A DNA stretch of 51,564 nucleotides from Microcaldota archaeon (lineage in GTDB: Archaea > Micrarchaeota > Micrarchaeia > Micrarchaeales > CABMGC01). The stretch lies in the NCBI GenBank assembly GCA_028867435.1, contig JAGWGI010000006.1:1-51564 (forward strand). The letters are read 5' to 3'. This document shows, one piece after another, positions 1 through 51,564 of the stretch (position 1 is the first letter of the stretch; each line of letters opens with the position of its first letter). Under the pieces are notes generated by a model, which was not told the DNA's origin, ran no database searches, and worked only from the letters and a program-made list of their open reading frames with translations. The translations under genes and the position numbers were made by a program.

Positions 1-152
1 AGGTGCTTTACATTGCATTTGCGCTCCCTTGCCCTGGTGCTTGTTATTATGCCAACAAACCCCTTGTCTATGACTTTTGTAACAACAGCCCTGCTACCTG
101 CGTCCCTTCCTAATTTCTTGACGCATACTCTTCCTACTTCAACTAATGCCAT
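1..152 (-). CDS. rpl14e: Ribosomal protein L14e (C-terminus runs off the window)
   Basis: Reverse-strand translation from the ATG at 152: MALVEVGRVCVKKLGRDAGSRAVVTKVIDKGFVGIITSTRARERKCNVKH..., a typical archaeal L14e N-terminus; not in the supplied ORF track. Confidence 0.85.
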   Translation of the reverse strand, partial: MALVEVGRVCVKKLGRDAGSRAVVTKVIDKGFVGIITSTRARERKCNVKH

Positions 153-182
153 TTTATCACTTGTTTATATTATAGATTCAAT

Positions 183-749
183 CTATTTAGCCTTATTGCG
201 CTTTTTGAACTTGGCCACTATCATCTCTGCTGCCAGCTCTGCGCTGATTGCATCTGTATCTATCTCCAAATCAAACGGCCGCATATCCTCTCCGAAGTTT
301 ATGCCGTAGAGTTCCTTGTAGATTCTATGGTTTTCTTCTTCCCTTACCTTTGCCACTTTTGCGCTCTCCTCTGGAGTTGTGTGGTCCCTTTTTGCCATCC
401 TCTGGGCCCTCTTCTCTTTCGAAGCAGAGAGCCAGCACTTGAAGCCTACCTTTGAGAGCCAGGGTGCTGTGTAGCTTGTGACCACGACGTCACCCTCCTC
501 TATCTCCTTGAGCATACGCTTGTCTGTCTGGTTGTCAAGTTCCGGGTTGCCCTCCCTCTCGCTAGAGAATCTTATGCCCTCATCTGTGTCCCACCAATCA
601 TCTCCAGACATCTTGTACCCAAGCTCTGCTGCCATCTCTTTGAGTATGTCAGTTCCCCCAAGGTGCCTTATGTGCAGCTTTTTTGCGACAAGGGCTGCGA
701 CAGTGGTTTTCCCTGAGGCAGGCAGGCCGCAGATTATTATTGCTTCCAT
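183..749 (-). CDS. cmk: Archaeal cytidylate kinase
   Basis: N-terminal P-loop GLPASGKTT, small AAA-type NMP kinase; next to L14e/L34e as in many archaea. Confidence 0.8.
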   Translation of the reverse strand: MEAIIICGLPASGKTTVAALVAKKLHIRHLGGTDILKEMAAELGYKMSGDDWWDTDEGIRFSSEREGNPELDNQTDKRMLKEIEEGDVVVTSYTAPWLSKVGFKCWLSASKEKRAQRMAKRDHTTPEESAKVAKVREEENHRIYKELYGINFGEDMRPFDLEIDTDAISAELAAEMIVAKFKKRNKAK

Positions 750-761
750 GAGGATCTAACC

Positions 762-1088
762 TCAGTGCGCGATCATCTGGAGTACATACTGCTTCTGCCG
801 TATCCCGATCGAGTTTATCTTCATCTCACCGTTCTCTATCCTTGAGGCAAGCTTTATCACTTCGCCCGTACAGCTAGAGCAGAGCACTCCGCCGAACTTG
901 CGGGAGTTGGACTTGAGGGATTTTCCCTTTGCAGTCTTGCTGATTGAGATGCCGTTTAATTCTGCTTTGCAGATTGCGCAGTGAGGGAAGGAGTTCTTCC
1001 TTCTCGCATAATGTATCGTATGTCTCTTTGAAGGGGTTACCCTAGATAACCTCCTGTAGCTTCTGGATCTATACATTGGCCTTGGCAA
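762..1088 (-). CDS. rpl34e: Ribosomal protein L34e
   Basis: MPRPMYRSRSYRR... with two CxxC pairs (CAIC, CSSC); TTG start at 1088 gives the usual MPRP N-terminus. Confidence 0.85.
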   Translation of the reverse strand: MPRPMYRSRSYRRLSRVTPSKRHTIHYARRKNSFPHCAICKAELNGISISKTAKGKSLKSNSRKFGGVLCSSCTGEVIKLASRIENGEMKINSIGIRQKQYVLQMIAH

Positions 1089-1142
1089 TTTTAACACCTG
1101 TAAAAAGTAATTGTATCATCTTTGTTTTTCAAGTATAAAAGG

Positions 1143-1625
1143 CTATTGCTGAAGCTTCGGCTGCGGACTGGACTCTGCCTGAGGCTGCGCCTTTGCTGCC
1201 GCCTTCTTCTTGTTTCTGGTAGTGAAGATCATGGAGAGCACGAAGCCGATTATGAACGAAACTACTATGAAAAGGGTCTTGTAGCTCAGCCCGAACGGGA
1301 GCACCAGCGCTGCTGCAGAGACTGCAAAAGCTGCCGGAAGCGCGTAGTAATAGACAATTATGAAGAGGGGGAAGATGACAAACATCGGCTTTAGCGAGTA
1401 TTTCATGCTCTGGGACGCCATGGACATCACCTCCTTTTGCTTTGCCGCAAGCTCCTCCTTGTTAGGGCTTGGAGTCTTGGATAGCTCCATTAGCTCCTTG
1501 GACTTTACATTTATGCTGTTTTGCAGCTCCCAGTACTTTCCGCTCAAAAGCTTCTGCTGCACAAATACTGAGAACAGGGCATAGATGGCTCCCAATATTA
1601 TTATCTCTATGATTATCGTCTGCAA
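1143..1625 (-). CDS. DUF106/EMC3-TMCO1-like (Oxa1 superfamily) membrane protein
   Basis: N-terminal TM, amphipathic coiled coil, then TM pair; located between L34e and adenylate kinase as in archaeal clusters. Confidence 0.7.
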   Translation of the reverse strand: MQTIIIEIIILGAIYALFSVFVQQKLLSGKYWELQNSINVKSKELMELSKTPSPNKEELAAKQKEVMSMASQSMKYSLKPMFVIFPLFIIVYYYALPAAFAVSAAALVLPFGLSYKTLFIVVSFIIGFVLSMIFTTRNKKKAAAKAQPQAESSPQPKLQQ

Positions 1626-1629
1626 ATCA

Positions 1630-2217
1630 TCACTTGAAGTGCTCCTTCACTATGCTGCCTGCCTCCTTTATTGCCTCCTTGAGCTTTCCGTCATTATTCT
1701 TCATCAAATATACCGGAACACCCAGATAGGCGGAATATGCACAGGTGTACGAGAGATTTATCTGCTTCTGCTCCTCGACGTCTGATTTGCTTTCCTCGTC
1801 CCTGCTCCTTGACTTGTCGCTGCGCCTGCGCTTTAGTATCTCCTGTGGGCTTGCATCAATGTAGATTATTGCGGCTATCTTCCCCTTGAGCTTGTCGAAC
1901 TCGTATAGCACAAACCCTGGGACGAATGTGTTGCCGTTCCTTATGGATGCGTGAGTGTCTATAATGACATCGTCCTTGTCCGTCATGCGGCTTATCTTTT
2001 CGAATGTGTCGTTTCGAAGCTCCTTTATCTGCAGCGGGGTGAGGTAGCGCCTCATATCGTCCCTGTTTGCAATCTTATCCTTGTAGCGCTGCCTTGCAAT
2101 CTCAAACATCTCTGTGCCGATGTTCACCTTCTTGCCGCTCCCTATTCCTTCCAATATGGTGCTCTTGCCTGCGCCAGGAGTCCCGACAAAAAGGATTATC
2201 TTGCCCATTAGAACCAT
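1630..2217 (-). CDS. adkA: Archaeal-type adenylate kinase
   Basis: P-loop FVGTPGAGKST, DTHASIRNG...PG motif, RRRSDKSRSRD lid-like segment typical of AdkA. Confidence 0.85.
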   Translation of the reverse strand: MVLMGKIILFVGTPGAGKSTILEGIGSGKKVNIGTEMFEIARQRYKDKIANRDDMRRYLTPLQIKELRNDTFEKISRMTDKDDVIIDTHASIRNGNTFVPGFVLYEFDKLKGKIAAIIYIDASPQEILKRRRSDKSRSRDEESKSDVEEQKQINLSYTCAYSAYLGVPVYLMKNNDGKLKEAIKEAGSIVKEHFK

Positions 2218-2226
2218 TCGCTTGGA

Positions 2227-3879
2227 TTACTCCATGCCGGGCATGCCGCCTCCAGGAGGCATTCCCCCGCCGCCAGGGCCCTTGCCCTTTGAGCTGATCA
2301 TGTCGTCAATCCTAAGGATTATCTCGGCTGCCTCGCTTGCGCTTGATATCGCCTGCGACTTCACCTTGAGCGGCTCTATGACGCCGAGCTTCTCCATGTC
2401 GCTTATCTGGTTGTGGTAGATGTCCACTCCGAAAATCTTGCCTGCCTTGTCCTTGTGCTTGTTCCTCAGCTGCACCAGGGTGTCTATCGAGTCCATGCCT
2501 GCGCTCTCTGCGAGCGTCTTTGGAACCACTTCTATGGCGTCGGCGAACGCCTGGATGGCGAGCTGCTCCTTTCCGCCCACGTCGCTTGAATAGTTCCTCA
2601 GGCCGTTTGCTATGTCGATCTCTATGCTACCTCCGCCTATCACGTACTTGCCGACTTCTACAGCGCTTGAGAGCGCCCCTATCACGTCGTTTAGAGATCT
2701 CTCGACCTCGTTTACCACCTGCGGCGTTGAGCCCCGTGCGAATATTGTGACGCTCTTTGGATCCTTGCACTTTTCTACAAAGACCATCTGCTCGCCTCCG
2801 ACCTTCTTCTCCTCCACAATTCCGGCGAACCCTAGGTCTGCGCCGGTTAGGTCGTCTAGGCTGGTGACCAGCCTTGCGCCTGTTGCCTTTGAGAGCTTCT
2901 CCATGTCGCTCTTCTTAACCCTCCTTACCGCGATTACCCCTGCCTTTGCGAGATAGTGCTGGGCCACGTCGTCTATGCCCTTTTGCACGAATATCACGTT
3001 TGCCCCGGACTTGGCGACCTTGTCAGCCATTGTCTTGAGCATATTCTCCTCCTGCGTGAGGAATGCCTGCATCTGGTCAGGCGAGGTTATCTCGATTCTT
3101 GCGTCTGTCTCGGTCTTCTCTATCTCGAGGGCGACGTCAAGTATTGCTATCTTGGCGTCCTTGACACTCTTTGGCATGCCGGGATGCGAGATTTCCTTGT
3201 CCACAAGGACCCCGTTGATGAACTCCGTATCCTCTATGCTGCCTCCCTCCTTCTTCTCTAGCTTTATGAAGTCGTGGTCTATAGTGACCTTGCCTGCCGA
3301 GGTTATGGCAACTTGCTTTATGGCGCTAATTGCCAGCTCTGCAAGGTGCTTTTTTGTGCTGTCGCTGCCGATGTTCTTGGACGCCATCGCAATTAGGGCT
3401 ATTCGCTCCAGCTTGCCTGTGTCGTTGATTGTGAGGCTTGTGGAGTGCTCGTCTAGGATCTTCTTTGCCTCCTCTGCTGCCATCTTGTAGCCCTTAACTA
3501 TTATCGTAGGGTGTATGCCCTGCTCTATCAGGGTGCCTGCTGCCTTGAGTAGCTCCCCTGCCATTATCACTGCCGTGGTTGTGCCGTCTCCCACCTCCTT
3601 GTCCTGGGTCTTTGCGATCTCCACCATGATCCTTGCAACTGGGTGCTCAACGTTCATTTCCTCGAGTATCGTCGCGCCGTCGTTGGTGATGACTATGTCC
3701 CCAAGCTCGCTCACAAGCATCTTGTCCATGCCCTTTGGCCCAAGAGTGGTCTTGACCACTCCGGCAACCGCATAAGCGACCGCGATGTTGGTCCTCTGCG
3801 CGTCCCTCCCGAGAAGCCTTGATGCCCCCTCAGGCAAAATTAGGTACTGTTGTCCTCCAGATAGTTGATTCTCAGCCAT
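2227..3879 (-). CDS. thsA: Thermosome subunit (group II chaperonin)
   Basis: [26 protein letters not shown] motifs and [16 protein letters not shown]-terminal tail. Confidence 0.97.
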
Positions 3880-4096
3880 TGTATCACTTTTTATAAATAG
3901 AATGCCCTATTCCCTCGAAAAGGAAACTTAGTTTATTCGCTTTATACAATGAGTTTATGCATGCAAAATATACTTAAAGCTTTCTGGATTTGTGGAAAAA
4001 CGGTGCAAAAATCAGGGGAAGAGATGCCATTTTTGCCTCAAAGATTCCCTCTAGGGTGGTATTTAAAGCCTTTTGTTTAGTAATGATATTGATTTG

Positions 4097-4444
4097 ATGG
4101 TGCAGCAGGAAACGGATGGGGGTAAGAAGGCCAAGATGGAAGTAAAAAAGGACGTGGTCAGGGCGCTCAACCTCAAGCCCAAAATAAACATACAGAACAT
4201 CGTGGTCAGCGCAGACCTTCACGCGACCATAGACCTATACGCGCTTTCAAAGAACATAAAGGAAGTGGACTACGAGCCAGAGCAGTTCCCTGGAGCGATC
4301 TTCAGGATCAAGGAGCCAAGCGCAGTAATCATACTTTTCAAGAACGGCAAGCTGATATGCACAGGCTCAAACACAGAGGCGAACATAAAGAAGGTGCTGG
4401 ATTACGCGACCAAGATAATCTCAAAGTATGTAATAAACCAGTGA
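4097..4444 (+). CDS. tbp: TATA-box-binding-protein homologue with a single TBP repeat
   Basis: KINIQNIVVSADLHATIDL...YEPEQFPGAIFRIKEPSAVIILFKNGKLICTGSNTEANIKKVLDYATKII matches one TBP half-repeat; ends after one repeat. TATA-like TATTTAAAG about 35 nt upstream of the ATG. Confidence 0.88.
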   Translation: MVQQETDGGKKAKMEVKKDVVRALNLKPKINIQNIVVSADLHATIDLYALSKNIKEVDYEPEQFPGAIFRIKEPSAVIILFKNGKLICTGSNTEANIKKVLDYATKIISKYVINQ

Positions 4445-4515
4445 ATTTATTTATCCTCTGGCGCGCGGTTGGGCGGTTCTTTAATTTTGTGCGTCTAGTT
4501 ATGATTGGTAGTTAA

Positions 4516-5727
4516 ATGAGGGTGCTGATAGTCGACCTAGGCTCTAGGCTGAATAGATTCGGAGGGCAGGCACGAGTGGCTGCCGAGATGTACAGGAAAC
4601 TCAGGCCGCGTTTTGAGACTTATTATCTAGGGTATGAGACGGAGTTTTTGGGAGAGGAGAAGCGCACCATAATGCTCGGAAGGGGGATGTTCAATCTCTC
4701 GCTAAGGCGCAACAAGCTCAGCGAGATGCGCATCTTCAGGATTGCATACAACATGCTTGTGGTCAGGAGGCTCGGTGGCCTTGGAATGAGCAAGAAGGAG
4801 CTGCTGCGCAGGGTGGGGGAAGTGAGGCCGGAGGTGGTAATAGCTAATTCTATCCAAGACATAGTGCTGCTTCAATACCTAAAAAGGCACAACTTCAGGT
4901 TCAAGTCGATATACGTAGACCATGGGAGCCTCTCCACCAGCATAGGGGGGTACTTCTCAAGGGAAGGGATACCACTCACGATAGGGTCTGGCATAAATGC
5001 GCACAGCGTCGATTCTGCGCTAAGGAAGTTCTTCAACTTCTTTGACGTAAATGTTGCACTCAATAGCAATCAATTGAGCAGCATGAAGAAGTTCACGAAC
5101 AAGGCAGTGTGCATACTAAATGGAGTTGACATAAAGGTAAGAAGGGATATGGGCAGAATCAATGCCTTCAAAAAGAAGTACGGCTTAGACAAAGGCAACT
5201 TTGTTATACTCTATCTTGGCAGGCTATTTGACAGGCAGAAGAACGTGAGCACTTTGATAAGGGCCTTCAAGGGGATGCAAGGCGATTCTTTGAGGCTACT
5301 AATAGTCGGAGAAGGACCATCATTAGAGGAATACCGAGAACTCGCAGGCGCGGACAAGAGGATAATCATAGACACAAAGACCAAGGGGGATCCGGTAACC
5401 TTTGTGTACCAGGTCTCAGACCTCTTTGTGCTCCCGTCGCACTGGGAAGGGTTCAGCCTTACCGTTATAGAGGGAGCTGTGCACCACCTGCCTCTTCTGC
5501 TCTCAGACCAGGCATGTGTGCCAGATCTGAGGAAAAGCGGGGTTGGCAAGATCTCCTCCTTTGACGCCGACGATGCCGATGGGCTCAGGAAGCTGATGCT
5601 CAGATATCACAATGACAAGGGTATGAGGAAGAGGGCGATCGCAGTTTCCCAAAGAATAGCAAAGAAATTCACCCTTAGAAGGATGCTTGAGCAGTATTCC
5701 AAGCTGATAAATAGCATCAGCGATTAA
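4516..5727 (+). CDS. GT4-family glycosyltransferase
   Basis: YLGRLFDRQKNVSTLIRAF...LLIVGEGPSLEEY...LFVLPSHWEGFSLTVIEG motifs. Confidence 0.9.
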   Translation: MRVLIVDLGSRLNRFGGQARVAAEMYRKLRPRFETYYLGYETEFLGEEKRTIMLGRGMFNLSLRRNKLSEMRIFRIAYNMLVVRRLGGLGMSKKELLRRVGEVRPEVVIANSIQDIVLLQYLKRHNFRFKSIYVDHGSLSTSIGGYFSREGIPLTIGSGINAHSVDSALRKFFNFFDVNVALNSNQLSSMKKFTNKAVCILNGVDIKVRRDMGRINAFKKKYGLDKGNFVILYLGRLFDRQKNVSTLIRAFKGMQGDSLRLLIVGEGPSLEEYRELAGADKRIIIDTKTKGDPVTFVYQVSDLFVLPSHWEGFSLTVIEGAVHHLPLLLSDQACVPDLRKSGVGKISSFDADDADGLRKLMLRYHNDKGMRKRAIAVSQRIAKKFTLRRMLEQYSKLINSISD

Positions 5728-6523
5728 AGTACTCTGCGAATCTGCGATCTTGCTTGGCGTTTTCAAGGAAAGCCCTTATCCACAGGTCTATGGTGCCTAT
5801 GTCATAACGCACTCCTTTGTACTTGTATGCGAGCATCCTCGACTTGGGGCACAATTCCCGGATGGCATCGGTTATCTGGATCTCGTTGTTCCTGCCGGGC
5901 TTTGTCTTTTTTATGAAGTCAAATATCTCAGGAGTGAATATGTAGGAACCGGTTATCGCCAAATTACTTGGCGCCTTCTCTGGCTCTGGCTTCTCTACGG
6001 CATCCTTGACAACCCAGAGATTATCCGAGAGCCTTTCCCCGGCTATTATGCCATATGCCTTTATGCGTTCTGGCGGAACGCTCTCGACTAGTATCAGGGG
6101 CTCTTTTTCTTTTGAATACGCATCGATTAGCTGGCTTGTCACTGAAACCCCTCCGGGATTCCTGTAGAATGTGTCTGCCAGCATCACAAGGAAGGAATCG
6201 CTACCCACGAACTCCTCAGATCTGGCTATGGAGTCACCCAGACCCTTTGTGTCATCAGCTATCTTAAAGGAAATTGAGAGATTCCTTCCAGATTTTCCCT
6301 TTATCGAGTCGATTACATCCTTGGTGAAATAGTTTATTATGGAGGTCTTCGGACTGCGCGTGACCACCAGTATGTCATCGATCCCCGCGTCGTACGCCTC
6401 AGATACCACGTAGTGTATCACCGGCTTGTCGAGTATGGGCAGCATCTCCTTTGGCAAAACCTCTGTGAAGGGGCTCATCCTAGTGCCCATGCCTGCCGCG
6501 GGGATAACCAGTTTGCGTATCAA
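5717..6523 (-). CDS. UTP--glucose-1-phosphate uridylyltransferase-like sugar nucleotidyltransferase
   Basis: VIPAAGMGTRMSPFTEVLPKEMLPILDKPVIHY signature of GalU/RmlA. Confidence 0.9.
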   Translation of the reverse strand: MIRKLVIPAAGMGTRMSPFTEVLPKEMLPILDKPVIHYVVSEAYDAGIDDILVVTRSPKTSIINYFTKDVIDSIKGKSGRNLSISFKIADDTKGLGDSIARSEEFVGSDSFLVMLADTFYRNPGGVSVTSQLIDAYSKEKEPLILVESVPPERIKAYGIIAGERLSDNLWVVKDAVEKPEPEKAPSNLAITGSYIFTPEIFDFIKKTKPGRNNEIQITDAIRELCPKSRMLAYKYKGVRYDIGTIDLWIRAFLENAKQDRRFAEYFNR

Positions 6524-7498
6524 TCAAACACCGAACCTATTCTGCTCTAGCAGTTCCCTAACCGCAAGACGCATCGCCTCCTCGGAATTGTACTTGTACT
6601 TCCAGCCAAGAGCCTTGATCTTGCTGATGTCGAGTATGAACGACTTGACGTCGCCCTTCCACCCCCTTCCGAGCTTGTCCCCGCCAAAGGTCACCTTTAC
6701 GTCTTTGAGCCCCATCTCCTCTATTATGATGCTCACCAGCGACTCAAGGGAGAGAACATCCTCGGTGCCTATGTTGAACACGTCGGTCTTTTTCGAGTTC
6801 TCGAAAAGATTCGACATTGCACTTATGCAATCCGAGACGTGTATGTAGGACTTGGTCTGATAGCGTGAGCCAAAAGTGGTGAGCATGGTAGGATCCTTCT
6901 TTAAGTCCCTGACGAATTCGTATGATGCGCCCTTGTTTGAGTTCTTGCCAAGCACGTTTGCGAATCGCATGATCCTCGCATTTATTCCATAGTAGTGTGA
7001 GTACGAGTGGATCAGGGCTTCTGCTGCGACCTTTGAGGAACCGTAGGAGGATATCGGGATGCTGGGCCAGTCCTCAGGTATCGGCTGCTTCTCAGTCTCG
7101 CCGTAAACTGAGGATGTCGAGGCGAAAATCATATCCCTTATGTCCTTTTTCCTCATGAATTCCAGAACGTTTGCAGTGATTGAGATATTCTCCATGAAGT
7201 ATTTTTTAGGGTCAGAGCCGATGTCCCTTATCCCCGCGTGTGCGGCAAAGTCCATCACCAGGTCTATGCCCTCAATCGATTCAAGGGAGTTCTCTCCAAG
7301 TAGGTCCTTCTCTTCAAATTTGAAGTTATTGTTGCCGCTAAGGCCAGAGAGGTTCTTTTGGTTCCCGTTAACAAGGTTGTCCACAACAGTGATCTGGTTT
7401 TGGTAAATCAGGGCATGCGCGATGTTGGAGCCTATGAATCCGGCTCCGCCAGTAAGTAGGATCTTCTTGCCGCTTATCATACAAACGCCCAAGTCCAT
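6524..7498 (-). CDS. NAD-dependent epimerase/dehydratase (UDP-glucose 4-epimerase-like)
   Basis: LLTGGAGFIGSNIA Rossmann motif, SYGSSKVAAE (YxxxK), SDR extended fold. Confidence 0.9.
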   Translation of the reverse strand: MDLGVCMISGKKILLTGGAGFIGSNIAHALIYQNQITVVDNLVNGNQKNLSGLSGNNNFKFEEKDLLGENSLESIEGIDLVMDFAAHAGIRDIGSDPKKYFMENISITANVLEFMRKKDIRDMIFASTSSVYGETEKQPIPEDWPSIPISSYGSSKVAAEALIHSYSHYYGINARIMRFANVLGKNSNKGASYEFVRDLKKDPTMLTTFGSRYQTKSYIHVSDCISAMSNLFENSKKTDVFNIGTEDVLSLESLVSIIIEEMGLKDVKVTFGGDKLGRGWKGDVKSFILDISKIKALGWKYKYNSEEAMRLAVRELLEQNRFGV

Positions 7499-7532
7499 GG
7501 TATTGGGATATTACGCTATATATCTCTTGCAG

Positions 7533-10500
7533 TCAGCCTGGCATCGTGTAGTTGTTACGCACATAGCTTGCCTTTGGTGCAACAGGCGGAAGCCCTCCGG
7601 TGTAGTTGTCTAGCGAGAAAATCATCACCTGATTGTAGCTGTTGATGAAGTTCATGCCGGTGAAGTTCCCAGGATAGACGAGCTTAAATCCTGGCAGCTT
7701 GCCGAAGAAGAATCCCTTGTAGTAGCTTGAGTTGTAGAAGAGTGTAGGCGCATCGGTTATGGTATCATTTGGACCGTTTGGCGTGAAGAGCACCAAGAAG
7801 TCGCCGAACTGTTGGGTTGCTCCTGGAGGCTTGACTATGCCGTAGAAGAAAGTCTGGCTTGGCACTATGAGCATGTTTGTCACATTACCAGAAAGTGTGG
7901 TAAGGTGCGCAGCGTTGCCGCCGTTGAATATATTGGAAGGCACGCAGTATGTGGTATTGAGGAAACTGTTGCCTGCCAGCAGCAGGACCTTAAGCGACTG
8001 AGAGGTTGAGTTGCTTGAAGGGCAATAATTGTTTATGCTGTTTAGCTGCGCAGGTACGAAAGCGTATATTGGGGAGTGGCTCAGTTCGCACTGCGATGAT
8101 CCAAGCTGGTATGGCTGGCCTGCTGCCACGCCCTGCTGCTCGGCATATGCCAGGCTCGTCTCGTTTACGTGTACGCATGCCAGGAAGTTGAGTGCGCCCC
8201 ACTTCTGCATCAGCTGGTCGTCAAATAGCACGTACTTTGCCTGTATCGAGTTCATGAAGCTCGCAAGCGTCGAGGTGTTTACGTTGTCGGGCTGGGAGAG
8301 CACGTACTGTGCGGCAGTTTGATAGTCGGATGTGGCGACGGAGTTGTCGCCCCTTAGCACTGCATTGCTGTTGCCAAACCAGTTTATCCAGTCCCCATAG
8401 TCCCACCAGGAGAGTATCCTAGGCGCAAATGGCCCGACGTTTGCCTTCATCCAGGCAAGAGCATGTAGCCACTGCTGGGTTATCGTCTGGCAGTACATGG
8501 TGTACCCGATGCCGTTGCCGGAGTTTGCAAGCTGGGTGCATTGCGAGGCTTGCGGGGTGTTAGGGGTGAGCGCGGCTGAGGCGAGGTTGATAAATACTGC
8601 GCCTTCCAGCAGGGCGGCGATTATGGCTACTGCAACAACTGTCTTCATGAAGGTGTTGTCAAGGTTGAAGCTTGGAATTGAGATGACCCCTTTCTTGAAG
8701 CTAAAGCCGTTCTGCGCGTATATGAACAGCTCTCCGATTATCGCGCAGATCGCGAGGATGTACCCGAGCCCGAAGTGTGGCAGGTACTTGACCTCGATCA
8801 TCCCTGCGATGGCAAGAGGCCAGACTGCGGCAAGAGAGAGAATGCTGAACTTGGAGTTCCTGTTGTAGATTGCAAGCAGCATGAGCGCGGTGAATACCGC
8901 AAGAACCAGCCAGATTATGATGTTTATCCCAAGTATGCTGTATCCGATTATCCCGAACCCATTGGCCCCGAAGTTGAAGTTGTAACCAGTAGGGGCGTAT
9001 TCTTGGACTGTAGCAAAGAGCGGGATTGACGGAGTAGTGAAGTGCTCGCTGAGTTGTATATACTTTTGGACCGGCTCGCCAAGGGAGGTGAATGCCACCA
9101 ATATCCCGACTATGATTGCCATCAAAACAAGCCAGCCAAGGTACGCCTTGAAGTCAAGCCGCTTGAACAGTATCTTGTTCTGGTGCAAAATCTTCGGGAT
9201 GTACTCTATTAGGGCAACTAATATCAGTGCGAAGAGAGGGAACCCTACGACTATAGGAACATGCAGCAGGGTCGGAACCCTGTTAGTCAGCTGGCTCCCA
9301 TATGGGGCAAAGACTGCGTAGAATACCGCAATTATCGCAAGCACTATCACATTCATAGTGTAGAACGGCTTGGTATTCTCCCTCCTTAGAACTGAGACTA
9401 TTCCTTGCAGCAGTATGTAGATTGCAAGAACCCCAGCGTCAACTGTGTAGTAGTGGGCTCCTAGGAAGGTTGACGCAAAGGCGATTCCTGCCAGTATTGC
9501 AAACCTCTTGTCATTCATGTTGTTTACTGCGAGCAGATATGCGGCGTAGAAGAAGAAGAGCGATAATATGCCCCATGGCTCGAGAAGCTGCTCCCCTGCT
9601 ATGAATGTGGTTATTATCGCCGGCATCGAGGCTGTTAGGGCTGCGCCTATTATTGCTGGGAAGTCGCCGTACTCGTGGCGGATGAACAGGAAGACAACAA
9701 AGACCAGCAGCGAGGCAGCTATTGGGGGATAGAAACTGCTAACCTGGCTCATCAGGGTCGTGCTAAATGCAGTGTAGTGGAACTGAAGTGCATTGGTCAG
9801 CCCGTACCAGTATGCCTGCAGATATGGGATGATCGGCTCAAGCCTGTGGACGCTGCCTGCGGTGAGGGTAGGCCATGCAGAGTGGTCGTAGAGCACCTGG
9901 TAGCCGTGCACTAGGATATACTCGGAGGTCATCATTGTGAAGTACGGGTCGAATTCGAAGAATGACGGTGCTATCGATAGGCTCATCAGCCTTGTTGCGA
10001 ATGTGAGAAGTATCAGCAGTATTAGTATTATCCAGACAATGTTGCCCAGTAGGTCTGGGCCGGTTCTGGCGGAATTGAGGAGTATGAATTCTTCCTTCTC
10101 GTGGGCCTCTTCCAACTTTCTTTGCTCGTCGTTGTGAAGGTTCTGGATCCTCTGCTTCTCTTCTGGGGCAAGGTCTCTTGCTAGATTGAACTCCTCCTGC
10201 TGCTTTCTCCTCAGGCCCTCTTCCTCCTCGCTGTGCTTTGAGACGATGCTTTTGTCGAGCTTTAGCGCGTTTATTTTCTGCCTCAGATCAAAGAGCCTCT
10301 CCTTGTGCCTCTTTCCTGCTGAGTCTGGAGTCTGCGAGGTCGAGATACCAAGAAATGGCTTTATCGCCTCAGTGGAGAATGTGGAGAACACCCCCTGCCA
10401 GAAGCAGAGGACTATGCCTATTATAGTTAGTATCGCTACGTTTGTGAGGTAGAGGTGTATCGAAAAGGCGAATGCCGTGGACCAGTTTATCAGGTAGGAC

Positions 10501-10664
10501 TCAAGCCATATCATGGTGCTTGGGAAGATCAACCCGAAGACGAAGCCTATGGCAATAATTTCGAACATGCCAAGCTTGGTCTTCTTGAGAAGTGCCAGAG
10601 AGAGGAAAAACCCCGGCAATATTATTGACAATAGGGCTATTAATATCGGAAGTAGCAGACTCAT
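7533..10664 (-). CDS. aglB: Oligosaccharyl transferase AglB/STT3 with extra N-terminal module
   Basis: Catalytic WWDYGDW motif, EFDPYF DxD-type loop, multiple TMs; 1043 aa. Confidence 0.92.
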   Translation of the reverse strand: MSLLLPILIALLSIILPGFFLSLALLKKTKLGMFEIIAIGFVFGLIFPSTMIWLESYLINWSTAFAFSIHLYLTNVAILTIIGIVLCFWQGVFSTFSTEAIKPFLGISTSQTPDSAGKRHKERLFDLRQKINALKLDKSIVSKHSEEEEGLRRKQQEEFNLARDLAPEEKQRIQNLHNDEQRKLEEAHEKEEFILLNSARTGPDLLGNIVWIILILLILLTFATRLMSLSIAPSFFEFDPYFTMMTSEYILVHGYQVLYDHSAWPTLTAGSVHRLEPIIPYLQAYWYGLTNALQFHYTAFSTTLMSQVSSFYPPIAASLLVFVVFLFIRHEYGDFPAIIGAALTASMPAIITTFIAGEQLLEPWGILSLFFFYAAYLLAVNNMNDKRFAILAGIAFASTFLGAHYYTVDAGVLAIYILLQGIVSVLRRENTKPFYTMNVIVLAIIAVFYAVFAPYGSQLTNRVPTLLHVPIVVGFPLFALILVALIEYIPKILHQNKILFKRLDFKAYLGWLVLMAIIVGILVAFTSLGEPVQKYIQLSEHFTTPSIPLFATVQEYAPTGYNFNFGANGFGIIGYSILGINIIIWLVLAVFTALMLLAIYNRNSKFSILSLAAVWPLAIAGMIEVKYLPHFGLGYILAICAIIGELFIYAQNGFSFKKGVISIPSFNLDNTFMKTVVAVAIIAALLEGAVFINLASAALTPNTPQASQCTQLANSGNGIGYTMYCQTITQQWLHALAWMKANVGPFAPRILSWWDYGDWINWFGNSNAVLRGDNSVATSDYQTAAQYVLSQPDNVNTSTLASFMNSIQAKYVLFDDQLMQKWGALNFLACVHVNETSLAYAEQQGVAAGQPYQLGSSQCELSHSPIYAFVPAQLNSINNYCPSSNSTSQSLKVLLLAGNSFLNTTYCVPSNIFNGGNAAHLTTLSGNVTNMLIVPSQTFFYGIVKPPGATQQFGDFLVLFTPNGPNDTITDAPTLFYNSSYYKGFFFGKLPGFKLVYPGNFTGMNFINSYNQVMIFSLDNYTGGLPPVAPKASYVRNNYTMPG

Positions 10665-10740
10665 GAAGACACGTACTTTACGCTTTCCTTAACAGTTTAT
10701 ATTGATTTAATAACATATTTAAACAGATGCAAAAGGCGAA

Positions 10741-11847
10741 ATGATGAGAGATGAGGTTGCTGTTGTTGGCGCTGGAACCGCTGGTCTGCTGGCCGCAAAG
10801 AGGCTAGCGGAGCTGGGGATAGAAACCCAGGTGTACGACCAGAAGGAGAGGCCTGGCATACCTGTGCGCGCTTCAGGGATACTCTCAATAAGCGGGCTTG
10901 AAACGCTGGGCATTGACTACAGGAAGGTTGTAACCAACACCCTTTGCGGAGCAAAGCTGCACATGGGCAGTGAGGTACTAAATGTCCGTGCTCCAAGACC
11001 GATAGCCAAAGTTCTCGACCGATTTGAGCTCAACGAGCTCTGCTATGCGGATGCTCAGAAACTGGGCGCAAGGATGATCACTAAGAGCAAGGTTGACGGC
11101 AAGCTGCTTGAGAGCCTGAATGCTGATAAGTTTATAGTGGGGGCTGATGGGGCGGTTTCTGTAGTCGCGCGGCACTTCGGCTTCCCTGAGATACCAAGGC
11201 ATGTGCTAACCTACCGTGCCGAATATGATTACAGGCTAGTGGAGAGTGACATGGTTGAGCTCTTCTTTGACAACAAGATGATACCGGGATTCTTTGGCTG
11301 GATTTCCCCGAACTCCAAGGACGTCGCTGAGATTGGGATAGGAATCGATTCCGCATCAGGAAACAGCAGAGCGGCCTTCGAGCGCTTCAAGAAGGTGAGT
11401 GAGATTGCGCAGATAGTGGCAGGGGGGAAGATAATCGGCGAGGGCGCAAGCATAATCCCAATAGGGATAAGAAAGCACTTTGTTGACGATAAGAGGGGTG
11501 TGCTGCTTGTCGGAGACGCTGCAGGGCAGGTAAAGCCTACGACAGGCGGAGGAATAATCTTCGGCGGCAACGGAGCGAGATATGCAGCGCAGGCAATATC
11601 TGCTTGCATATCGAAAGGCGCTTCACTTGAATACTACGAAAGGAGCTGGAGAAAGGAGTTCCAAAAAGAGATGGTACTGCACTCCTTCTTCTACAACATG
11701 TACGCCTCTATGAACAGCGGGCAGCTTGCATGGATGGCAAAGGTGCTCAAGTTCATGGGATTCGAGAAGTTCCTTGCACAGTATGGGGACATGGACAGAC
11801 CGAGTCTCATGATAAAAAGATTCCTGCTCAGGGGTCTTGCAAAGTAG
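10741..11847 (+). CDS. Geranylgeranyl reductase family flavoprotein
   Basis: VAVVGAGTAGLLAAKRLAELG FAD motif; GVLLVGDAAGQVKPTTGGGIIFGG GGR signature. Confidence 0.9.
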   Translation: MMRDEVAVVGAGTAGLLAAKRLAELGIETQVYDQKERPGIPVRASGILSISGLETLGIDYRKVVTNTLCGAKLHMGSEVLNVRAPRPIAKVLDRFELNELCYADAQKLGARMITKSKVDGKLLESLNADKFIVGADGAVSVVARHFGFPEIPRHVLTYRAEYDYRLVESDMVELFFDNKMIPGFFGWISPNSKDVAEIGIGIDSASGNSRAAFERFKKVSEIAQIVAGGKIIGEGASIIPIGIRKHFVDDKRGVLLVGDAAGQVKPTTGGGIIFGGNGARYAAQAISACISKGASLEYYERSWRKEFQKEMVLHSFFYNMYASMNSGQLAWMAKVLKFMGFEKFLAQYGDMDRPSLMIKRFLLRGLAK

Positions 11848-11848
11848 G

Positions 11849-13312
11849 CTAAGGATACTGCAGCTCCTTGGAAAGATGCGCTTCAATCTCGGATATCTTT
11901 ATCCTTTCCTGATCCATCTTGTCCCTTTTTCTCAATGTTACAGTCTCATCTTTAAGGGTCTGATAGTCCACGGTTATTGCAAGCGGGGCCCCGATCTCGT
12001 CTAGTCTCCTGTATCTCCTGCCTATCGCGCCTGCAGAGTCAAAGAACACATCGTATTTTGTGCGCAGCGGGGCGAAGATTGATTCCGCTTTCTCTTGCAG
12101 CCCGTCCTTCTTCATGAGTGGAAGTATGCCCAGCTGCACAGGCGCAAGATAGGGCTTAAGCGAGAGGTACACTCTCTCATTGGGCTTGTCGTCGATTATG
12201 TTGTGGTCCAGCATGGTGTATATGCTCCTGTCTATGCCCATTGAGAGTTCGAATATGTGCGGCAGAACCTTCTGGTCGTTGTCCATCACCTCGAAGTTGG
12301 CCTTGCTGAGCTTTGCATGGCTAGACAGGTCGTAGTCAGAGCGGTAGTTGCATGCAACCAGCTCCAGCCAGCCAAGCGAGGTCTCCACCTCGAAGTCGAA
12401 TGCGACTGAGGCATAGAACGCCTTTTCCTTTGCGCCAAGCTTCCTGAACCTGCTCTTCTTCACGTCTATGCCGGTCTTTGAGTAGAAGTCAACCAGCAGC
12501 CCAAGATAGTATGCCACCAGCTTGTTTGGGACTGCTCCGGATTCAACTGCAGCTTTGCAGCTAATCCTCTTCGGCTGGAACTCGCCATCAAGCATTATGT
12601 TCAGTTCTACGTTCTCGACCTCCCCGAAGTTGCTGATCTCGTTGAGCTTTGCAGGATTGCAGAACACCTCTATCTCCGCCTGGTAAAACTCCCTCATTCT
12701 TATCAGGCTCTGTCTCGGGGAGATCTCATTTCGAAAGCTCTTGCCTATCTGCGCAATCCCAACTGGCAGTTTGCCACGCATCACCTTGAATACCCTTGGG
12801 AAGTCTACGAATATCGACTGGCAGGTCTCTGGACGCAGGTATGCAGGCGTTGCCTCTGGGCCTATGCCAACTCCGAACATCATGTTGAACTTGTACGCCT
12901 TCCCAAGAGCACCTTTGCACTTCTGGCAGAGAATCTTACGCTCTGCTATGACCTTGTCGAACTCTTCAAGATCCGCGCTCTCAGGCACTATGACGTTGCT
13001 CACCTCTGCTATCAGCTTGTCTGCCCTGTAGATTGAGTTGCACTTTGTGCACTTGACGATCGGGTCTGCAAAACTTGCCAGGTGGCCTGAAGCCTCGAAC
13101 ACCGACTTCGACATTATCTGCGAGCCGTCAATTTCGAGCATGCCGTCCCTTCTGACAAGCTCGCGCCTCCAGAGCTCTACGTACTTGTTCTTTAGGCTAA
13201 CTCCGTTCGGTCCATACTCCCAGAAGCCCGCAGGCATGTCAGGGTATATCTCGCAGCTTGGAAAATAGAAACCGCGCTCAAGCGCGAGCTTCATTATTTC
13301 GTCGTAATTCAT
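11849..13312 (-). CDS. glyS: Glycyl-tRNA synthetase (archaeal/eukaryal dimeric type)
   Basis: Class II motifs; YGPNGVSLKNKYVELWRRE..., RPETCQSIFVDFPRVF, IGKSFRNEISPRQSLIRMREFYQAE. Confidence 0.95.
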   Translation of the reverse strand: MNYDEIMKLALERGFYFPSCEIYPDMPAGFWEYGPNGVSLKNKYVELWRRELVRRDGMLEIDGSQIMSKSVFEASGHLASFADPIVKCTKCNSIYRADKLIAEVSNVIVPESADLEEFDKVIAERKILCQKCKGALGKAYKFNMMFGVGIGPEATPAYLRPETCQSIFVDFPRVFKVMRGKLPVGIAQIGKSFRNEISPRQSLIRMREFYQAEIEVFCNPAKLNEISNFGEVENVELNIMLDGEFQPKRISCKAAVESGAVPNKLVAYYLGLLVDFYSKTGIDVKKSRFRKLGAKEKAFYASVAFDFEVETSLGWLELVACNYRSDYDLSSHAKLSKANFEVMDNDQKVLPHIFELSMGIDRSIYTMLDHNIIDDKPNERVYLSLKPYLAPVQLGILPLMKKDGLQEKAESIFAPLRTKYDVFFDSAGAIGRRYRRLDEIGAPLAITVDYQTLKDETVTLRKRDKMDQERIKISEIEAHLSKELQYP

Positions 13313-13333
13313 GCGGATGGCGCCTTGTGAATA

Positions 13334-13834
13334 TTATTTGCCCTCTTTCTTCTCAAGTAGCTTCTTGCCTACCAGCTCCCTGTTCTCGAAGTCCTTCTTT
13401 ATCTTCTCGTAGTCCTCACTGGTCATTACCCTGCTCAGTATGTACTCGGAATACTGCATCGCGACCTGCGAGATGTCAACTAGTACAGACTGCAGCTGCG
13501 CGGTCTTTAGCACGAACTCCTTGTCAGGCTTTAGCACCTCCACGCCAACAGGGACATAGTTGAATGTGACGTTTATAAGCGCACCCAGATCCTTCATCAG
13601 CGCTGTTACCGCTGCACTGGTAGAGTATTTATCGCCCAGCTTTATGGGCTCTTCTATCTCTCCAACGCAGTAGATAACCCCTGGGGCCTTGAGCAATTTG
13701 TTGCTGACAAGATCTGTCATCACAGGCTGCAGATCCTCAGCCTTCTCGCTCTGCATGTCGAAATAAAGCTTTACCAGCAGCCCGCCACTCTCAAGAGTCT
13801 TCCTTGTCAGCTCTTCAACTTCGCTCTTTGCCAT
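13334..13834 (-). CDS. Hypothetical protein between GlyS and HisS
   Basis: 166-aa ORF with tight spacing in a minus-strand cluster; no family recognised. Confidence 0.7.
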   Translation of the reverse strand: MAKSEVEELTRKTLESGGLLVKLYFDMQSEKAEDLQPVMTDLVSNKLLKAPGVIYCVGEIEEPIKLGDKYSTSAAVTALMKDLGALINVTFNYVPVGVEVLKPDKEFVLKTAQLQSVLVDISQVAMQYSEYILSRVMTSEDYEKIKKDFENRELVGKKLLEKKEGK

Positions 13835-13835
13835 C

Positions 13836-15116
13836 TCAGTCGCCCTTGTTTATCTTTTCTATTGCCTCGTCTGCAGTGAGCGCAACCTCCTCGCCGCTCA
13901 CAAGGTCGCGCAGCTTGACGCTTTTATCCCGGACTTCCTGCGGGCCTATTATCATAGCATAGCGCACCTTGAGTGCGTTGGCGTACTCCAGCTGCTTGGA
14001 GAGGCTACGTTCCATTATGTTTATATCTGTATATATGCCTGCGCCCCTCGCCCTGCTTGCCATGCCCAGAGCGTATGCGTAGTTCTCCTGGCCGATGCAG
14101 GCTATGAAGAGCTTGGAGTAGGTGTTTATTACCGGGTTGCCGGAGATAAGGTCGTATATCCTGTCTATCCCTATCGAGCTGCCTACTGCCGGCATGCCTT
14201 TGCGCGCGTAGATGCCGATCAGGTTGTCATATCTTCCGCCGCTGCCTACAGAAGGCAGCCTGGTTGTACCCTGCATTGCTATGTACTCCCATACAAAGCC
14301 GGTGTAGTAGTCAAGCCCCCTTGCCAGAGAAAGCTGCAGCGAGACGTTCTCTTCAACGCCGTAGTTTGAAAGCAGCTCGAGAAGGCGCCGCGCCTTTTCG
14401 ACCTCCTCCTTTGTGCCCTCGATGTTTGCGGCTACGCTCTCGAGTCTCTGTGAATTGTCGCCACCTTCAAGCAAAAACTCTAGGAGCTTCTCGGAATCCC
14501 TCTGTGGTACCCCGAGTTTTGCGATCTGCTCTGTAACCGCGTCCCTTCCTATCTTCTGCAGCTTGTCTATCGCCCTTATGACAGCCGCAGACCTCTCTTG
14601 AGGCACCTTGAATGAGGCGAGAATCTTGTCCAAAAAGACCCTGCTGTTAAGCTCTATTGCAAAGTCCTTTATGCCAAGCTCCTCGATTGCCTGAGCTGGC
14701 GCGGCAATCACCTCTGCGTCGCTTTCTACCGAACCGCTCCCTATCACGTCGACATCTGCCTGCGTGAACTCCCTGTAGCGCATTTTCTGCGGCTCGTCCC
14801 TGCGCCAGACCTGCCCAATTTGGTAGCGCCTAAATGGCAGCGGCATGTTGCCGTTCATCGCCACGTATCTTGCCATTGGTATCGTGAGGTCGAACCTTAG
14901 GCCCGAATCGTCATCGTCTATCTTGTATATCTGCTTGCTCGTCTCTTCCCCGTATGCCTTTGCGCTGAGCACATCAAGCAGCTCCACTCCAGGAGTTTCT
15001 AGCGGTGAGAAGCCGAATCTCTTGTAGGTCTCCTCTATTACTGCAGTGATTTTTTCCCTGGCAATCGCTTCGCCGGGCCCGAAATCACGAACGCCTCGCG
15101 GCTGCGATATAGCCAT
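13836..15116 (-). CDS. hisS: Histidyl-tRNA synthetase
   Basis: QPRGVRDFGPGEAIARE..., RRYQIGQVWRRDEPQKMRYREFTQADVD, LARGLDYYTG; likely start MAISQPRG at 15116. Confidence 0.95.
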   Translation of the reverse strand: MAISQPRGVRDFGPGEAIAREKITAVIEETYKRFGFSPLETPGVELLDVLSAKAYGEETSKQIYKIDDDDSGLRFDLTIPMARYVAMNGNMPLPFRRYQIGQVWRRDEPQKMRYREFTQADVDVIGSGSVESDAEVIAAPAQAIEELGIKDFAIELNSRVFLDKILASFKVPQERSAAVIRAIDKLQKIGRDAVTEQIAKLGVPQRDSEKLLEFLLEGGDNSQRLESVAANIEGTKEEVEKARRLLELLSNYGVEENVSLQLSLARGLDYYTGFVWEYIAMQGTTRLPSVGSGGRYDNLIGIYARKGMPAVGSSIGIDRIYDLISGNPVINTYSKLFIACIGQENYAYALGMASRARGAGIYTDINIMERSLSKQLEYANALKVRYAMIIGPQEVRDKSVKLRDLVSGEEVALTADEAIEKINKGD

Positions 15117-15127
15117 ACAAGCACTTG

Positions 15128-15517
15128 TCACAGATTGGTTGTGAGCCATTTCTTTAAGCTCTCCTTGGGCAGCGCACCTATGGAAATTGCCTTTACCTCC
15201 CCTTTCTCGAAGAGCATTGCGGTAGGTATGCTCATCACGTTGTAGCGCTCTGCTATCTCCGGGTTATTGTCAACGTTTAGCTTGTAGAACTTGACCTTGT
15301 CCTTGAAGTCTGCGGAGACCTCCTCCACTATCGGGGAGAAGACCCTGCATGGCCCACACCATTCCGCCCAGAAGTCCACAACTACCGGCTCCTTGGCCCC
15401 TATTACGTCCTTTTCAAAATTATCCTTCGTGATATCTGAGATTGCCAAATAAACACCTTTTAATTGATTCTGGGGAGAATAGATATATAACCGTTTATCG
15501 CTTCTGGCTACCCTCAT
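15128..15517 (-). CDS. trxA: Thioredoxin
   Basis: VVDFWAEWCGPCRVFSPIVEE active site. The true start may be internal (MRVARSDKRLYIYSPQNQLKGVYLAISDITKDNF). Confidence 0.93.
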   Translation of the reverse strand: MRVARSDKRLYIYSPQNQLKGVYLAISDITKDNFEKDVIGAKEPVVVDFWAEWCGPCRVFSPIVEEVSADFKDKVKFYKLNVDNNPEIAERYNVMSIPTAMLFEKGEVKAISIGALPKESLKKWLTTNL

Positions 15518-15945
15518 TCTCTTGCCTTAAAGGTTTTCTTCAGAATCCCTTCGAGCACCTTCTTCTCTTTCTGGGCTCCTATTATCTGGGAGAACGCTAC
15601 CATCTTGCCAAGGTGCTCCTCGTGCCTTGCTGCCAGCTGCTCTAGTGCATAGCTGTTCACAGTTGGCCTGAAGAGTGCAAAGATCCGCTCTGTAAGCTCT
15701 GGCTCTGACTGAAATACTTCTTTGTCCCTCTTCCATTCCGGCACCAGAGTCTCGAGCATCTGTACCAGTTTCCTGTCTGTAGGAACAATGGTTTGGGCAA
15801 ATGCGAGTAGGGAGGGAATGGCGCGTTCGTTCTCCGGCCTTACTGCGAACTCGCTTGCCCTCAAGTAGCGTTCCTGAGCTTCGTTGCGCCTAATCGTACC
15901 AAAGGGGCTTTGCAGCTTGTCATTTGAGATCCTTGGTCTTGGCAT
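15514..15945 (-). CDS. Hypothetical protein, divergent from histone
   Basis: Start set to MPRPRIS at 15945 because a TATTTAAAA box lies at about 15975 on the minus strand, inside the longer ORF. Confidence 0.6.
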   Translation of the reverse strand: MPRPRISNDKLQSPFGTIRRNEAQERYLRASEFAVRPENERAIPSLLAFAQTIVPTDRKLVQMLETLVPEWKRDKEVFQSEPELTERIFALFRPTVNSYALEQLAARHEEHLGKMVAFSQIIGAQKEKKVLEGILKKTFKARE

Positions 15946-16016
15946 CTCCCCCACAATATTCTGTTCTCGGCGGGTTTTAAATAGGAACCTCAGCATTCGT
16001 TTCCTAACAGGGCAGG

Positions 16017-16025
16017 CTATAAAAG
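16017..16025 (+). promoter_or_regulatory. TATA box for the sRNA/histone transcript
   Basis: CTATAAAAG about 22-30 nt upstream of the C box of the sRNA. Confidence 0.6.
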
Positions 16026-16040
16026 AATGTGAGTGATAAT

Positions 16041-16101
16041 ATCCTTGTGATGAGTAAGATCAAGTCTGACAAGTGATGACGATCTTGAGTGCTGATAAGA
16101 T
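16041..16101 (+). ncRNA. Box C/D guide sRNA in the histone 5' leader
   Basis: C GTGATGA (16047-16053), 12-nt spacer, D' CTGA (16066-16069), CAA, C' GTGATGA (16073-16079), 12-nt spacer, D CTGA (16092-16095); flanks ATCCTT/TAAGAT form an imperfect terminal stem. Confidence 0.8.
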
Positions 16102-16309
16102 GGCAAACATACCCAACCAAGCCATAAAGAAATTGATAAAGAGGTATGCAAAGGTCAACATAACAGAGGATGGGGCCGAAGCCCTGGGGAGGATACTTGA
16201 GAAGAAGGCGATGAATATATCGCGCTTTGCTGTGAAGAACGCAAAGAAGCAGGGCAGGAGCAAAATAACCAAGGAAGATGTTCTGAGATCTACAGTAGAT
16301 AGTGAGTAA
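16100..16309 (+). CDS. Archaeal histone
   Basis: MANIPNQAIKKLIKRYAKVNITEDGAEALGRILEKKAMNISRFAVKNAKKQGRSKITKEDVLRSTVD, single histone fold. Confidence 0.93.
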   Translation: MANIPNQAIKKLIKRYAKVNITEDGAEALGRILEKKAMNISRFAVKNAKKQGRSKITKEDVLRSTVDSE

Positions 16310-16864
16310 ATGGGACTCAAGGCCTTTAGGAGCCCTGATGGAAGATACAGGACAGCGCTCTACTCCGTGGAAGGAGAGGAGCACTTTCTCATAGCCGAGA
16401 AGACTGCAAATGGGGTGCTGCTTTCCGAATTCACCGGTATTGGGGAGGTGGTGGACCAGGTCTACAAGGCATCTGCAAATTTGCTCGCAGAGCTTAAGGC
16501 ATATCCTCATGGGGCTGGAGAGATTACCATTTCTGAGCGGCCTTACGAGTATCTTACTGTGAATGTGCATTGTACCAACTGCGATTCAAGAACGATGAGG
16601 CGTGAACTTGACAGTCTTGAGGTGTCAAAAATTGTGGAGGTGCCTGTGGTTCCGATGTTTTTGTGCACAAAGTGCAACAAGAAGTTTTACACTATGAGCA
16701 AGAGATACCTGCGTAACCTGATTGCTAGGAACCCGGAGCTCTTCGAGAAGGAAGAACTTAAGAGAAGAGAGGAAAATGAGGCGGCTTTCCTAAGCGAGAT
16801 ACAGGAGTATATGGTAAGGATATTTGCATCTAAAAGGCTTGCATTAATCAAAATAGATGGGTGA
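16310..16864 (+). CDS. Hypothetical protein with zinc-ribbon-like C4 motif
   Basis: CTNCDSRTM...CTKCNKKF; immediately follows histone. Confidence 0.75.
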   Translation: MGLKAFRSPDGRYRTALYSVEGEEHFLIAEKTANGVLLSEFTGIGEVVDQVYKASANLLAELKAYPHGAGEITISERPYEYLTVNVHCTNCDSRTMRRELDSLEVSKIVEVPVVPMFLCTKCNKKFYTMSKRYLRNLIARNPELFEKEELKRREENEAAFLSEIQEYMVRIFASKRLALIKIDG

Positions 16865-17108
16865 CAACATGTCGATCAATGTATCGGAACTTTATGGTAA
16901 GAAGATAATAACGATAACGGGCAGCATACTAGGCGACGTTAAGGAAGTGGTCTTGGATCTTGAAGAGGGCAGCGTGTCGCACCTACTGCTTACAAAACTT
17001 GAGGATCTCTCAAAAAGCGCGGATGCGAGGCAGAGCCTTGCAAAGAACAGGATCTTATACGAAAGGGTAAAGAGCGTTGCGGAAACCATAATTGTAAGCA
17101 GCAAGTAG
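16857..17108 (+). CDS. PRC-barrel domain protein
   Basis: VSELYGKKIITITGSILGDVKEVVLDLEEGSVSHLLL pattern of archaeal PRC-barrels (CdpB-like). Confidence 0.7.
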   Translation: MGDNMSINVSELYGKKIITITGSILGDVKEVVLDLEEGSVSHLLLTKLEDLSKSADARQSLAKNRILYERVKSVAETIIVSSK

Positions 17109-17134
17109 CTGATTGTTGAGTATGGGGGCTTGGG

Positions 17135-18193
17135 ATGATAAGAAGCCGCAAGGCACGCAATCTGGAGATTCTTGGCGAGGGGGCCTCGATTAGGCGGGAT
17201 TCTAATCCTGTAAAGTTTACCTCGATTAAAGTTGATTTGGGGCTCGGGTCTGACATTAAGCCATTAGTACGCAGCAGGGACGAAAAGTTCTGGGAATCGG
17301 AAGCGGGTTTTGAGGAGGCACTGCGTCTGATAGGGGGTTACCTCCAAAGAAACAACGTATTGCCAAGAGTGAAGGAAGCTGAGAGCGAGCTTGGGCTGAG
17401 AAAGTTTGTTGAACTGCTTGGATATGGAGCATTTTTAGAAAAAAGGGACGTTGCAACTTGGGGTGAACTACTCAAAAAATATTTCCAGGGGATGCAGGCC
17501 AAAAGAGTGGAGCACTATAGCGAGGAGTGGTGGAAGAGCAAGGCGGGATTCGAGGAGGCGAAGAAACGGGTGCTAGAATTTTGGAGCAAAACAGGTACGA
17601 TTCCTTCTGAAAAAAGGGTGAGATTTATTGGGGTAACCACTTTCCACAGGCTACTAAAACAAGGGTTCTGGAAGGAATCTAAAGGGGTAGAATCCTGGGA
17701 GGGATTCATCAGCATGCATTGTGGATTAGTTAGAGAGGAGAAGGCTGAGAAGTTTTGGAAAAGCGATGCAGGCTTTGAGAAGGCAATTGCCTTGATTACA
17801 GATTTCGGGAAAAAACATATGGATAGGATGCCAAGCATGGAGGAGAGGAGGGAATTGGGACTTGAGGAGTTCGGTAAGGCGCTCAAAAATGGCAATTTTG
17901 AGGAGAAGTTTGGATTGATTTCTTGGCAGGGGCTGTTTAGCAAATATTTTGGAGATTCAGAATTGAGGAACCTTTGGAACTCCGAGGAGGGTTTTTCGAT
18001 AGCGCTTGAAAAGGCAACAAAGTTCTTCAAGAGTCATGGCAGAAAGCCAACCACTAGCGAGATAAGGGATTCGGGATTGAATGGATTTGCTGGGGCGATA
18101 GCAAGATACGAATGGCTGGGTAGAAAGGATATCGTCAGCATGACAGAGTTCTATGACAAGTATGTTTTGGGTAGAGAAAAAGGCGTGGATTGA
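17135..18193 (+). CDS. Hypothetical protein made of four ~70-aa repeats
   Basis: Repeat pattern (F/W)W-x-S-(E/D/K)-x-GFxxA ... P ... G ... F ... L ... W ... F/Y. Confidence 0.75.
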   Translation: MIRSRKARNLEILGEGASIRRDSNPVKFTSIKVDLGLGSDIKPLVRSRDEKFWESEAGFEEALRLIGGYLQRNNVLPRVKEAESELGLRKFVELLGYGAFLEKRDVATWGELLKKYFQGMQAKRVEHYSEEWWKSKAGFEEAKKRVLEFWSKTGTIPSEKRVRFIGVTTFHRLLKQGFWKESKGVESWEGFISMHCGLVREEKAEKFWKSDAGFEKAIALITDFGKKHMDRMPSMEERRELGLEEFGKALKNGNFEEKFGLISWQGLFSKYFGDSELRNLWNSEEGFSIALEKATKFFKSHGRKPTTSEIRDSGLNGFAGAIARYEWLGRKDIVSMTEFYDKYVLGREKGVD

Positions 18194-18287
18194 AGAGATG
18201 CGACATTGGCTCTGTAACTATTAATCAGAGGCCTTAAGGTACGAATTATGGCTCAGTGCTAAAAACCCCAAAAATCAAAATTAAATT

Positions 18288-18821
18288 ATGGGGAGGGTAA
18301 GAGTAAGGCCACTGGAGCGAAGGGACATGAAGGATCTCGTTGCGAACAATCTTGATTACGCAAAGGAGGCTAAGGATCCTAACTTCTACGTGAGTTCTCC
18401 TGCTGTGCCCCTTAATAAAAAGGAGGAACAGGAATACTTCAGGAGCCTTTGGATGCAGGTAGAAAGGGGCGATGCCATAGTCTCTGTGGCAGAAGCAAAA
18501 GGGATTGTACGTGACCACGTTGTTGGCAAGTGCGAGATAAAGAGGACGAACGTCTTCGAGATGCCGCATGTTGGGGGATTGTCAATAGAGATAAACAAGG
18601 AGTTCAGGGGGTGGGGGATCGGAACGGCCCTGCTCGAGGATGCAATAGAGAGGTCTAAGGAGAAGTTCAAGATCATCATGCTGGCGGTATTTGGGCCGAA
18701 CCCTGCCAGAAAGCTGTATAAGAGGCTGGGATTTGAAGAAGTCGGTGTCATACCCAATGGAGTGAAGAAGGATGGTGAGTATATGGACTACGTCTTCATG
18801 GCTCGTGAGCTAAGGAAGTAG
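18288..18821 (+). CDS. GNAT-family N-acetyltransferase
   Basis: LSIEINKEFRGWGIGTALLEDAIERSKE...NPARKLYKRLGFEEVG. Confidence 0.9.
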   Translation: MGRVRVRPLERRDMKDLVANNLDYAKEAKDPNFYVSSPAVPLNKKEEQEYFRSLWMQVERGDAIVSVAEAKGIVRDHVVGKCEIKRTNVFEMPHVGGLSIEINKEFRGWGIGTALLEDAIERSKEKFKIIMLAVFGPNPARKLYKRLGFEEVGVIPNGVKKDGEYMDYVFMARELRK

Positions 18822-18831
18822 CTTCAGGTTT

Positions 18832-18966
18832 TTAGTCAGTAGAAACTTCCCTTGCAAGAGAGGATCTCTCCTTTGCAAGTACCCTGTAGCCGCAGTATGG
18901 GCACCTTATGAAATTAGTGCCTATAGCCTTGATCTTTTTCCCGCAGTGCAAACAAACATATCCCAT
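18832..18966 (-). CDS. rpoP: DNA-directed RNA polymerase subunit P (Rpb12-like)
   Basis: Manual translation: MGYVCLHCGKKIKAIGTNFIRCPYCGYRVLAKERSSLAREVSTD (44 aa), two CxxC; too short for the ORF track. Confidence 0.9.
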   Translation of the reverse strand: MGYVCLHCGKKIKAIGTNFIRCPYCGYRVLAKERSSLAREVSTD

Positions 18967-18977
18967 CTAGTTCACCA

Positions 18978-19337
18978 TCATTTAATATTAGCCTTGAGCC
19001 ACTTCACGAACTCCTTGTGCACGGAGAACTTCTCGGTCTTTATTATCCGGAAGTTCATGGTGGCCTTGTACTCATCCTCGCTTAGCGAGAGCGTGGGCTT
19101 GTAGGCATCCATCTTTACGTACCTCACCTCCATCCAATGGAGCCTACCCTTTAGCATCTCACTTATGACCTCGTCGTTTATCGGGGGCGAGGAGAACCCG
19201 TAGAGCACGCCGTCGCACCAATAGAGCGGCAAGTTGCCGTTTGGCGTAACGTTGGCGCGCATCATCTCCTCCTTTTCCAGCGCGAGGATGTCGTGCACTA
19301 CTAGCTCCTGTGCAGGCTGGTAGGTTATCTTTGGCAT
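18978..19337 (-). CDS. Hypothetical protein between rpoP and L37Ae
   Basis: MPKITYQPAQELVVHDILAL...; in-operon spacing. Confidence 0.7.
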   Translation of the reverse strand: MPKITYQPAQELVVHDILALEKEEMMRANVTPNGNLPLYWCDGVLYGFSSPPINDEVISEMLKGRLHWMEVRYVKMDAYKPTLSLSEDEYKATMNFRIIKTEKFSVHKEFVKWLKANIK

Positions 19338-19341
19338 TGCA

Positions 19342-19581
19342 TCACTCCTTCTTCGACTGGACAATTATCCTATTGAACGAATCGCCTGCTGCGGTCTTCA
19401 TCGAATATGCTCCGCCTGCGTACGTGGCCCCGCACGAGCGGCAGGTCCAAACTCCTGTGCCCACCCGCTTGACCGACTCCTTCCCGCAGACATCGCACCT
19501 ATATCTAGCCTGCTTCTCAGCCTTCACAGACTTGAGCCTCTTCCTCAGGCTTACTCCGTATCTTATGCTCGAATTGGCCAT
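19342..19581 (-). CDS. rpl37ae: Ribosomal protein L37Ae
   Basis: SIRYGVSLRKRLKSVKAEKQARYRCDVCGKESVKRVGTGVWTCRSCGATYAGGAY. Confidence 0.93.
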   Translation of the reverse strand: MANSSIRYGVSLRKRLKSVKAEKQARYRCDVCGKESVKRVGTGVWTCRSCGATYAGGAYSMKTAAGDSFNRIIVQSKKE

Positions 19582-19582
19582 T

Positions 19583-20371
19583 TCACTCACTCTTGCTGCT
19601 AAGTATTAGCCCTCTTAGCTCTTTAGACTTATCGAATGACCTGCCTATCAGGTCCTCGACTTCCTCCTGCGAGAATGCGCCTGCAAGGCCCTTTTGCATA
19701 GACCTCACGACCTTCTCGTCGTTTGCTATCGTTATCCTTGCGTCTGCCACCGCCTCCTCGCTTCCGTCAGGGTCAAGGAGTATCTTGTTGCCGACCTTCG
19801 CGAAGGTGCACGATGTGACAATGTTGTTTGTCTTAAGCCTTCCAAGCTCTCCGGTCCTCACGGCCTCGCCATTCTCGTACTTTGGCATGCGGGTGTTGCT
19901 AAGTGCTGCGACAGCAGCCAGCATGCACGCGTCGAAGAGGTTGCCATCGAAGTTGAGCACGTATATGTCGACGAAAAGTGACCACACCTTCTCTTCCTCT
20001 ATAAAGAGCGAGCCCAGGTCCACCATACTTGATGCCCTAATCCCCCTATCCACCACTCTTGCAAGCTCAATTGAATCAGGGCTTGGGGGCCCTGGCTCGT
20101 ATTCTGGTGAGGCTAGAGGCAGAAGCTCCGCCATAGTCATCAGGTTGCCTTCATTTGGTTTGTCTGGCATCGGCGTAGCAACGTCTAACTTTATCCCCAC
20201 AAGGACTCTTGTGTTGCCTATCTCCACCTGCGCGCTACCCTCTGCGTTGGGAAGCAGGCTGTGGGTTATTTTTATCTGCCTGTACTCAAACGGATCCCTG
20301 CCCTCCTCTCTTACGCCTTTGTTGAGCAGCTCCCTTACGTATTCTCCTTTCACTTGGTTTAATGGATGCAT
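19583..20371 (-). CDS. rrp42: Exosome subunit Rrp42
   Basis: RNase PH fold; GRDPFEYRQIKI..., GSAQVEIGNTRVLVGIKLD. Confidence 0.93.
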   Translation of the reverse strand: MHPLNQVKGEYVRELLNKGVREEGRDPFEYRQIKITHSLLPNAEGSAQVEIGNTRVLVGIKLDVATPMPDKPNEGNLMTMAELLPLASPEYEPGPPSPDSIELARVVDRGIRASSMVDLGSLFIEEEKVWSLFVDIYVLNFDGNLFDACMLAAVAALSNTRMPKYENGEAVRTGELGRLKTNNIVTSCTFAKVGNKILLDPDGSEEAVADARITIANDEKVVRSMQKGLAGAFSQEEVEDLIGRSFDKSKELRGLILSSKSE

Positions 20372-20379
20372 TTCTTCAC

Positions 20380-21132
20380 CTAAATCTTGTACTTTTCAAG
20401 TATGCGCTCGTATGGGGCCTTTAGCGCCTCCCTTTGTAGCCTTGCCACGCTCTCCCCTGCCTTCTTTGCCATAGTGAGCCCCTCACTTATCTGTTCCTTT
20501 GTGAGCGAGCCGTCCATCTGGAGCAGCAGGATGTCGTTGTTCCTCGGGCCTATTGCTATGGGCATGTCAGCGTCAGAGTAGTTGTCCTCAGCCTTGTTTA
20601 GATCGAGTATCAGCGTGTCTCCCACCTTGCCCACAGAGATCGCATACGGAAGATCCGTCATGGGTATCCCTGACGTCGCAAGGGCCACAGCTGCGGTGGT
20701 TATTCCTGCTGCCCTTGTGCCCCCGTCACTTTGCAGGACCTCTATGAATATGTCTATCTCGCTTCCAGGAAAGTCTTCCCTGAGTATCACCTTCTCGAAA
20801 ACCTCCCTGGTTACCTTGGATATCTCTATGGCACGCCTGTTCGGACCTGACCTGTTATGCTCTTCTAGGGAAGAGAACGGTGCCATTGAATACTTGCACT
20901 TTATGACGGCCTTGTCTGGATCCTGGGTGTGCTTTGGAAGCGCCTCCTTTGGCCCGTAGACTGCCGCGAGGACCTTGTTGTTGCCCCACTCCATGTATGC
21001 CGAACCTGCTGCGTTTTTTAGCCCTCCGGCAATTATCTTCATTGGCCTGAGGTCTGCAAATCCGCGGCCGTCAAGCCTCTTTCCGTTCACGATCAATTCT
21101 GGTTTGTTTGTACTAGATCCCATCTTAAACAC
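20380..21132 (-). CDS. rrp41: Exosome subunit Rrp41
   Basis: GKRLDGRGFADLRPMKI..., GPNRRAIEISKVTREVFE, EVLQSDGGTRAAGITTAAVAL. Confidence 0.95.
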   Translation of the reverse strand: MFKMGSSTNKPELIVNGKRLDGRGFADLRPMKIIAGGLKNAAGSAYMEWGNNKVLAAVYGPKEALPKHTQDPDKAVIKCKYSMAPFSSLEEHNRSGPNRRAIEISKVTREVFEKVILREDFPGSEIDIFIEVLQSDGGTRAAGITTAAVALATSGIPMTDLPYAISVGKVGDTLILDLNKAEDNYSDADMPIAIGPRNNDILLLQMDGSLTKEQISEGLTMAKKAGESVARLQREALKAPYERILEKYKI

Positions 21133-21733
21133 CTTGCCTTGGCGATTCCAGGAGTTCCTTGACTCTTTCAGTAAGCCCGGAGGTGTGAGCCTCCTCGCTT
21201 ATCTTGTGTATCGCTTTTATCGCTAGTTCTACGTTTCCCCCCTTTACCCAGATCCTGCCGTTCATTCCTACGGTAACCGAGCTCTTTGTGCCGTCGCGTA
21301 TCTGCTGGAGCATAGTGCTAGCTTTGCCGATTATCCTAGGTATTTTGGAAGGCTTGACATCGAATACCTTCCCTCCGAAGAGCTTGCGCGGGCGCATGAG
21401 CACCACTGTCTTGGACTCGTCAAGCTCCTTGACCTCAGCCTCGACCACATCGCCCCTCTGGAGCCTGGTCTCAACAAACTTTGCAATTATTATGCCTTTG
21501 AATGGGGAACTGAGCTCCACGTTGTAGCTGTTTAGCCTTGCCTCTTCTATTATCCCTAGGACTATGTCACCCCTTCTGGGGTACCACAGGCCCTCCAGCG
21601 GGGTTAAGATTCCTTTCTCATCGTTGAATATCCCCAGAACGGTAGAGAATGTCTTGTTGTCTTCTATCATCGCGTTTTCTGTTCGCAATGGCTTTTCCAC
21701 GAGCACCTCGCCCGGGATTACTATTCTACTCAT
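21125..21733 (-). CDS. rrp4: Exosome RNA-binding subunit Rrp4
   Basis: S1 plus KH layout; YYPRRGDIVLGIIEE-like WYPRRGDIVLG, SKIPRIIGKASTML...GMNGRIWVKG. Confidence 0.93.
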   Translation of the reverse strand: MSRIVIPGEVLVEKPLRTENAMIEDNKTFSTVLGIFNDEKGILTPLEGLWYPRRGDIVLGIIEEARLNSYNVELSSPFKGIIIAKFVETRLQRGDVVEAEVKELDESKTVVLMRPRKLFGGKVFDVKPSKIPRIIGKASTMLQQIRDGTKSSVTVGMNGRIWVKGGNVELAIKAIHKISEEAHTSGLTERVKELLESPRQGV

Positions 21734-22450
21734 TTATACACCTAGTATTTTTGTTGTTGCACTTCCGTGCGTAAGCGAATTTAATTTGTCCGTGAATTCC
21801 GCCTGCAGACCTGCAGGGAATTCTAGCTGCGCAAAGAGCGCCCCGTTTGGGAGCCAATTCTCGCCTTTGAGTCCGTACTGCTTGAGCAGCCCGTAGCACC
21901 TGTTTGCACAGTCCGCAGGTATCGTCACCTCCACCTTTGCGGTGGCGAATTTTATCGGAAGCAGCATGTTTATTTTCTTTACTACGCCATCTACCTGCTC
22001 GTTTGCACCCTTGAATGGCTCTATCGCGACCTTCGCCTGCTCCATCGCGTTCTCTATTCTCTGTATCGGATGGGGCGCGTTGGTTCTGGGGTCGATCGAG
22101 TTCCTCGCAATTATCGTTATTATCTGCTTCCTCTTCTCCTCAAGCAGCTTGTTTTTCTGCTCGGTGGTTATGGGGACATTGCCGTTCTTTAGTATCTTCT
22201 CTACAACCTTGGACATCTCCTCGGTGCCAAATACCTTCTTGAGCTTCTCAGAGCTTTGGCGCTCGCCCTTGTTGGCATCCTTGAATATCTCCTCTACCTG
22301 CAGCACAGACATCGGATCGGTGCGCTTGCCTGTTATGTATTCGTAGGCGAGTTCGGAGTCTACGAAAACCTCGAATTCCTCTCCGTTCGAACTGTATTTT
22401 GCTATGACTGTCTTAGAAGGCATAAAATTCACTGTAAGGTGTGACGCCAC
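21734..22450 (-). CDS. sbds: Ribosome maturation protein SDO1/SBDS
   Basis: VIAKYSSNGEEFEVFVDSELAYEYITGK; position between Rrp4 and PsmA. Confidence 0.93.
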   Translation of the reverse strand: MASHLTVNFMPSKTVIAKYSSNGEEFEVFVDSELAYEYITGKRTDPMSVLQVEEIFKDANKGERQSSEKLKKVFGTEEMSKVVEKILKNGNVPITTEQKNKLLEEKRKQIITIIARNSIDPRTNAPHPIQRIENAMEQAKVAIEPFKGANEQVDGVVKKINMLLPIKFATAKVEVTIPADCANRCYGLLKQYGLKGENWLPNGALFAQLEFPAGLQAEFTDKLNSLTHGSATTKILGV

Positions 22451-22455
22451 TTGGA

Positions 22456-23151
22456 CTATAGGTACTTTGAGATTTCGTTCTGGCTGAGCATCGTATATTC
22501 CTCAGCGTCGTAGATGTAACCTATGTCTACATTCTCAGTGGTCAGCTTTACTTCGTTCACCTTTTTCAATATCTTGATGCCAAGGCCTATTCCATCCTCC
22601 AGCTTCATGTTGTCCTTGTATTCTTTGACGAGTATGTCGGTTGCTATCTTCTTTCCTACTCCTATGGCATCAGCCTTATAGCCCAGAAACGAGGCGCCTG
22701 GCTCAATCTCAAAGAGCCTTGGGGTGGAGTCTATGCCTCCGAGCAGCACAGAAACGGCATATGGTCGCATGCCGCCATACATCGTAGCCTGCATCATGTA
22801 TGCTGACATCTCCTTTGCAAGAGCCTCCACCGACTTCACTTCGTTGAACAGCAGCCTGTGATTTTGTGCGTTTGACCTTGCCATGTTGACAAGGTGAAGG
22901 CCGTCAGACACCATTCCGCTGTATGTGGCGCCGATGTGCGAGTCTATACGGAATACCTTCTGTATTGTGCCTGCAACTGCAAGGGGATCGTTGATGTTTT
23001 TGTGGGCAACAAAGAGAACTCCTTCCTTTACCACAAGCCCGATGGAGGTTGCCCCCTTGCGCACTGCCTCCTTGGCATACTCCACCTGGAATAGCCTGCC
23101 GTCTGGATTGAACATCACACCTCTGTCGTAAGCCTGAACATTCGGATACAT
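22456..23151 (-). CDS. psmA: Proteasome subunit alpha
   Basis: AYDRGVMFNPDGRLFQVEYAKEAVRKGATSIGL; start MYPNVQAYDR at 23151. Confidence 0.95.
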   Translation of the reverse strand: MYPNVQAYDRGVMFNPDGRLFQVEYAKEAVRKGATSIGLVVKEGVLFVAHKNINDPLAVAGTIQKVFRIDSHIGATYSGMVSDGLHLVNMARSNAQNHRLLFNEVKSVEALAKEMSAYMMQATMYGGMRPYAVSVLLGGIDSTPRLFEIEPGASFLGYKADAIGVGKKIATDILVKEYKDNMKLEDGIGLGIKILKKVNEVKLTTENVDIGYIYDAEEYTMLSQNEISKYL

Positions 23152-23505
23152 TTTTACACCAATAAATAGTCCTTTTAATCTAAAGATAGATTGCAGGAAT
23201 ACACTAAAGATATGCTGATTATAATTATATACCTTGCCTTTAGACTGGCTTTGCACAGTAAAGACTGATTTTTGATGACTTATTGCCAGGTTAATTAATT
23301 TTTGTTCAGATAAAATATTGCAATTGTGCCTTCCGAGCTTCTACATCTACTATAATCGGGTATGCTGAGGCTAAAGTCAGTATCGATTCTGGGTTTTCCA
23401 AGTGGGATTGCAAGCGCTGCAATCCAGAAATTAAGTTCTATAGAATATTTTATGAGGGGATTTCCGCATAGCCGCAATTAATATAATTCTCCAGCTACAA
23501 TCAAA

Positions 23506-23967
23506 CTATTGTAAATAGCAGTATGTTACTTTGCAGGCGTTGTTTAGGCAGATATTGATGTTACCGTTTGGGGCAAATCGATTAACAATAGATTTGTTGC
23601 TTGGATTCGTTACTGTTATATTATAGTTTTTTGATTCTTGAAATGTACCAGTTATGGTTTTGCTTATAGCTAAAACCTCATTTTCAACAGTAGGTTCTCC
23701 GCCCCCTCCAATAAATATGTATATGGTCAGCGAAGGGTTTGTCATGGTTGATAACGGTGACAATGAAAACGAAGTTGTTTTGTTTAGGCATTTGGCATTT
23801 GATACGTTAAAGTTTGCCATAGTTAATGAGGTGGTTGAGGTTGTGTTTGCTGTTTTGTTTATGGAGATTGTGAGTGGTATGTTTCTGCTGGTGTGATATT
23901 TTAGATAACCGGCAATACCAACTAATACTATTAGGATAATTAGAATTAGAATGAAAGATCCTTTCAT
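23506..23967 (-). CDS. Ser/Thr/Asn-rich secreted or membrane-anchored protein
   Basis: N-terminal hydrophobic helix (FILILIILIVLVGIAGYL) followed by low-complexity polar region with several N-x-S/T sequons. Confidence 0.65.
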   Translation of the reverse strand: MKGSFILILIILIVLVGIAGYLKYHTSRNIPLTISINKTANTTSTTSLTMANFNVSNAKCLNKTTSFSLSPLSTMTNPSLTIYIFIGGGGEPTVENEVLAISKTITGTFQESKNYNITVTNPSNKSIVNRFAPNGNINICLNNACKVTYCYLQ

Positions 23968-24123
23968 AACTAACTAAAGATTGAAAGGTTTATAGTGGAT
24001 CTTGCTTTCGACATGGAGAACTGTATCAAAATATGATTGAAGTTGAGGTCAAAAGAGACAGTGTATTCAACTGCCTGTTTTATCAGGAATTTCCTAGGTA
24101 TTGGGCCTAGACCTTGCTCTTTT

Positions 24124-24447
24124 TCAGTACTCCAGGCTTGCCTTCAAAAGTGTCTTGAGCTCTAGGGCAACTGTGTTGAAGTCCTGTGTGTCTTCCTTTA
24201 TCGATTCGGCCTTCTTTTCCCCGGTTTGGGTAAGCTTAAGGACGGAAATGGCTGAGAAGGGCTTCTCCACCATGCTTTCTATGACTAACGAGTCGAGTGC
24301 CGCTACATAGCGCCGCTCTACGTTCTCCCCCCTTGCCGCGGCAAAGAGTTTGTCAGATGTTATTATATCTCCGGACTTCTTGGCATTGTATACAGCCTTT
24401 AGTATCACTCTTTTTGCTTCCAGCACCTGCTTTGTGTTTGGCAACAT
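24124..24447 (-). CDS. Hypothetical protein
   Basis: Probable start MLPNTKQVLEAKRV at 24447; longer ORF overlaps the methyltransferase. Confidence 0.6.
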   Translation of the reverse strand: MLPNTKQVLEAKRVILKAVYNAKKSGDIITSDKLFAAARGENVERRYVAALDSLVIESMVEKPFSAISVLKLTQTGEKKAESIKEDTQDFNTVALELKTLLKASLEY

Positions 24448-24514
24448 AGTATCACTTGGTAGGGATGTCTTTCCCTGTTTTATAAATGTTCGCCATCTGA
24501 GCGTTCGGAAAAGA

Positions 24515-25378
24515 TTATTTCCTTTGTATGCTTTCTGCGAGGAGGTCGAACTTTTCAGGATTTGACAGCACGAAAAGCCTGTCCATCTGGAATGATATCT
24601 CGCCAGACTTGAGCTGCTCTTCCACATTCTTCCTGATGCGGCTTTCTAACTTTGGTATATCGTCTGGTGGAAGTAGCCGAGTGTAGTCCTTTAGTATGTT
24701 GAGATTGTAGTTGAAAAAATGCAGGGATTCTTCCAGGGTGCTTAGAGCTATCGGCTCAGAGATTATGCGTGATTTTGCCTGGACACCTGTCTGCTTTAGA
24801 AGAGGATCGTAGCCTTCTGGACCCGGAAGCAGCCATTGTGGGGTCCAGTTTGTGTAATAGCCAAGCATGTCGGCGGACTTTGTCACTTTTTCTATCGGGT
24901 CTATGAAGGCTGTTGCTCTGGTGACAAGCGGAATCTGCAGTCCGAGTATGCCTCCAGGTTTGAGTGCATCTTTAATCTTACCGAGCACATGGTCGTGGCC
25001 GTTGATCAGGTGGAGACGAGAGTCCGAGAATATCGCATCGAACTTGTTTTCGAATTTCATTGTGCGCGCATCCATCTCCAGGAATGTGATGTTTGTGATG
25101 CCTTCTTGTTCAGCTTGTTTTTTAACAGGAAGAAGATTGTCTAGAGAATTGTCGATCCGAATCACTTGGCCACTGGTTCTCTTGGCTAGCTTGAGTGTGA
25201 GTGTCCCGTCGCCAGAGCCGATGTCAAGCACGCTCATCTTTCCAGAGATAGATAGGACACTGATAAGCTTTTCGCCAGCCTTTTCCTTTTGTTGGATTTT
25301 TGAGGAAGCGGTTTGTAATTCCTGGGTGCTTTTTGCACCGACTTTCATCATTATTATCACAGAGTCTTTGCTGCCCAA
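24515..25378 (-). CDS. SAM-dependent methyltransferase
   Basis: MSVLDIGSGDGTLTLKLAKRTSGQVIRIDNS, motif I of class I MTases. Confidence 0.88.
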   Translation of the reverse strand: MGSKDSVIIMMKVGAKSTQELQTASSKIQQKEKAGEKLISVLSISGKMSVLDIGSGDGTLTLKLAKRTSGQVIRIDNSLDNLLPVKKQAEQEGITNITFLEMDARTMKFENKFDAIFSDSRLHLINGHDHVLGKIKDALKPGGILGLQIPLVTRATAFIDPIEKVTKSADMLGYYTNWTPQWLLPGPEGYDPLLKQTGVQAKSRIISEPIALSTLEESLHFFNYNLNILKDYTRLLPPDDIPKLESRIRKNVEEQLKSGEISFQMDRLFVLSNPEKFDLLAESIQRK

Positions 25379-25414
25379 AATCTATAAACCAATTCCCCAG
25401 TTTCTGTTAGCGCA

Positions 25415-25747
25415 TTATAATTTCTTTCCCTTGACTCTCAGGGACCTTATGGTTCCCGATGTTTTAATCGTATAGAAACCGATCTCCGCAGGGCCGATGC
25501 ACTTGATGAAAGATAGTGCGAGTATCAGCTGCCTCTCTGAGCCCCTTGAAACCCTTATGATAAAGTTCCCAGCGCTGCTGCCCTCTATCAGGAAGGGATT
25601 TGCGTCTATGTAGCTCTTCTCGCCCATGAACTTTGCCAGCTCCTCTCTTAATGCTGACCAGCTCTCCTTCTGGCTCATGTCGATCTGCCTTGATGGCTCT
25701 ATGAGCACATACCTGCTCTTACGCCTAAATATCATGAAGTGTTTCAC
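25415..25747 (-). CDS. rnp2: RNase P protein component 2 (Pop5)
   Basis: RRKSRYVLIEPS..., GNFIIRVSRGSERQLILALSFI. Confidence 0.8.
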   Translation of the reverse strand: MKHFMIFRRKSRYVLIEPSRQIDMSQKESWSALREELAKFMGEKSYIDANPFLIEGSSAGNFIIRVSRGSERQLILALSFIKCIGPAEIGFYTIKTSGTIRSLRVKGKKL

Positions 25748-26240
25748 CGATGTTTGAAAGCATCAGCTTTGCCTGATGGTCGTCTGCTGTTATTAGTTTT
25801 GCAATCTCGAGCAGCTGCGCACTCGAAAGAAGGTAGTCTTGGTTTGGAGCTAGGGAAACTATGCCCATCCTCGTCTTTGACTTGCCTGCCATCCTAAATA
25901 GCTTCTTGAGCCTGTGGATCTTCGAGACCCGGTCCCGCTGGCCCACAGTGAGATAGTAAGCGTTGAACACCACTAGCTTGCCGTTCTCCTTGAGCTTGTT
26001 TAGAACCCGCTGCTCTACTTCCTCGCCGTTGCTTAGTATCCCTATAGCTTTGGGGGACTTTATCATCGCGAATATCAGATTAGGATTTGTCGTCTGTATC
26101 AGAAGTGGCTTGGCCCCGGGGCCTGCCCTATCTGCTATGATAATTTGGTCGTTTGCATTTACAAAACGTGAAAAACCCAGACGCTTTGCTAGCTTTTGTT
26201 CGAATCTTTCTGGGGAATTGGTTATGTCAATGTACTGCAT
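25725..26240 (-). CDS. rnp3: RNase P protein component 3 (Rpp30)
   Basis: Overlaps Pop5 gene; MQYIDI..., LVVFNAYYLTV, PHP-like layout consistent with a short/divergent Rpp30. Confidence 0.7.
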   Translation of the reverse strand: MQYIDITNSPERFEQKLAKRLGFSRFVNANDQIIIADRAGPGAKPLLIQTTNPNLIFAMIKSPKAIGILSNGEEVEQRVLNKLKENGKLVVFNAYYLTVGQRDRVSKIHRLKKLFRMAGKSKTRMGIVSLAPNQDYLLSSAQLLEIAKLITADDHQAKLMLSNIGETLHDI

Positions 26241-27476
26241 CTAATCTGCGCCCTTTCCCTCTACCTCGTTTTCCTTGAAGAGCCCCTTCTCTACCGTGTG
26301 CTTTATCTTTTCAGGAGAGTATGCAAGTTTTATGAGCTTGGTGTGGCCTCTTATGCCCTTTCCAGACTCGTACGTGTTGATCAGGCCCTGCATCTCAAGG
26401 TCTGAGATGTACTTTCTATACCACCTTGAGCTCTTTGGATCCTTGCTTAGCGAATTTGTGATTGCGACGTATTTGTCGTATACCTCGCCGCTAAACAAAT
26501 AGGTCTCGGTGCCTTCTGTGAGCTTCTTGTATCTGCTGCCCTGCAGCGTTAGCAGCGCTATCGCATATATTACCAGCCTCTGATGTTCAGGGAGGGTGCT
26601 CACCAGCTCATAGGCGATTTCCTCCTCTGCAGATTTTGATGCTTCTTCAACCTCTTGTGTGGTTACTGCCCGCAGGTGCTTTTCCTCGACGATCTCTGCG
26701 GCCCTAGAGAGGATCTTCATTGCAAACCTCGCGTCGCCGCTCTCCCTCGCGGAAATTGCCGCGGCAAGGTTGAGCGCAGACTGGTCGACCATGCCGGACT
26801 TGAGGCCTACCGAGGCTCTCTGCTGGAGTATCGCAAGCAGCTCGCTTGAGTTGTAGGGCGGGAATACCAGCTCGGTTTCGTAGAGGGTTGAGAGGCTTCT
26901 GGGATCTAGGTCTTCCTTGAACGAGATCTTGTTAGAAACTCCAACCAGTGTTATGCCGCCTGCCTTGATATCGCTGTTGGCCCTTGTGAGCGTGTATATC
27001 ATATCATCTAAATCCTTGACCATGTCTATCTCGTCGAGCACTACAATGAGCATCTTTCCATCCTCTTCTATCCAGTTCATCAGGCGCTCGTAGATATCGA
27101 CAAGTCCGTAGCCCCTCTTCGCATAGTTTGGCATATGGTCACCCATAATCTTGCTGAGCACCCTATACCTTGAGTTGTATATCCTGCAGTTGATATAGGA
27201 AATCTTGGCCTTCACTGTTGGCAGCTTCTTGACCTCCTCTATCACATACCTGACGCATGAGGTCTTTCCAGTTCCCGTCTTGCCGTACAAAAAGAGGTTC
27301 CTTCCGCGCTCCCCCTTGAGCGAAGGAGTGAGGGCCTTGACTATGCTCGCTATTTGCTTGTCCCGAAAGAGCAGGTGATCCGGCATGAAGTGTGGGGAGA
27401 GTGCGTCCCTATTGACGAAGATTACGGATTCTTTTAGAAGATCGGCGAAAGGCTCAGGCATTCTACCCCCATTCAA
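26241..27476 (-). CDS. cdc6: Orc1/Cdc6 replication initiator
   Basis: LFLYGKTGTGKTSCVRYV Walker A, LIVVLDEIDMVKD Walker B, wHTH at C-terminus. Confidence 0.93.
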   Translation of the reverse strand: MNGGRMPEPFADLLKESVIFVNRDALSPHFMPDHLLFRDKQIASIVKALTPSLKGERGRNLFLYGKTGTGKTSCVRYVIEEVKKLPTVKAKISYINCRIYNSRYRVLSKIMGDHMPNYAKRGYGLVDIYERLMNWIEEDGKMLIVVLDEIDMVKDLDDMIYTLTRANSDIKAGGITLVGVSNKISFKEDLDPRSLSTLYETELVFPPYNSSELLAILQQRASVGLKSGMVDQSALNLAAAISARESGDARFAMKILSRAAEIVEEKHLRAVTTQEVEEASKSAEEEIAYELVSTLPEHQRLVIYAIALLTLQGSRYKKLTEGTETYLFSGEVYDKYVAITNSLSKDPKSSRWYRKYISDLEMQGLINTYESGKGIRGHTKLIKLAYSPEKIKHTVEKGLFKENEVEGKGAD

Positions 27477-28279
27477 TCTATGAATTTCTTTACGATGCTT
27501 ATATACTCTTCTTTAATCGCCTGGTCTTCTAATACAGCAACTAGCCCTGCGTCGCTGTAGTCGCCCATTTTAGGATTCTGTTTTATGCTGCCAAGCAGCT
27601 CGCAGCCTAGGGCCTCTGCCACCTCCCTGCCGCCAAAGTGCTTACCATCTGACATGTTCTCCACAACACCCAGGAGTGCTAGTCCGAAGCGCTTTGCCAT
27701 TATCCCTGACTTTATCGTGTTTATCGCAGAGATGTGATGCGGGGTCGTCACAAGCACAAACCCGTCGAGCGGTATGAGCTGCATTATAGTCAGCGGCGCG
27801 TCGCTTGTGCCTGGGCTCAAGTCCACGATCAGATAATCGAGTTCCCCCCACTGCGTTTGTGCGAAGAACTCTTTTAGCATCTTAGTCAGCATCGGACCCC
27901 TCCAGATTATCGGCTTCCCGGAATCCTCGAAGAAGAGCCCTGAGGAGATTATCTTAACTCCGTTCTTCTCTTCTGGCTTTAGCGGATATTCCCGTGAAGG
28001 GGTTCCTGAGTACCCGACAAAATATGTGATGTTTGGGCAGTCGATGTCAGCGTCAAGAAGGCCGACCTTGTAGCCCAGAATGCTCAGGGCATATGCGATG
28101 TTCACCGCAGTGGTGGTCTTGCCGACCCCGCCCTTTGCACTATAGACCCCTATCTTGTGCTTTATTGAGGAAAGCTTTGCCTTGAGCTCCTCGCGCTGCG
28201 CTATCACGTTCAAAAATGAGGGGTGCATCCTGCTTTTGTCTATGTTCTCAGGATTGTAATCAGCATTTTCTTCTGCCAT
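27473..28279 (-). CDS. Mrp/NBP35-family P-loop ATPase
   Basis: IGVYSAKGGVGKTTTAVNIAYALSILGYKVGLLDADIDCPN; start MAEENADY at 28279. Confidence 0.9.
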   Translation of the reverse strand: MAEENADYNPENIDKSRMHPSFLNVIAQREELKAKLSSIKHKIGVYSAKGGVGKTTTAVNIAYALSILGYKVGLLDADIDCPNITYFVGYSGTPSREYPLKPEEKNGVKIISSGLFFEDSGKPIIWRGPMLTKMLKEFFAQTQWGELDYLIVDLSPGTSDAPLTIMQLIPLDGFVLVTTPHHISAINTIKSGIMAKRFGLALLGVVENMSDGKHFGGREVAEALGCELLGSIKQNPKMGDYSDAGLVAVLEDQAIKEEYISIVKKFID

Positions 28280-28326
28280 GAAACCATTAGGGGTTGAGTG
28301 TAATGGATACTGGGAGGGCAGAGTTA

Positions 28327-29961
28327 TTATAATTTGAGTAGTTTTGCAGAGGACTGCGCCCCTACACATGCCGAGACGAAGCTTAAGAATGCTTCTTCCG
28401 GAAAGCCAGGCCTGCTGCTAAACTCTGGATGGGACTGAACAGCTAGGTAGAACTTATGTGAGGGTATCTCGAGTATCTCCATCCTCTTTCCTTCGTCGCT
28501 GCTTGCTGAGAAGATCATGCCATTTTCTAAAAGAAGCTTCTGGTATTCTTTGTTGAACTCGTATCTGTGCCTGTGCCTCTTTGAGATCTTTTCGGCATTG
28601 TAGACTTTGTGCGCAAGGGTGCTAGGGCTCACTTCTATTTCGTGCGCCCCGAGCCTGAGCGATCCGCCTTTGTTGGACACGCCCTTCTGCTCTGGCAGAA
28701 GGTCAATTATCGGATTTTTTGTTTGCGCGGCCAGCTCTGTTGAGTTTGCATCAGCAAGTCCGCAGACGCTTCTTGCAAACGCTACTGCGGCAAGCTGGAA
28801 GCCAAAGCAGATGCCCAGATAGGGGATGTTTTTCTCTCTGGCGTAGGTTGCGGTGCTTATTATCCCTTCTGAGCCCCTGGAGCCAAACCCACCGGGGACA
28901 AGTATTCCGTCGTATTTTGAGAGACGGTCGATATTTCCATTGAGCTCGTCAGAGTCTATCCAGTCGATTTTCACAGCTTTGCCGATTTTTGCCCCTGCAT
29001 GATGCAGCGCCTGGTTGATGCTGACATAACTGTCCGCGAGCTTGACGTATTTCCCCACCATCGCAATCTTCACCTCGCTAGAGGATTGCTTGAATGAATC
29101 GACTATAGCGTTCCACTGTGCAAAAGAGGCCTCTATTACCCCCTCTCCATAGCCAAACTTCTTGGAGATAGAGCCAAGTATCCCCTGCTCGTAGAGCATC
29201 TGCGGGACCTCGAGTATGTGCTTTGCATCGTGGCACGAGAAGACGTCATTTTGAAAGACGTTTGAGAACATCGAAATCTTCTTCTTTACCGAATCTTCTA
29301 GTTTAAGCGAGCACCTCACCACCAGTATGTCTGGCTGTATGCCTATCCTGCGCAGTTCCTGCACCGAGTGCTGCGTTGGCTTTGTTTTCTGCTCCCCTAC
29401 CACATCTAACGATGGTGCAAGAGTTACGTGCACGAAGATTACATTCTCTGGACCTTCCTCCAACCTCATCTGACGCAGAGCCTCCAAAAATGGCAGACTC
29501 TCCATGTCCCCCACCGTACCCCCACACTCCACCGCGACGACGTCAAGCATCTCTTCTAAGGCTATGTGCTTTATCCGTGCCTTGATCTCGTTTGTGACAT
29601 GAGGTATTATCTGCACGCATGCACCGAGATATTCCCCTTTGCGCTCTGCGTCTATTACACGTGAATAAATTTGGGAGGTTGTAATGTTATGCAACTTCAT
29701 TATGTTCTGATTAAGGAACCTCTCATAGTTGCCTATGTCCATATCACATTCTCCACCGTCCTCTGTGACGAACACCTCGCCGTGGGCGGTGGGATTCATT
29801 GTGCCTGCATCATAGTTTAAGTATGGATCGATCTTTATGCAGGAGATTTTGTGGCCTGAGAGCTGCAACAGCTTTGCAAGTGAGGAAGTGACAACTCCCT
29901 TGCCAAGTCCCGACATCACTCCGCCTGTGACAAATAGATATTTGGGTGAATTGGCCTGCAT
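28327..29961 (-). CDS. pyrG: CTP synthase
   Basis: [27 protein letters not shown]; GATase domain [16 protein letters not shown]. Confidence 0.97.
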
Positions 29962-30134
29962 ACACTATAGATGCAGCACCTTCTTTTTATGCTTTGCCCA
30001 AAACTGCAGGAAGAGGGGTAAGAAATGGTGTATTTGCGATAGTTAAAGGGAAAATGCGCGGAATAGTGGAATTACGCAAACGTTATTATAATTATTCGAT
30101 TATATTTCCTTACTATTACTAAATAGGTGAAGCT

Positions 30135-30497
30135 ATGAATATAAGTGAGTTAAAGGCTGGAGCTACAAACGTCACGATAGAGGCGCTTGTTTCATCGAAA
30201 CAGGAACCGAGGGAAGTTGTTACAAAGTACGGCAAGAGGCTGAATGTGGCAAACATCACGCTAAAGGACGACAGCGGAACGATAGCGATGTCGCTTTGGG
30301 GCAACGATGCGGAGGCAATTAGTGAAGGAGACACAATAAAGGTAACCAATGGTTACGTAAGCGAGTTCAGGGGATCTCCGCAGCTCTCTGCAGGCAAGTT
30401 CGGCAAGATTGAAGTTGTGGGCAAGGGGGCAGGGAAGGCCGCAAAGCCCGAAGAGGCGGACTCTAATTTTGACGACGTTGAAGAAGGGGAGATGTAA
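30135..30497 (+). CDS. Single-OB-fold RPA/SSB-like protein with acidic tail
   Basis: VTIEALVSSKQEPREVVTKYGKRLNVANITLKDDSGTIAMSLWGNDA; acidic C-terminus DSNFDDVEEGEM. Confidence 0.85.
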   Translation: MNISELKAGATNVTIEALVSSKQEPREVVTKYGKRLNVANITLKDDSGTIAMSLWGNDAEAISEGDTIKVTNGYVSEFRGSPQLSAGKFGKIEVVGKGAGKAAKPEEADSNFDDVEEGEM

Positions 30498-30965
30498 GTG
30501 GTCCTTGCTGAAGGGGTTTCAGCACCGGATTTCAAACTGATGGGCACTGACAATCAGGCCCATTCCCTTAGCGACTACAGGGGAAAGAAGGTTGTGCTTT
30601 ATTTTTATCCGAAGGATGACACGCCAGGCTGCACGAAGGAGGCGTGCGACTTCAGGGACTCAATGGAGTCAATAAGGGAAGATGGCACTGAAGTACTCGG
30701 GGTCAGCATGGATACAGTCATGTCGCATGTCAAGTTTACCAACAAGTACAACCTGAACTTCATGCTGCTTGCAGACATGACAGGCAAGGTATGCGAGGAC
30801 TATGGGGTGATGGGCAACAAGCACATCTTCGGCAAGAGCTCGTGGGGACTTGTCAGGACAACATATGTCATAGATAAGGGTGGCAGGATCGTGAAGGTGT
30901 TCTCTCCGGTAAAAGTTGATGGCCACAGAGATGAGGTAGTCGCGGAGCTTGGGAAGATTTCCTGA
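30498..30965 (+). CDS. bcp: Peroxiredoxin (Bcp/PrxQ family)
   Basis: YFYPKDDTPGCTKEACDFRD; GTG start. Confidence 0.93.
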   Translation: MVLAEGVSAPDFKLMGTDNQAHSLSDYRGKKVVLYFYPKDDTPGCTKEACDFRDSMESIREDGTEVLGVSMDTVMSHVKFTNKYNLNFMLLADMTGKVCEDYGVMGNKHIFGKSSWGLVRTTYVIDKGGRIVKVFSPVKVDGHRDEVVAELGKIS

Positions 30966-30974
30966 TGCTAGAAC

Positions 30975-32237
30975 TTAGAATTGTGTTGTAAGTTTGTCGC
31001 CGAGCTTTGGGGCGTACGCATCGTATCCCTCTGTTTTCAGGTTTTCCGCCAATGACTCTGTATTCTCTGCGTCTCCGTGTATGCACACCACAGTCTCGGG
31101 GTTGCTCTTTCTCACGTATTCGTAGATGTCCTCGGTGCTCGCATGCGCCGAGAAATCGTAATATGCTGCAGGGTTCTTTATCTTGCGAGTTTCGTTGTCG
31201 ATTTCTAGCGGCCTGCCATCAAGCAGTTTCCTGCCGTTTGTCCCGGTGACCTGGTATCCCGTGAGCATGATCTTTGATTGCGGGCTTAGCCTTGTCACAT
31301 AGTGAAGGGCCGGCCCCCCATTTAGCATGCCTGCGGTGGTGACGATTATCCCAGGCCCGTCAAGTGCTGTTGTCCTGCCCTGATGGTCCTCAACCCAGGT
31401 AACGTTTTTCATTGCGCTCATAAGCAGCTGCTTGTCCTTCACGAACTCAGGGTGCCTCAAAGCAATATCTGTCGCCTTCTTTGCCATACCGTCTAGATAT
31501 GTTTGGTCAATCAGATTGTTCCTATAGAGGATTGCCAGGATTTCCTGGGCCCTGCCCACTGCAAAGCAGGGAACCAGAGCCACTCCCCCGTTATCTAGGG
31601 TTTCCCTCACATCCTCTATGAACGCCTTTGTGGTGGTCGCCCTGTCAGGATGGCTCCTTGTGGCATATGTAGATTCGACCATCAGTATGTCACTGTGAAC
31701 TATTTCAGCGCTGCCCTGCAGCTCCTGCTGCGCTATCTTGAAGTCTCCTGTGTAGACCAATCGCCTGCCGTTACGCTTGTTCTCTATTAGCGTTATTGCG
31801 CTGCCAAAGATGTGGCCTGCATCGTAGAAGGTGATCTCGTAGTTTGAGAAGTCTAGTGGTACATGGTAATCATATGAGACGAACTTGTTGACGAAACTCT
31901 TGATCTGCCCTTTTGTGAATGCTGGTCCTGTGTGCTGCTTCTGGCTTATCCCCAAAGAGTCTTCTATGAGCAGCTCTGAAAACTCCAAAGTCGGCCTTGT
32001 GCCAAACGCCACAGGAAGCGAGTGGTTGTAGAGGGTAGGTAGGGCGCCGCTGTGGTCGAAGTGAGCGTGGCTTACTATGCATGCATCCACTCTGCCGGGA
32101 ACCAGCGGGTACTCTGGCTTTACTGTGCCCACCTTGACGCCATAGTCAAGCAACAGGTTCTTTTCGTCCTTTAGAAGAAATGCGGACCTGCCAACCTCCC
32201 CTGCCCCCCCCAAAAATTGTATCTCCAAAATACTCAC
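30975..32237 (-). CDS. beta-CASP metallo-beta-lactamase ribonuclease
   Basis: SHAHFDHSG, YTGDF, VESTYATRSHP, beta-CASP motifs; C-terminal HGDAENTESL. Confidence 0.9.
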   Translation of the reverse strand: MSILEIQFLGGAGEVGRSAFLLKDEKNLLLDYGVKVGTVKPEYPLVPGRVDACIVSHAHFDHSGALPTLYNHSLPVAFGTRPTLEFSELLIEDSLGISQKQHTGPAFTKGQIKSFVNKFVSYDYHVPLDFSNYEITFYDAGHIFGSAITLIENKRNGRRLVYTGDFKIAQQELQGSAEIVHSDILMVESTYATRSHPDRATTTKAFIEDVRETLDNGGVALVPCFAVGRAQEILAILYRNNLIDQTYLDGMAKKATDIALRHPEFVKDKQLLMSAMKNVTWVEDHQGRTTALDGPGIIVTTAGMLNGGPALHYVTRLSPQSKIMLTGYQVTGTNGRKLLDGRPLEIDNETRKIKNPAAYYDFSAHASTEDIYEYVRKSNPETVVCIHGDAENTESLAENLKTEGYDAYAPKLGDKLTTQF

Positions 32238-32308
32238 ACTGCCGATTGAATAAATAACGCTTTTAAGTATTGCCTCTCAATTATCCTTGATTCTCGGTAG
32301 ATGGGGTT

Positions 32309-32968
32309 ATGGTTGCAGAAGATATAAACTTTTTGGATTTAGCTTGCCTGCTAAGGATAGGGCCGGATACGGTCATGGAGAAATTCGGCGGGCTGATAAA
32401 CACCAGCTTCTTCGATGCCTCAACAATCGCCGGAACTCTTAAACAGAAGGGACTCATAGAGTTCACTAATAACTACCCAGGGCCTAACGGCATACTTATT
32501 TCGCAGCTTGGTAAGAGCCTAATTGCAGAGGCAGAATCGAAGGGCAATGAGCCTTTTGACACCCTCGATTCCACGATTCTGCAGCAGATGTCTGGGGGGA
32601 AGAGGATTCCTCTAGAACTTGGCAACTCGCTAAGCATAAGGAGCCGGGATTTGGCGATGAGGCTCTACAAGCTCTACAAGCAGAACTACATCATCTATGA
32701 CTTAAAGAACGGCAGTGTAGAGCTCCTTCTGACCGAGGGCGGCTTTTTGAAGATAAGAAGCATGCAGCCTGGCGCTTTCCAGAATGTGGCACAGCAGCAG
32801 GCAGCGCAGGGCACAGCGGCAGAAGTGCAGCAGCAAAAGACCGCGCAACAGGCAGAGGCCTTGTCGCATCAAGCTCATAGCATGGGTAGAATGGTGGGGG
32901 TGTATGCAGTTGCCGTAATTATCGTGATTGTTGCGGTTCTTGTCCTCTTCAAGTTCGGGTATCTCTAG
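32309..32968 (+). CDS. Hypothetical, wHTH-like with C-terminal TM anchor
   Basis: Soluble N-terminus, Gln/Ala-rich linker, final VYAVAVIIVIVAVLVLFKFGYL helix. Confidence 0.7.
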   Translation: MVAEDINFLDLACLLRIGPDTVMEKFGGLINTSFFDASTIAGTLKQKGLIEFTNNYPGPNGILISQLGKSLIAEAESKGNEPFDTLDSTILQQMSGGKRIPLELGNSLSIRSRDLAMRLYKLYKQNYIIYDLKNGSVELLLTEGGFLKIRSMQPGAFQNVAQQQAAQGTAAEVQQQKTAQQAEALSHQAHSMGRMVGVYAVAVIIVIVAVLVLFKFGYL

Positions 32969-32973
32969 ATGGT

Positions 32974-33591
32974 TTGGATATGCAATTAATGGAATACACT
33001 TCTGCGGCCAAACTCCTCAAGGGGTACGGGATACGGAGCATAGAGAGCGCGTACGTCAGGGATGCTGAGTCCGCAATCAAGTTTTCCAAGGGTGGAAAGA
33101 TAGCGCTCAAGGGGATATCGAGCAGGGCGCTGCACAAAAGCAAGGCAGGGCTGGTAAAGCTTAACCTCTCTTCAAAGGAGATAGAGCCAGCATTCAAGGA
33201 GATAGAAAAGCGCTCCAAGAAGTTCTCCCCTTACAGGATATTGGCACAGAGGATGGCAGAGCCAGGAATTGAAATAATAATTGGGGGAAGGGTGGATCCG
33301 CAGTTCGGAAAGATGATACTGCTCGGGCTGGGTGGGATCTATGTGGAGACCTTCAAGGATTTCTCATTGCGGGCCTGCCCGATAACTGCATACGATGCGC
33401 GCAAGATGGTGAGTGAACTGCGCTCAAGGAGGATAATCACTTATGGGGGAAGGGGATCGGCGCAGCTGGAATCCCTCCTTTTGAAGGCGTCGAAATTAAT
33501 TGCCCAGAACAAGATAGGCGAACTTGACCTCAATCCGGTAATAGTCAGGGAGAAGGGATACGATGTTGTTGACATAAGAATACTCTGGTGA
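32974..33591 (+). CDS. Acetyl-CoA synthetase (ADP-forming) beta subunit, ATP-grasp
   Basis: GGRVDPQFGKMILLGLGGIYVETFKDFSLRACPI...ELDLNPVIV. Confidence 0.92.
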   Translation: MDMQLMEYTSAAKLLKGYGIRSIESAYVRDAESAIKFSKGGKIALKGISSRALHKSKAGLVKLNLSSKEIEPAFKEIEKRSKKFSPYRILAQRMAEPGIEIIIGGRVDPQFGKMILLGLGGIYVETFKDFSLRACPITAYDARKMVSELRSRRIITYGGRGSAQLESLLLKASKLIAQNKIGELDLNPVIVREKGYDVVDIRILW

Positions 33592-34988
33592 GATTGATGC
33601 GAAAAGAGAGAAAAATTGATCTGAGACCGATGCTCAAACCACAGAGCGTGGCTGTGATAGGCGCCTCAAACAACCCTGACAAAGTCGGGCACATCATACT
33701 AAACAACTATCTGGAAGAGGGATATCAGGGTAGGCTCTATCCTATCAACCCCAACGATGAGATGGTCATGGGAATTCGAGCATACAAGAGCGTCCTTGGG
33801 ATCAGGGATAAGATTGATCTTGCGGTTATAGCTGTACCTGCAGCCATAGTGCCCATGGTTCTGGAGGAGTGCGGCAGGGCGAAAGTAAAGTCGGTGGTTG
33901 TGGTTAGCGGCGGATTTGCGGAGGTGGGAGAAACCAAGCTGCAGGACAAGATAGTGGCGATAGCTAACAAGTACAACATTTCTATGGTAGGACCAAACTG
34001 CCTGGGGGTCATGGACCCGAGATCCCGGGTAGACACGCTCTTTTTGCCGACATACAAGCTGACAAAGCCCAAAGTCGGAGGGGTTAGCTTCGTTGCCCAG
34101 AGCGGCGCAGTTGGCAGCACTGTGCTAGACCTGATAGCGGGGGAGGGATTTGGGCTCTCCAAGTTCATATCGTACGGCAACGCCGCGCAGGTAGATGAAG
34201 TGGACATACTAAAATACCTGATGAACGATGACGAGACAAAGGTCATCATAATGTACATCGAGGGAGTGAAGCGCGGCAGGGAGTTTTTGGAAGTGGCAAA
34301 GAAGGTAACCAGGGTAAAGCCGGTGGTGGTGATAAAGGGAGGCACAACTGATGCAGGAGTTGCGGCGGCGCGCTCCCACACCGCGGCTCTGGCAGGGAGC
34401 AATCAATCATACGAGGCAGTATTCAAGCAGTGCGGGTTCTCGATAGCAAAGGACCTTGATGAACTGCTCTATTTCGGGAAGGCTTTTGCTTCCGAGATGC
34501 TGCCTTTGGGGGACAGGGTGGTGATAATAACCAATGGCGGCGGCACAGGGGTGCTGACCACCGATGCGGTATACAACAGCGGCCTGAGAATGGCGGAACT
34601 AAGTGCAAGGAGTAGAGCGGAACTTAGCAGGTCGATGCCCTCCACTGTGAACGTGAGGAATCCTTTGGATCTGGTGGGAGATGCAGGCATAGAGAGATAT
34701 GACAAAGCGCTGTCGGTGCTCTCAGAGGACCCTGGAATCGACATGATAATCGTGATTGCACTCTTCCAGACGCCTGGAGCCGACGAGGGGCTTGCGCTCA
34801 GGCTTGCACAATACAAGAAGGCGATCAAAAAGCCGATGATAGTAATAAGCATTGGGGACAAGTACACCAGGGATAGGGTTGTGCTCATGGAGAATGAGGG
34901 ACTGCCGGTCTACGACTCCCCTTCAGCTGCGGCAAATTCGCTTGCTGAACTACTCAAATACTACAAGTACAAAAAGGGGATTGTCTAA
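33588..34988 (+). CDS. Acetyl-CoA synthetase (ADP-forming) alpha subunit
   Basis: LKPQSVAVIGASNNPDKVGHIILNN...SMVGPNCLGVMDP...FVAQSGAVG...ARSHTAALAGS. Confidence 0.95.
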   Translation: MRLMRKERKIDLRPMLKPQSVAVIGASNNPDKVGHIILNNYLEEGYQGRLYPINPNDEMVMGIRAYKSVLGIRDKIDLAVIAVPAAIVPMVLEECGRAKVKSVVVVSGGFAEVGETKLQDKIVAIANKYNISMVGPNCLGVMDPRSRVDTLFLPTYKLTKPKVGGVSFVAQSGAVGSTVLDLIAGEGFGLSKFISYGNAAQVDEVDILKYLMNDDETKVIIMYIEGVKRGREFLEVAKKVTRVKPVVVIKGGTTDAGVAAARSHTAALAGSNQSYEAVFKQCGFSIAKDLDELLYFGKAFASEMLPLGDRVVIITNGGGTGVLTTDAVYNSGLRMAELSARSRAELSRSMPSTVNVRNPLDLVGDAGIERYDKALSVLSEDPGIDMIIVIALFQTPGADEGLALRLAQYKKAIKKPMIVISIGDKYTRDRVVLMENEGLPVYDSPSAAANSLAELLKYYKYKKGIV

Positions 34989-34997
34989 CCCTGCCGC

Positions 34998-36209
34998 TCA
35001 GCGTACATCTTTGGAAAAGAGCTCTTCGATTATCCTGCCCACAAGCTTGTCCTTCTTTTCGTCGGAGCTGAGAGCCTCGAAAAGCTCGGAGGGATTCATC
35101 TTGAGGGAATAATTCGCCCCTTTGAGCTGCTCTAGAAATATGCTCAGCCCGTAGTCCTTTATCGATATGTTCTCGAATGCGCCACTTCTCAGCGCCTCCG
35201 CCTCGCTCATCGAAGCATGGTCTTCTATCTTGCTTTTGCTTACCTCAACGATGGCCAAATTCTCGTATTTCTTTAGGATGTCTGCTAGGTCAATGTCAAT
35301 CTGCTTGTATCCGACCGCCATCTCCCCCTCAAGCACCACCCTGATTATTGGCTTTTCGACGGAGCCTGAGAGGTGCCTTTCGATCGCAAGCCCTATTTCC
35401 TGATGTATCTTATGCGGATCCTTCTCAGAAACGTTAACCTTCTCGACATAAAATGCCCTGGAATTAATGGTTATGAAGCTGTAAGCCGAGGTTTTGGTAT
35501 CAAACAGGTAGAAACCTTTGGACTCTGTCTCACCTTCCTTGAGCTGGGTAAGGACAGTGCTGCCTGGGATGAGGAAGGGCTTCCCGAAGACTTTCTGCTC
35601 AACCCTACTGTGTATGTGGCCGTCAACATAGAGATCAAAGCCCTTGGGAAGCTCGTCGAACTTTATGAAGTCGTTGCTGAAAGGCAGAAGCTCGTATATC
35701 GACTGGTGGAACATGAAGACGTTGAATGCGCCATCAACAGGAACCGGGTTCATGGATTGGAGCGCCTCCCTCACCTTTTCTTCCGAAAGACCGCCCATGG
35801 CGAAGACCGCAACCCTCTCACCGTCCTTCTCTATCTCTACCGTCGAATCGCTTGCGTCAACAAGGAGTCCTGCCAGGCTTAGCAGTTCTACGGAATTGCC
35901 TGCATTGTGCGCCCTCCTCTCGTGGGTTCCGGGTATTGCTATTATCGGCAGGTCTGTGAAGAGCCTTTTGCTGCCTTTGTATGCAACAACCTTGGCCTTC
36001 CAATTCTTCTTGCCAAGGTTCCTGAAAAGATTGACCCCTTGTGCGAGTACCTCCAGCCTTGGGTTCCTTATATCAAAGACATCGCCAGGAATTATCATAA
36101 TGTCGCAGACTTCCGATGCCTTGTAGAGCGCCTCTTCGGCCTGCCTGTAGGAGTCTTCGGCAAACCTTTCGTAGCCGAGATGGAAGTCCGAGAGGATTGC
36201 GATTTTCAT
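34998..36209 (-). CDS. Mre11/SbcD-like DNA repair exonuclease
   Basis: ILSDFHLGYERF, IIPGDVFDIRNP, IPGTHERR, DGHIHSR metallophosphoesterase motifs. Confidence 0.85.
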   Translation of the reverse strand: MKIAILSDFHLGYERFAEDSYRQAEEALYKASEVCDIMIIPGDVFDIRNPRLEVLAQGVNLFRNLGKKNWKAKVVAYKGSKRLFTDLPIIAIPGTHERRAHNAGNSVELLSLAGLLVDASDSTVEIEKDGERVAVFAMGGLSEEKVREALQSMNPVPVDGAFNVFMFHQSIYELLPFSNDFIKFDELPKGFDLYVDGHIHSRVEQKVFGKPFLIPGSTVLTQLKEGETESKGFYLFDTKTSAYSFITINSRAFYVEKVNVSEKDPHKIHQEIGLAIERHLSGSVEKPIIRVVLEGEMAVGYKQIDIDLADILKKYENLAIVEVSKSKIEDHASMSEAEALRSGAFENISIKDYGLSIFLEQLKGANYSLKMNPSELFEALSSDEKKDKLVGRIIEELFSKDVR

Positions 36210-36233
36210 TAGCCTAGCCCCTTTGGAACAAAG

Positions 36234-36599
36234 TTATTGCTGCATGGAGTTTGAGATCTGCGTTATCTTCTCCCTGAGCGACTTCTCGCGCGACTTTAGT
36301 TCATTGAGCTGCTTGTTAACTGACTGTAGCCTGACCTCGTTGGTCTCCGACTTCTCGGAAATGTTCTTGAGGGCAGTATCCCTGCTTGTTTCTATTATCA
36401 CCCCCCCGATGGTAACGTAGACCTTCCCTGTGGAATTCCCAACCTCCTCCTTTGCTGTCTGCAGCTCGTTTTTCTGAACCTGGAGCTGCTCACCCTGCAA
36501 TCCGAATGACCTTATCTGCTCCTGTACCATCTGGTAATCCCTGAGCATTTTTTCCACCTCTTGTGGGGATGGAGAAGATGCGGCTGCTTTGTTGTCCAT
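36234..36599 (-). CDS. pfdB: Prefoldin beta subunit
   Basis: Coiled-coil arms flanking VYVTIGGVIIETSRDTALKNISEKSE hairpins. Confidence 0.88.
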   Translation of the reverse strand: MDNKAAASSPSPQEVEKMLRDYQMVQEQIRSFGLQGEQLQVQKNELQTAKEEVGNSTGKVYVTIGGVIIETSRDTALKNISEKSETNEVRLQSVNKQLNELKSREKSLREKITQISNSMQQ

Positions 36600-36652
36600 T
36601 TAATCACTTAGTTAAAGCATGTAAAAACTATATCAGTATCTGGTTCGAACGC

Positions 36653-37051
36653 TCAGGGAGCTGGGGCTATCTTGGGGGCTTCTATGCATTCCAGTTCCTT
36701 GGAGTATTCCTTTCTTTCTGCTATGGCACCGTCCTTGTCGTACACATATAGCGTTACCTTAACCTTGTAGGTGCTTGGATAGACTTCGCTTCCTGCGAAG
36801 ATTTTTACCCTCTTCTCCTTTGCGGAGTCCTTCTGGAGTATGCCTATTAAACCCTTGCCTGTGGGGAGGGACTTGTCTGGGGCTAAGGAGAGGGGTGCAG
36901 GCACTTCGTATACTGCCTCGACCCAGTACGGGTCTTGCTCTGCGATGGCTATCTTCAGGTTAAGCTCAATCTCGTTGTAGGTGAATGCCCTGATTTTCTC
37001 AGCGCTTGAGACCATCTGGACGGTTATCTCCGGCATGGCAATATTATCCAT
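36653..37051 (-). CDS. Hypothetical protein
   Basis: 132-aa ORF in cluster with prefoldin; no family recognised. Confidence 0.65.
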   Translation of the reverse strand: MDNIAMPEITVQMVSSAEKIRAFTYNEIELNLKIAIAEQDPYWVEAVYEVPAPLSLAPDKSLPTGKGLIGILQKDSAKEKRVKIFAGSEVYPSTYKVKVTLYVYDKDGAIAERKEYSKELECIEAPKIAPAP

Positions 37052-37143
37052 CCTACGTATTAAAAGGTATCATCGCAGCGGGAATTGGGATTTGTAGAGA
37101 CTATTTTTAATATGTTCGGTCGTAATTACCGTTAAGTGAGTTT

Positions 37144-37893
37144 GTGAATCATGCGGGTTTTAGCCGTTCATCCCAGGTGACTAGGGACAGGGGGGAATTC
37201 GGTGCCACTTCGCTGCATAATGAAATGTACGTAATAAGGAGGGTGCGGGAAGGGCTTGACAAGGCAGGTATAGAATATTCTCTTGTCGGAGGATCGAGTA
37301 TAGGCTCGGTGTTCATCGTGCCGAAGCAGTACGAAAAGAGAAGGATCAAGAGCAGGCAGATAAAAATCAGTGCGCTTGAGGGGCAGAGTGGGGAGATAGA
37401 CAGGGTCATGACAACGTCCAAATGGAAATCCGTGGGCACCAGCAAGGCTGTGATTTACAGGACGCCAGAGGAACTCGCTCAGGGCAGGAAGGTAGTCCAT
37501 GACGTCATGCTCTACGCAAAGGACTATGATGGCAGGTATCATGTATCGATCGCCCTGGCTAAGGACAAGGAACAGATAATGAGTTATGCCTCCACGGTTG
37601 AGCACAAGCTTTTCAGGGGCAAGGAACGGGACATCAAGGACCTCGCCAATGTATTCGCGATTTATGACATGCACAAACTGCTCAACCCGCAGGAGAGGGT
37701 CAACCAAATGGAGCCTGTGCAGCAGAAGATTGCAAGTGCCTTTGAACAAAATTCAGGACGCCTGCTGGAAGAGCTGCGCATCCTGAAGAGAAAATACCCA
37801 AGGCACAAGGAGACGATAGAGAAGAACGTGGAGCATTTGCAGGGTTTCGTAGAGTCCATAGCCAAAATAAGAAAACGGGCAGGAACGGAGTAG
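37144..37893 (+). CDS. Possible AbiEii-like nucleotidyltransferase-fold protein (degenerate)
   Basis: GIEYSLVGGSSIG near N-terminus and TVEHKLFRGKERDIKDLANVFAIYDM resembling the C-terminal part of AbiEii-type NTases; no clear DxD. Confidence 0.4.
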   Translation: MNHAGFSRSSQVTRDRGEFGATSLHNEMYVIRRVREGLDKAGIEYSLVGGSSIGSVFIVPKQYEKRRIKSRQIKISALEGQSGEIDRVMTTSKWKSVGTSKAVIYRTPEELAQGRKVVHDVMLYAKDYDGRYHVSIALAKDKEQIMSYASTVEHKLFRGKERDIKDLANVFAIYDMHKLLNPQERVNQMEPVQQKIASAFEQNSGRLLEELRILKRKYPRHKETIEKNVEHLQGFVESIAKIRKRAGTE

Positions 37894-37948
37894 ACTGAGT
37901 GCATTTAAATAATTTATTTGCGATAGTATAACTCGCAGTAGTGAGCCA

Positions 37949-38413
37949 ATGGAACTTAACGAAGCGGCACTGATAGAAACTGAGATAACTCTGAGGAACT
38001 TACGACTTACCGCAGAGGTTCTCGAAACCAGGAGATCTATTGCAAGATGGCTAGCGCTCTCCCTTGGAGTGATAAACCCTGGTGAATCCAGGCTAAGCGC
38101 GGTTGCGGTGCTAGACGCGCTCATAAATTTCCAGTTTGTCAAGAACCTTGATCCGAGTTATTCTGATTTGGAGAAATACATAGGCGAGAACTGGGAGCAG
38201 ATGAATGAGAAGACCCTGCGCTACCACCTGCTCAAGCTCAAGAACATGGGGCTAGTGGAGAACAGCAGGGGGAAATTCTACTTCAAGCCACCGAGCATTG
38301 GAGATAGGTTTGATGCCACTACATGGGCCAACAAGCTCTTTGAGCAGGAGCACATGCAGATTTCCAACAAGGTAGGGGAGGTAATCAAGGAGCTCAAGAA
38401 AAAACAGCAGTGA
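37949..38413 (+). CDS. Predicted winged-helix protein
   Basis: VAVLDALINFQF...MNEKTLRYHLLKLKNMGLVENSRGKFYF wHTH pattern. Confidence 0.7.
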   Translation: MELNEAALIETEITLRNLRLTAEVLETRRSIARWLALSLGVINPGESRLSAVAVLDALINFQFVKNLDPSYSDLEKYIGENWEQMNEKTLRYHLLKLKNMGLVENSRGKFYFKPPSIGDRFDATTWANKLFEQEHMQISNKVGEVIKELKKKQQ

Positions 38414-38417
38414 TGAA

Positions 38418-40043
38418 ATGAATAGAGAATGGATATTTTGGATAGCACTGGTTGCTGTAATAATCGTAGCTTCGCTTTACCTGAGGGAATTCAGTAACCA
38501 GGAGCTGTCGCTCTCGGTACAGATAAATTCAAGTGCCATGAATTCACAGATATATCCGTACCAGAAGCTTGCGGTGCCGATAACGGTCCAGAATACTGGA
38601 GGAACGCCGATAAAGAGCGTTACTTTGGAGGTTTTGATAAACGGCTCGGCGACTACCTCATACGATGTTACCATACCGCCAGGGAAGTCGACTACGATTT
38701 CGTATAATTTCACTCCGGCAAGCTCCGGAAAGTATAACGTCTCGGTAATTGCAGACCCGGGAAAGCTGTACGATGTTTCTAGCAGGCAGAACGCTCAGAG
38801 CGCAATGCTAGTACGCGTCCTTGGGGCTGAGCCTGCGGCTTCCTATTCTCTGCTTCCAGAAGGCAACACCACTTCATATAGGGATGCAACGCTGAGCGCC
38901 TCGGGACTAATACTCTCCAACTTCCTTTCCAGAAATTACGTCATATCGGACCTGTCCCCGGTCAGCCAAAATGACAGTGTTGTTTACTCGCTTCTCAACA
39001 TCTCGGAGCAGTATGTCAAGAATATGTCAGCGTCATATGCGAAATACGCGAATGGAAGCTCGGCGTATTCCGTTTGGATCAGGGGGTACCTGCTGCCGAG
39101 CATAGTGGGCTACGCAGTTGAAGGACGGGGGTATGCTGCGGTTAATTACACTTACGGAGGCAAGACTGTAATGTTTTCAAACTTGGGCAATCACACCACC
39201 ATATGCAGCTGGTATGAGGGGGGGTGGATAAAGACGGTCCAGTACACCTCCGCTGGCCCGAACTGCAGGGGTATAGCCAACGGGACTGTGAAAACTATGG
39301 GGCCTTTAGCTGCTGGAGTGAACAGCACGATTTACAACAAAACGTATGTGCAGAACTCAACTCAGATCGGTAGCTTTAATTATTTTGCCGGGAGTAGAAA
39401 CTCCTTTGCAAAGATGCTGCTGCTCAACGGCTCCGTGTCCTTGATTCCGATCATATCCCAAAATACCGTGGCCTCGGGATGCCTTGGTGTGGTAACGTCA
39501 ACCCAAAATAACACATTTTGCACCATTTATACGCCCCCTGCCTACGGCTATGAGCTGTTGAAGACAACTGCACTCATAGGAGGCTATAATGCCAGCGTGT
39601 TCTCCTTGGTAAACGATTCGCCAAATAACATTGGCCTTGCCGCTTCAGAGGCTGTAGGGCTAATAAATGGCATGGGATTGCGTGGCCCCTCCTTCAACTT
39701 CACTTCTCCCAACCTTGTGAAGTGCAGTTTCAACGATTCTTTCAGGTGCTCGAACTTGACTGCGAAAGGAAACAAGATAGGCTTTAACCTGACCAACGAT
39801 CTTGGCGTACCTGTGCGCATAAATGCCATTGCGTGCTACCTCTCAATACCGTTTGCAATCTTTCGCATAGATGTGCAGGTACCTGCTGGCGGGAGTGCCC
39901 GTCTTAGCACCGTGTGCTACCAAGCCGGGGTTCCGGTGAACGGGCTCTTACTTGATCCAGAGCTAAATCTCTACATGAACTACACGTATGGAAATTCGAA
40001 CAGGCTAATTCACGGCAACGCTACGGTGAATCTGCTCACATAG
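38418..40043 (+). CDS. Exported/membrane-anchored glycoprotein with CARDB-like domain
   Basis: Signal/TM N-terminus; VPITVQNTGGTPIKSVTLEVLINGS...PASSGKYNVSVIADP; many N-x-S/T sequons. Confidence 0.8.
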   Translation: MNREWIFWIALVAVIIVASLYLREFSNQELSLSVQINSSAMNSQIYPYQKLAVPITVQNTGGTPIKSVTLEVLINGSATTSYDVTIPPGKSTTISYNFTPASSGKYNVSVIADPGKLYDVSSRQNAQSAMLVRVLGAEPAASYSLLPEGNTTSYRDATLSASGLILSNFLSRNYVISDLSPVSQNDSVVYSLLNISEQYVKNMSASYAKYANGSSAYSVWIRGYLLPSIVGYAVEGRGYAAVNYTYGGKTVMFSNLGNHTTICSWYEGGWIKTVQYTSAGPNCRGIANGTVKTMGPLAAGVNSTIYNKTYVQNSTQIGSFNYFAGSRNSFAKMLLLNGSVSLIPIISQNTVASGCLGVVTSTQNNTFCTIYTPPAYGYELLKTTALIGGYNASVFSLVNDSPNNIGLAASEAVGLINGMGLRGPSFNFTSPNLVKCSFNDSFRCSNLTAKGNKIGFNLTNDLGVPVRINAIACYLSIPFAIFRIDVQVPAGGSARLSTVCYQAGVPVNGLLLDPELNLYMNYTYGNSNRLIHGNATVNLLT

Positions 40044-40118
40044 TGGTTATTTTGAGCGGTGCGTACTCGATTTTCTGGGGGATTTCAACGGTTTTCGTTC
40101 TTTACTTCGCACGTCATC

Positions 40119-42542
40119 CTATCCCTCCTTGCTCTCCTGCGCTTCCAATTCTAGGACCCTGGCGTCAACAACTTTGGTTCCTGGCTCGACCTTCATCAGT
40201 CTCACGCCTGACGCAGACCTTCCGGTTACCCTGATCGAGTCTGCCTCGAACTTTATCGTTACCCCCTTTGAACTGATTAGCAGAACTTTTGTTTTCTCGT
40301 GGGCGAAGAGCGACCTTGCCACGTCGCCGGTCTTCTCAGATATCTTTATGTTTATCACACCGCTTCCACTTCGGTTCTGATCGCGGTACTTTGATATCTC
40401 TGTAAGCTTCCCGTAGCCCTTTTCGGTTACAGTGAGCAGGTACCCGTTTTCCTCTGCGGGGATGATGTCCTTTGCAATGTCACCCGCGCTGAGCTTAATC
40501 CCTCTTACGCCCATTGCCGTTCTGCCGAGGAACCTGACGCCGGAGTCGTCGAACTTTATCGACTTGCCCTTCTTAGTGGTTATCATGAGGTACTTCTGGA
40601 TAGTGTATACCTGAGCATCAGCTATCGAGTCGGTCTGGTTCAGGCTGATCGCTCGCACTCCAGAAACCCTAGGATGGGCGAAGAACTTAGCATACGTCTT
40701 CTTTATCAGTCCTCGTGATGTAAGGAAAACCAGCTTGGAGTTTTCAAAGTCCTTTATGCTAAATATGGTTACGATCTTCTCGGCCTTTAGGTTAAGGAGG
40801 TTCACTATCGCCTTGCCTTCGGCATACCTACTTGCCTCTGGAACCCTGTACGCTTTTAGCCAGTATGCCCTGCCCTTGTCAGAAATGCACACAAGATAGT
40901 CCTTGGTCCTGCAGGAGATTATCTGCTTTACAAAGTCTCCTTCCTTGAGGTTGATTGCAATTACTCCCCTACCACCTCTTGCCTGCTCCTTGTATGTTGC
41001 AAGACTCATCCTCTTTATGTAGCCGGAGTTTGTAAATATCACAGAGATGTTCTCCTCGGATATCAGGTCTTCGTCTGTGACTTCGGAAGTGCCGTCGTGC
41101 TGCAGCAGTTGCGTCCTCCTCGGCCTTCCATACTCCTCCTTTATGGATGCGGTTTCTTCCCTTATTATCCTATCGATTTTTACCGGGTCGGCAAGCACAT
41201 CGGTGTAATATTTCACCTTGGTTTCAAGCTCCATTTTCTCCTCCGAAAGCGAGGCGTGCTCGAGGTTTGTGAGCTTGCTGAGCTTCATGTCAAGGATAGC
41301 GTTTGACTGCTTTTCGGTAAGCGAGTACTTTTGCATCAGCCTTGCACGCGCAGCTCCGAGTTCCTTGCTCTCCTTTATCTCCTTAACTATCGTGTCTATG
41401 TTGTCTATTGCAATGAGCAGCCCCTCGACTATGTGCATCCGGTCCCTTGCGAGGTTGAGCTCGAACGTGCTTCTCTTCCTTATCATTTCGCGCCTATGGC
41501 CCAGGAATGCGTGGAGAAGATCCAGGATGTTGAAGTTCTTGAGCTTCTTATCTAGAATTGCAAGGCTTATTATAGGGAACGTGGATTCGAGCTGCGTATG
41601 TCTGTAGAGTGAATTGAGTACCACCTCGCCTTGGACGTCCTCCCTGAGCTCTATGACAACCCTTATTCCTTCCCTGTCGCTTTCGTCTCGGATATCGGTT
41701 ATGCCTATTATCCTCTTTTCCTTGACCAGAGTGGCTATGTTCTGTATTAGCGCGGACTTGTTGACGTTGTAAGGCAGTTCGGTTAGTACGATCTTGCTAT
41801 GCTTTGAATCGACTTCGGCCTTTGCCTTTATCGTAACCTGGCCCTTGCCGTACCTGTATCCGTTGTATGTGCTTTCCGACATCAGAGCGATTCCTCCGGT
41901 CGGGAAATCCGGCCCTTTGATAATTCCAAGAAGGTCTTGCGTTGTGGCTTCTCTGTGAACCAACACATAGTCTATGGCGTCGCACACCTCGATCAGGTTG
42001 TGCGGTGGGATGCTTGTTGCCACGCCTACGGCTATGCCGTATGTCCCATTTAGGAGCAGGTTAGGCAGCTTCGCAGGCAGGACGTCGGGCTCTTTTTCGG
42101 TGTTGTCGAAATTGGGGATCATCTGTATCGTCTCCTTGTCTAGGTCCGTGAGCATCTCCTCTGCAAGCTTTGTAAGCCTGACCTCGGTGTACCTCATTGC
42201 CGCAGGCGGATCTCCGTCAACCGAACCGAAGTTTCCCTGGCCTTCCACGAAGGTATGGTTCATTGAAAAGTCCTGAGCCATCCTGACCAGAGATTCATAT
42301 ACAGCGGCGTCGCCATGGGGGTGGAACTTGCCTATTACCTCTCCAACTATCCTTGCACTCTTCTTCGTAGGCTGACCGTGGACATTGTTGATGTTGTACA
42401 TTGCGTACAATATCCTTCGTTGCACTGGCTTGAGCCCGTCCCTAACATCCGGTATGGCCCTGCCTATGATGACGCTCATCGCGTAGTCAATGTAGCTTGA
42501 TTGCAATTCTTCTTCCAATGGGGCGTTGTTTATTTTCGTCAT
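40119..42542 (-). CDS. gyrA: DNA gyrase subunit A
   Basis: [40 protein letters not shown] box. Confidence 0.97.
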
Positions 42543-42549
42543 GGTCTCA

Positions 42550-44463
42550 CTAGATGTCTAGGTACTTGACCTCTCCTGAATGCTCCTCTAGGAATTTCCT
42601 TCTTTTCCCTACGTCTACCCCCATCAGTATGGTGAAGAGCTCGTTTGCCTTTTCGGCGCTGGTTACCGAAATCTGCTTGAGCACCCTGTTCTCGGGGTTC
42701 ATGGTAGTATCCCAAAGCTGCTCTGGATTCATCTCCCCAAGGCCCTTGTACCTTTGCACTGCCGCTTTTCCGTCGTAAGACTTCATCTTGGTGTCAAGTT
42801 CCTGGTCGCTGTAGCAGTATGTGGCTTCCCTGCCTTTTGTTACTTTGTAGAGCGGAGGCTGGGCTATGTATACGTAGCCCATATCTATAACCGGCTTCAG
42901 GTACCTGTAGAGGAAGGTAAGAAGCAGCGTCCTTATGTGGCTACCATCTACATCGGCGTCGCTCATCAGCACGATCTTCTTGTATCTGATCTTTTCGATG
43001 TTGAAGGTCTCTTTTATGCCGGTGCCGAACGCGGCGACCATTGCGTGTATCTCGGCGTTATCGAAAATCTTCTCTACACTTGCCTTCTCCACGTTGAGTA
43101 TCTTTCCTTTCAGGGGAAGTATGGCCTGGTATTTCTTGTCACGGCCCTGTTTGCTTGAGCCTCCTGCGCTCTCTCCCTCCACTATGAATATCTCCGCTTT
43201 CTCTGGGTCTGCCTCAATGCAGTCCGCGAGCTTACCTGGGAGCACAGAGCTCTCGAAGATGCTTCTTTTTCTTACCATCTCTCTTGCTTTTCTCGCGCTC
43301 TCCCTTGCAACTGCGGCGTTTATCACCTTCTCCGCGATAGTTCTGGCTTCCGCAGGATGCTCCTCTAGGTATCTTGAAATTTGAGAATACACGACATTCT
43401 CGACCAGGCTCTTAACCTGTGTATTGCCAAGCTTCTCCTTTGTCTGACCTTCAAACTCAGGGTTTGGCATCAGAACGCTTATTACCGAACAGAGTCCTTC
43501 GCGCACATCGTCCCCGACTAGTTTTATCTCGCGCTTTTCCAGATTCCCGGCTTTGGTTACATAGTTTATTATTGCTCTTGAGAATGCAGACCTAAAGCCT
43601 ATCACATGTGTGCCACCTTCAGAAGTTCTGATGTTGTTAACGAAGGACTCCATCTTTTCGTCGTAGCCTTTGTTGTACTGGAGCCCCAGCGCCACGGTCA
43701 TGGTATCGGATTGCTTCCTAAAATGTATTATTGGAGTTATTGCCTCGCTGCCGAGGTTGAGGTGTGCCACAAAATCGGGTATGCCATTCTCCGAGAAGAA
43801 TTCTGTTTCTTCAGCAGGGCTTGACCTTTGGTCTATCAGGTGCACCTTGAGGCCGGGATTTAGAAATGTGGTATACTTGAGGCGGTCCTTTAGCACGTCT
43901 GCATCGAAGTTTGGGGTCACGAATATCTCAGGATCAGGCTTGAACCTTATCGCTGTACCTTTCTCGGTTGTCATCCCTATGCGCTGCAGTTCAGAGGTCG
44001 GGTAGCCCTGGGCAAATGTCTGCAGATATTCGCTGCCGTTCTTTTTTACACGAACTTCAGTGAATTCTGAAAGTGAGTTGATCACCGTGAGTCCTACTCC
44101 GTGAAGCCCACCGGCAGTCTTGTAAACGTCGTTGTTGAACTTGCCGCCAGAATGCAGTGACGTCATTATCACTTCAAGCGCCGGCTTGTTGTACTTGGGC
44201 ATTATGTCGATGGGTATGCCCCGGCCATCATCGGTTATCTCGGCGATTTCGCCTGTGCCGTTTGAGGAAAGCCTGATTGTGATGTTCTTGCAGTAGCCGG
44301 CCATCGCCTCGTCAACTGCGTTGTCCAGGGCTTCAAAGAGCAGGTGGAGGACTCCGGAGGGGCCTGTGGAACCTATGTACATAGCTGGCCTTTTCCTTAT
44401 ACCCAGGGGACCTTCAAGCACCACAATTTTCGATGCGTTATACTCATCTTCGATTCCTTCCAT
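42550..44463 (-). CDS. gyrB: DNA gyrase subunit B
   Basis: RKRPAMYIGSTGPSGVLHLLFEALDNAVDEA; VEGESAGGSSKQGRD; MSDADVDGSHIRTLLLTFLYR. Confidence 0.97.
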   Translation of the reverse strand: MEGIEDEYNASKIVVLEGPLGIRKRPAMYIGSTGPSGVLHLLFEALDNAVDEAMAGYCKNITIRLSSNGTGEIAEITDDGRGIPIDIMPKYNKPALEVIMTSLHSGGKFNNDVYKTAGGLHGVGLTVINSLSEFTEVRVKKNGSEYLQTFAQGYPTSELQRIGMTTEKGTAIRFKPDPEIFVTPNFDADVLKDRLKYTTFLNPGLKVHLIDQRSSPAEETEFFSENGIPDFVAHLNLGSEAITPIIHFRKQSDTMTVALGLQYNKGYDEKMESFVNNIRTSEGGTHVIGFRSAFSRAIINYVTKAGNLEKREIKLVGDDVREGLCSVISVLMPNPEFEGQTKEKLGNTQVKSLVENVVYSQISRYLEEHPAEARTIAEKVINAAVARESARKAREMVRKRSIFESSVLPGKLADCIEADPEKAEIFIVEGESAGGSSKQGRDKKYQAILPLKGKILNVEKASVEKIFDNAEIHAMVAAFGTGIKETFNIEKIRYKKIVLMSDADVDGSHIRTLLLTFLYRYLKPVIDMGYVYIAQPPLYKVTKGREATYCYSDQELDTKMKSYDGKAAVQRYKGLGEMNPEQLWDTTMNPENRVLKQISVTSAEKANELFTILMGVDVGKRRKFLEEHSGEVKYLDI

Positions 44464-44542
44464 AGAATTCAGATCTCTTCCCTGCCTAAAATATACAATT
44501 CAACCCTTATAAACCTTTTGCGAGAGGTTTGTCGTCGTAAAA

Positions 44543-45934
44543 TTGGGTGGGGAGTGCACTTGGGAAGAGGGGTGGATTATAAGTATTTTTATTGAGCAGC
44601 TAGATCGTGATTTCTTGCAAAAAAAAGTAATAATAATAGGGGCTGCAGGCAGGGACTTCCATAATTTTAATATGCTTTTCAGGGACAACGCAGAGTACGA
44701 AGTGGCAGCATTCACAGCTGCGCAGATACCTTTCATTGAGAAGCGAACCTACCCACTGGTGCTTGCAGGAAGTAGATATCCAAAGGGCATACCGATATAC
44801 AGTGAATCAAGGCTTGAAGAGCTAATTGATAGGCATAGGATAGATGTATGCGTGATGTCGTATAGCGACCTAGCTGATGTGGTGGTGATGGACAAGGCGA
44901 GCAAGGTCAATGCACATGGCGCGGATTTCTGGTTGGTGGCACCTGATAATACGATGATAAAGTCGAAAAAGCCGGTGATAGCAGTCTGCGCGGTAAGGAC
45001 AGGATGCGGGAAGAGCCAGGTTTCTAGATATATCTCCAACATAGTTAAGCATTCGGGCATGGTCCCGATAGCGATCAGGCACCCTATGCCGTATGGCGAC
45101 TTAAAGAAGCAGATTGTTGAGAGGTTTGAAACGCTTGATGACCTGAAAAAATACAAGACTACAATTGAGGAGCGGGAGGATTATGAGCCCCACATAAGAA
45201 ACGGCACGATAGTTTATTCTGGAGTTGATTATCAAAAAATACTGCGTGCTGCGGAAAGGGAAGCGGATATAATCATATGGGACGGAGGTAACAACGACAC
45301 CCCGTTCATTAAACCAGATCTGATGATTACTGTTGCCGACCCTCTCAGGGTGGGAGATGAGTTGATTTATTACCCGGGAGAAACTGCGGCAAGGATGGCA
45401 GATGTGATAATCGTGAACAAAGTCAACTCTGCAACCAAGGAGGAGGTGGCAAAACTCGTATCAAACATAAAGACCATCAACAAAAAAGCTACCGTAATAC
45501 TTGCGAATTCAAAAATAAGCGTGAGCGACCAGAAGGGGATCAGGGGGAAGCGGGTGCTGGTCATAGAGGACGGGCCGACGGTAACGCATGGAGGCATGAA
45601 ATACGGAGCCGCCACGGTGGCTGCCAGGCAGTATGGAGCTAGAGAAATGATAGTTGCGAAGAAGTATGCAGTTGGCAATATAAGGAAAGTGTATGACAAA
45701 TACACCCACTTGGACAGGATACTGCCGGCCGTGGGCTATACCAAGCTTGAAATCGAGGAACTAAAAAGGACCATAAACAGGGCCAAATGCGACGCAGTGG
45801 TTTCCGCAACGCCAACGGACCTTGGAAGCATAATGAATATCAATAAGCCCATCATCAGGGTGTCCTACGAGCTAGAGGAACGTGGTACGCTGCTAACAGA
45901 TACAATTAATAATTTTATAAAACATAGAACATAG
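44543..45934 (+). CDS. Cyclic 2,3-diphosphoglycerate synthetase-like protein
   Basis: VIIIGAAGRDFHNFN..., AVCAVRTGCGKSQVSRYI P-loop variant, IIWDGGNNDTPF; start codon uncertain. Confidence 0.85.
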   Translation: MGGECTWEEGWIISIFIEQLDRDFLQKKVIIIGAAGRDFHNFNMLFRDNAEYEVAAFTAAQIPFIEKRTYPLVLAGSRYPKGIPIYSESRLEELIDRHRIDVCVMSYSDLADVVVMDKASKVNAHGADFWLVAPDNTMIKSKKPVIAVCAVRTGCGKSQVSRYISNIVKHSGMVPIAIRHPMPYGDLKKQIVERFETLDDLKKYKTTIEEREDYEPHIRNGTIVYSGVDYQKILRAAEREADIIIWDGGNNDTPFIKPDLMITVADPLRVGDELIYYPGETAARMADVIIVNKVNSATKEEVAKLVSNIKTINKKATVILANSKISVSDQKGIRGKRVLVIEDGPTVTHGGMKYGAATVAARQYGAREMIVAKKYAVGNIRKVYDKYTHLDRILPAVGYTKLEIEELKRTINRAKCDAVVSATPTDLGSIMNINKPIIRVSYELEERGTLLTDTINNFIKHRT

Positions 45935-45944
45935 CGCTTTTCCT

Positions 45945-46018
45945 GGGCTCGTAACTCAGTTTGGTCAGAGTGGCTGGCTCTTAACCAGCAAGCCAGGGGT
46001 TCAAATCCCCTCGAGCCC
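45945..46018 (+). tRNA. tRNA-Lys(CTT)
   Basis: Acceptor GGGCTCG/CGAGCCC, anticodon arm GCTGG-CTCTTAA-CCAGC, T arm AGGGG-TTCAAAT-CCCCT. Confidence 0.95.
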
Positions 46019-46095
46019 ATTTATTTTCTGCACTTGAGGCAGACTAGCAAAAGCAGGATTTAAACAAATAGTAGGAATAGGCTATAAACCATCTA

Positions 46096-46551
46096 GTGTA
46101 TCTATCTTTAGGTATTATGGATTTTGCAGCTCCAGGAAAAAAGGATAGTAATTCGAAGATCAAGAATTTCAACGGCGCGGCCTTTGCTGATGCTATAAGA
46201 AGCGGTGCCGAGGTGAAGGACATGCAAGTGGGGAGAGTGGGTTACATCCCGCCTTCGGCAATAATAAGCACAAAGGATGGAGAGCTCTATATTAATGGAA
46301 GGTTTTCCTTGTCCGACAATGCCGTAGTTGCCATGATAGAGATAAAACGCGTTTCTGAGGGTGCTTTTGAACTGAACTTTTTGAAAATGAATAAGGAAGA
46401 TTACAAATCGATTCTTAACTTCTCCAATATCGAGGAAGCGAGTAGGTGGTTTTTCGAGGTCGAACCAAAAGACTTCATAAGTGTTGGCAATATCAAAACC
46501 AGCACGGTACCAGACAGCGTCGATAGGGATCAGTCAGGGATATCGCAATAA
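46096..46551 (+). CDS. Hypothetical protein
   Basis: 151-aa ORF, plausible composition, own intergenic promoter region. Confidence 0.65.
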   Translation: MYLSLGIMDFAAPGKKDSNSKIKNFNGAAFADAIRSGAEVKDMQVGRVGYIPPSAIISTKDGELYINGRFSLSDNAVVAMIEIKRVSEGAFELNFLKMNKEDYKSILNFSNIEEASRWFFEVEPKDFISVGNIKTSTVPDSVDRDQSGISQ

Positions 46552-46646
46552 CATTTTAACAAAAATAGCTACGCATTTTGTAAAAAAAGATAACATATAA
46601 ATACCTCGGTCGCCATATTCTAGTTAACCCAATTCTCGTGATATTA

Positions 46647-47411
46647 ATGAACAAACAACCAAAACATTCGAAATCTGCAAAAGCTGTGCATAGGAAGGCG
46701 TCCCACGCCCATAGGGCGAAGAAGAAGAACGTGAACATGAGGGCTAAGAAGACTACGAAAAGGCCGATGCCGCACAAGCACACCAAGAGCGTTAAGCGTT
46801 ATAAGGTGGTTAAGGCGCATGCGCCAAAGACAGTGGGGCGAATTCGGGTAGAGAAGACGGTAAAGGAGAAGGTGCCGAAGGTGGTTTCTGACTTCAGGAC
46901 GGCAAACATAGCTGATGAGATGCTAATAAATCAGGTAATAGAGGGAGCACACTTTTCAAATCACATTTCGAGAAACGTGGGTAAGCGTGCTAGGGAAATA
47001 ATCAAGATACTGGCGACGCCGCAGACTGATGATGCAATCGCAGAGAAGCTTGACATAAAGATTAACGAGGTAAGGAGGATGCTTAACACCCTGAACACGT
47101 TTGGGGTAACAAGATACAACGTCAACAAGGATAGCAAGGGCTGGCTCACCTTCAAGTGGTACATAGATGCAAGCAAGCTCATTGAGATGCAGGATGAGAT
47201 AATTGCCAGGGAGGGTAGCGCAGGGTACAGGATCCCGGAAGGGTGCAACGATTTCTTCATATGCAACAAGTGCTACGCGGAGCAGAAGACGATATTCCCA
47301 TTCGAGACAGCTTTTGAGATGAACTTCAAGTGTGAATGCGGGGGGGTGATGAAGCAGGTAAACAAGATCGAGGTTGAGCAGCTGGTGATGCAGGAAGGAA
47401 AGATTTTATAG
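46647..47411 (+). CDS. tfe: Transcription factor E (TFE/TFIIE-alpha) with basic N-terminal extension
   Basis: wHTH REIIKILATPQTDDAIAEKLDIKINEVRRMLNTLNTFGVTRY...GWLTFKWYID and zinc ribbon CNKCYAEQKT...KCECGG. Confidence 0.9.
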   Translation: MNKQPKHSKSAKAVHRKASHAHRAKKKNVNMRAKKTTKRPMPHKHTKSVKRYKVVKAHAPKTVGRIRVEKTVKEKVPKVVSDFRTANIADEMLINQVIEGAHFSNHISRNVGKRAREIIKILATPQTDDAIAEKLDIKINEVRRMLNTLNTFGVTRYNVNKDSKGWLTFKWYIDASKLIEMQDEIIAREGSAGYRIPEGCNDFFICNKCYAEQKTIFPFETAFEMNFKCECGGVMKQVNKIEVEQLVMQEGKIL

Positions 47412-47630
47412 GGGCGTTTATGGTCGTAAGAACCGGAGAGTTGGGTCGTGGTTTAAGAGGGCTTAAAGAAGTTTTGGCCCTATGACCAAAAAACAGGATT
47501 GATGGCCTGGCGCTGGGCAAGGGGGATATAAACCAAGATGCTACGTTTTTCGCGCGTCCGAAAAGTACACTTGAGGAACAGGCAGATTAAGGAAGATATT
47601 ATAATCTATTTCTGTTAATATTGTTTTGAT

Positions 47631-47704
47631 AGCGAGGTAGGGTAGCCTGGAGTGCCCGCCGGGCTCATAACCCGGAGATCGATGGTCCAAATCCATCCCT
47701 CGCT
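47631..47704 (+). tRNA. Initiator tRNA-Met(CAT)
   Basis: AGCGAGG/CCTCGCT acceptor with A1:U72, anticodon stem CCGGG-CTCATAA-CCCGG with the GGG/CCC initiator pairs, T arm GATGG-TCCAAAT-CCATC. Confidence 0.95.
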
Positions 47705-47728
47705 ATTTGTTGTTCAATCTGGGCGTAC

Positions 47729-47839
47729 ACCCCACAGTTCCACTAATCGTGCATCTTATATATAATTAACACATAATAAATCATCAAATAGTCCATACTT
47801 TTGGTTGCAGATTTTTAAAAAATACTGGAACTGTGGGGT
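47729..47839. repeat. 14-bp perfect inverted repeat flanking 83-bp AT-rich spacer
   Basis: ACCCCACAGTTCCA (47729-47742) and TGGAACTGTGGGGT (47826-47839). Confidence 0.9.
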
Positions 47840-47874
47840 AATGGGCTAGTTTGTTTTGTTTAGGTGAAAGGTCA

Positions 47875-48342
47875 GTGGAAATTTCCGTGGAACAATTGTT
47901 CAATATGCTTCAGGCAGAAAGGAAAACAGGAGAGGTAATCCCGCTGCCGTCAAACTTTTACAAAGAGGCACAGCAACAATCGGCGCATATTGAGGTCCAC
48001 GAAGCTGGGGCCCAGCATAAGGCAAACTTCAAGAAGCTACTTGAAACTTTAAAAGAGAGACGACTACAGAAGCTATTAATATACTTGGCGTACAATAAAC
48101 AACTACCAACCCTCATGCCAGAAGAGGAGTGGCAAATATACAATAAAATCAAAAACATAATAAACAGTAACGAGGACGCCTCGCAGAAGCTCAAGAAGCT
48201 GAGGATAGCTGCAGACCTTCCTGAGCTTATGATGCCAAATGGCAGCAAAACCGGACCATACAAGCAGAATCAGACTATCGAAACCGGAAATGACTACGAA
48301 ACACAGTTCCTGATTAACAACAAGCTCGCAGAACCGATATAA
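47875..48342 (+). CDS. GINS-complex-like subunit
   Basis: EQLFNMLQAERKTGEVIPLPSNFYKEAQQ...KKLLETLKERRLQKLLIYLAYN...LMPEEEWQIYNKIKNII, GINS A-domain pattern; GTG start at 47875 or TTG at 47851. Confidence 0.75.
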   Translation: MEISVEQLFNMLQAERKTGEVIPLPSNFYKEAQQQSAHIEVHEAGAQHKANFKKLLETLKERRLQKLLIYLAYNKQLPTLMPEEEWQIYNKIKNIINSNEDASQKLKKLRIAADLPELMMPNGSKTGPYKQNQTIETGNDYETQFLINNKLAEPI

Positions 48343-48351
48343 AGTGATGAA

Positions 48352-48645
48352 ATGAAAATACAGAAAGAGATAAGGACATACTGTCCATACTGCAACAAGC
48401 ACACAGTGCATACTATAAAGCATATAGTGAGCCCAAAGCCTGCCAACCCTACAAGGGGGCTGAGCATGAGCAACAGGAGGCACGAGAGGAAGATCAAGGG
48501 CTATGTTGGAAAGGTAAAGGCCAAGACACCAAAGAAGAAGCTCGGCACAAGGCAGAAGGTCACGATGGAATGCAAGGACTGCCACAAGTCCATAGAGCGC
48601 GTGATAGGCGGGAGGACGAAGAAGAAGCTTGAGATCAAGCGCTGA
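48352..48645 (+). CDS. rpl44e: Ribosomal protein L44e
   Basis: IRTYCPYCNKHTVHTIKHIV...SNRRHERKIKGYVGKVK...MECKDCHKS. Confidence 0.95.
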   Translation: MKIQKEIRTYCPYCNKHTVHTIKHIVSPKPANPTRGLSMSNRRHERKIKGYVGKVKAKTPKKKLGTRQKVTMECKDCHKSIERVIGGRTKKKLEIKR

Positions 48646-48650
48646 TTGCG

Positions 48651-49418
48651 ATGATAGTAAGGAAGGAGATGCCCGAGGTCGGGGAACTCGTGCTGGTCAG
48701 GATAAAGAAGGTGATGCCCTTCGGCGCCTACTGCGAGCTCGTCGAATATAACAACATGGACGGATACCTCCCAATAAAAGAGGTCGCCTCTGGCTGGATA
48801 AAGAACATCCACGAGTTCGTGAAGGAAGGCCAGAGGAGCGTTGCCAAAATCGTCTACATAGACAAGGAGAAGAAGGCAATAGACGTCTCGCTAAAGAAGG
48901 TTACAAAGAAGGAGGACAGAGACAAGGTAAACGACTACAACCTCGAGAAGAGGGCAGAGAACCTTATACTTCAGGCTGCAAAGGGCGCGGGGCAAGCAGA
49001 CAAGAAGGCCGAGATAGTCGCAGAACTCACAAAGAAATACCCCAGCTACAATGACGTAATAACCGCGATATCTGAGAAGAAGGGCGCACTCTTGGGCCTA
49101 AAGCTTTCCCAGAAGCTAATAGACGAGCTAGAGGACATAGTTGCAAAGAACATCCGCCCGAAGGTTTACAATGTTTCATATGTGGCAGAAGTCACCTCAT
49201 ACGACACCAAAAAAGGAGTCTTCACACTAAAGAAGGCGTTTGAAGAGATAGAGAAGTTGGGGGTCACAGTCACGTATCTCGGCGCCCCTAGGTACAGGCT
49301 GCAGTGCGAGGATTCGAGCTATCCCAAAGCTGAAGAGAGGATAAGGCAGGCGACAGCAGTGCTCGAGCAGCTCGTCGTCCCAAACGGCACACTTACAACT
49401 AAAAAAGACAAGGTATAG
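48651..49418 (+). CDS. eif2a: Translation initiation factor aIF2 subunit alpha
   Basis: S1 domain: EVGELVLVRIKKVMPFGAYCELVEYNNMDGYLPIKEVASGWIKNIHEFVKEGQ. Confidence 0.96.
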   Translation: MIVRKEMPEVGELVLVRIKKVMPFGAYCELVEYNNMDGYLPIKEVASGWIKNIHEFVKEGQRSVAKIVYIDKEKKAIDVSLKKVTKKEDRDKVNDYNLEKRAENLILQAAKGAGQADKKAEIVAELTKKYPSYNDVITAISEKKGALLGLKLSQKLIDELEDIVAKNIRPKVYNVSYVAEVTSYDTKKGVFTLKKAFEEIEKLGVTVTYLGAPRYRLQCEDSSYPKAEERIRQATAVLEQLVVPNGTLTTKKDKV

Positions 49419-49419
49419 A

Positions 49420-50187
49420 ATGGAGAAGACTACGATATACTACAATGCCAAGACCAAGCCAAGGAGCCCGCTACTCATAGTCGGCCTACCAGGAATAGGC
49501 AATGTCGGAAGCCTTGTTGGCGAGCATCTGCGCACAGAACTTAAGGCCAAGAAATTTGCAACCCTCTATTCGCCGCACTTTCCGCATCAGGTAGTGATGC
49601 TCAAGTCAGGCGGAATACGCCTTGTCAGCAACAGGTTCTATCTCTGGAAGAACCCGTCCAAGGAAAAGAACGTGCACGACGTGATAATCCTGGTGGGCGA
49701 CTTTCAGGCGCTCTCATCAGAGGGGCAGTACGAGATTAACGAGAAGATAATCAAGTTCTTCAAGAAACTAGGTGGCAGGACGGTCTACACTATAGGCGGC
49801 TACAACGCCACCAACCAATATGTCCAGACCCCCCGTGTCTTCGCAGTAACTACTGATAAATCTCAGATCCCCGCACTTAAGAAGAATGGCATAATCTTCG
49901 GTGTGGCCTCTGGGATGATCTGGGGCTCTGCAGGGTTGTTGCTCGCATTCTCAAAGAAGTACAAACTAACCGCAACCTGCATAATGGGGGAAACTGGGAT
50001 GTTAGACGTAGACGCCCACGCTGCCAAAGCGATTCTAGACGCCCTGGTAAAACACTTAGGCCTGAATGTAAATCTGGACAACATGGAGAAGATCAGCAAG
50101 GAGACCGAGAAGATGCTCGGTGCCATGGAGGAGGCGGCGAAGAAGGAGCAGCAGGGCAACAAGGAGAACTTCACATACATCAGGTAA
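49420..50187 (+). CDS. PAC2-family proteasome assembly chaperone
   Basis: LLIVGLPGIGNVGSLVGEHLRTEL...GGYNATNQYV; follows aIF2alpha as in many archaea. Confidence 0.9.
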   Translation: MEKTTIYYNAKTKPRSPLLIVGLPGIGNVGSLVGEHLRTELKAKKFATLYSPHFPHQVVMLKSGGIRLVSNRFYLWKNPSKEKNVHDVIILVGDFQALSSEGQYEINEKIIKFFKKLGGRTVYTIGGYNATNQYVQTPRVFAVTTDKSQIPALKKNGIIFGVASGMIWGSAGLLLAFSKKYKLTATCIMGETGMLDVDAHAAKAILDALVKHLGLNVNLDNMEKISKETEKMLGAMEEAAKKEQQGNKENFTYIR

Positions 50188-50640
50188 ACCAGCTCAGGGC
50201 AAGTAAATAGTACAAGGCATCATCCACTGACTATGTATTGCAGCAGGCCTGCTTAATATCTTCCCACTTCCCGTGGCATATTCAACATATACGTATTATT
50301 TGGTGGGTGCATTTCTCCATAAACGCTCTTGCCTTCATATCTTATTGGCGTGACCGAATGCTGATAAAAACGCACCTCTAGGCTTAATAAATATTTTCTT
50401 AGAAAATCCCTAGGTGAGTTCGGAGAGTTCGCGCAGATAGTTCCCCATGTACGCAATATACAACCCTCCATTTTCATAATGAGACTCAAAAGAGAGGACC
50501 CACGAAAAGATGCTTCATGCTATCGCATTACTTCCTGCCATGAGAGTTTTTATATCCACACTAAATATTTGCCTTGCCACCACGGAACGATTAAAGCGAG
50601 GCATAAGCTCTTTAGTTTGAACGCAGCCATGTTATATTGT

Positions 50641-50712
50641 GCGAGCGTAGTCTAGCCTGGTAGGACGTGGCCTTCCCAAGGCTACAACCCGGGTTCAAAT
50701 CCCGGCGCTCGC
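50641..50712 (+). tRNA. tRNA-Gly(CCC)
   Basis: Acceptor GCGAGCG/CGCTCGC, anticodon arm TGGCC-TTCCCAA-GGCTA, T arm CCGGG-TTCAAAT-CCCGG. Confidence 0.92.
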
Positions 50713-50743
50713 ACATGTTTATTACAGGCATTGGGTAGATGTG

Positions 50744-51355
50744 ATGCAAACTAAGCGCTCCACAAAATCTACTAATGCAGAAGCAGAACTCTCTGGATTA
50801 TTGAGAAAAAGACTTGAAAGTCACCCTTTATAGAATTTTATACTCGGTTCCATTGTAACTCCGAATTCGAGTGGGAAAGTCTGGCCTGTTGGGGGTACCG
50901 TAAGCAGGCTACTGTGCGAAGAGCTTTATGGCACAAAAATGGAAGAGTTTGACCTCGACTTTATTGCAGAACATGTTAACCAAAAAATCGCCGTTCCGAA
51001 AGGTTGGAAGGTAGATTACACAAAATTCGATAACCCCATCTTTACAAAGGATGCCACGAGCATAGATTTGTGGCCTATTTCAGATGCCAGTTGGATAAAA
51101 CAGAACCACCTTGAGCCTTCGATTGAAAACTTCTTTGCCTGGGTTCCGTATACTATCCAAGCAATGGCTTATGATGTCAAATCACATAAAGTGATTGGAG
51201 AAAAAGGAATAGGTGCACTTCTGGCACGTAAGTTTCTGGTAAATAATCTCAACACCGCAAGGGAGGAATCAAAGAGGAAAGGAGTTGCTGTGGATCAGCG
51301 GATGGAAAGAAAGGCAAAAAGCATGGATTTCACATTTGTGCCAAGTGGTGAATAA
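50744..51355 (+). pseudogene. Nucleotidyltransferase-like protein interrupted by an in-frame TAG
   Basis: Same frame from ATG 50744: MQTKRSTKSTNAEAELSGLLRKRLESHPL*NFILGSIVTPNSSGKVWPVGGTVSRLLCEELYGTKMEEFDLDFIAEHVNQ...; TAG at 50831-50833; track ORF begins only at 50939. Confidence 0.6.
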
Positions 51356-51564
51356 TGATCAATCCTAAATTGCCGTGTGGAAGAACATAGATTCATAAAA
51401 TCACAGCCAATTCTGTTAGAAACGACTATGTTGATTTCTCCCCGCAACCTAATTCATAACATCACCAACATTTAATAATTTTTGTTCCCAGATTCCTACA
51501 AACGACTATTCGCCATCAATGGTGGCACAAAGACTTTCGTCTTGGCTGCCGGTATGCGTTATAC

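Follow-up and report, generated by a model that had tools for sequence, protein, structure and literature searches.

The TATA-binding protein (TBP) finds gene starts in archaea and eukaryotes, and is described as the two-lobe product of one ancient duplication. The roles of its intercalating Phe residues, its central-strand Asn and its TFB-contact stirrup are known from solved TBP structures. Archaeal TBP has been treated as a two-lobe protein, with single-lobe forms confined to a hypothetical ancestor or to proteins of the RNase HIII type (PMC7221094, PMC4910066, PMC7289017, PMC12917281), and the internal duplication has been treated as a single event (PMC4910066). Genome papers on DPANN archaea record the presence of TBP but say nothing of its size (PMC8407392, PMC8204110), and the string 'TATA-b' is absent from the paper on Candidatus Mancarchaeum acidiphilum Mia14, a member of the Micrarchaeota (PMC5498576). 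In the literature searched, which lay outside subscription papers and preprints, no report was found of a single-lobe TBP as general factor.

Here we analyse such a gene, TBP-B, in the window (the whole stretch of 51,564 nucleotides under study), together with its paralogue TBP-A elsewhere in the same genome. The organism and Mia14 belong to one order, which we take to be Micrarchaeales. With canonical TBP (PF00352, two lobes, about 180 aa) the two proteins share the lobe fold, the profile, the pair of Phe residues, the central-strand Asn, the YEPEQFPG motif and the company of a canonical TFB in the genome; they differ from it in having one lobe per chain (115 aa in B and 106 aa in A), in presumably needing a partner chain, and in belonging to a lobe clan of their own. 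The two-lobe TBPs of other Micrarchaeota resemble them in the locus beside rpl21e (the ribosomal protein L21e gene), in the lobe clan and in the signature residues, but join two similar lobes in one chain. The N-domain of RNase HIII (DUF3378) is another solitary TBP-like, nucleic-acid-binding lobe; however, it is fused to an RNase H domain and is without the TATA and TFB determinants. A single lobe is likewise the arrangement placed before the internal duplication in the hypothetical ancestor of TBP (PMC4910066, PMC7221094, PMC12917281), whereas the lobes of the Micrarchaeota are living proteins and are probably secondarily single-lobe. What we report is a TBP lobe that takes the place of TBP and has one lobe where the criterion is two; it is real, conserved and under selection.

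The TBP-B gene and the TBP complement of its genome

The features of the locus are the following:

2227..3879, minus strand: divergently oriented neighbour of TBP-B, encoding a thermosome (group II chaperonin) (ORF, identified by eye)
4062..4067, plus strand: probable TBP-B promoter, TTTAAA, a palindromic TATA-like box (sequence)
4097..4444, plus strand: TBP-B (paralogue B), single-lobe TATA-binding protein, 115 aa (ORF; Pfam TBP, 88 bits)
4097..4180, plus strand: N-terminal head, residues 1-28, basic and lysine-rich, predicted to be mostly disordered (sequence and pLDDT)
4181..4429, plus strand: single TBP lobe, residues 29-111 (PF00352 profile positions 1-85 of 85; AlphaFold core)
4271..4294, plus strand: YEPEQFPG stirrup, residues 59-66, with the intercalating Phe64 and the TFB-contact motif, identical to the canonical C-lobe consensus (column conservation)
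4334..4351, plus strand: LFKNGK, residues 80-85, in which Phe81 is the second intercalating Phe (column frequencies)
4516..5727, plus strand: putative glycosyltransferase gene, downstream of TBP-B (ORF, family assigned by eye)

The TBP-B frame opens with ATG and is closed by TGA. An in-frame TTG at 4073 is a possible alternative start, but the ATG at 4097 is favoured because TTTAAA lies 30 nt upstream of it, and TATA-like cores in the window genome were observed to peak at about -35 to -25 relative to start codons. One PF00352 match was obtained, spanning the entire 85-position profile with 88 bits (cut-off 22.9 bits). The ORF and this single match agree with the preliminary description, which had read about 115 aa from ATG 4097 with a Lys-rich head of about 28 aa, one repeat and a stop, and no lobe was seen in the gap at 3880-4096, which had been said to have no room for a first repeat. 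In the AlphaFold model pLDDT was below 50 at residues 1-5 and 7-15 and about 95 in the core of the lobe, and 77-81 residues of the model were superposed by Foldseek on a single lobe of TBPs of known structure, with a fit of 0.8-1.0 Å. Two other identities were considered and rejected: DUF3378 scored 20.8 bits, under its cut-off of 27, and the TBP-like domain of an OGG1-type glycosylase was matched only at E 0.2, while the 115-aa protein has no other domain.

Column frequencies showed F64, F81 and N34 to be invariant in the lobes of relatives, which bears out the earlier claim that both intercalating Phe residues, of EQFPG and of ILFKNGK, are kept. YEPEQFPG is 97-100% conserved in TBP-A, TBP-B and the other single lobes; among canonical TBPs it is 100% conserved in the C lobe and varies in the N lobe. 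The dN/dS ratio was 0.01-0.07 between TBP-B orthologues, with dS saturated for distant pairs, and 0.03-0.08 between TBP-A orthologues; orthologues of TBP-B were present at 31 loci in two families. TBP-B is neither a chance ORF nor a decaying gene, and is under strong purifying selection.

A PF00352 search of the window genome, a 47-contig draft, returned exactly two matches, both single-lobe and on different contigs. The second match, TBP-A (contig C2:29138-29383, minus strand), has one lobe that scores 102 bits. A two-lobe TBP was not found in the genome by PF00352 or lineage-profile searches, and with the lineage-specific profile at E <= 10 the only addition was an 11.8-bit fragment within a frame of 1009 aa. 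A and B are the only TBP lobes of this genome, which also encodes TFB. The search for a second TBP, as the preliminary description had proposed, gave a divided outcome in that no two-lobe protein exists in the genome and the window gene is not its sole lobe: it is the accessory paralogue B, and TBP-A is the conserved core copy. Elsewhere in the window genome a tandem pair of additional, divergent TFB-like genes was noted (G000:C28 20456-22079). G001 and G002 also have additional TFB-like frames, one of which is 1035 aa long and contains several TFIIB repeats.

A thermosome homologue adjoins TBP-B at 12 of the 21 B loci in the window's family and at 0/10 in family f2, and the glycosyltransferase is not conserved in this position (2/21 loci). 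TBP-A of the window genome adjoins rpl21e, as do 34 of the 40 TBP-A loci in the order (26/30 and 8/10). Elsewhere in the phylum this adjacency was observed at 9/21 loci of other single-lobe TBPs and at 18/19 loci of two-lobe TBPs; since rpl21e is common to TBP-A and two-lobe TBP loci, these are the same locus with a changed lobe number. At one TBP-A locus (L001), TBP-A spans 1459-1779 and is followed 16 nt downstream, on the same strand, by a gene for a reverse transcriptase (RVT_1, 66.8 bits; 564-1442, minus strand), with no template/variable repeat pair evident nearby.

Distribution of one-lobe and two-lobe TBPs

In the 60 genomes of the order, TBP matches were single-lobe and lay in frames of about 94-170 aa, except at a contig edge in G020; one frame of 274 aa still holds one lobe. 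The closed genome of Mia14 (one contig) encodes one TBP-A, one TBP-B and no two-lobe TBP. The chromosome of Mia14 is circular and 952,257 bp long, and the organism has been grown in co-culture with Cuniculiplasma (PMC5498576). Relatives within the order, closed genomes included, carry single-lobe genes where an intact two-lobe gene might have been expected, and no second repeat is hidden by a frameshift or an assembly error, the frames being intact and the arrangement recurring in one-contig genomes. The G020 case (L024, at the end of contig C39) consists of a partial first lobe joined through a linker to a complete second one, and is possibly a very recent A-A fusion; it was set aside, as at the end of the contig the partial lobe repeats about 100 nt almost exactly and may reflect an assembly overlap.

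Two surveys were made of the phylum, one covering 246 genomes and the other 164 genomes at least 85% complete, most of the genomes being MAGs. Around 15 families were single-lobe (f1, f2, f4, f5, f6, f7, f9, f11, f13, f15, f16, f17, f18, f21 and f24) and eleven were two-lobe (f3, f8, f10, f12, f14, f19, f22, f23, f26, f27 and f28), the latter call being based on lobes read directly in eight families and on frame lengths or paired matches in the rest. Family f1 has two TBP copies in 21/51 genomes and one in 30/51, and single-lobe families outside the window's order usually have one gene. The whole genome holds one lobe in G006 (97% complete, 3 contigs), G032 (one contig), and G013, G027 and G064 (100% complete), and this holds at E <= 10 with the lineage profile. 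TFIIB-type repeats were found in 38 of 40 genomes, typically as two (cyclin) repeats in one frame of 340-400 aa, which is a canonical TFB. Against the ten NCBIfam two-lobe TBP models that were matched, these single-lobe proteins score 67-99 bits, compared with cut-offs of 181-347, and these missed cut-offs may be the reason why the pattern was overlooked.

Several single observations were made in the course of the surveys. Up to three unlinked single-lobe TBP genes occur in a near-complete genome of family f7 (G074:C1 448260, 893905 and 1045410; also G082). An 8.4-kb contig of a single-lobe genome (L033, G163:C43) carries a canonical two-lobe TBP whose lobes group with canonical ones, and which is probably a contaminant or a transfer. 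A Methanomassiliicoccaceae genome (G261:C29 219328-219865) has two adjacent TBP lobes in separate frames (138 and 112 aa), possibly a broken or split extra TBP, as intact two-lobe copies are also present. A TBP relative is encoded on two viral contigs of IMG/VR (L376 and L377), where a 471-nt match shows 44% identity to the window lobe.

Lobe trees and the history of the gene

All 81 canonical outgroup frames, taken from Asgard, TACK and Euryarchaeota, were two-lobe, with a between-lobe identity of 38-60% (mean 47%). The two lobes of two-lobe Micrarchaeota TBPs are 52-79% identical to each other. The lobe tree (82 columns) is unrooted and cannot tell pre-duplication from derived lobes; in it all Micrarchaeota lobes, whether single, N or C, grouped in a clan of their own (100/100), separate from the N and C lobes of canonical TBPs, and within this clan the B clade was recovered at 100/100 and A+B at 99/99. 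Retention of the original N/C relation in the Micrarchaeota was rejected (AU p 0.031; log-likelihood 49.6 lower), and a single duplication within the phylum yielding all its N and C lobes was compatible with the data (p 0.166). Assigning the phylum's lobes to a canonical N or C origin was tried and given up: in both lobe trees they were placed beside some canonical N lobes, but holding the canonical N lobes together as one clade fitted as well or slightly better.

In a tree of RNA polymerase subunits (30 genomes, 1455 columns, two distant outgroups), 12/12 two-lobe genomes formed one clade (100/100) nested in single-lobe families, and a single-lobe group branched first. Placing the single-lobe families in one clade was rejected (AU p 0.00036). 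The Rpb2-domain frame was about 600-640 aa long in nearly all sampled Micrarchaeota (a split subunit B) and 1111 aa in G109. Rpb1-domain frames measured 1133-1423 aa in f5, f9, f11, f15, f21 and f24 compared with about 775-940 aa elsewhere, which suggests an A'/A'' fusion in the deepest clade.

On the best reading of these sequences, the phylum descends from an ancestor whose single-lobe TBP would have worked as a homodimer; two copies were later joined again in one clade, and a gene duplication in the window's order gave A and B. A canonical TBP would thus have been reduced to one lobe in the phylum ancestor, re-doubled in place in one clade, and duplicated into A and B at the base of the window's order. 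The two-lobe TBPs of the nested clade are best read as re-doubled from the phylum's own lobe. The preliminary description had offered an 'ancestral-like or reductively evolved' TBP; the single lobe does appear ancestral for the phylum, with the re-doubling coming later, but a relic from before the canonical duplication is not favoured.

A proposed saddle of two chains and its alternatives

TBP-A and TBP-B are the sole TBPs of their genome, both single-lobe, and we consider it probable that the phylum was ancestrally single-lobe with one clade re-doubled, and that the lobes pair as a TATA-binding saddle captured by TFB. Lobe pairing, TATA binding and TFB recruitment are inferred from sequence. 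Two lobes would associate non-covalently across the dyad of the saddle to give a TBP-sized saddle, symmetric in the case of A:A and nearly symmetric in the case of A:B. Such a saddle would bend the TATA box, and one TFB would capture one of the two equivalent stirrups. With two identical stirrups, direction would be set by BRE and TFB, from which the direction of transcription is known to arise in canonical archaea (PMC7289017). We favour a dimer because a single one-lobe gene is the entire TBP supply of many genomes, because the promoter motif of G006, which has only TBP-A, is a full-length TATA box (TTTAAATA / TTTATAAA), and because relatives re-joined exactly two lobes, which gives Rosetta-stone support. 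Homodimerisation is best argued for TBP-A, the sole TBP of many relatives, and B may act in an A:B heterodimer, which, where B exists, may restore in trans the asymmetry between the N and C halves that canonical TBP has. The earlier proposal of a half-TBP that needs to dimerise appears partly supported, having survived each refutation named for it beforehand (a hidden second repeat, a two-lobe TBP elsewhere in the genome and an intact two-lobe gene in relatives).

Promoter motifs were searched in 96-194 upstream regions per genome. The window genome gave a near-palindromic TATA motif (AAGATTTATAAATCTT), and G006 also gave a near-palindromic motif. A symmetric motif model captured 0.87-0.94 of the log-likelihood gain of the free model in these two genomes (widths 14 and 16); the corresponding share was 0.52-0.66 for Mia14 and, for a relative with two-lobe TBP, 0.61-0.84. 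Symmetry within sites was not above that of shuffled halves, a two-orientation model fitted better than the symmetric one, and canonical control genomes gave no clear TATA box. As a sign of a dimeric TBP, the symmetry of the promoters is compatible only.

Other explanations of the one-lobe state concern how it arose. That the other lobe is simply missing from the assembly or frameshifted might be suspected from the draft state of the window genome, but this is practically out of the question, as the same arrangement occurs with intact frames in one-contig genomes, tens of genera and two loci, and the closed genome of Mia14 refutes it. Gene fission, by which a canonical TBP would have been split into A (its N lobe) and B (its C lobe), the two forming an obligate A:B heterodimer, draws on several likenesses. 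The two-lobe NCBIfam models align B to their C half in 9/10 cases, in keeping with the likeness to the C-terminal half noted earlier (matches to solved chains being mixed), and A to their N half in 7/10; residues 33 (E/Q) and 77 (A/V) are N-like in A and C-like in B; and a tree placing B with canonical C lobes, at a log-likelihood 25 lower, falls short of formal rejection (AU p 0.128). We nevertheless judge fission very unlikely. A and B form one clade inside the phylum lobe clan, both carry the phylum's A67, K82 and N83 (canonical TBPs have L, R or G, and S), and fission cannot explain the one-gene state of deep-branching families and of many genera in the window's family. Since A and B group within the phylum clan and share these three residues, their likeness to canonical N and C lobes looks like convergence on the N:C asymmetry in trans. 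It is also unlikely, if a little less so, that the phylum was ancestrally two-lobe, with lobes homogenised by gene conversion and single-lobe forms arising by several independent losses. Gene conversion could produce the same lobe similarity, and a lobe tree with all single-lobe sequences in one clade was not rejected (p 0.43); against this, the two-lobe families are one nested clade, single-lobe TBPs occupy the deepest branch, a tree in which the original N/C relation persists was rejected, and several losses are needed compared with one loss and one re-doubling. Nanoarchaeum equitans has a two-lobe TBP. This speaks against, and we give little credence to, the idea that the Micrarchaeota lobe descends from a homodimeric TBP preceding the duplication, which would then have occurred twice, in other archaea and inside the phylum; it would require the canonical duplication to be later than the split of the Micrarchaeota, and secondary loss of a lobe is the likelier course.

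The other alternatives concern how the lobes work. A single lobe might occupy half a TATA box as a monomer, with TFB supplying the remainder, and in its favour the sequence falls short of proving dimerisation, and TFB is needed for the stability of many complexes of archaeal TBP with DNA (PMC7289017). We find this unlikely, as the motif of G006 is a full-length box with no half-site, and the nested clade re-joined exactly two lobes at approximately canonical spacing. It is possible, though we hold this tentatively, that TBP-B is a specialised or regulatory TBP, serving alternative promoters or inhibiting by heterodimerisation, and that the A homodimer is the sole general factor. B has a long branch, is specific to the window's order, and is missing from the whole of genera g3, g10, g24 and g25 in family f1, which keep A; yet its DNA-contact and stirrup residues are kept under strong purifying selection, and nearly all f2 genomes retain it. 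This reading concerns the role of B, and is compatible with a saddle of paired lobes as the main explanation.

Many families of one phylum run on a single TBP lobe and one clade has probably re-joined two, so that the origin of the saddle would have been replayed in nature. This would make it testable in living cells how a symmetric dimer chooses direction, what benefit comes from duplication and N/C asymmetry, and whether a homodimeric ancestor would have been viable.

Follow-up and report, generated by a model that had tools for sequence, protein, structure and literature searches.

The 51,564-nucleotide stretch of Micrarchaeota DNA analyzed here (the window) raises the question of why a histone gene should open with a guide RNA, what that RNA guides, and what holds the two together. 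The original prediction placed a box C/D sRNA within the histone gene's 5' leader, and its boxes, its two 12-nt spacers and the 4-nt gap between box D and the histone ATG are exactly as described, with an ORF downstream that matches PF00808 at 28.1 bits against a cut-off of 21.4 (Table 1). With boxes C (RUGAUGA), D' (CUGA), C' and D (CUGA) in the order of an archaeal box C/D sRNA and guides of ~9-12 nt, the leader element is by its anatomy a genuine member of this class, located directly in the histone 5' leader. The pattern RTGATGA-N-CTGA-N-RTGATGA has a single match in the 1.05-Mb genome and none in a reversed control, and the same genome encodes the sRNP proteins fibrillarin (254.9 bits) and Nop5 (165.7 bits). 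Rfam searches of the window return tRNAs only, leaving the sRNA without a curated family match.

Table 1. The sRNA-histone locus, in window coordinates.
Feature	Position	Strand	Remark
TATA box CTATAAAAG	16017-16025	+	common to sRNA and histone; TATAAA begins 30 nt 5' of the TGATGA of box C
Box C/D sRNA (histone 5' leader)	16044-16099	+	approximate mature form, its ends deduced from the TATA distance and from box D; box C to box D spans 16047-16095
Box C GTGATGA	16047-16053	+	TGATGA exact in 110 of 110 order-level loci
D' guide GTAAGATCAAGT	16054-16065	+	differs between genera
Box D' CTGA	16066-16069	+	window sequence
CAA between box D' and box C'	16070-16072	+	window sequence
Box C' GTGATGA	16073-16079	+	window sequence
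D guide CGATCTTGAGTG	16080-16091	+	positions 2-11 are GATCTTGAGT, constant
Box D CTGA	16092-16095	+	followed by TAAG, then the histone ATG at 16100
Histone CDS	16100-16309	+	69 aa, begins MANIPNQAIKKL; PF00808

The pairing recurs across the order. Searches with the histone protein found matches in 56 of 61 genomes, and at each of the 30 best orthologous loci, all retrieved by protein alone, a C/D sRNA lies upstream of the histone; four further histone loci that were checked separately (G041, G045, G058 and G042) carry it as well, three of them with a box C' of TGATGT that the search pattern misses. Conservation upstream of histone in relatives, a check named in the original prediction, is thus found at 34 of 34 orthologous histone loci, from two families of the Micrarchaeota order. 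In the reverse direction, a histone ORF lies immediately downstream of all 110 order-level guide loci examined; 80 of these, from the order's two families, were fetched by the guide pattern itself, which makes the invariance of the guide among them partly a matter of construction, and it is the 34 histone-retrieved loci that form the unbiased set for guide conservation. Across the phylum the TGANGANGATCTTNAGTNCTGA pattern occurs in 172 of 303 genomes, with no match of the reversed control in the genomes listed. One genome that is 82% complete (G001) has a divergent histone-fold match only, which is without the sRNA, and a scan of genome contigs with the histone returned one close relative only. 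Conservation of these boxes and guides at every orthologous histone locus examined places the element beyond chance. In a limited literature search we found no earlier report of an sRNA arranged in the histone leader across an order; 5'-overlapping C/D sRNAs and guides for tRNA-Leu(CAA) are already known, and what is new on the genomic evidence is their fixed, order-wide pairing with histone.

What the sRNA guides can be read from its constant half. The original prediction tied the element to rRNA modification, but the constant guide fits the wobble position of a tRNA instead. The tRNA-Leu(CAA) gene of the window's genome (G000:C15:2490-2588) reads ...AGACTCAAGATCTG..., and positions 2-11 of the D guide (GATCTTGAGT) form 10 contiguous Watson-Crick pairs with ACTCAAGATC, that is, with the anticodon loop and adjoining stem from A31 to C40. 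The fifth guide nucleotide before box D faces wobble C34, so that the N+5 rule puts the methyl group on this residue and makes the tRNA, not rRNA, the predicted target. By our arithmetic, the chance that one of ~45 tRNAs would match all 10 nt exactly at its wobble position is about 4e-5. The 10-mer in tRNA-Leu(CAA) is identical in 59 of 61 genomes, and in the D guide the constant stretch measures exactly 10 nt, with positions 1 and 12, both unpaired with the tRNA in the window's genome, varying between loci; such a boundary is as expected under the published maximum of 10 nt for a guide-target duplex (Yang et al. 2016, as cited in PMC7089733). Of the target search that the original prediction envisaged, the part concerning the D guide has accordingly been borne out, with 10 bp and an N+5 residue at C34, and we predict that this guide directs 2'-O-methylation of wobble C34 in tRNA-Leu(CAA). 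In bacteria the same nucleotide of tRNA-Leu(CAA) is acted on by TrmL, a tRNA-Leu C34/U34 2'-O-methyltransferase that is a stand-alone protein enzyme and not RNA-guided. The isoacceptor tRNA-Leu(UAA), with ACTTAAGATC, would also pair with GATCTTGAGT, with a single G-U at U34, and at one locus (L204, genome G219) the guide reads GATCTTAAGT and fits U34 of tRNA-Leu(UAA) rather than the (CAA) tRNA. Cm34 of tRNA-Leu(CAA) has been predicted for P. furiosus and was not detected in the tRNA set of PMC7668247.

The tRNA genes concerned have features of their own. A short insertion in the T-loop of tRNA-Leu(CAA) (L083; also L241 and L242), about 14 nt long in the window's genome and apparently an intron, accompanies the failure of ARAGORN to find this gene, and two genomes of another genus have a similar insertion; tRNA-Leu(UAA) (L240; G000:C40:39950-40150) has a seeming insertion in the D-arm region and is absent from the Rfam tRNA matches.

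The D' guide, in which the target search yielded no clear partner, differs from genus to genus while the boxes around it stay fixed. D' guides of several genera, compared with the 16S and 23S sequences of relatives including flanks, gave nothing consistent (in the window's genome the 23S gene ends at a contig edge and no 16S gene was found), and among tRNA bodies none pairs with the D' guide at the N+5 position. Within family f2 the D' guide AATGCACTACG is conserved across genera g31 and g40 at many loci (e.g., L208-L212 and L221-L229), and there it may have a target. The partial complementarity that had been pointed out between the two guides exists in the window's genus and is not conserved in other genera, where the D' guides differ, and we take it to be incidental. 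The terminal stem proposed from the flanking ATCCTT/TAAGAT was abandoned: over 110 loci there is no excess complementarity in any of 12 registers. The sRNAs of N. equitans and M. kandleri are likewise without a terminal stem.

The idea of a single promoter for both products holds up well. Over the 110 loci the center of the TATA element lies about 28 nt 5' of box C, A and T make up nearly all of positions -30 to -26, and essentially all loci have the element near -30; combined with archaeal TATA-to-start spacing (box A lies 26 nt upstream of the transcription start in N. equitans; PMC3491384), this position puts the transcription start at the sRNA 5' end. TATA lies only before box C in 107 of the 110 loci, and a TATA-like element placed for a leaderless histone occurs in just three, among them a locus with a 55-nt gap between box D and the start codon (L224); a second promoter for a leaderless histone was rejected on this count. 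As judged from these positions, sRNA and histone make up a single transcription unit with no promoter or terminator between them. Since there is no room for a terminator between box D and the ATG, the 3' end of the sRNA would arise by processing of the histone transcript, and with no space for a second promoter either, the histone mRNA itself has to be the substrate of sRNA maturation.

The histone start codon is closely tied to box D. The gap between them measures 1-5 nt in 77 of 110 loci (4 or 5 nt in 61), with no Shine-Dalgarno sequence in it; gaps of 6-7 nt do not occur in any of the 110, and 26 loci have gaps of at least 8 nt (8-55), of which 18 contain a Shine-Dalgarno-like motif (shuffled mean 7.6, maximum 14). 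Since 4- and 5-nt gaps are both common, the reading frame relative to upstream codons is not the constraint. An ATG placed 4-5 nt after box D without a Shine-Dalgarno sequence, the commonest layout, would also suit a process in which excising the sRNA leaves a histone mRNA that is leaderless yet translatable. At L207 and L216-L219 (family f2; genus g42 and G037) histone has no plausible start other than one inside box C' or the guide, and there the guide and box D encode the histone N-terminus as MILSTE, MILSAE or MILSTD.

The boxes, the guide, its 10-bp target match, the promoter position, the order-wide linkage and the lack of a second promoter are all present in the DNA itself, and they lead us to a reading that we consider probable: the C34 guide sRNA is the histone leader, and a transcript from one TATA promoter is processed into both an sRNP and a histone mRNA. 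RNA polymerase would start at the sRNA 5' end and, meeting no terminator before the ATG, continue into the histone coding sequence; the two C/D motifs in the leader would be the site on which L7Ae, Nop5 and fibrillarin assemble, and cleavage or trimming by nucleases immediately after box D would free a guide sRNP, which would then methylate tRNA-Leu(CAA). The remaining histone mRNA would be leaderless or nearly so where the start lies 1-5 nt after box D, and would keep a leader of its own, usually with a Shine-Dalgarno sequence, where the gap is at least 8 nt. It is important to note that the transcript ends, the RNP assembly, the cutting position, C34 methylation and translation of the cut mRNA are what we infer from this arrangement. 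Several observations count against it: in genus g7 (two genomes; L019 and L034) the D guide is GATCTTTAGT, with a mismatch exactly opposite C34 despite an unchanged tRNA-Leu(CAA); at L207 and L216-L219 excision would destroy the mRNA start, which lies inside box C'; no terminal stem is conserved; and in reporter work, as summarized in PMC7994747, 5'-overlapping C/D sRNAs reduce downstream expression.

That last result can be turned around to favor a regulatory switch, in which L7Ae or the complete sRNP on the terminal C/D k-turn would cover the ribosome-binding region and the start codon 4-5 nt away, so that histone translation is lowered, its output tracks sRNP supply, and the linkage is kept for this reason. 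L7Ae is known to repress translation via k-turns in 5' leaders (PMC5539422), the distance from box D to the ATG is tightly short in the 77 loci described above, the linkage persists across two families, and a start inside box C' makes sRNA and protein mutually exclusive at L207 and L216-L219. An either/or choice between an L7Ae-bound guide RNA and a translatable mRNA, as the original prediction had it, is compatible with the leader's layout, and histone regulation through L7Ae or the sRNP is plausible by analogy with such leaders. The guide, however, is conserved for its tRNA target and not for regulation, and the 26 loci with a start 8-55 nt away, often with their own Shine-Dalgarno sequence, would largely escape occlusion; we consider the switch possible but rather unlikely. 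Quantitative coupling of histone synthesis to C/D sRNP assembly, with each transcript becoming either guide or histone mRNA or with the cut making both, is similarly doubtful; if true, it would place the histone level and the decoding of UUG leucine codons under one promoter and one supply of L7Ae, Nop5 and fibrillarin.

The persistence of the pair could also be a matter of promoter economy, in which an sRNA with its promoter landed before the histone gene, whose own promoter then disappeared, locking the two together with no regulatory link. This concerns why the pair persists and is compatible with the processing mechanism proposed above, and it is the account toward which we lean slightly. 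In other families of the class the guide is likewise found between C/D boxes, and it stands away from histone: no histone ORF lies within ~1.5 kb on either side of the guide at 30 loci in these families, histone and sRNA are on different contigs in six of their genomes that have a histone, and none of five inspected histone loci has the guide. A TATA-like element precedes 19 of the 27 stand-alone sRNAs with a recognizable box C. The simplest history would have the ancestor of the window's order joining such a stand-alone sRNA to its histone gene. Most archaeal C/D sRNA genes, furthermore, borrow neighboring transcription units (PMC7994747), and the second TATA-like stretch at L224 looks as if a histone were able to acquire a promoter again. 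On the other hand, many rearrangements would have been possible, and that the pair has nonetheless been kept in dozens of genera points to some cost or benefit, although lock-in by itself could account for it. The non-histone copies also bear on the view that the block is conserved as a control element for histone, acting in DNA or mRNA, such as an operator or translation enhancer, and only resembles a C/D sRNA: its constant position beside the histone start codon within the order would suit this view, but the two C/D box pairs have retained the spacing of an sRNA, the sequence of the D' guide is free to change while its boxes stay fixed, and the D guide matches an anticodon loop, leaving it largely refuted and hardly credible. 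Very unlikely, too, is that the guide and box D serve as an N-terminal histone extension read from the box C' ATG (M-T-I-L-S-A-D-K-M-A-N-I-P...). Its frame would match that of the histone in the window and at every locus with a 4-nt gap, and at L207 and L216-L219 it has the sole available start, but it is out of frame at the 23 loci with a 5-nt gap, and the conserved start is MA[NSRT]I(P/S).

Parts of this arrangement have counterparts elsewhere. A C/D box sRNA of Pyrococcus is directed at the wobble base of tRNA-Leu(CAA) (Gaspin 2000 and Omer 2000, as cited in PMC7994747). It resembles the present sRNA in its predicted C34 target and in its other guide often having no target, whereas the one described here belongs to Micrarchaeota and forms a histone leader. 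In Pyrobaculum, too, it is typical of tRNA-targeting C/D sRNAs that one guide lacks a target (PMC7994747). The 5'-overlapping C/D sRNAs, about 7% of archaeal C/D genes in the 2017 work summarized in PMC7994747, similarly abut or overlap the 5' end of a protein gene, with the start after box D or in the guide, but they are summarized there as rare and repressive, whereas a single pairing of sRNA and gene holds throughout an order here, both served by one promoter at the sRNA 5' end. Leaders that respond to L7Ae through a k-turn, among them that of the l7ae mRNA itself (PMC5539422, PMC6298567), share a k-turn-forming element beside the start codon, and their repression has been established in other archaea (PMC5539422); they are simple k-turns, however, whereas the histone leader makes up a complete double C/D sRNA, one of whose guides is directed at a tRNA.

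At this locus a guide for tRNA modification and an archaeal chromatin gene appear to be physically fused, and the fusion seems deeply conserved. It resembles the snoRNA host genes of eukaryotes but uses the leader in place of an intron, and as a natural and well-defined case it allows one to test how a 5'-overlapping C/D sRNA and a protein gene share a transcript. Among the stand-alone sRNAs, those of family f4 (L123-L134) often have near-copies of guide and box D downstream, split by hairpin-like inserts. Downstream of histone in the window (16310-17108), a 184-aa ORF without a Pfam match but with zinc-ribbon-like CxxC pairs adjoins the histone gene without a gap and is followed by a PRC-barrel protein, probably in an operon with histone.
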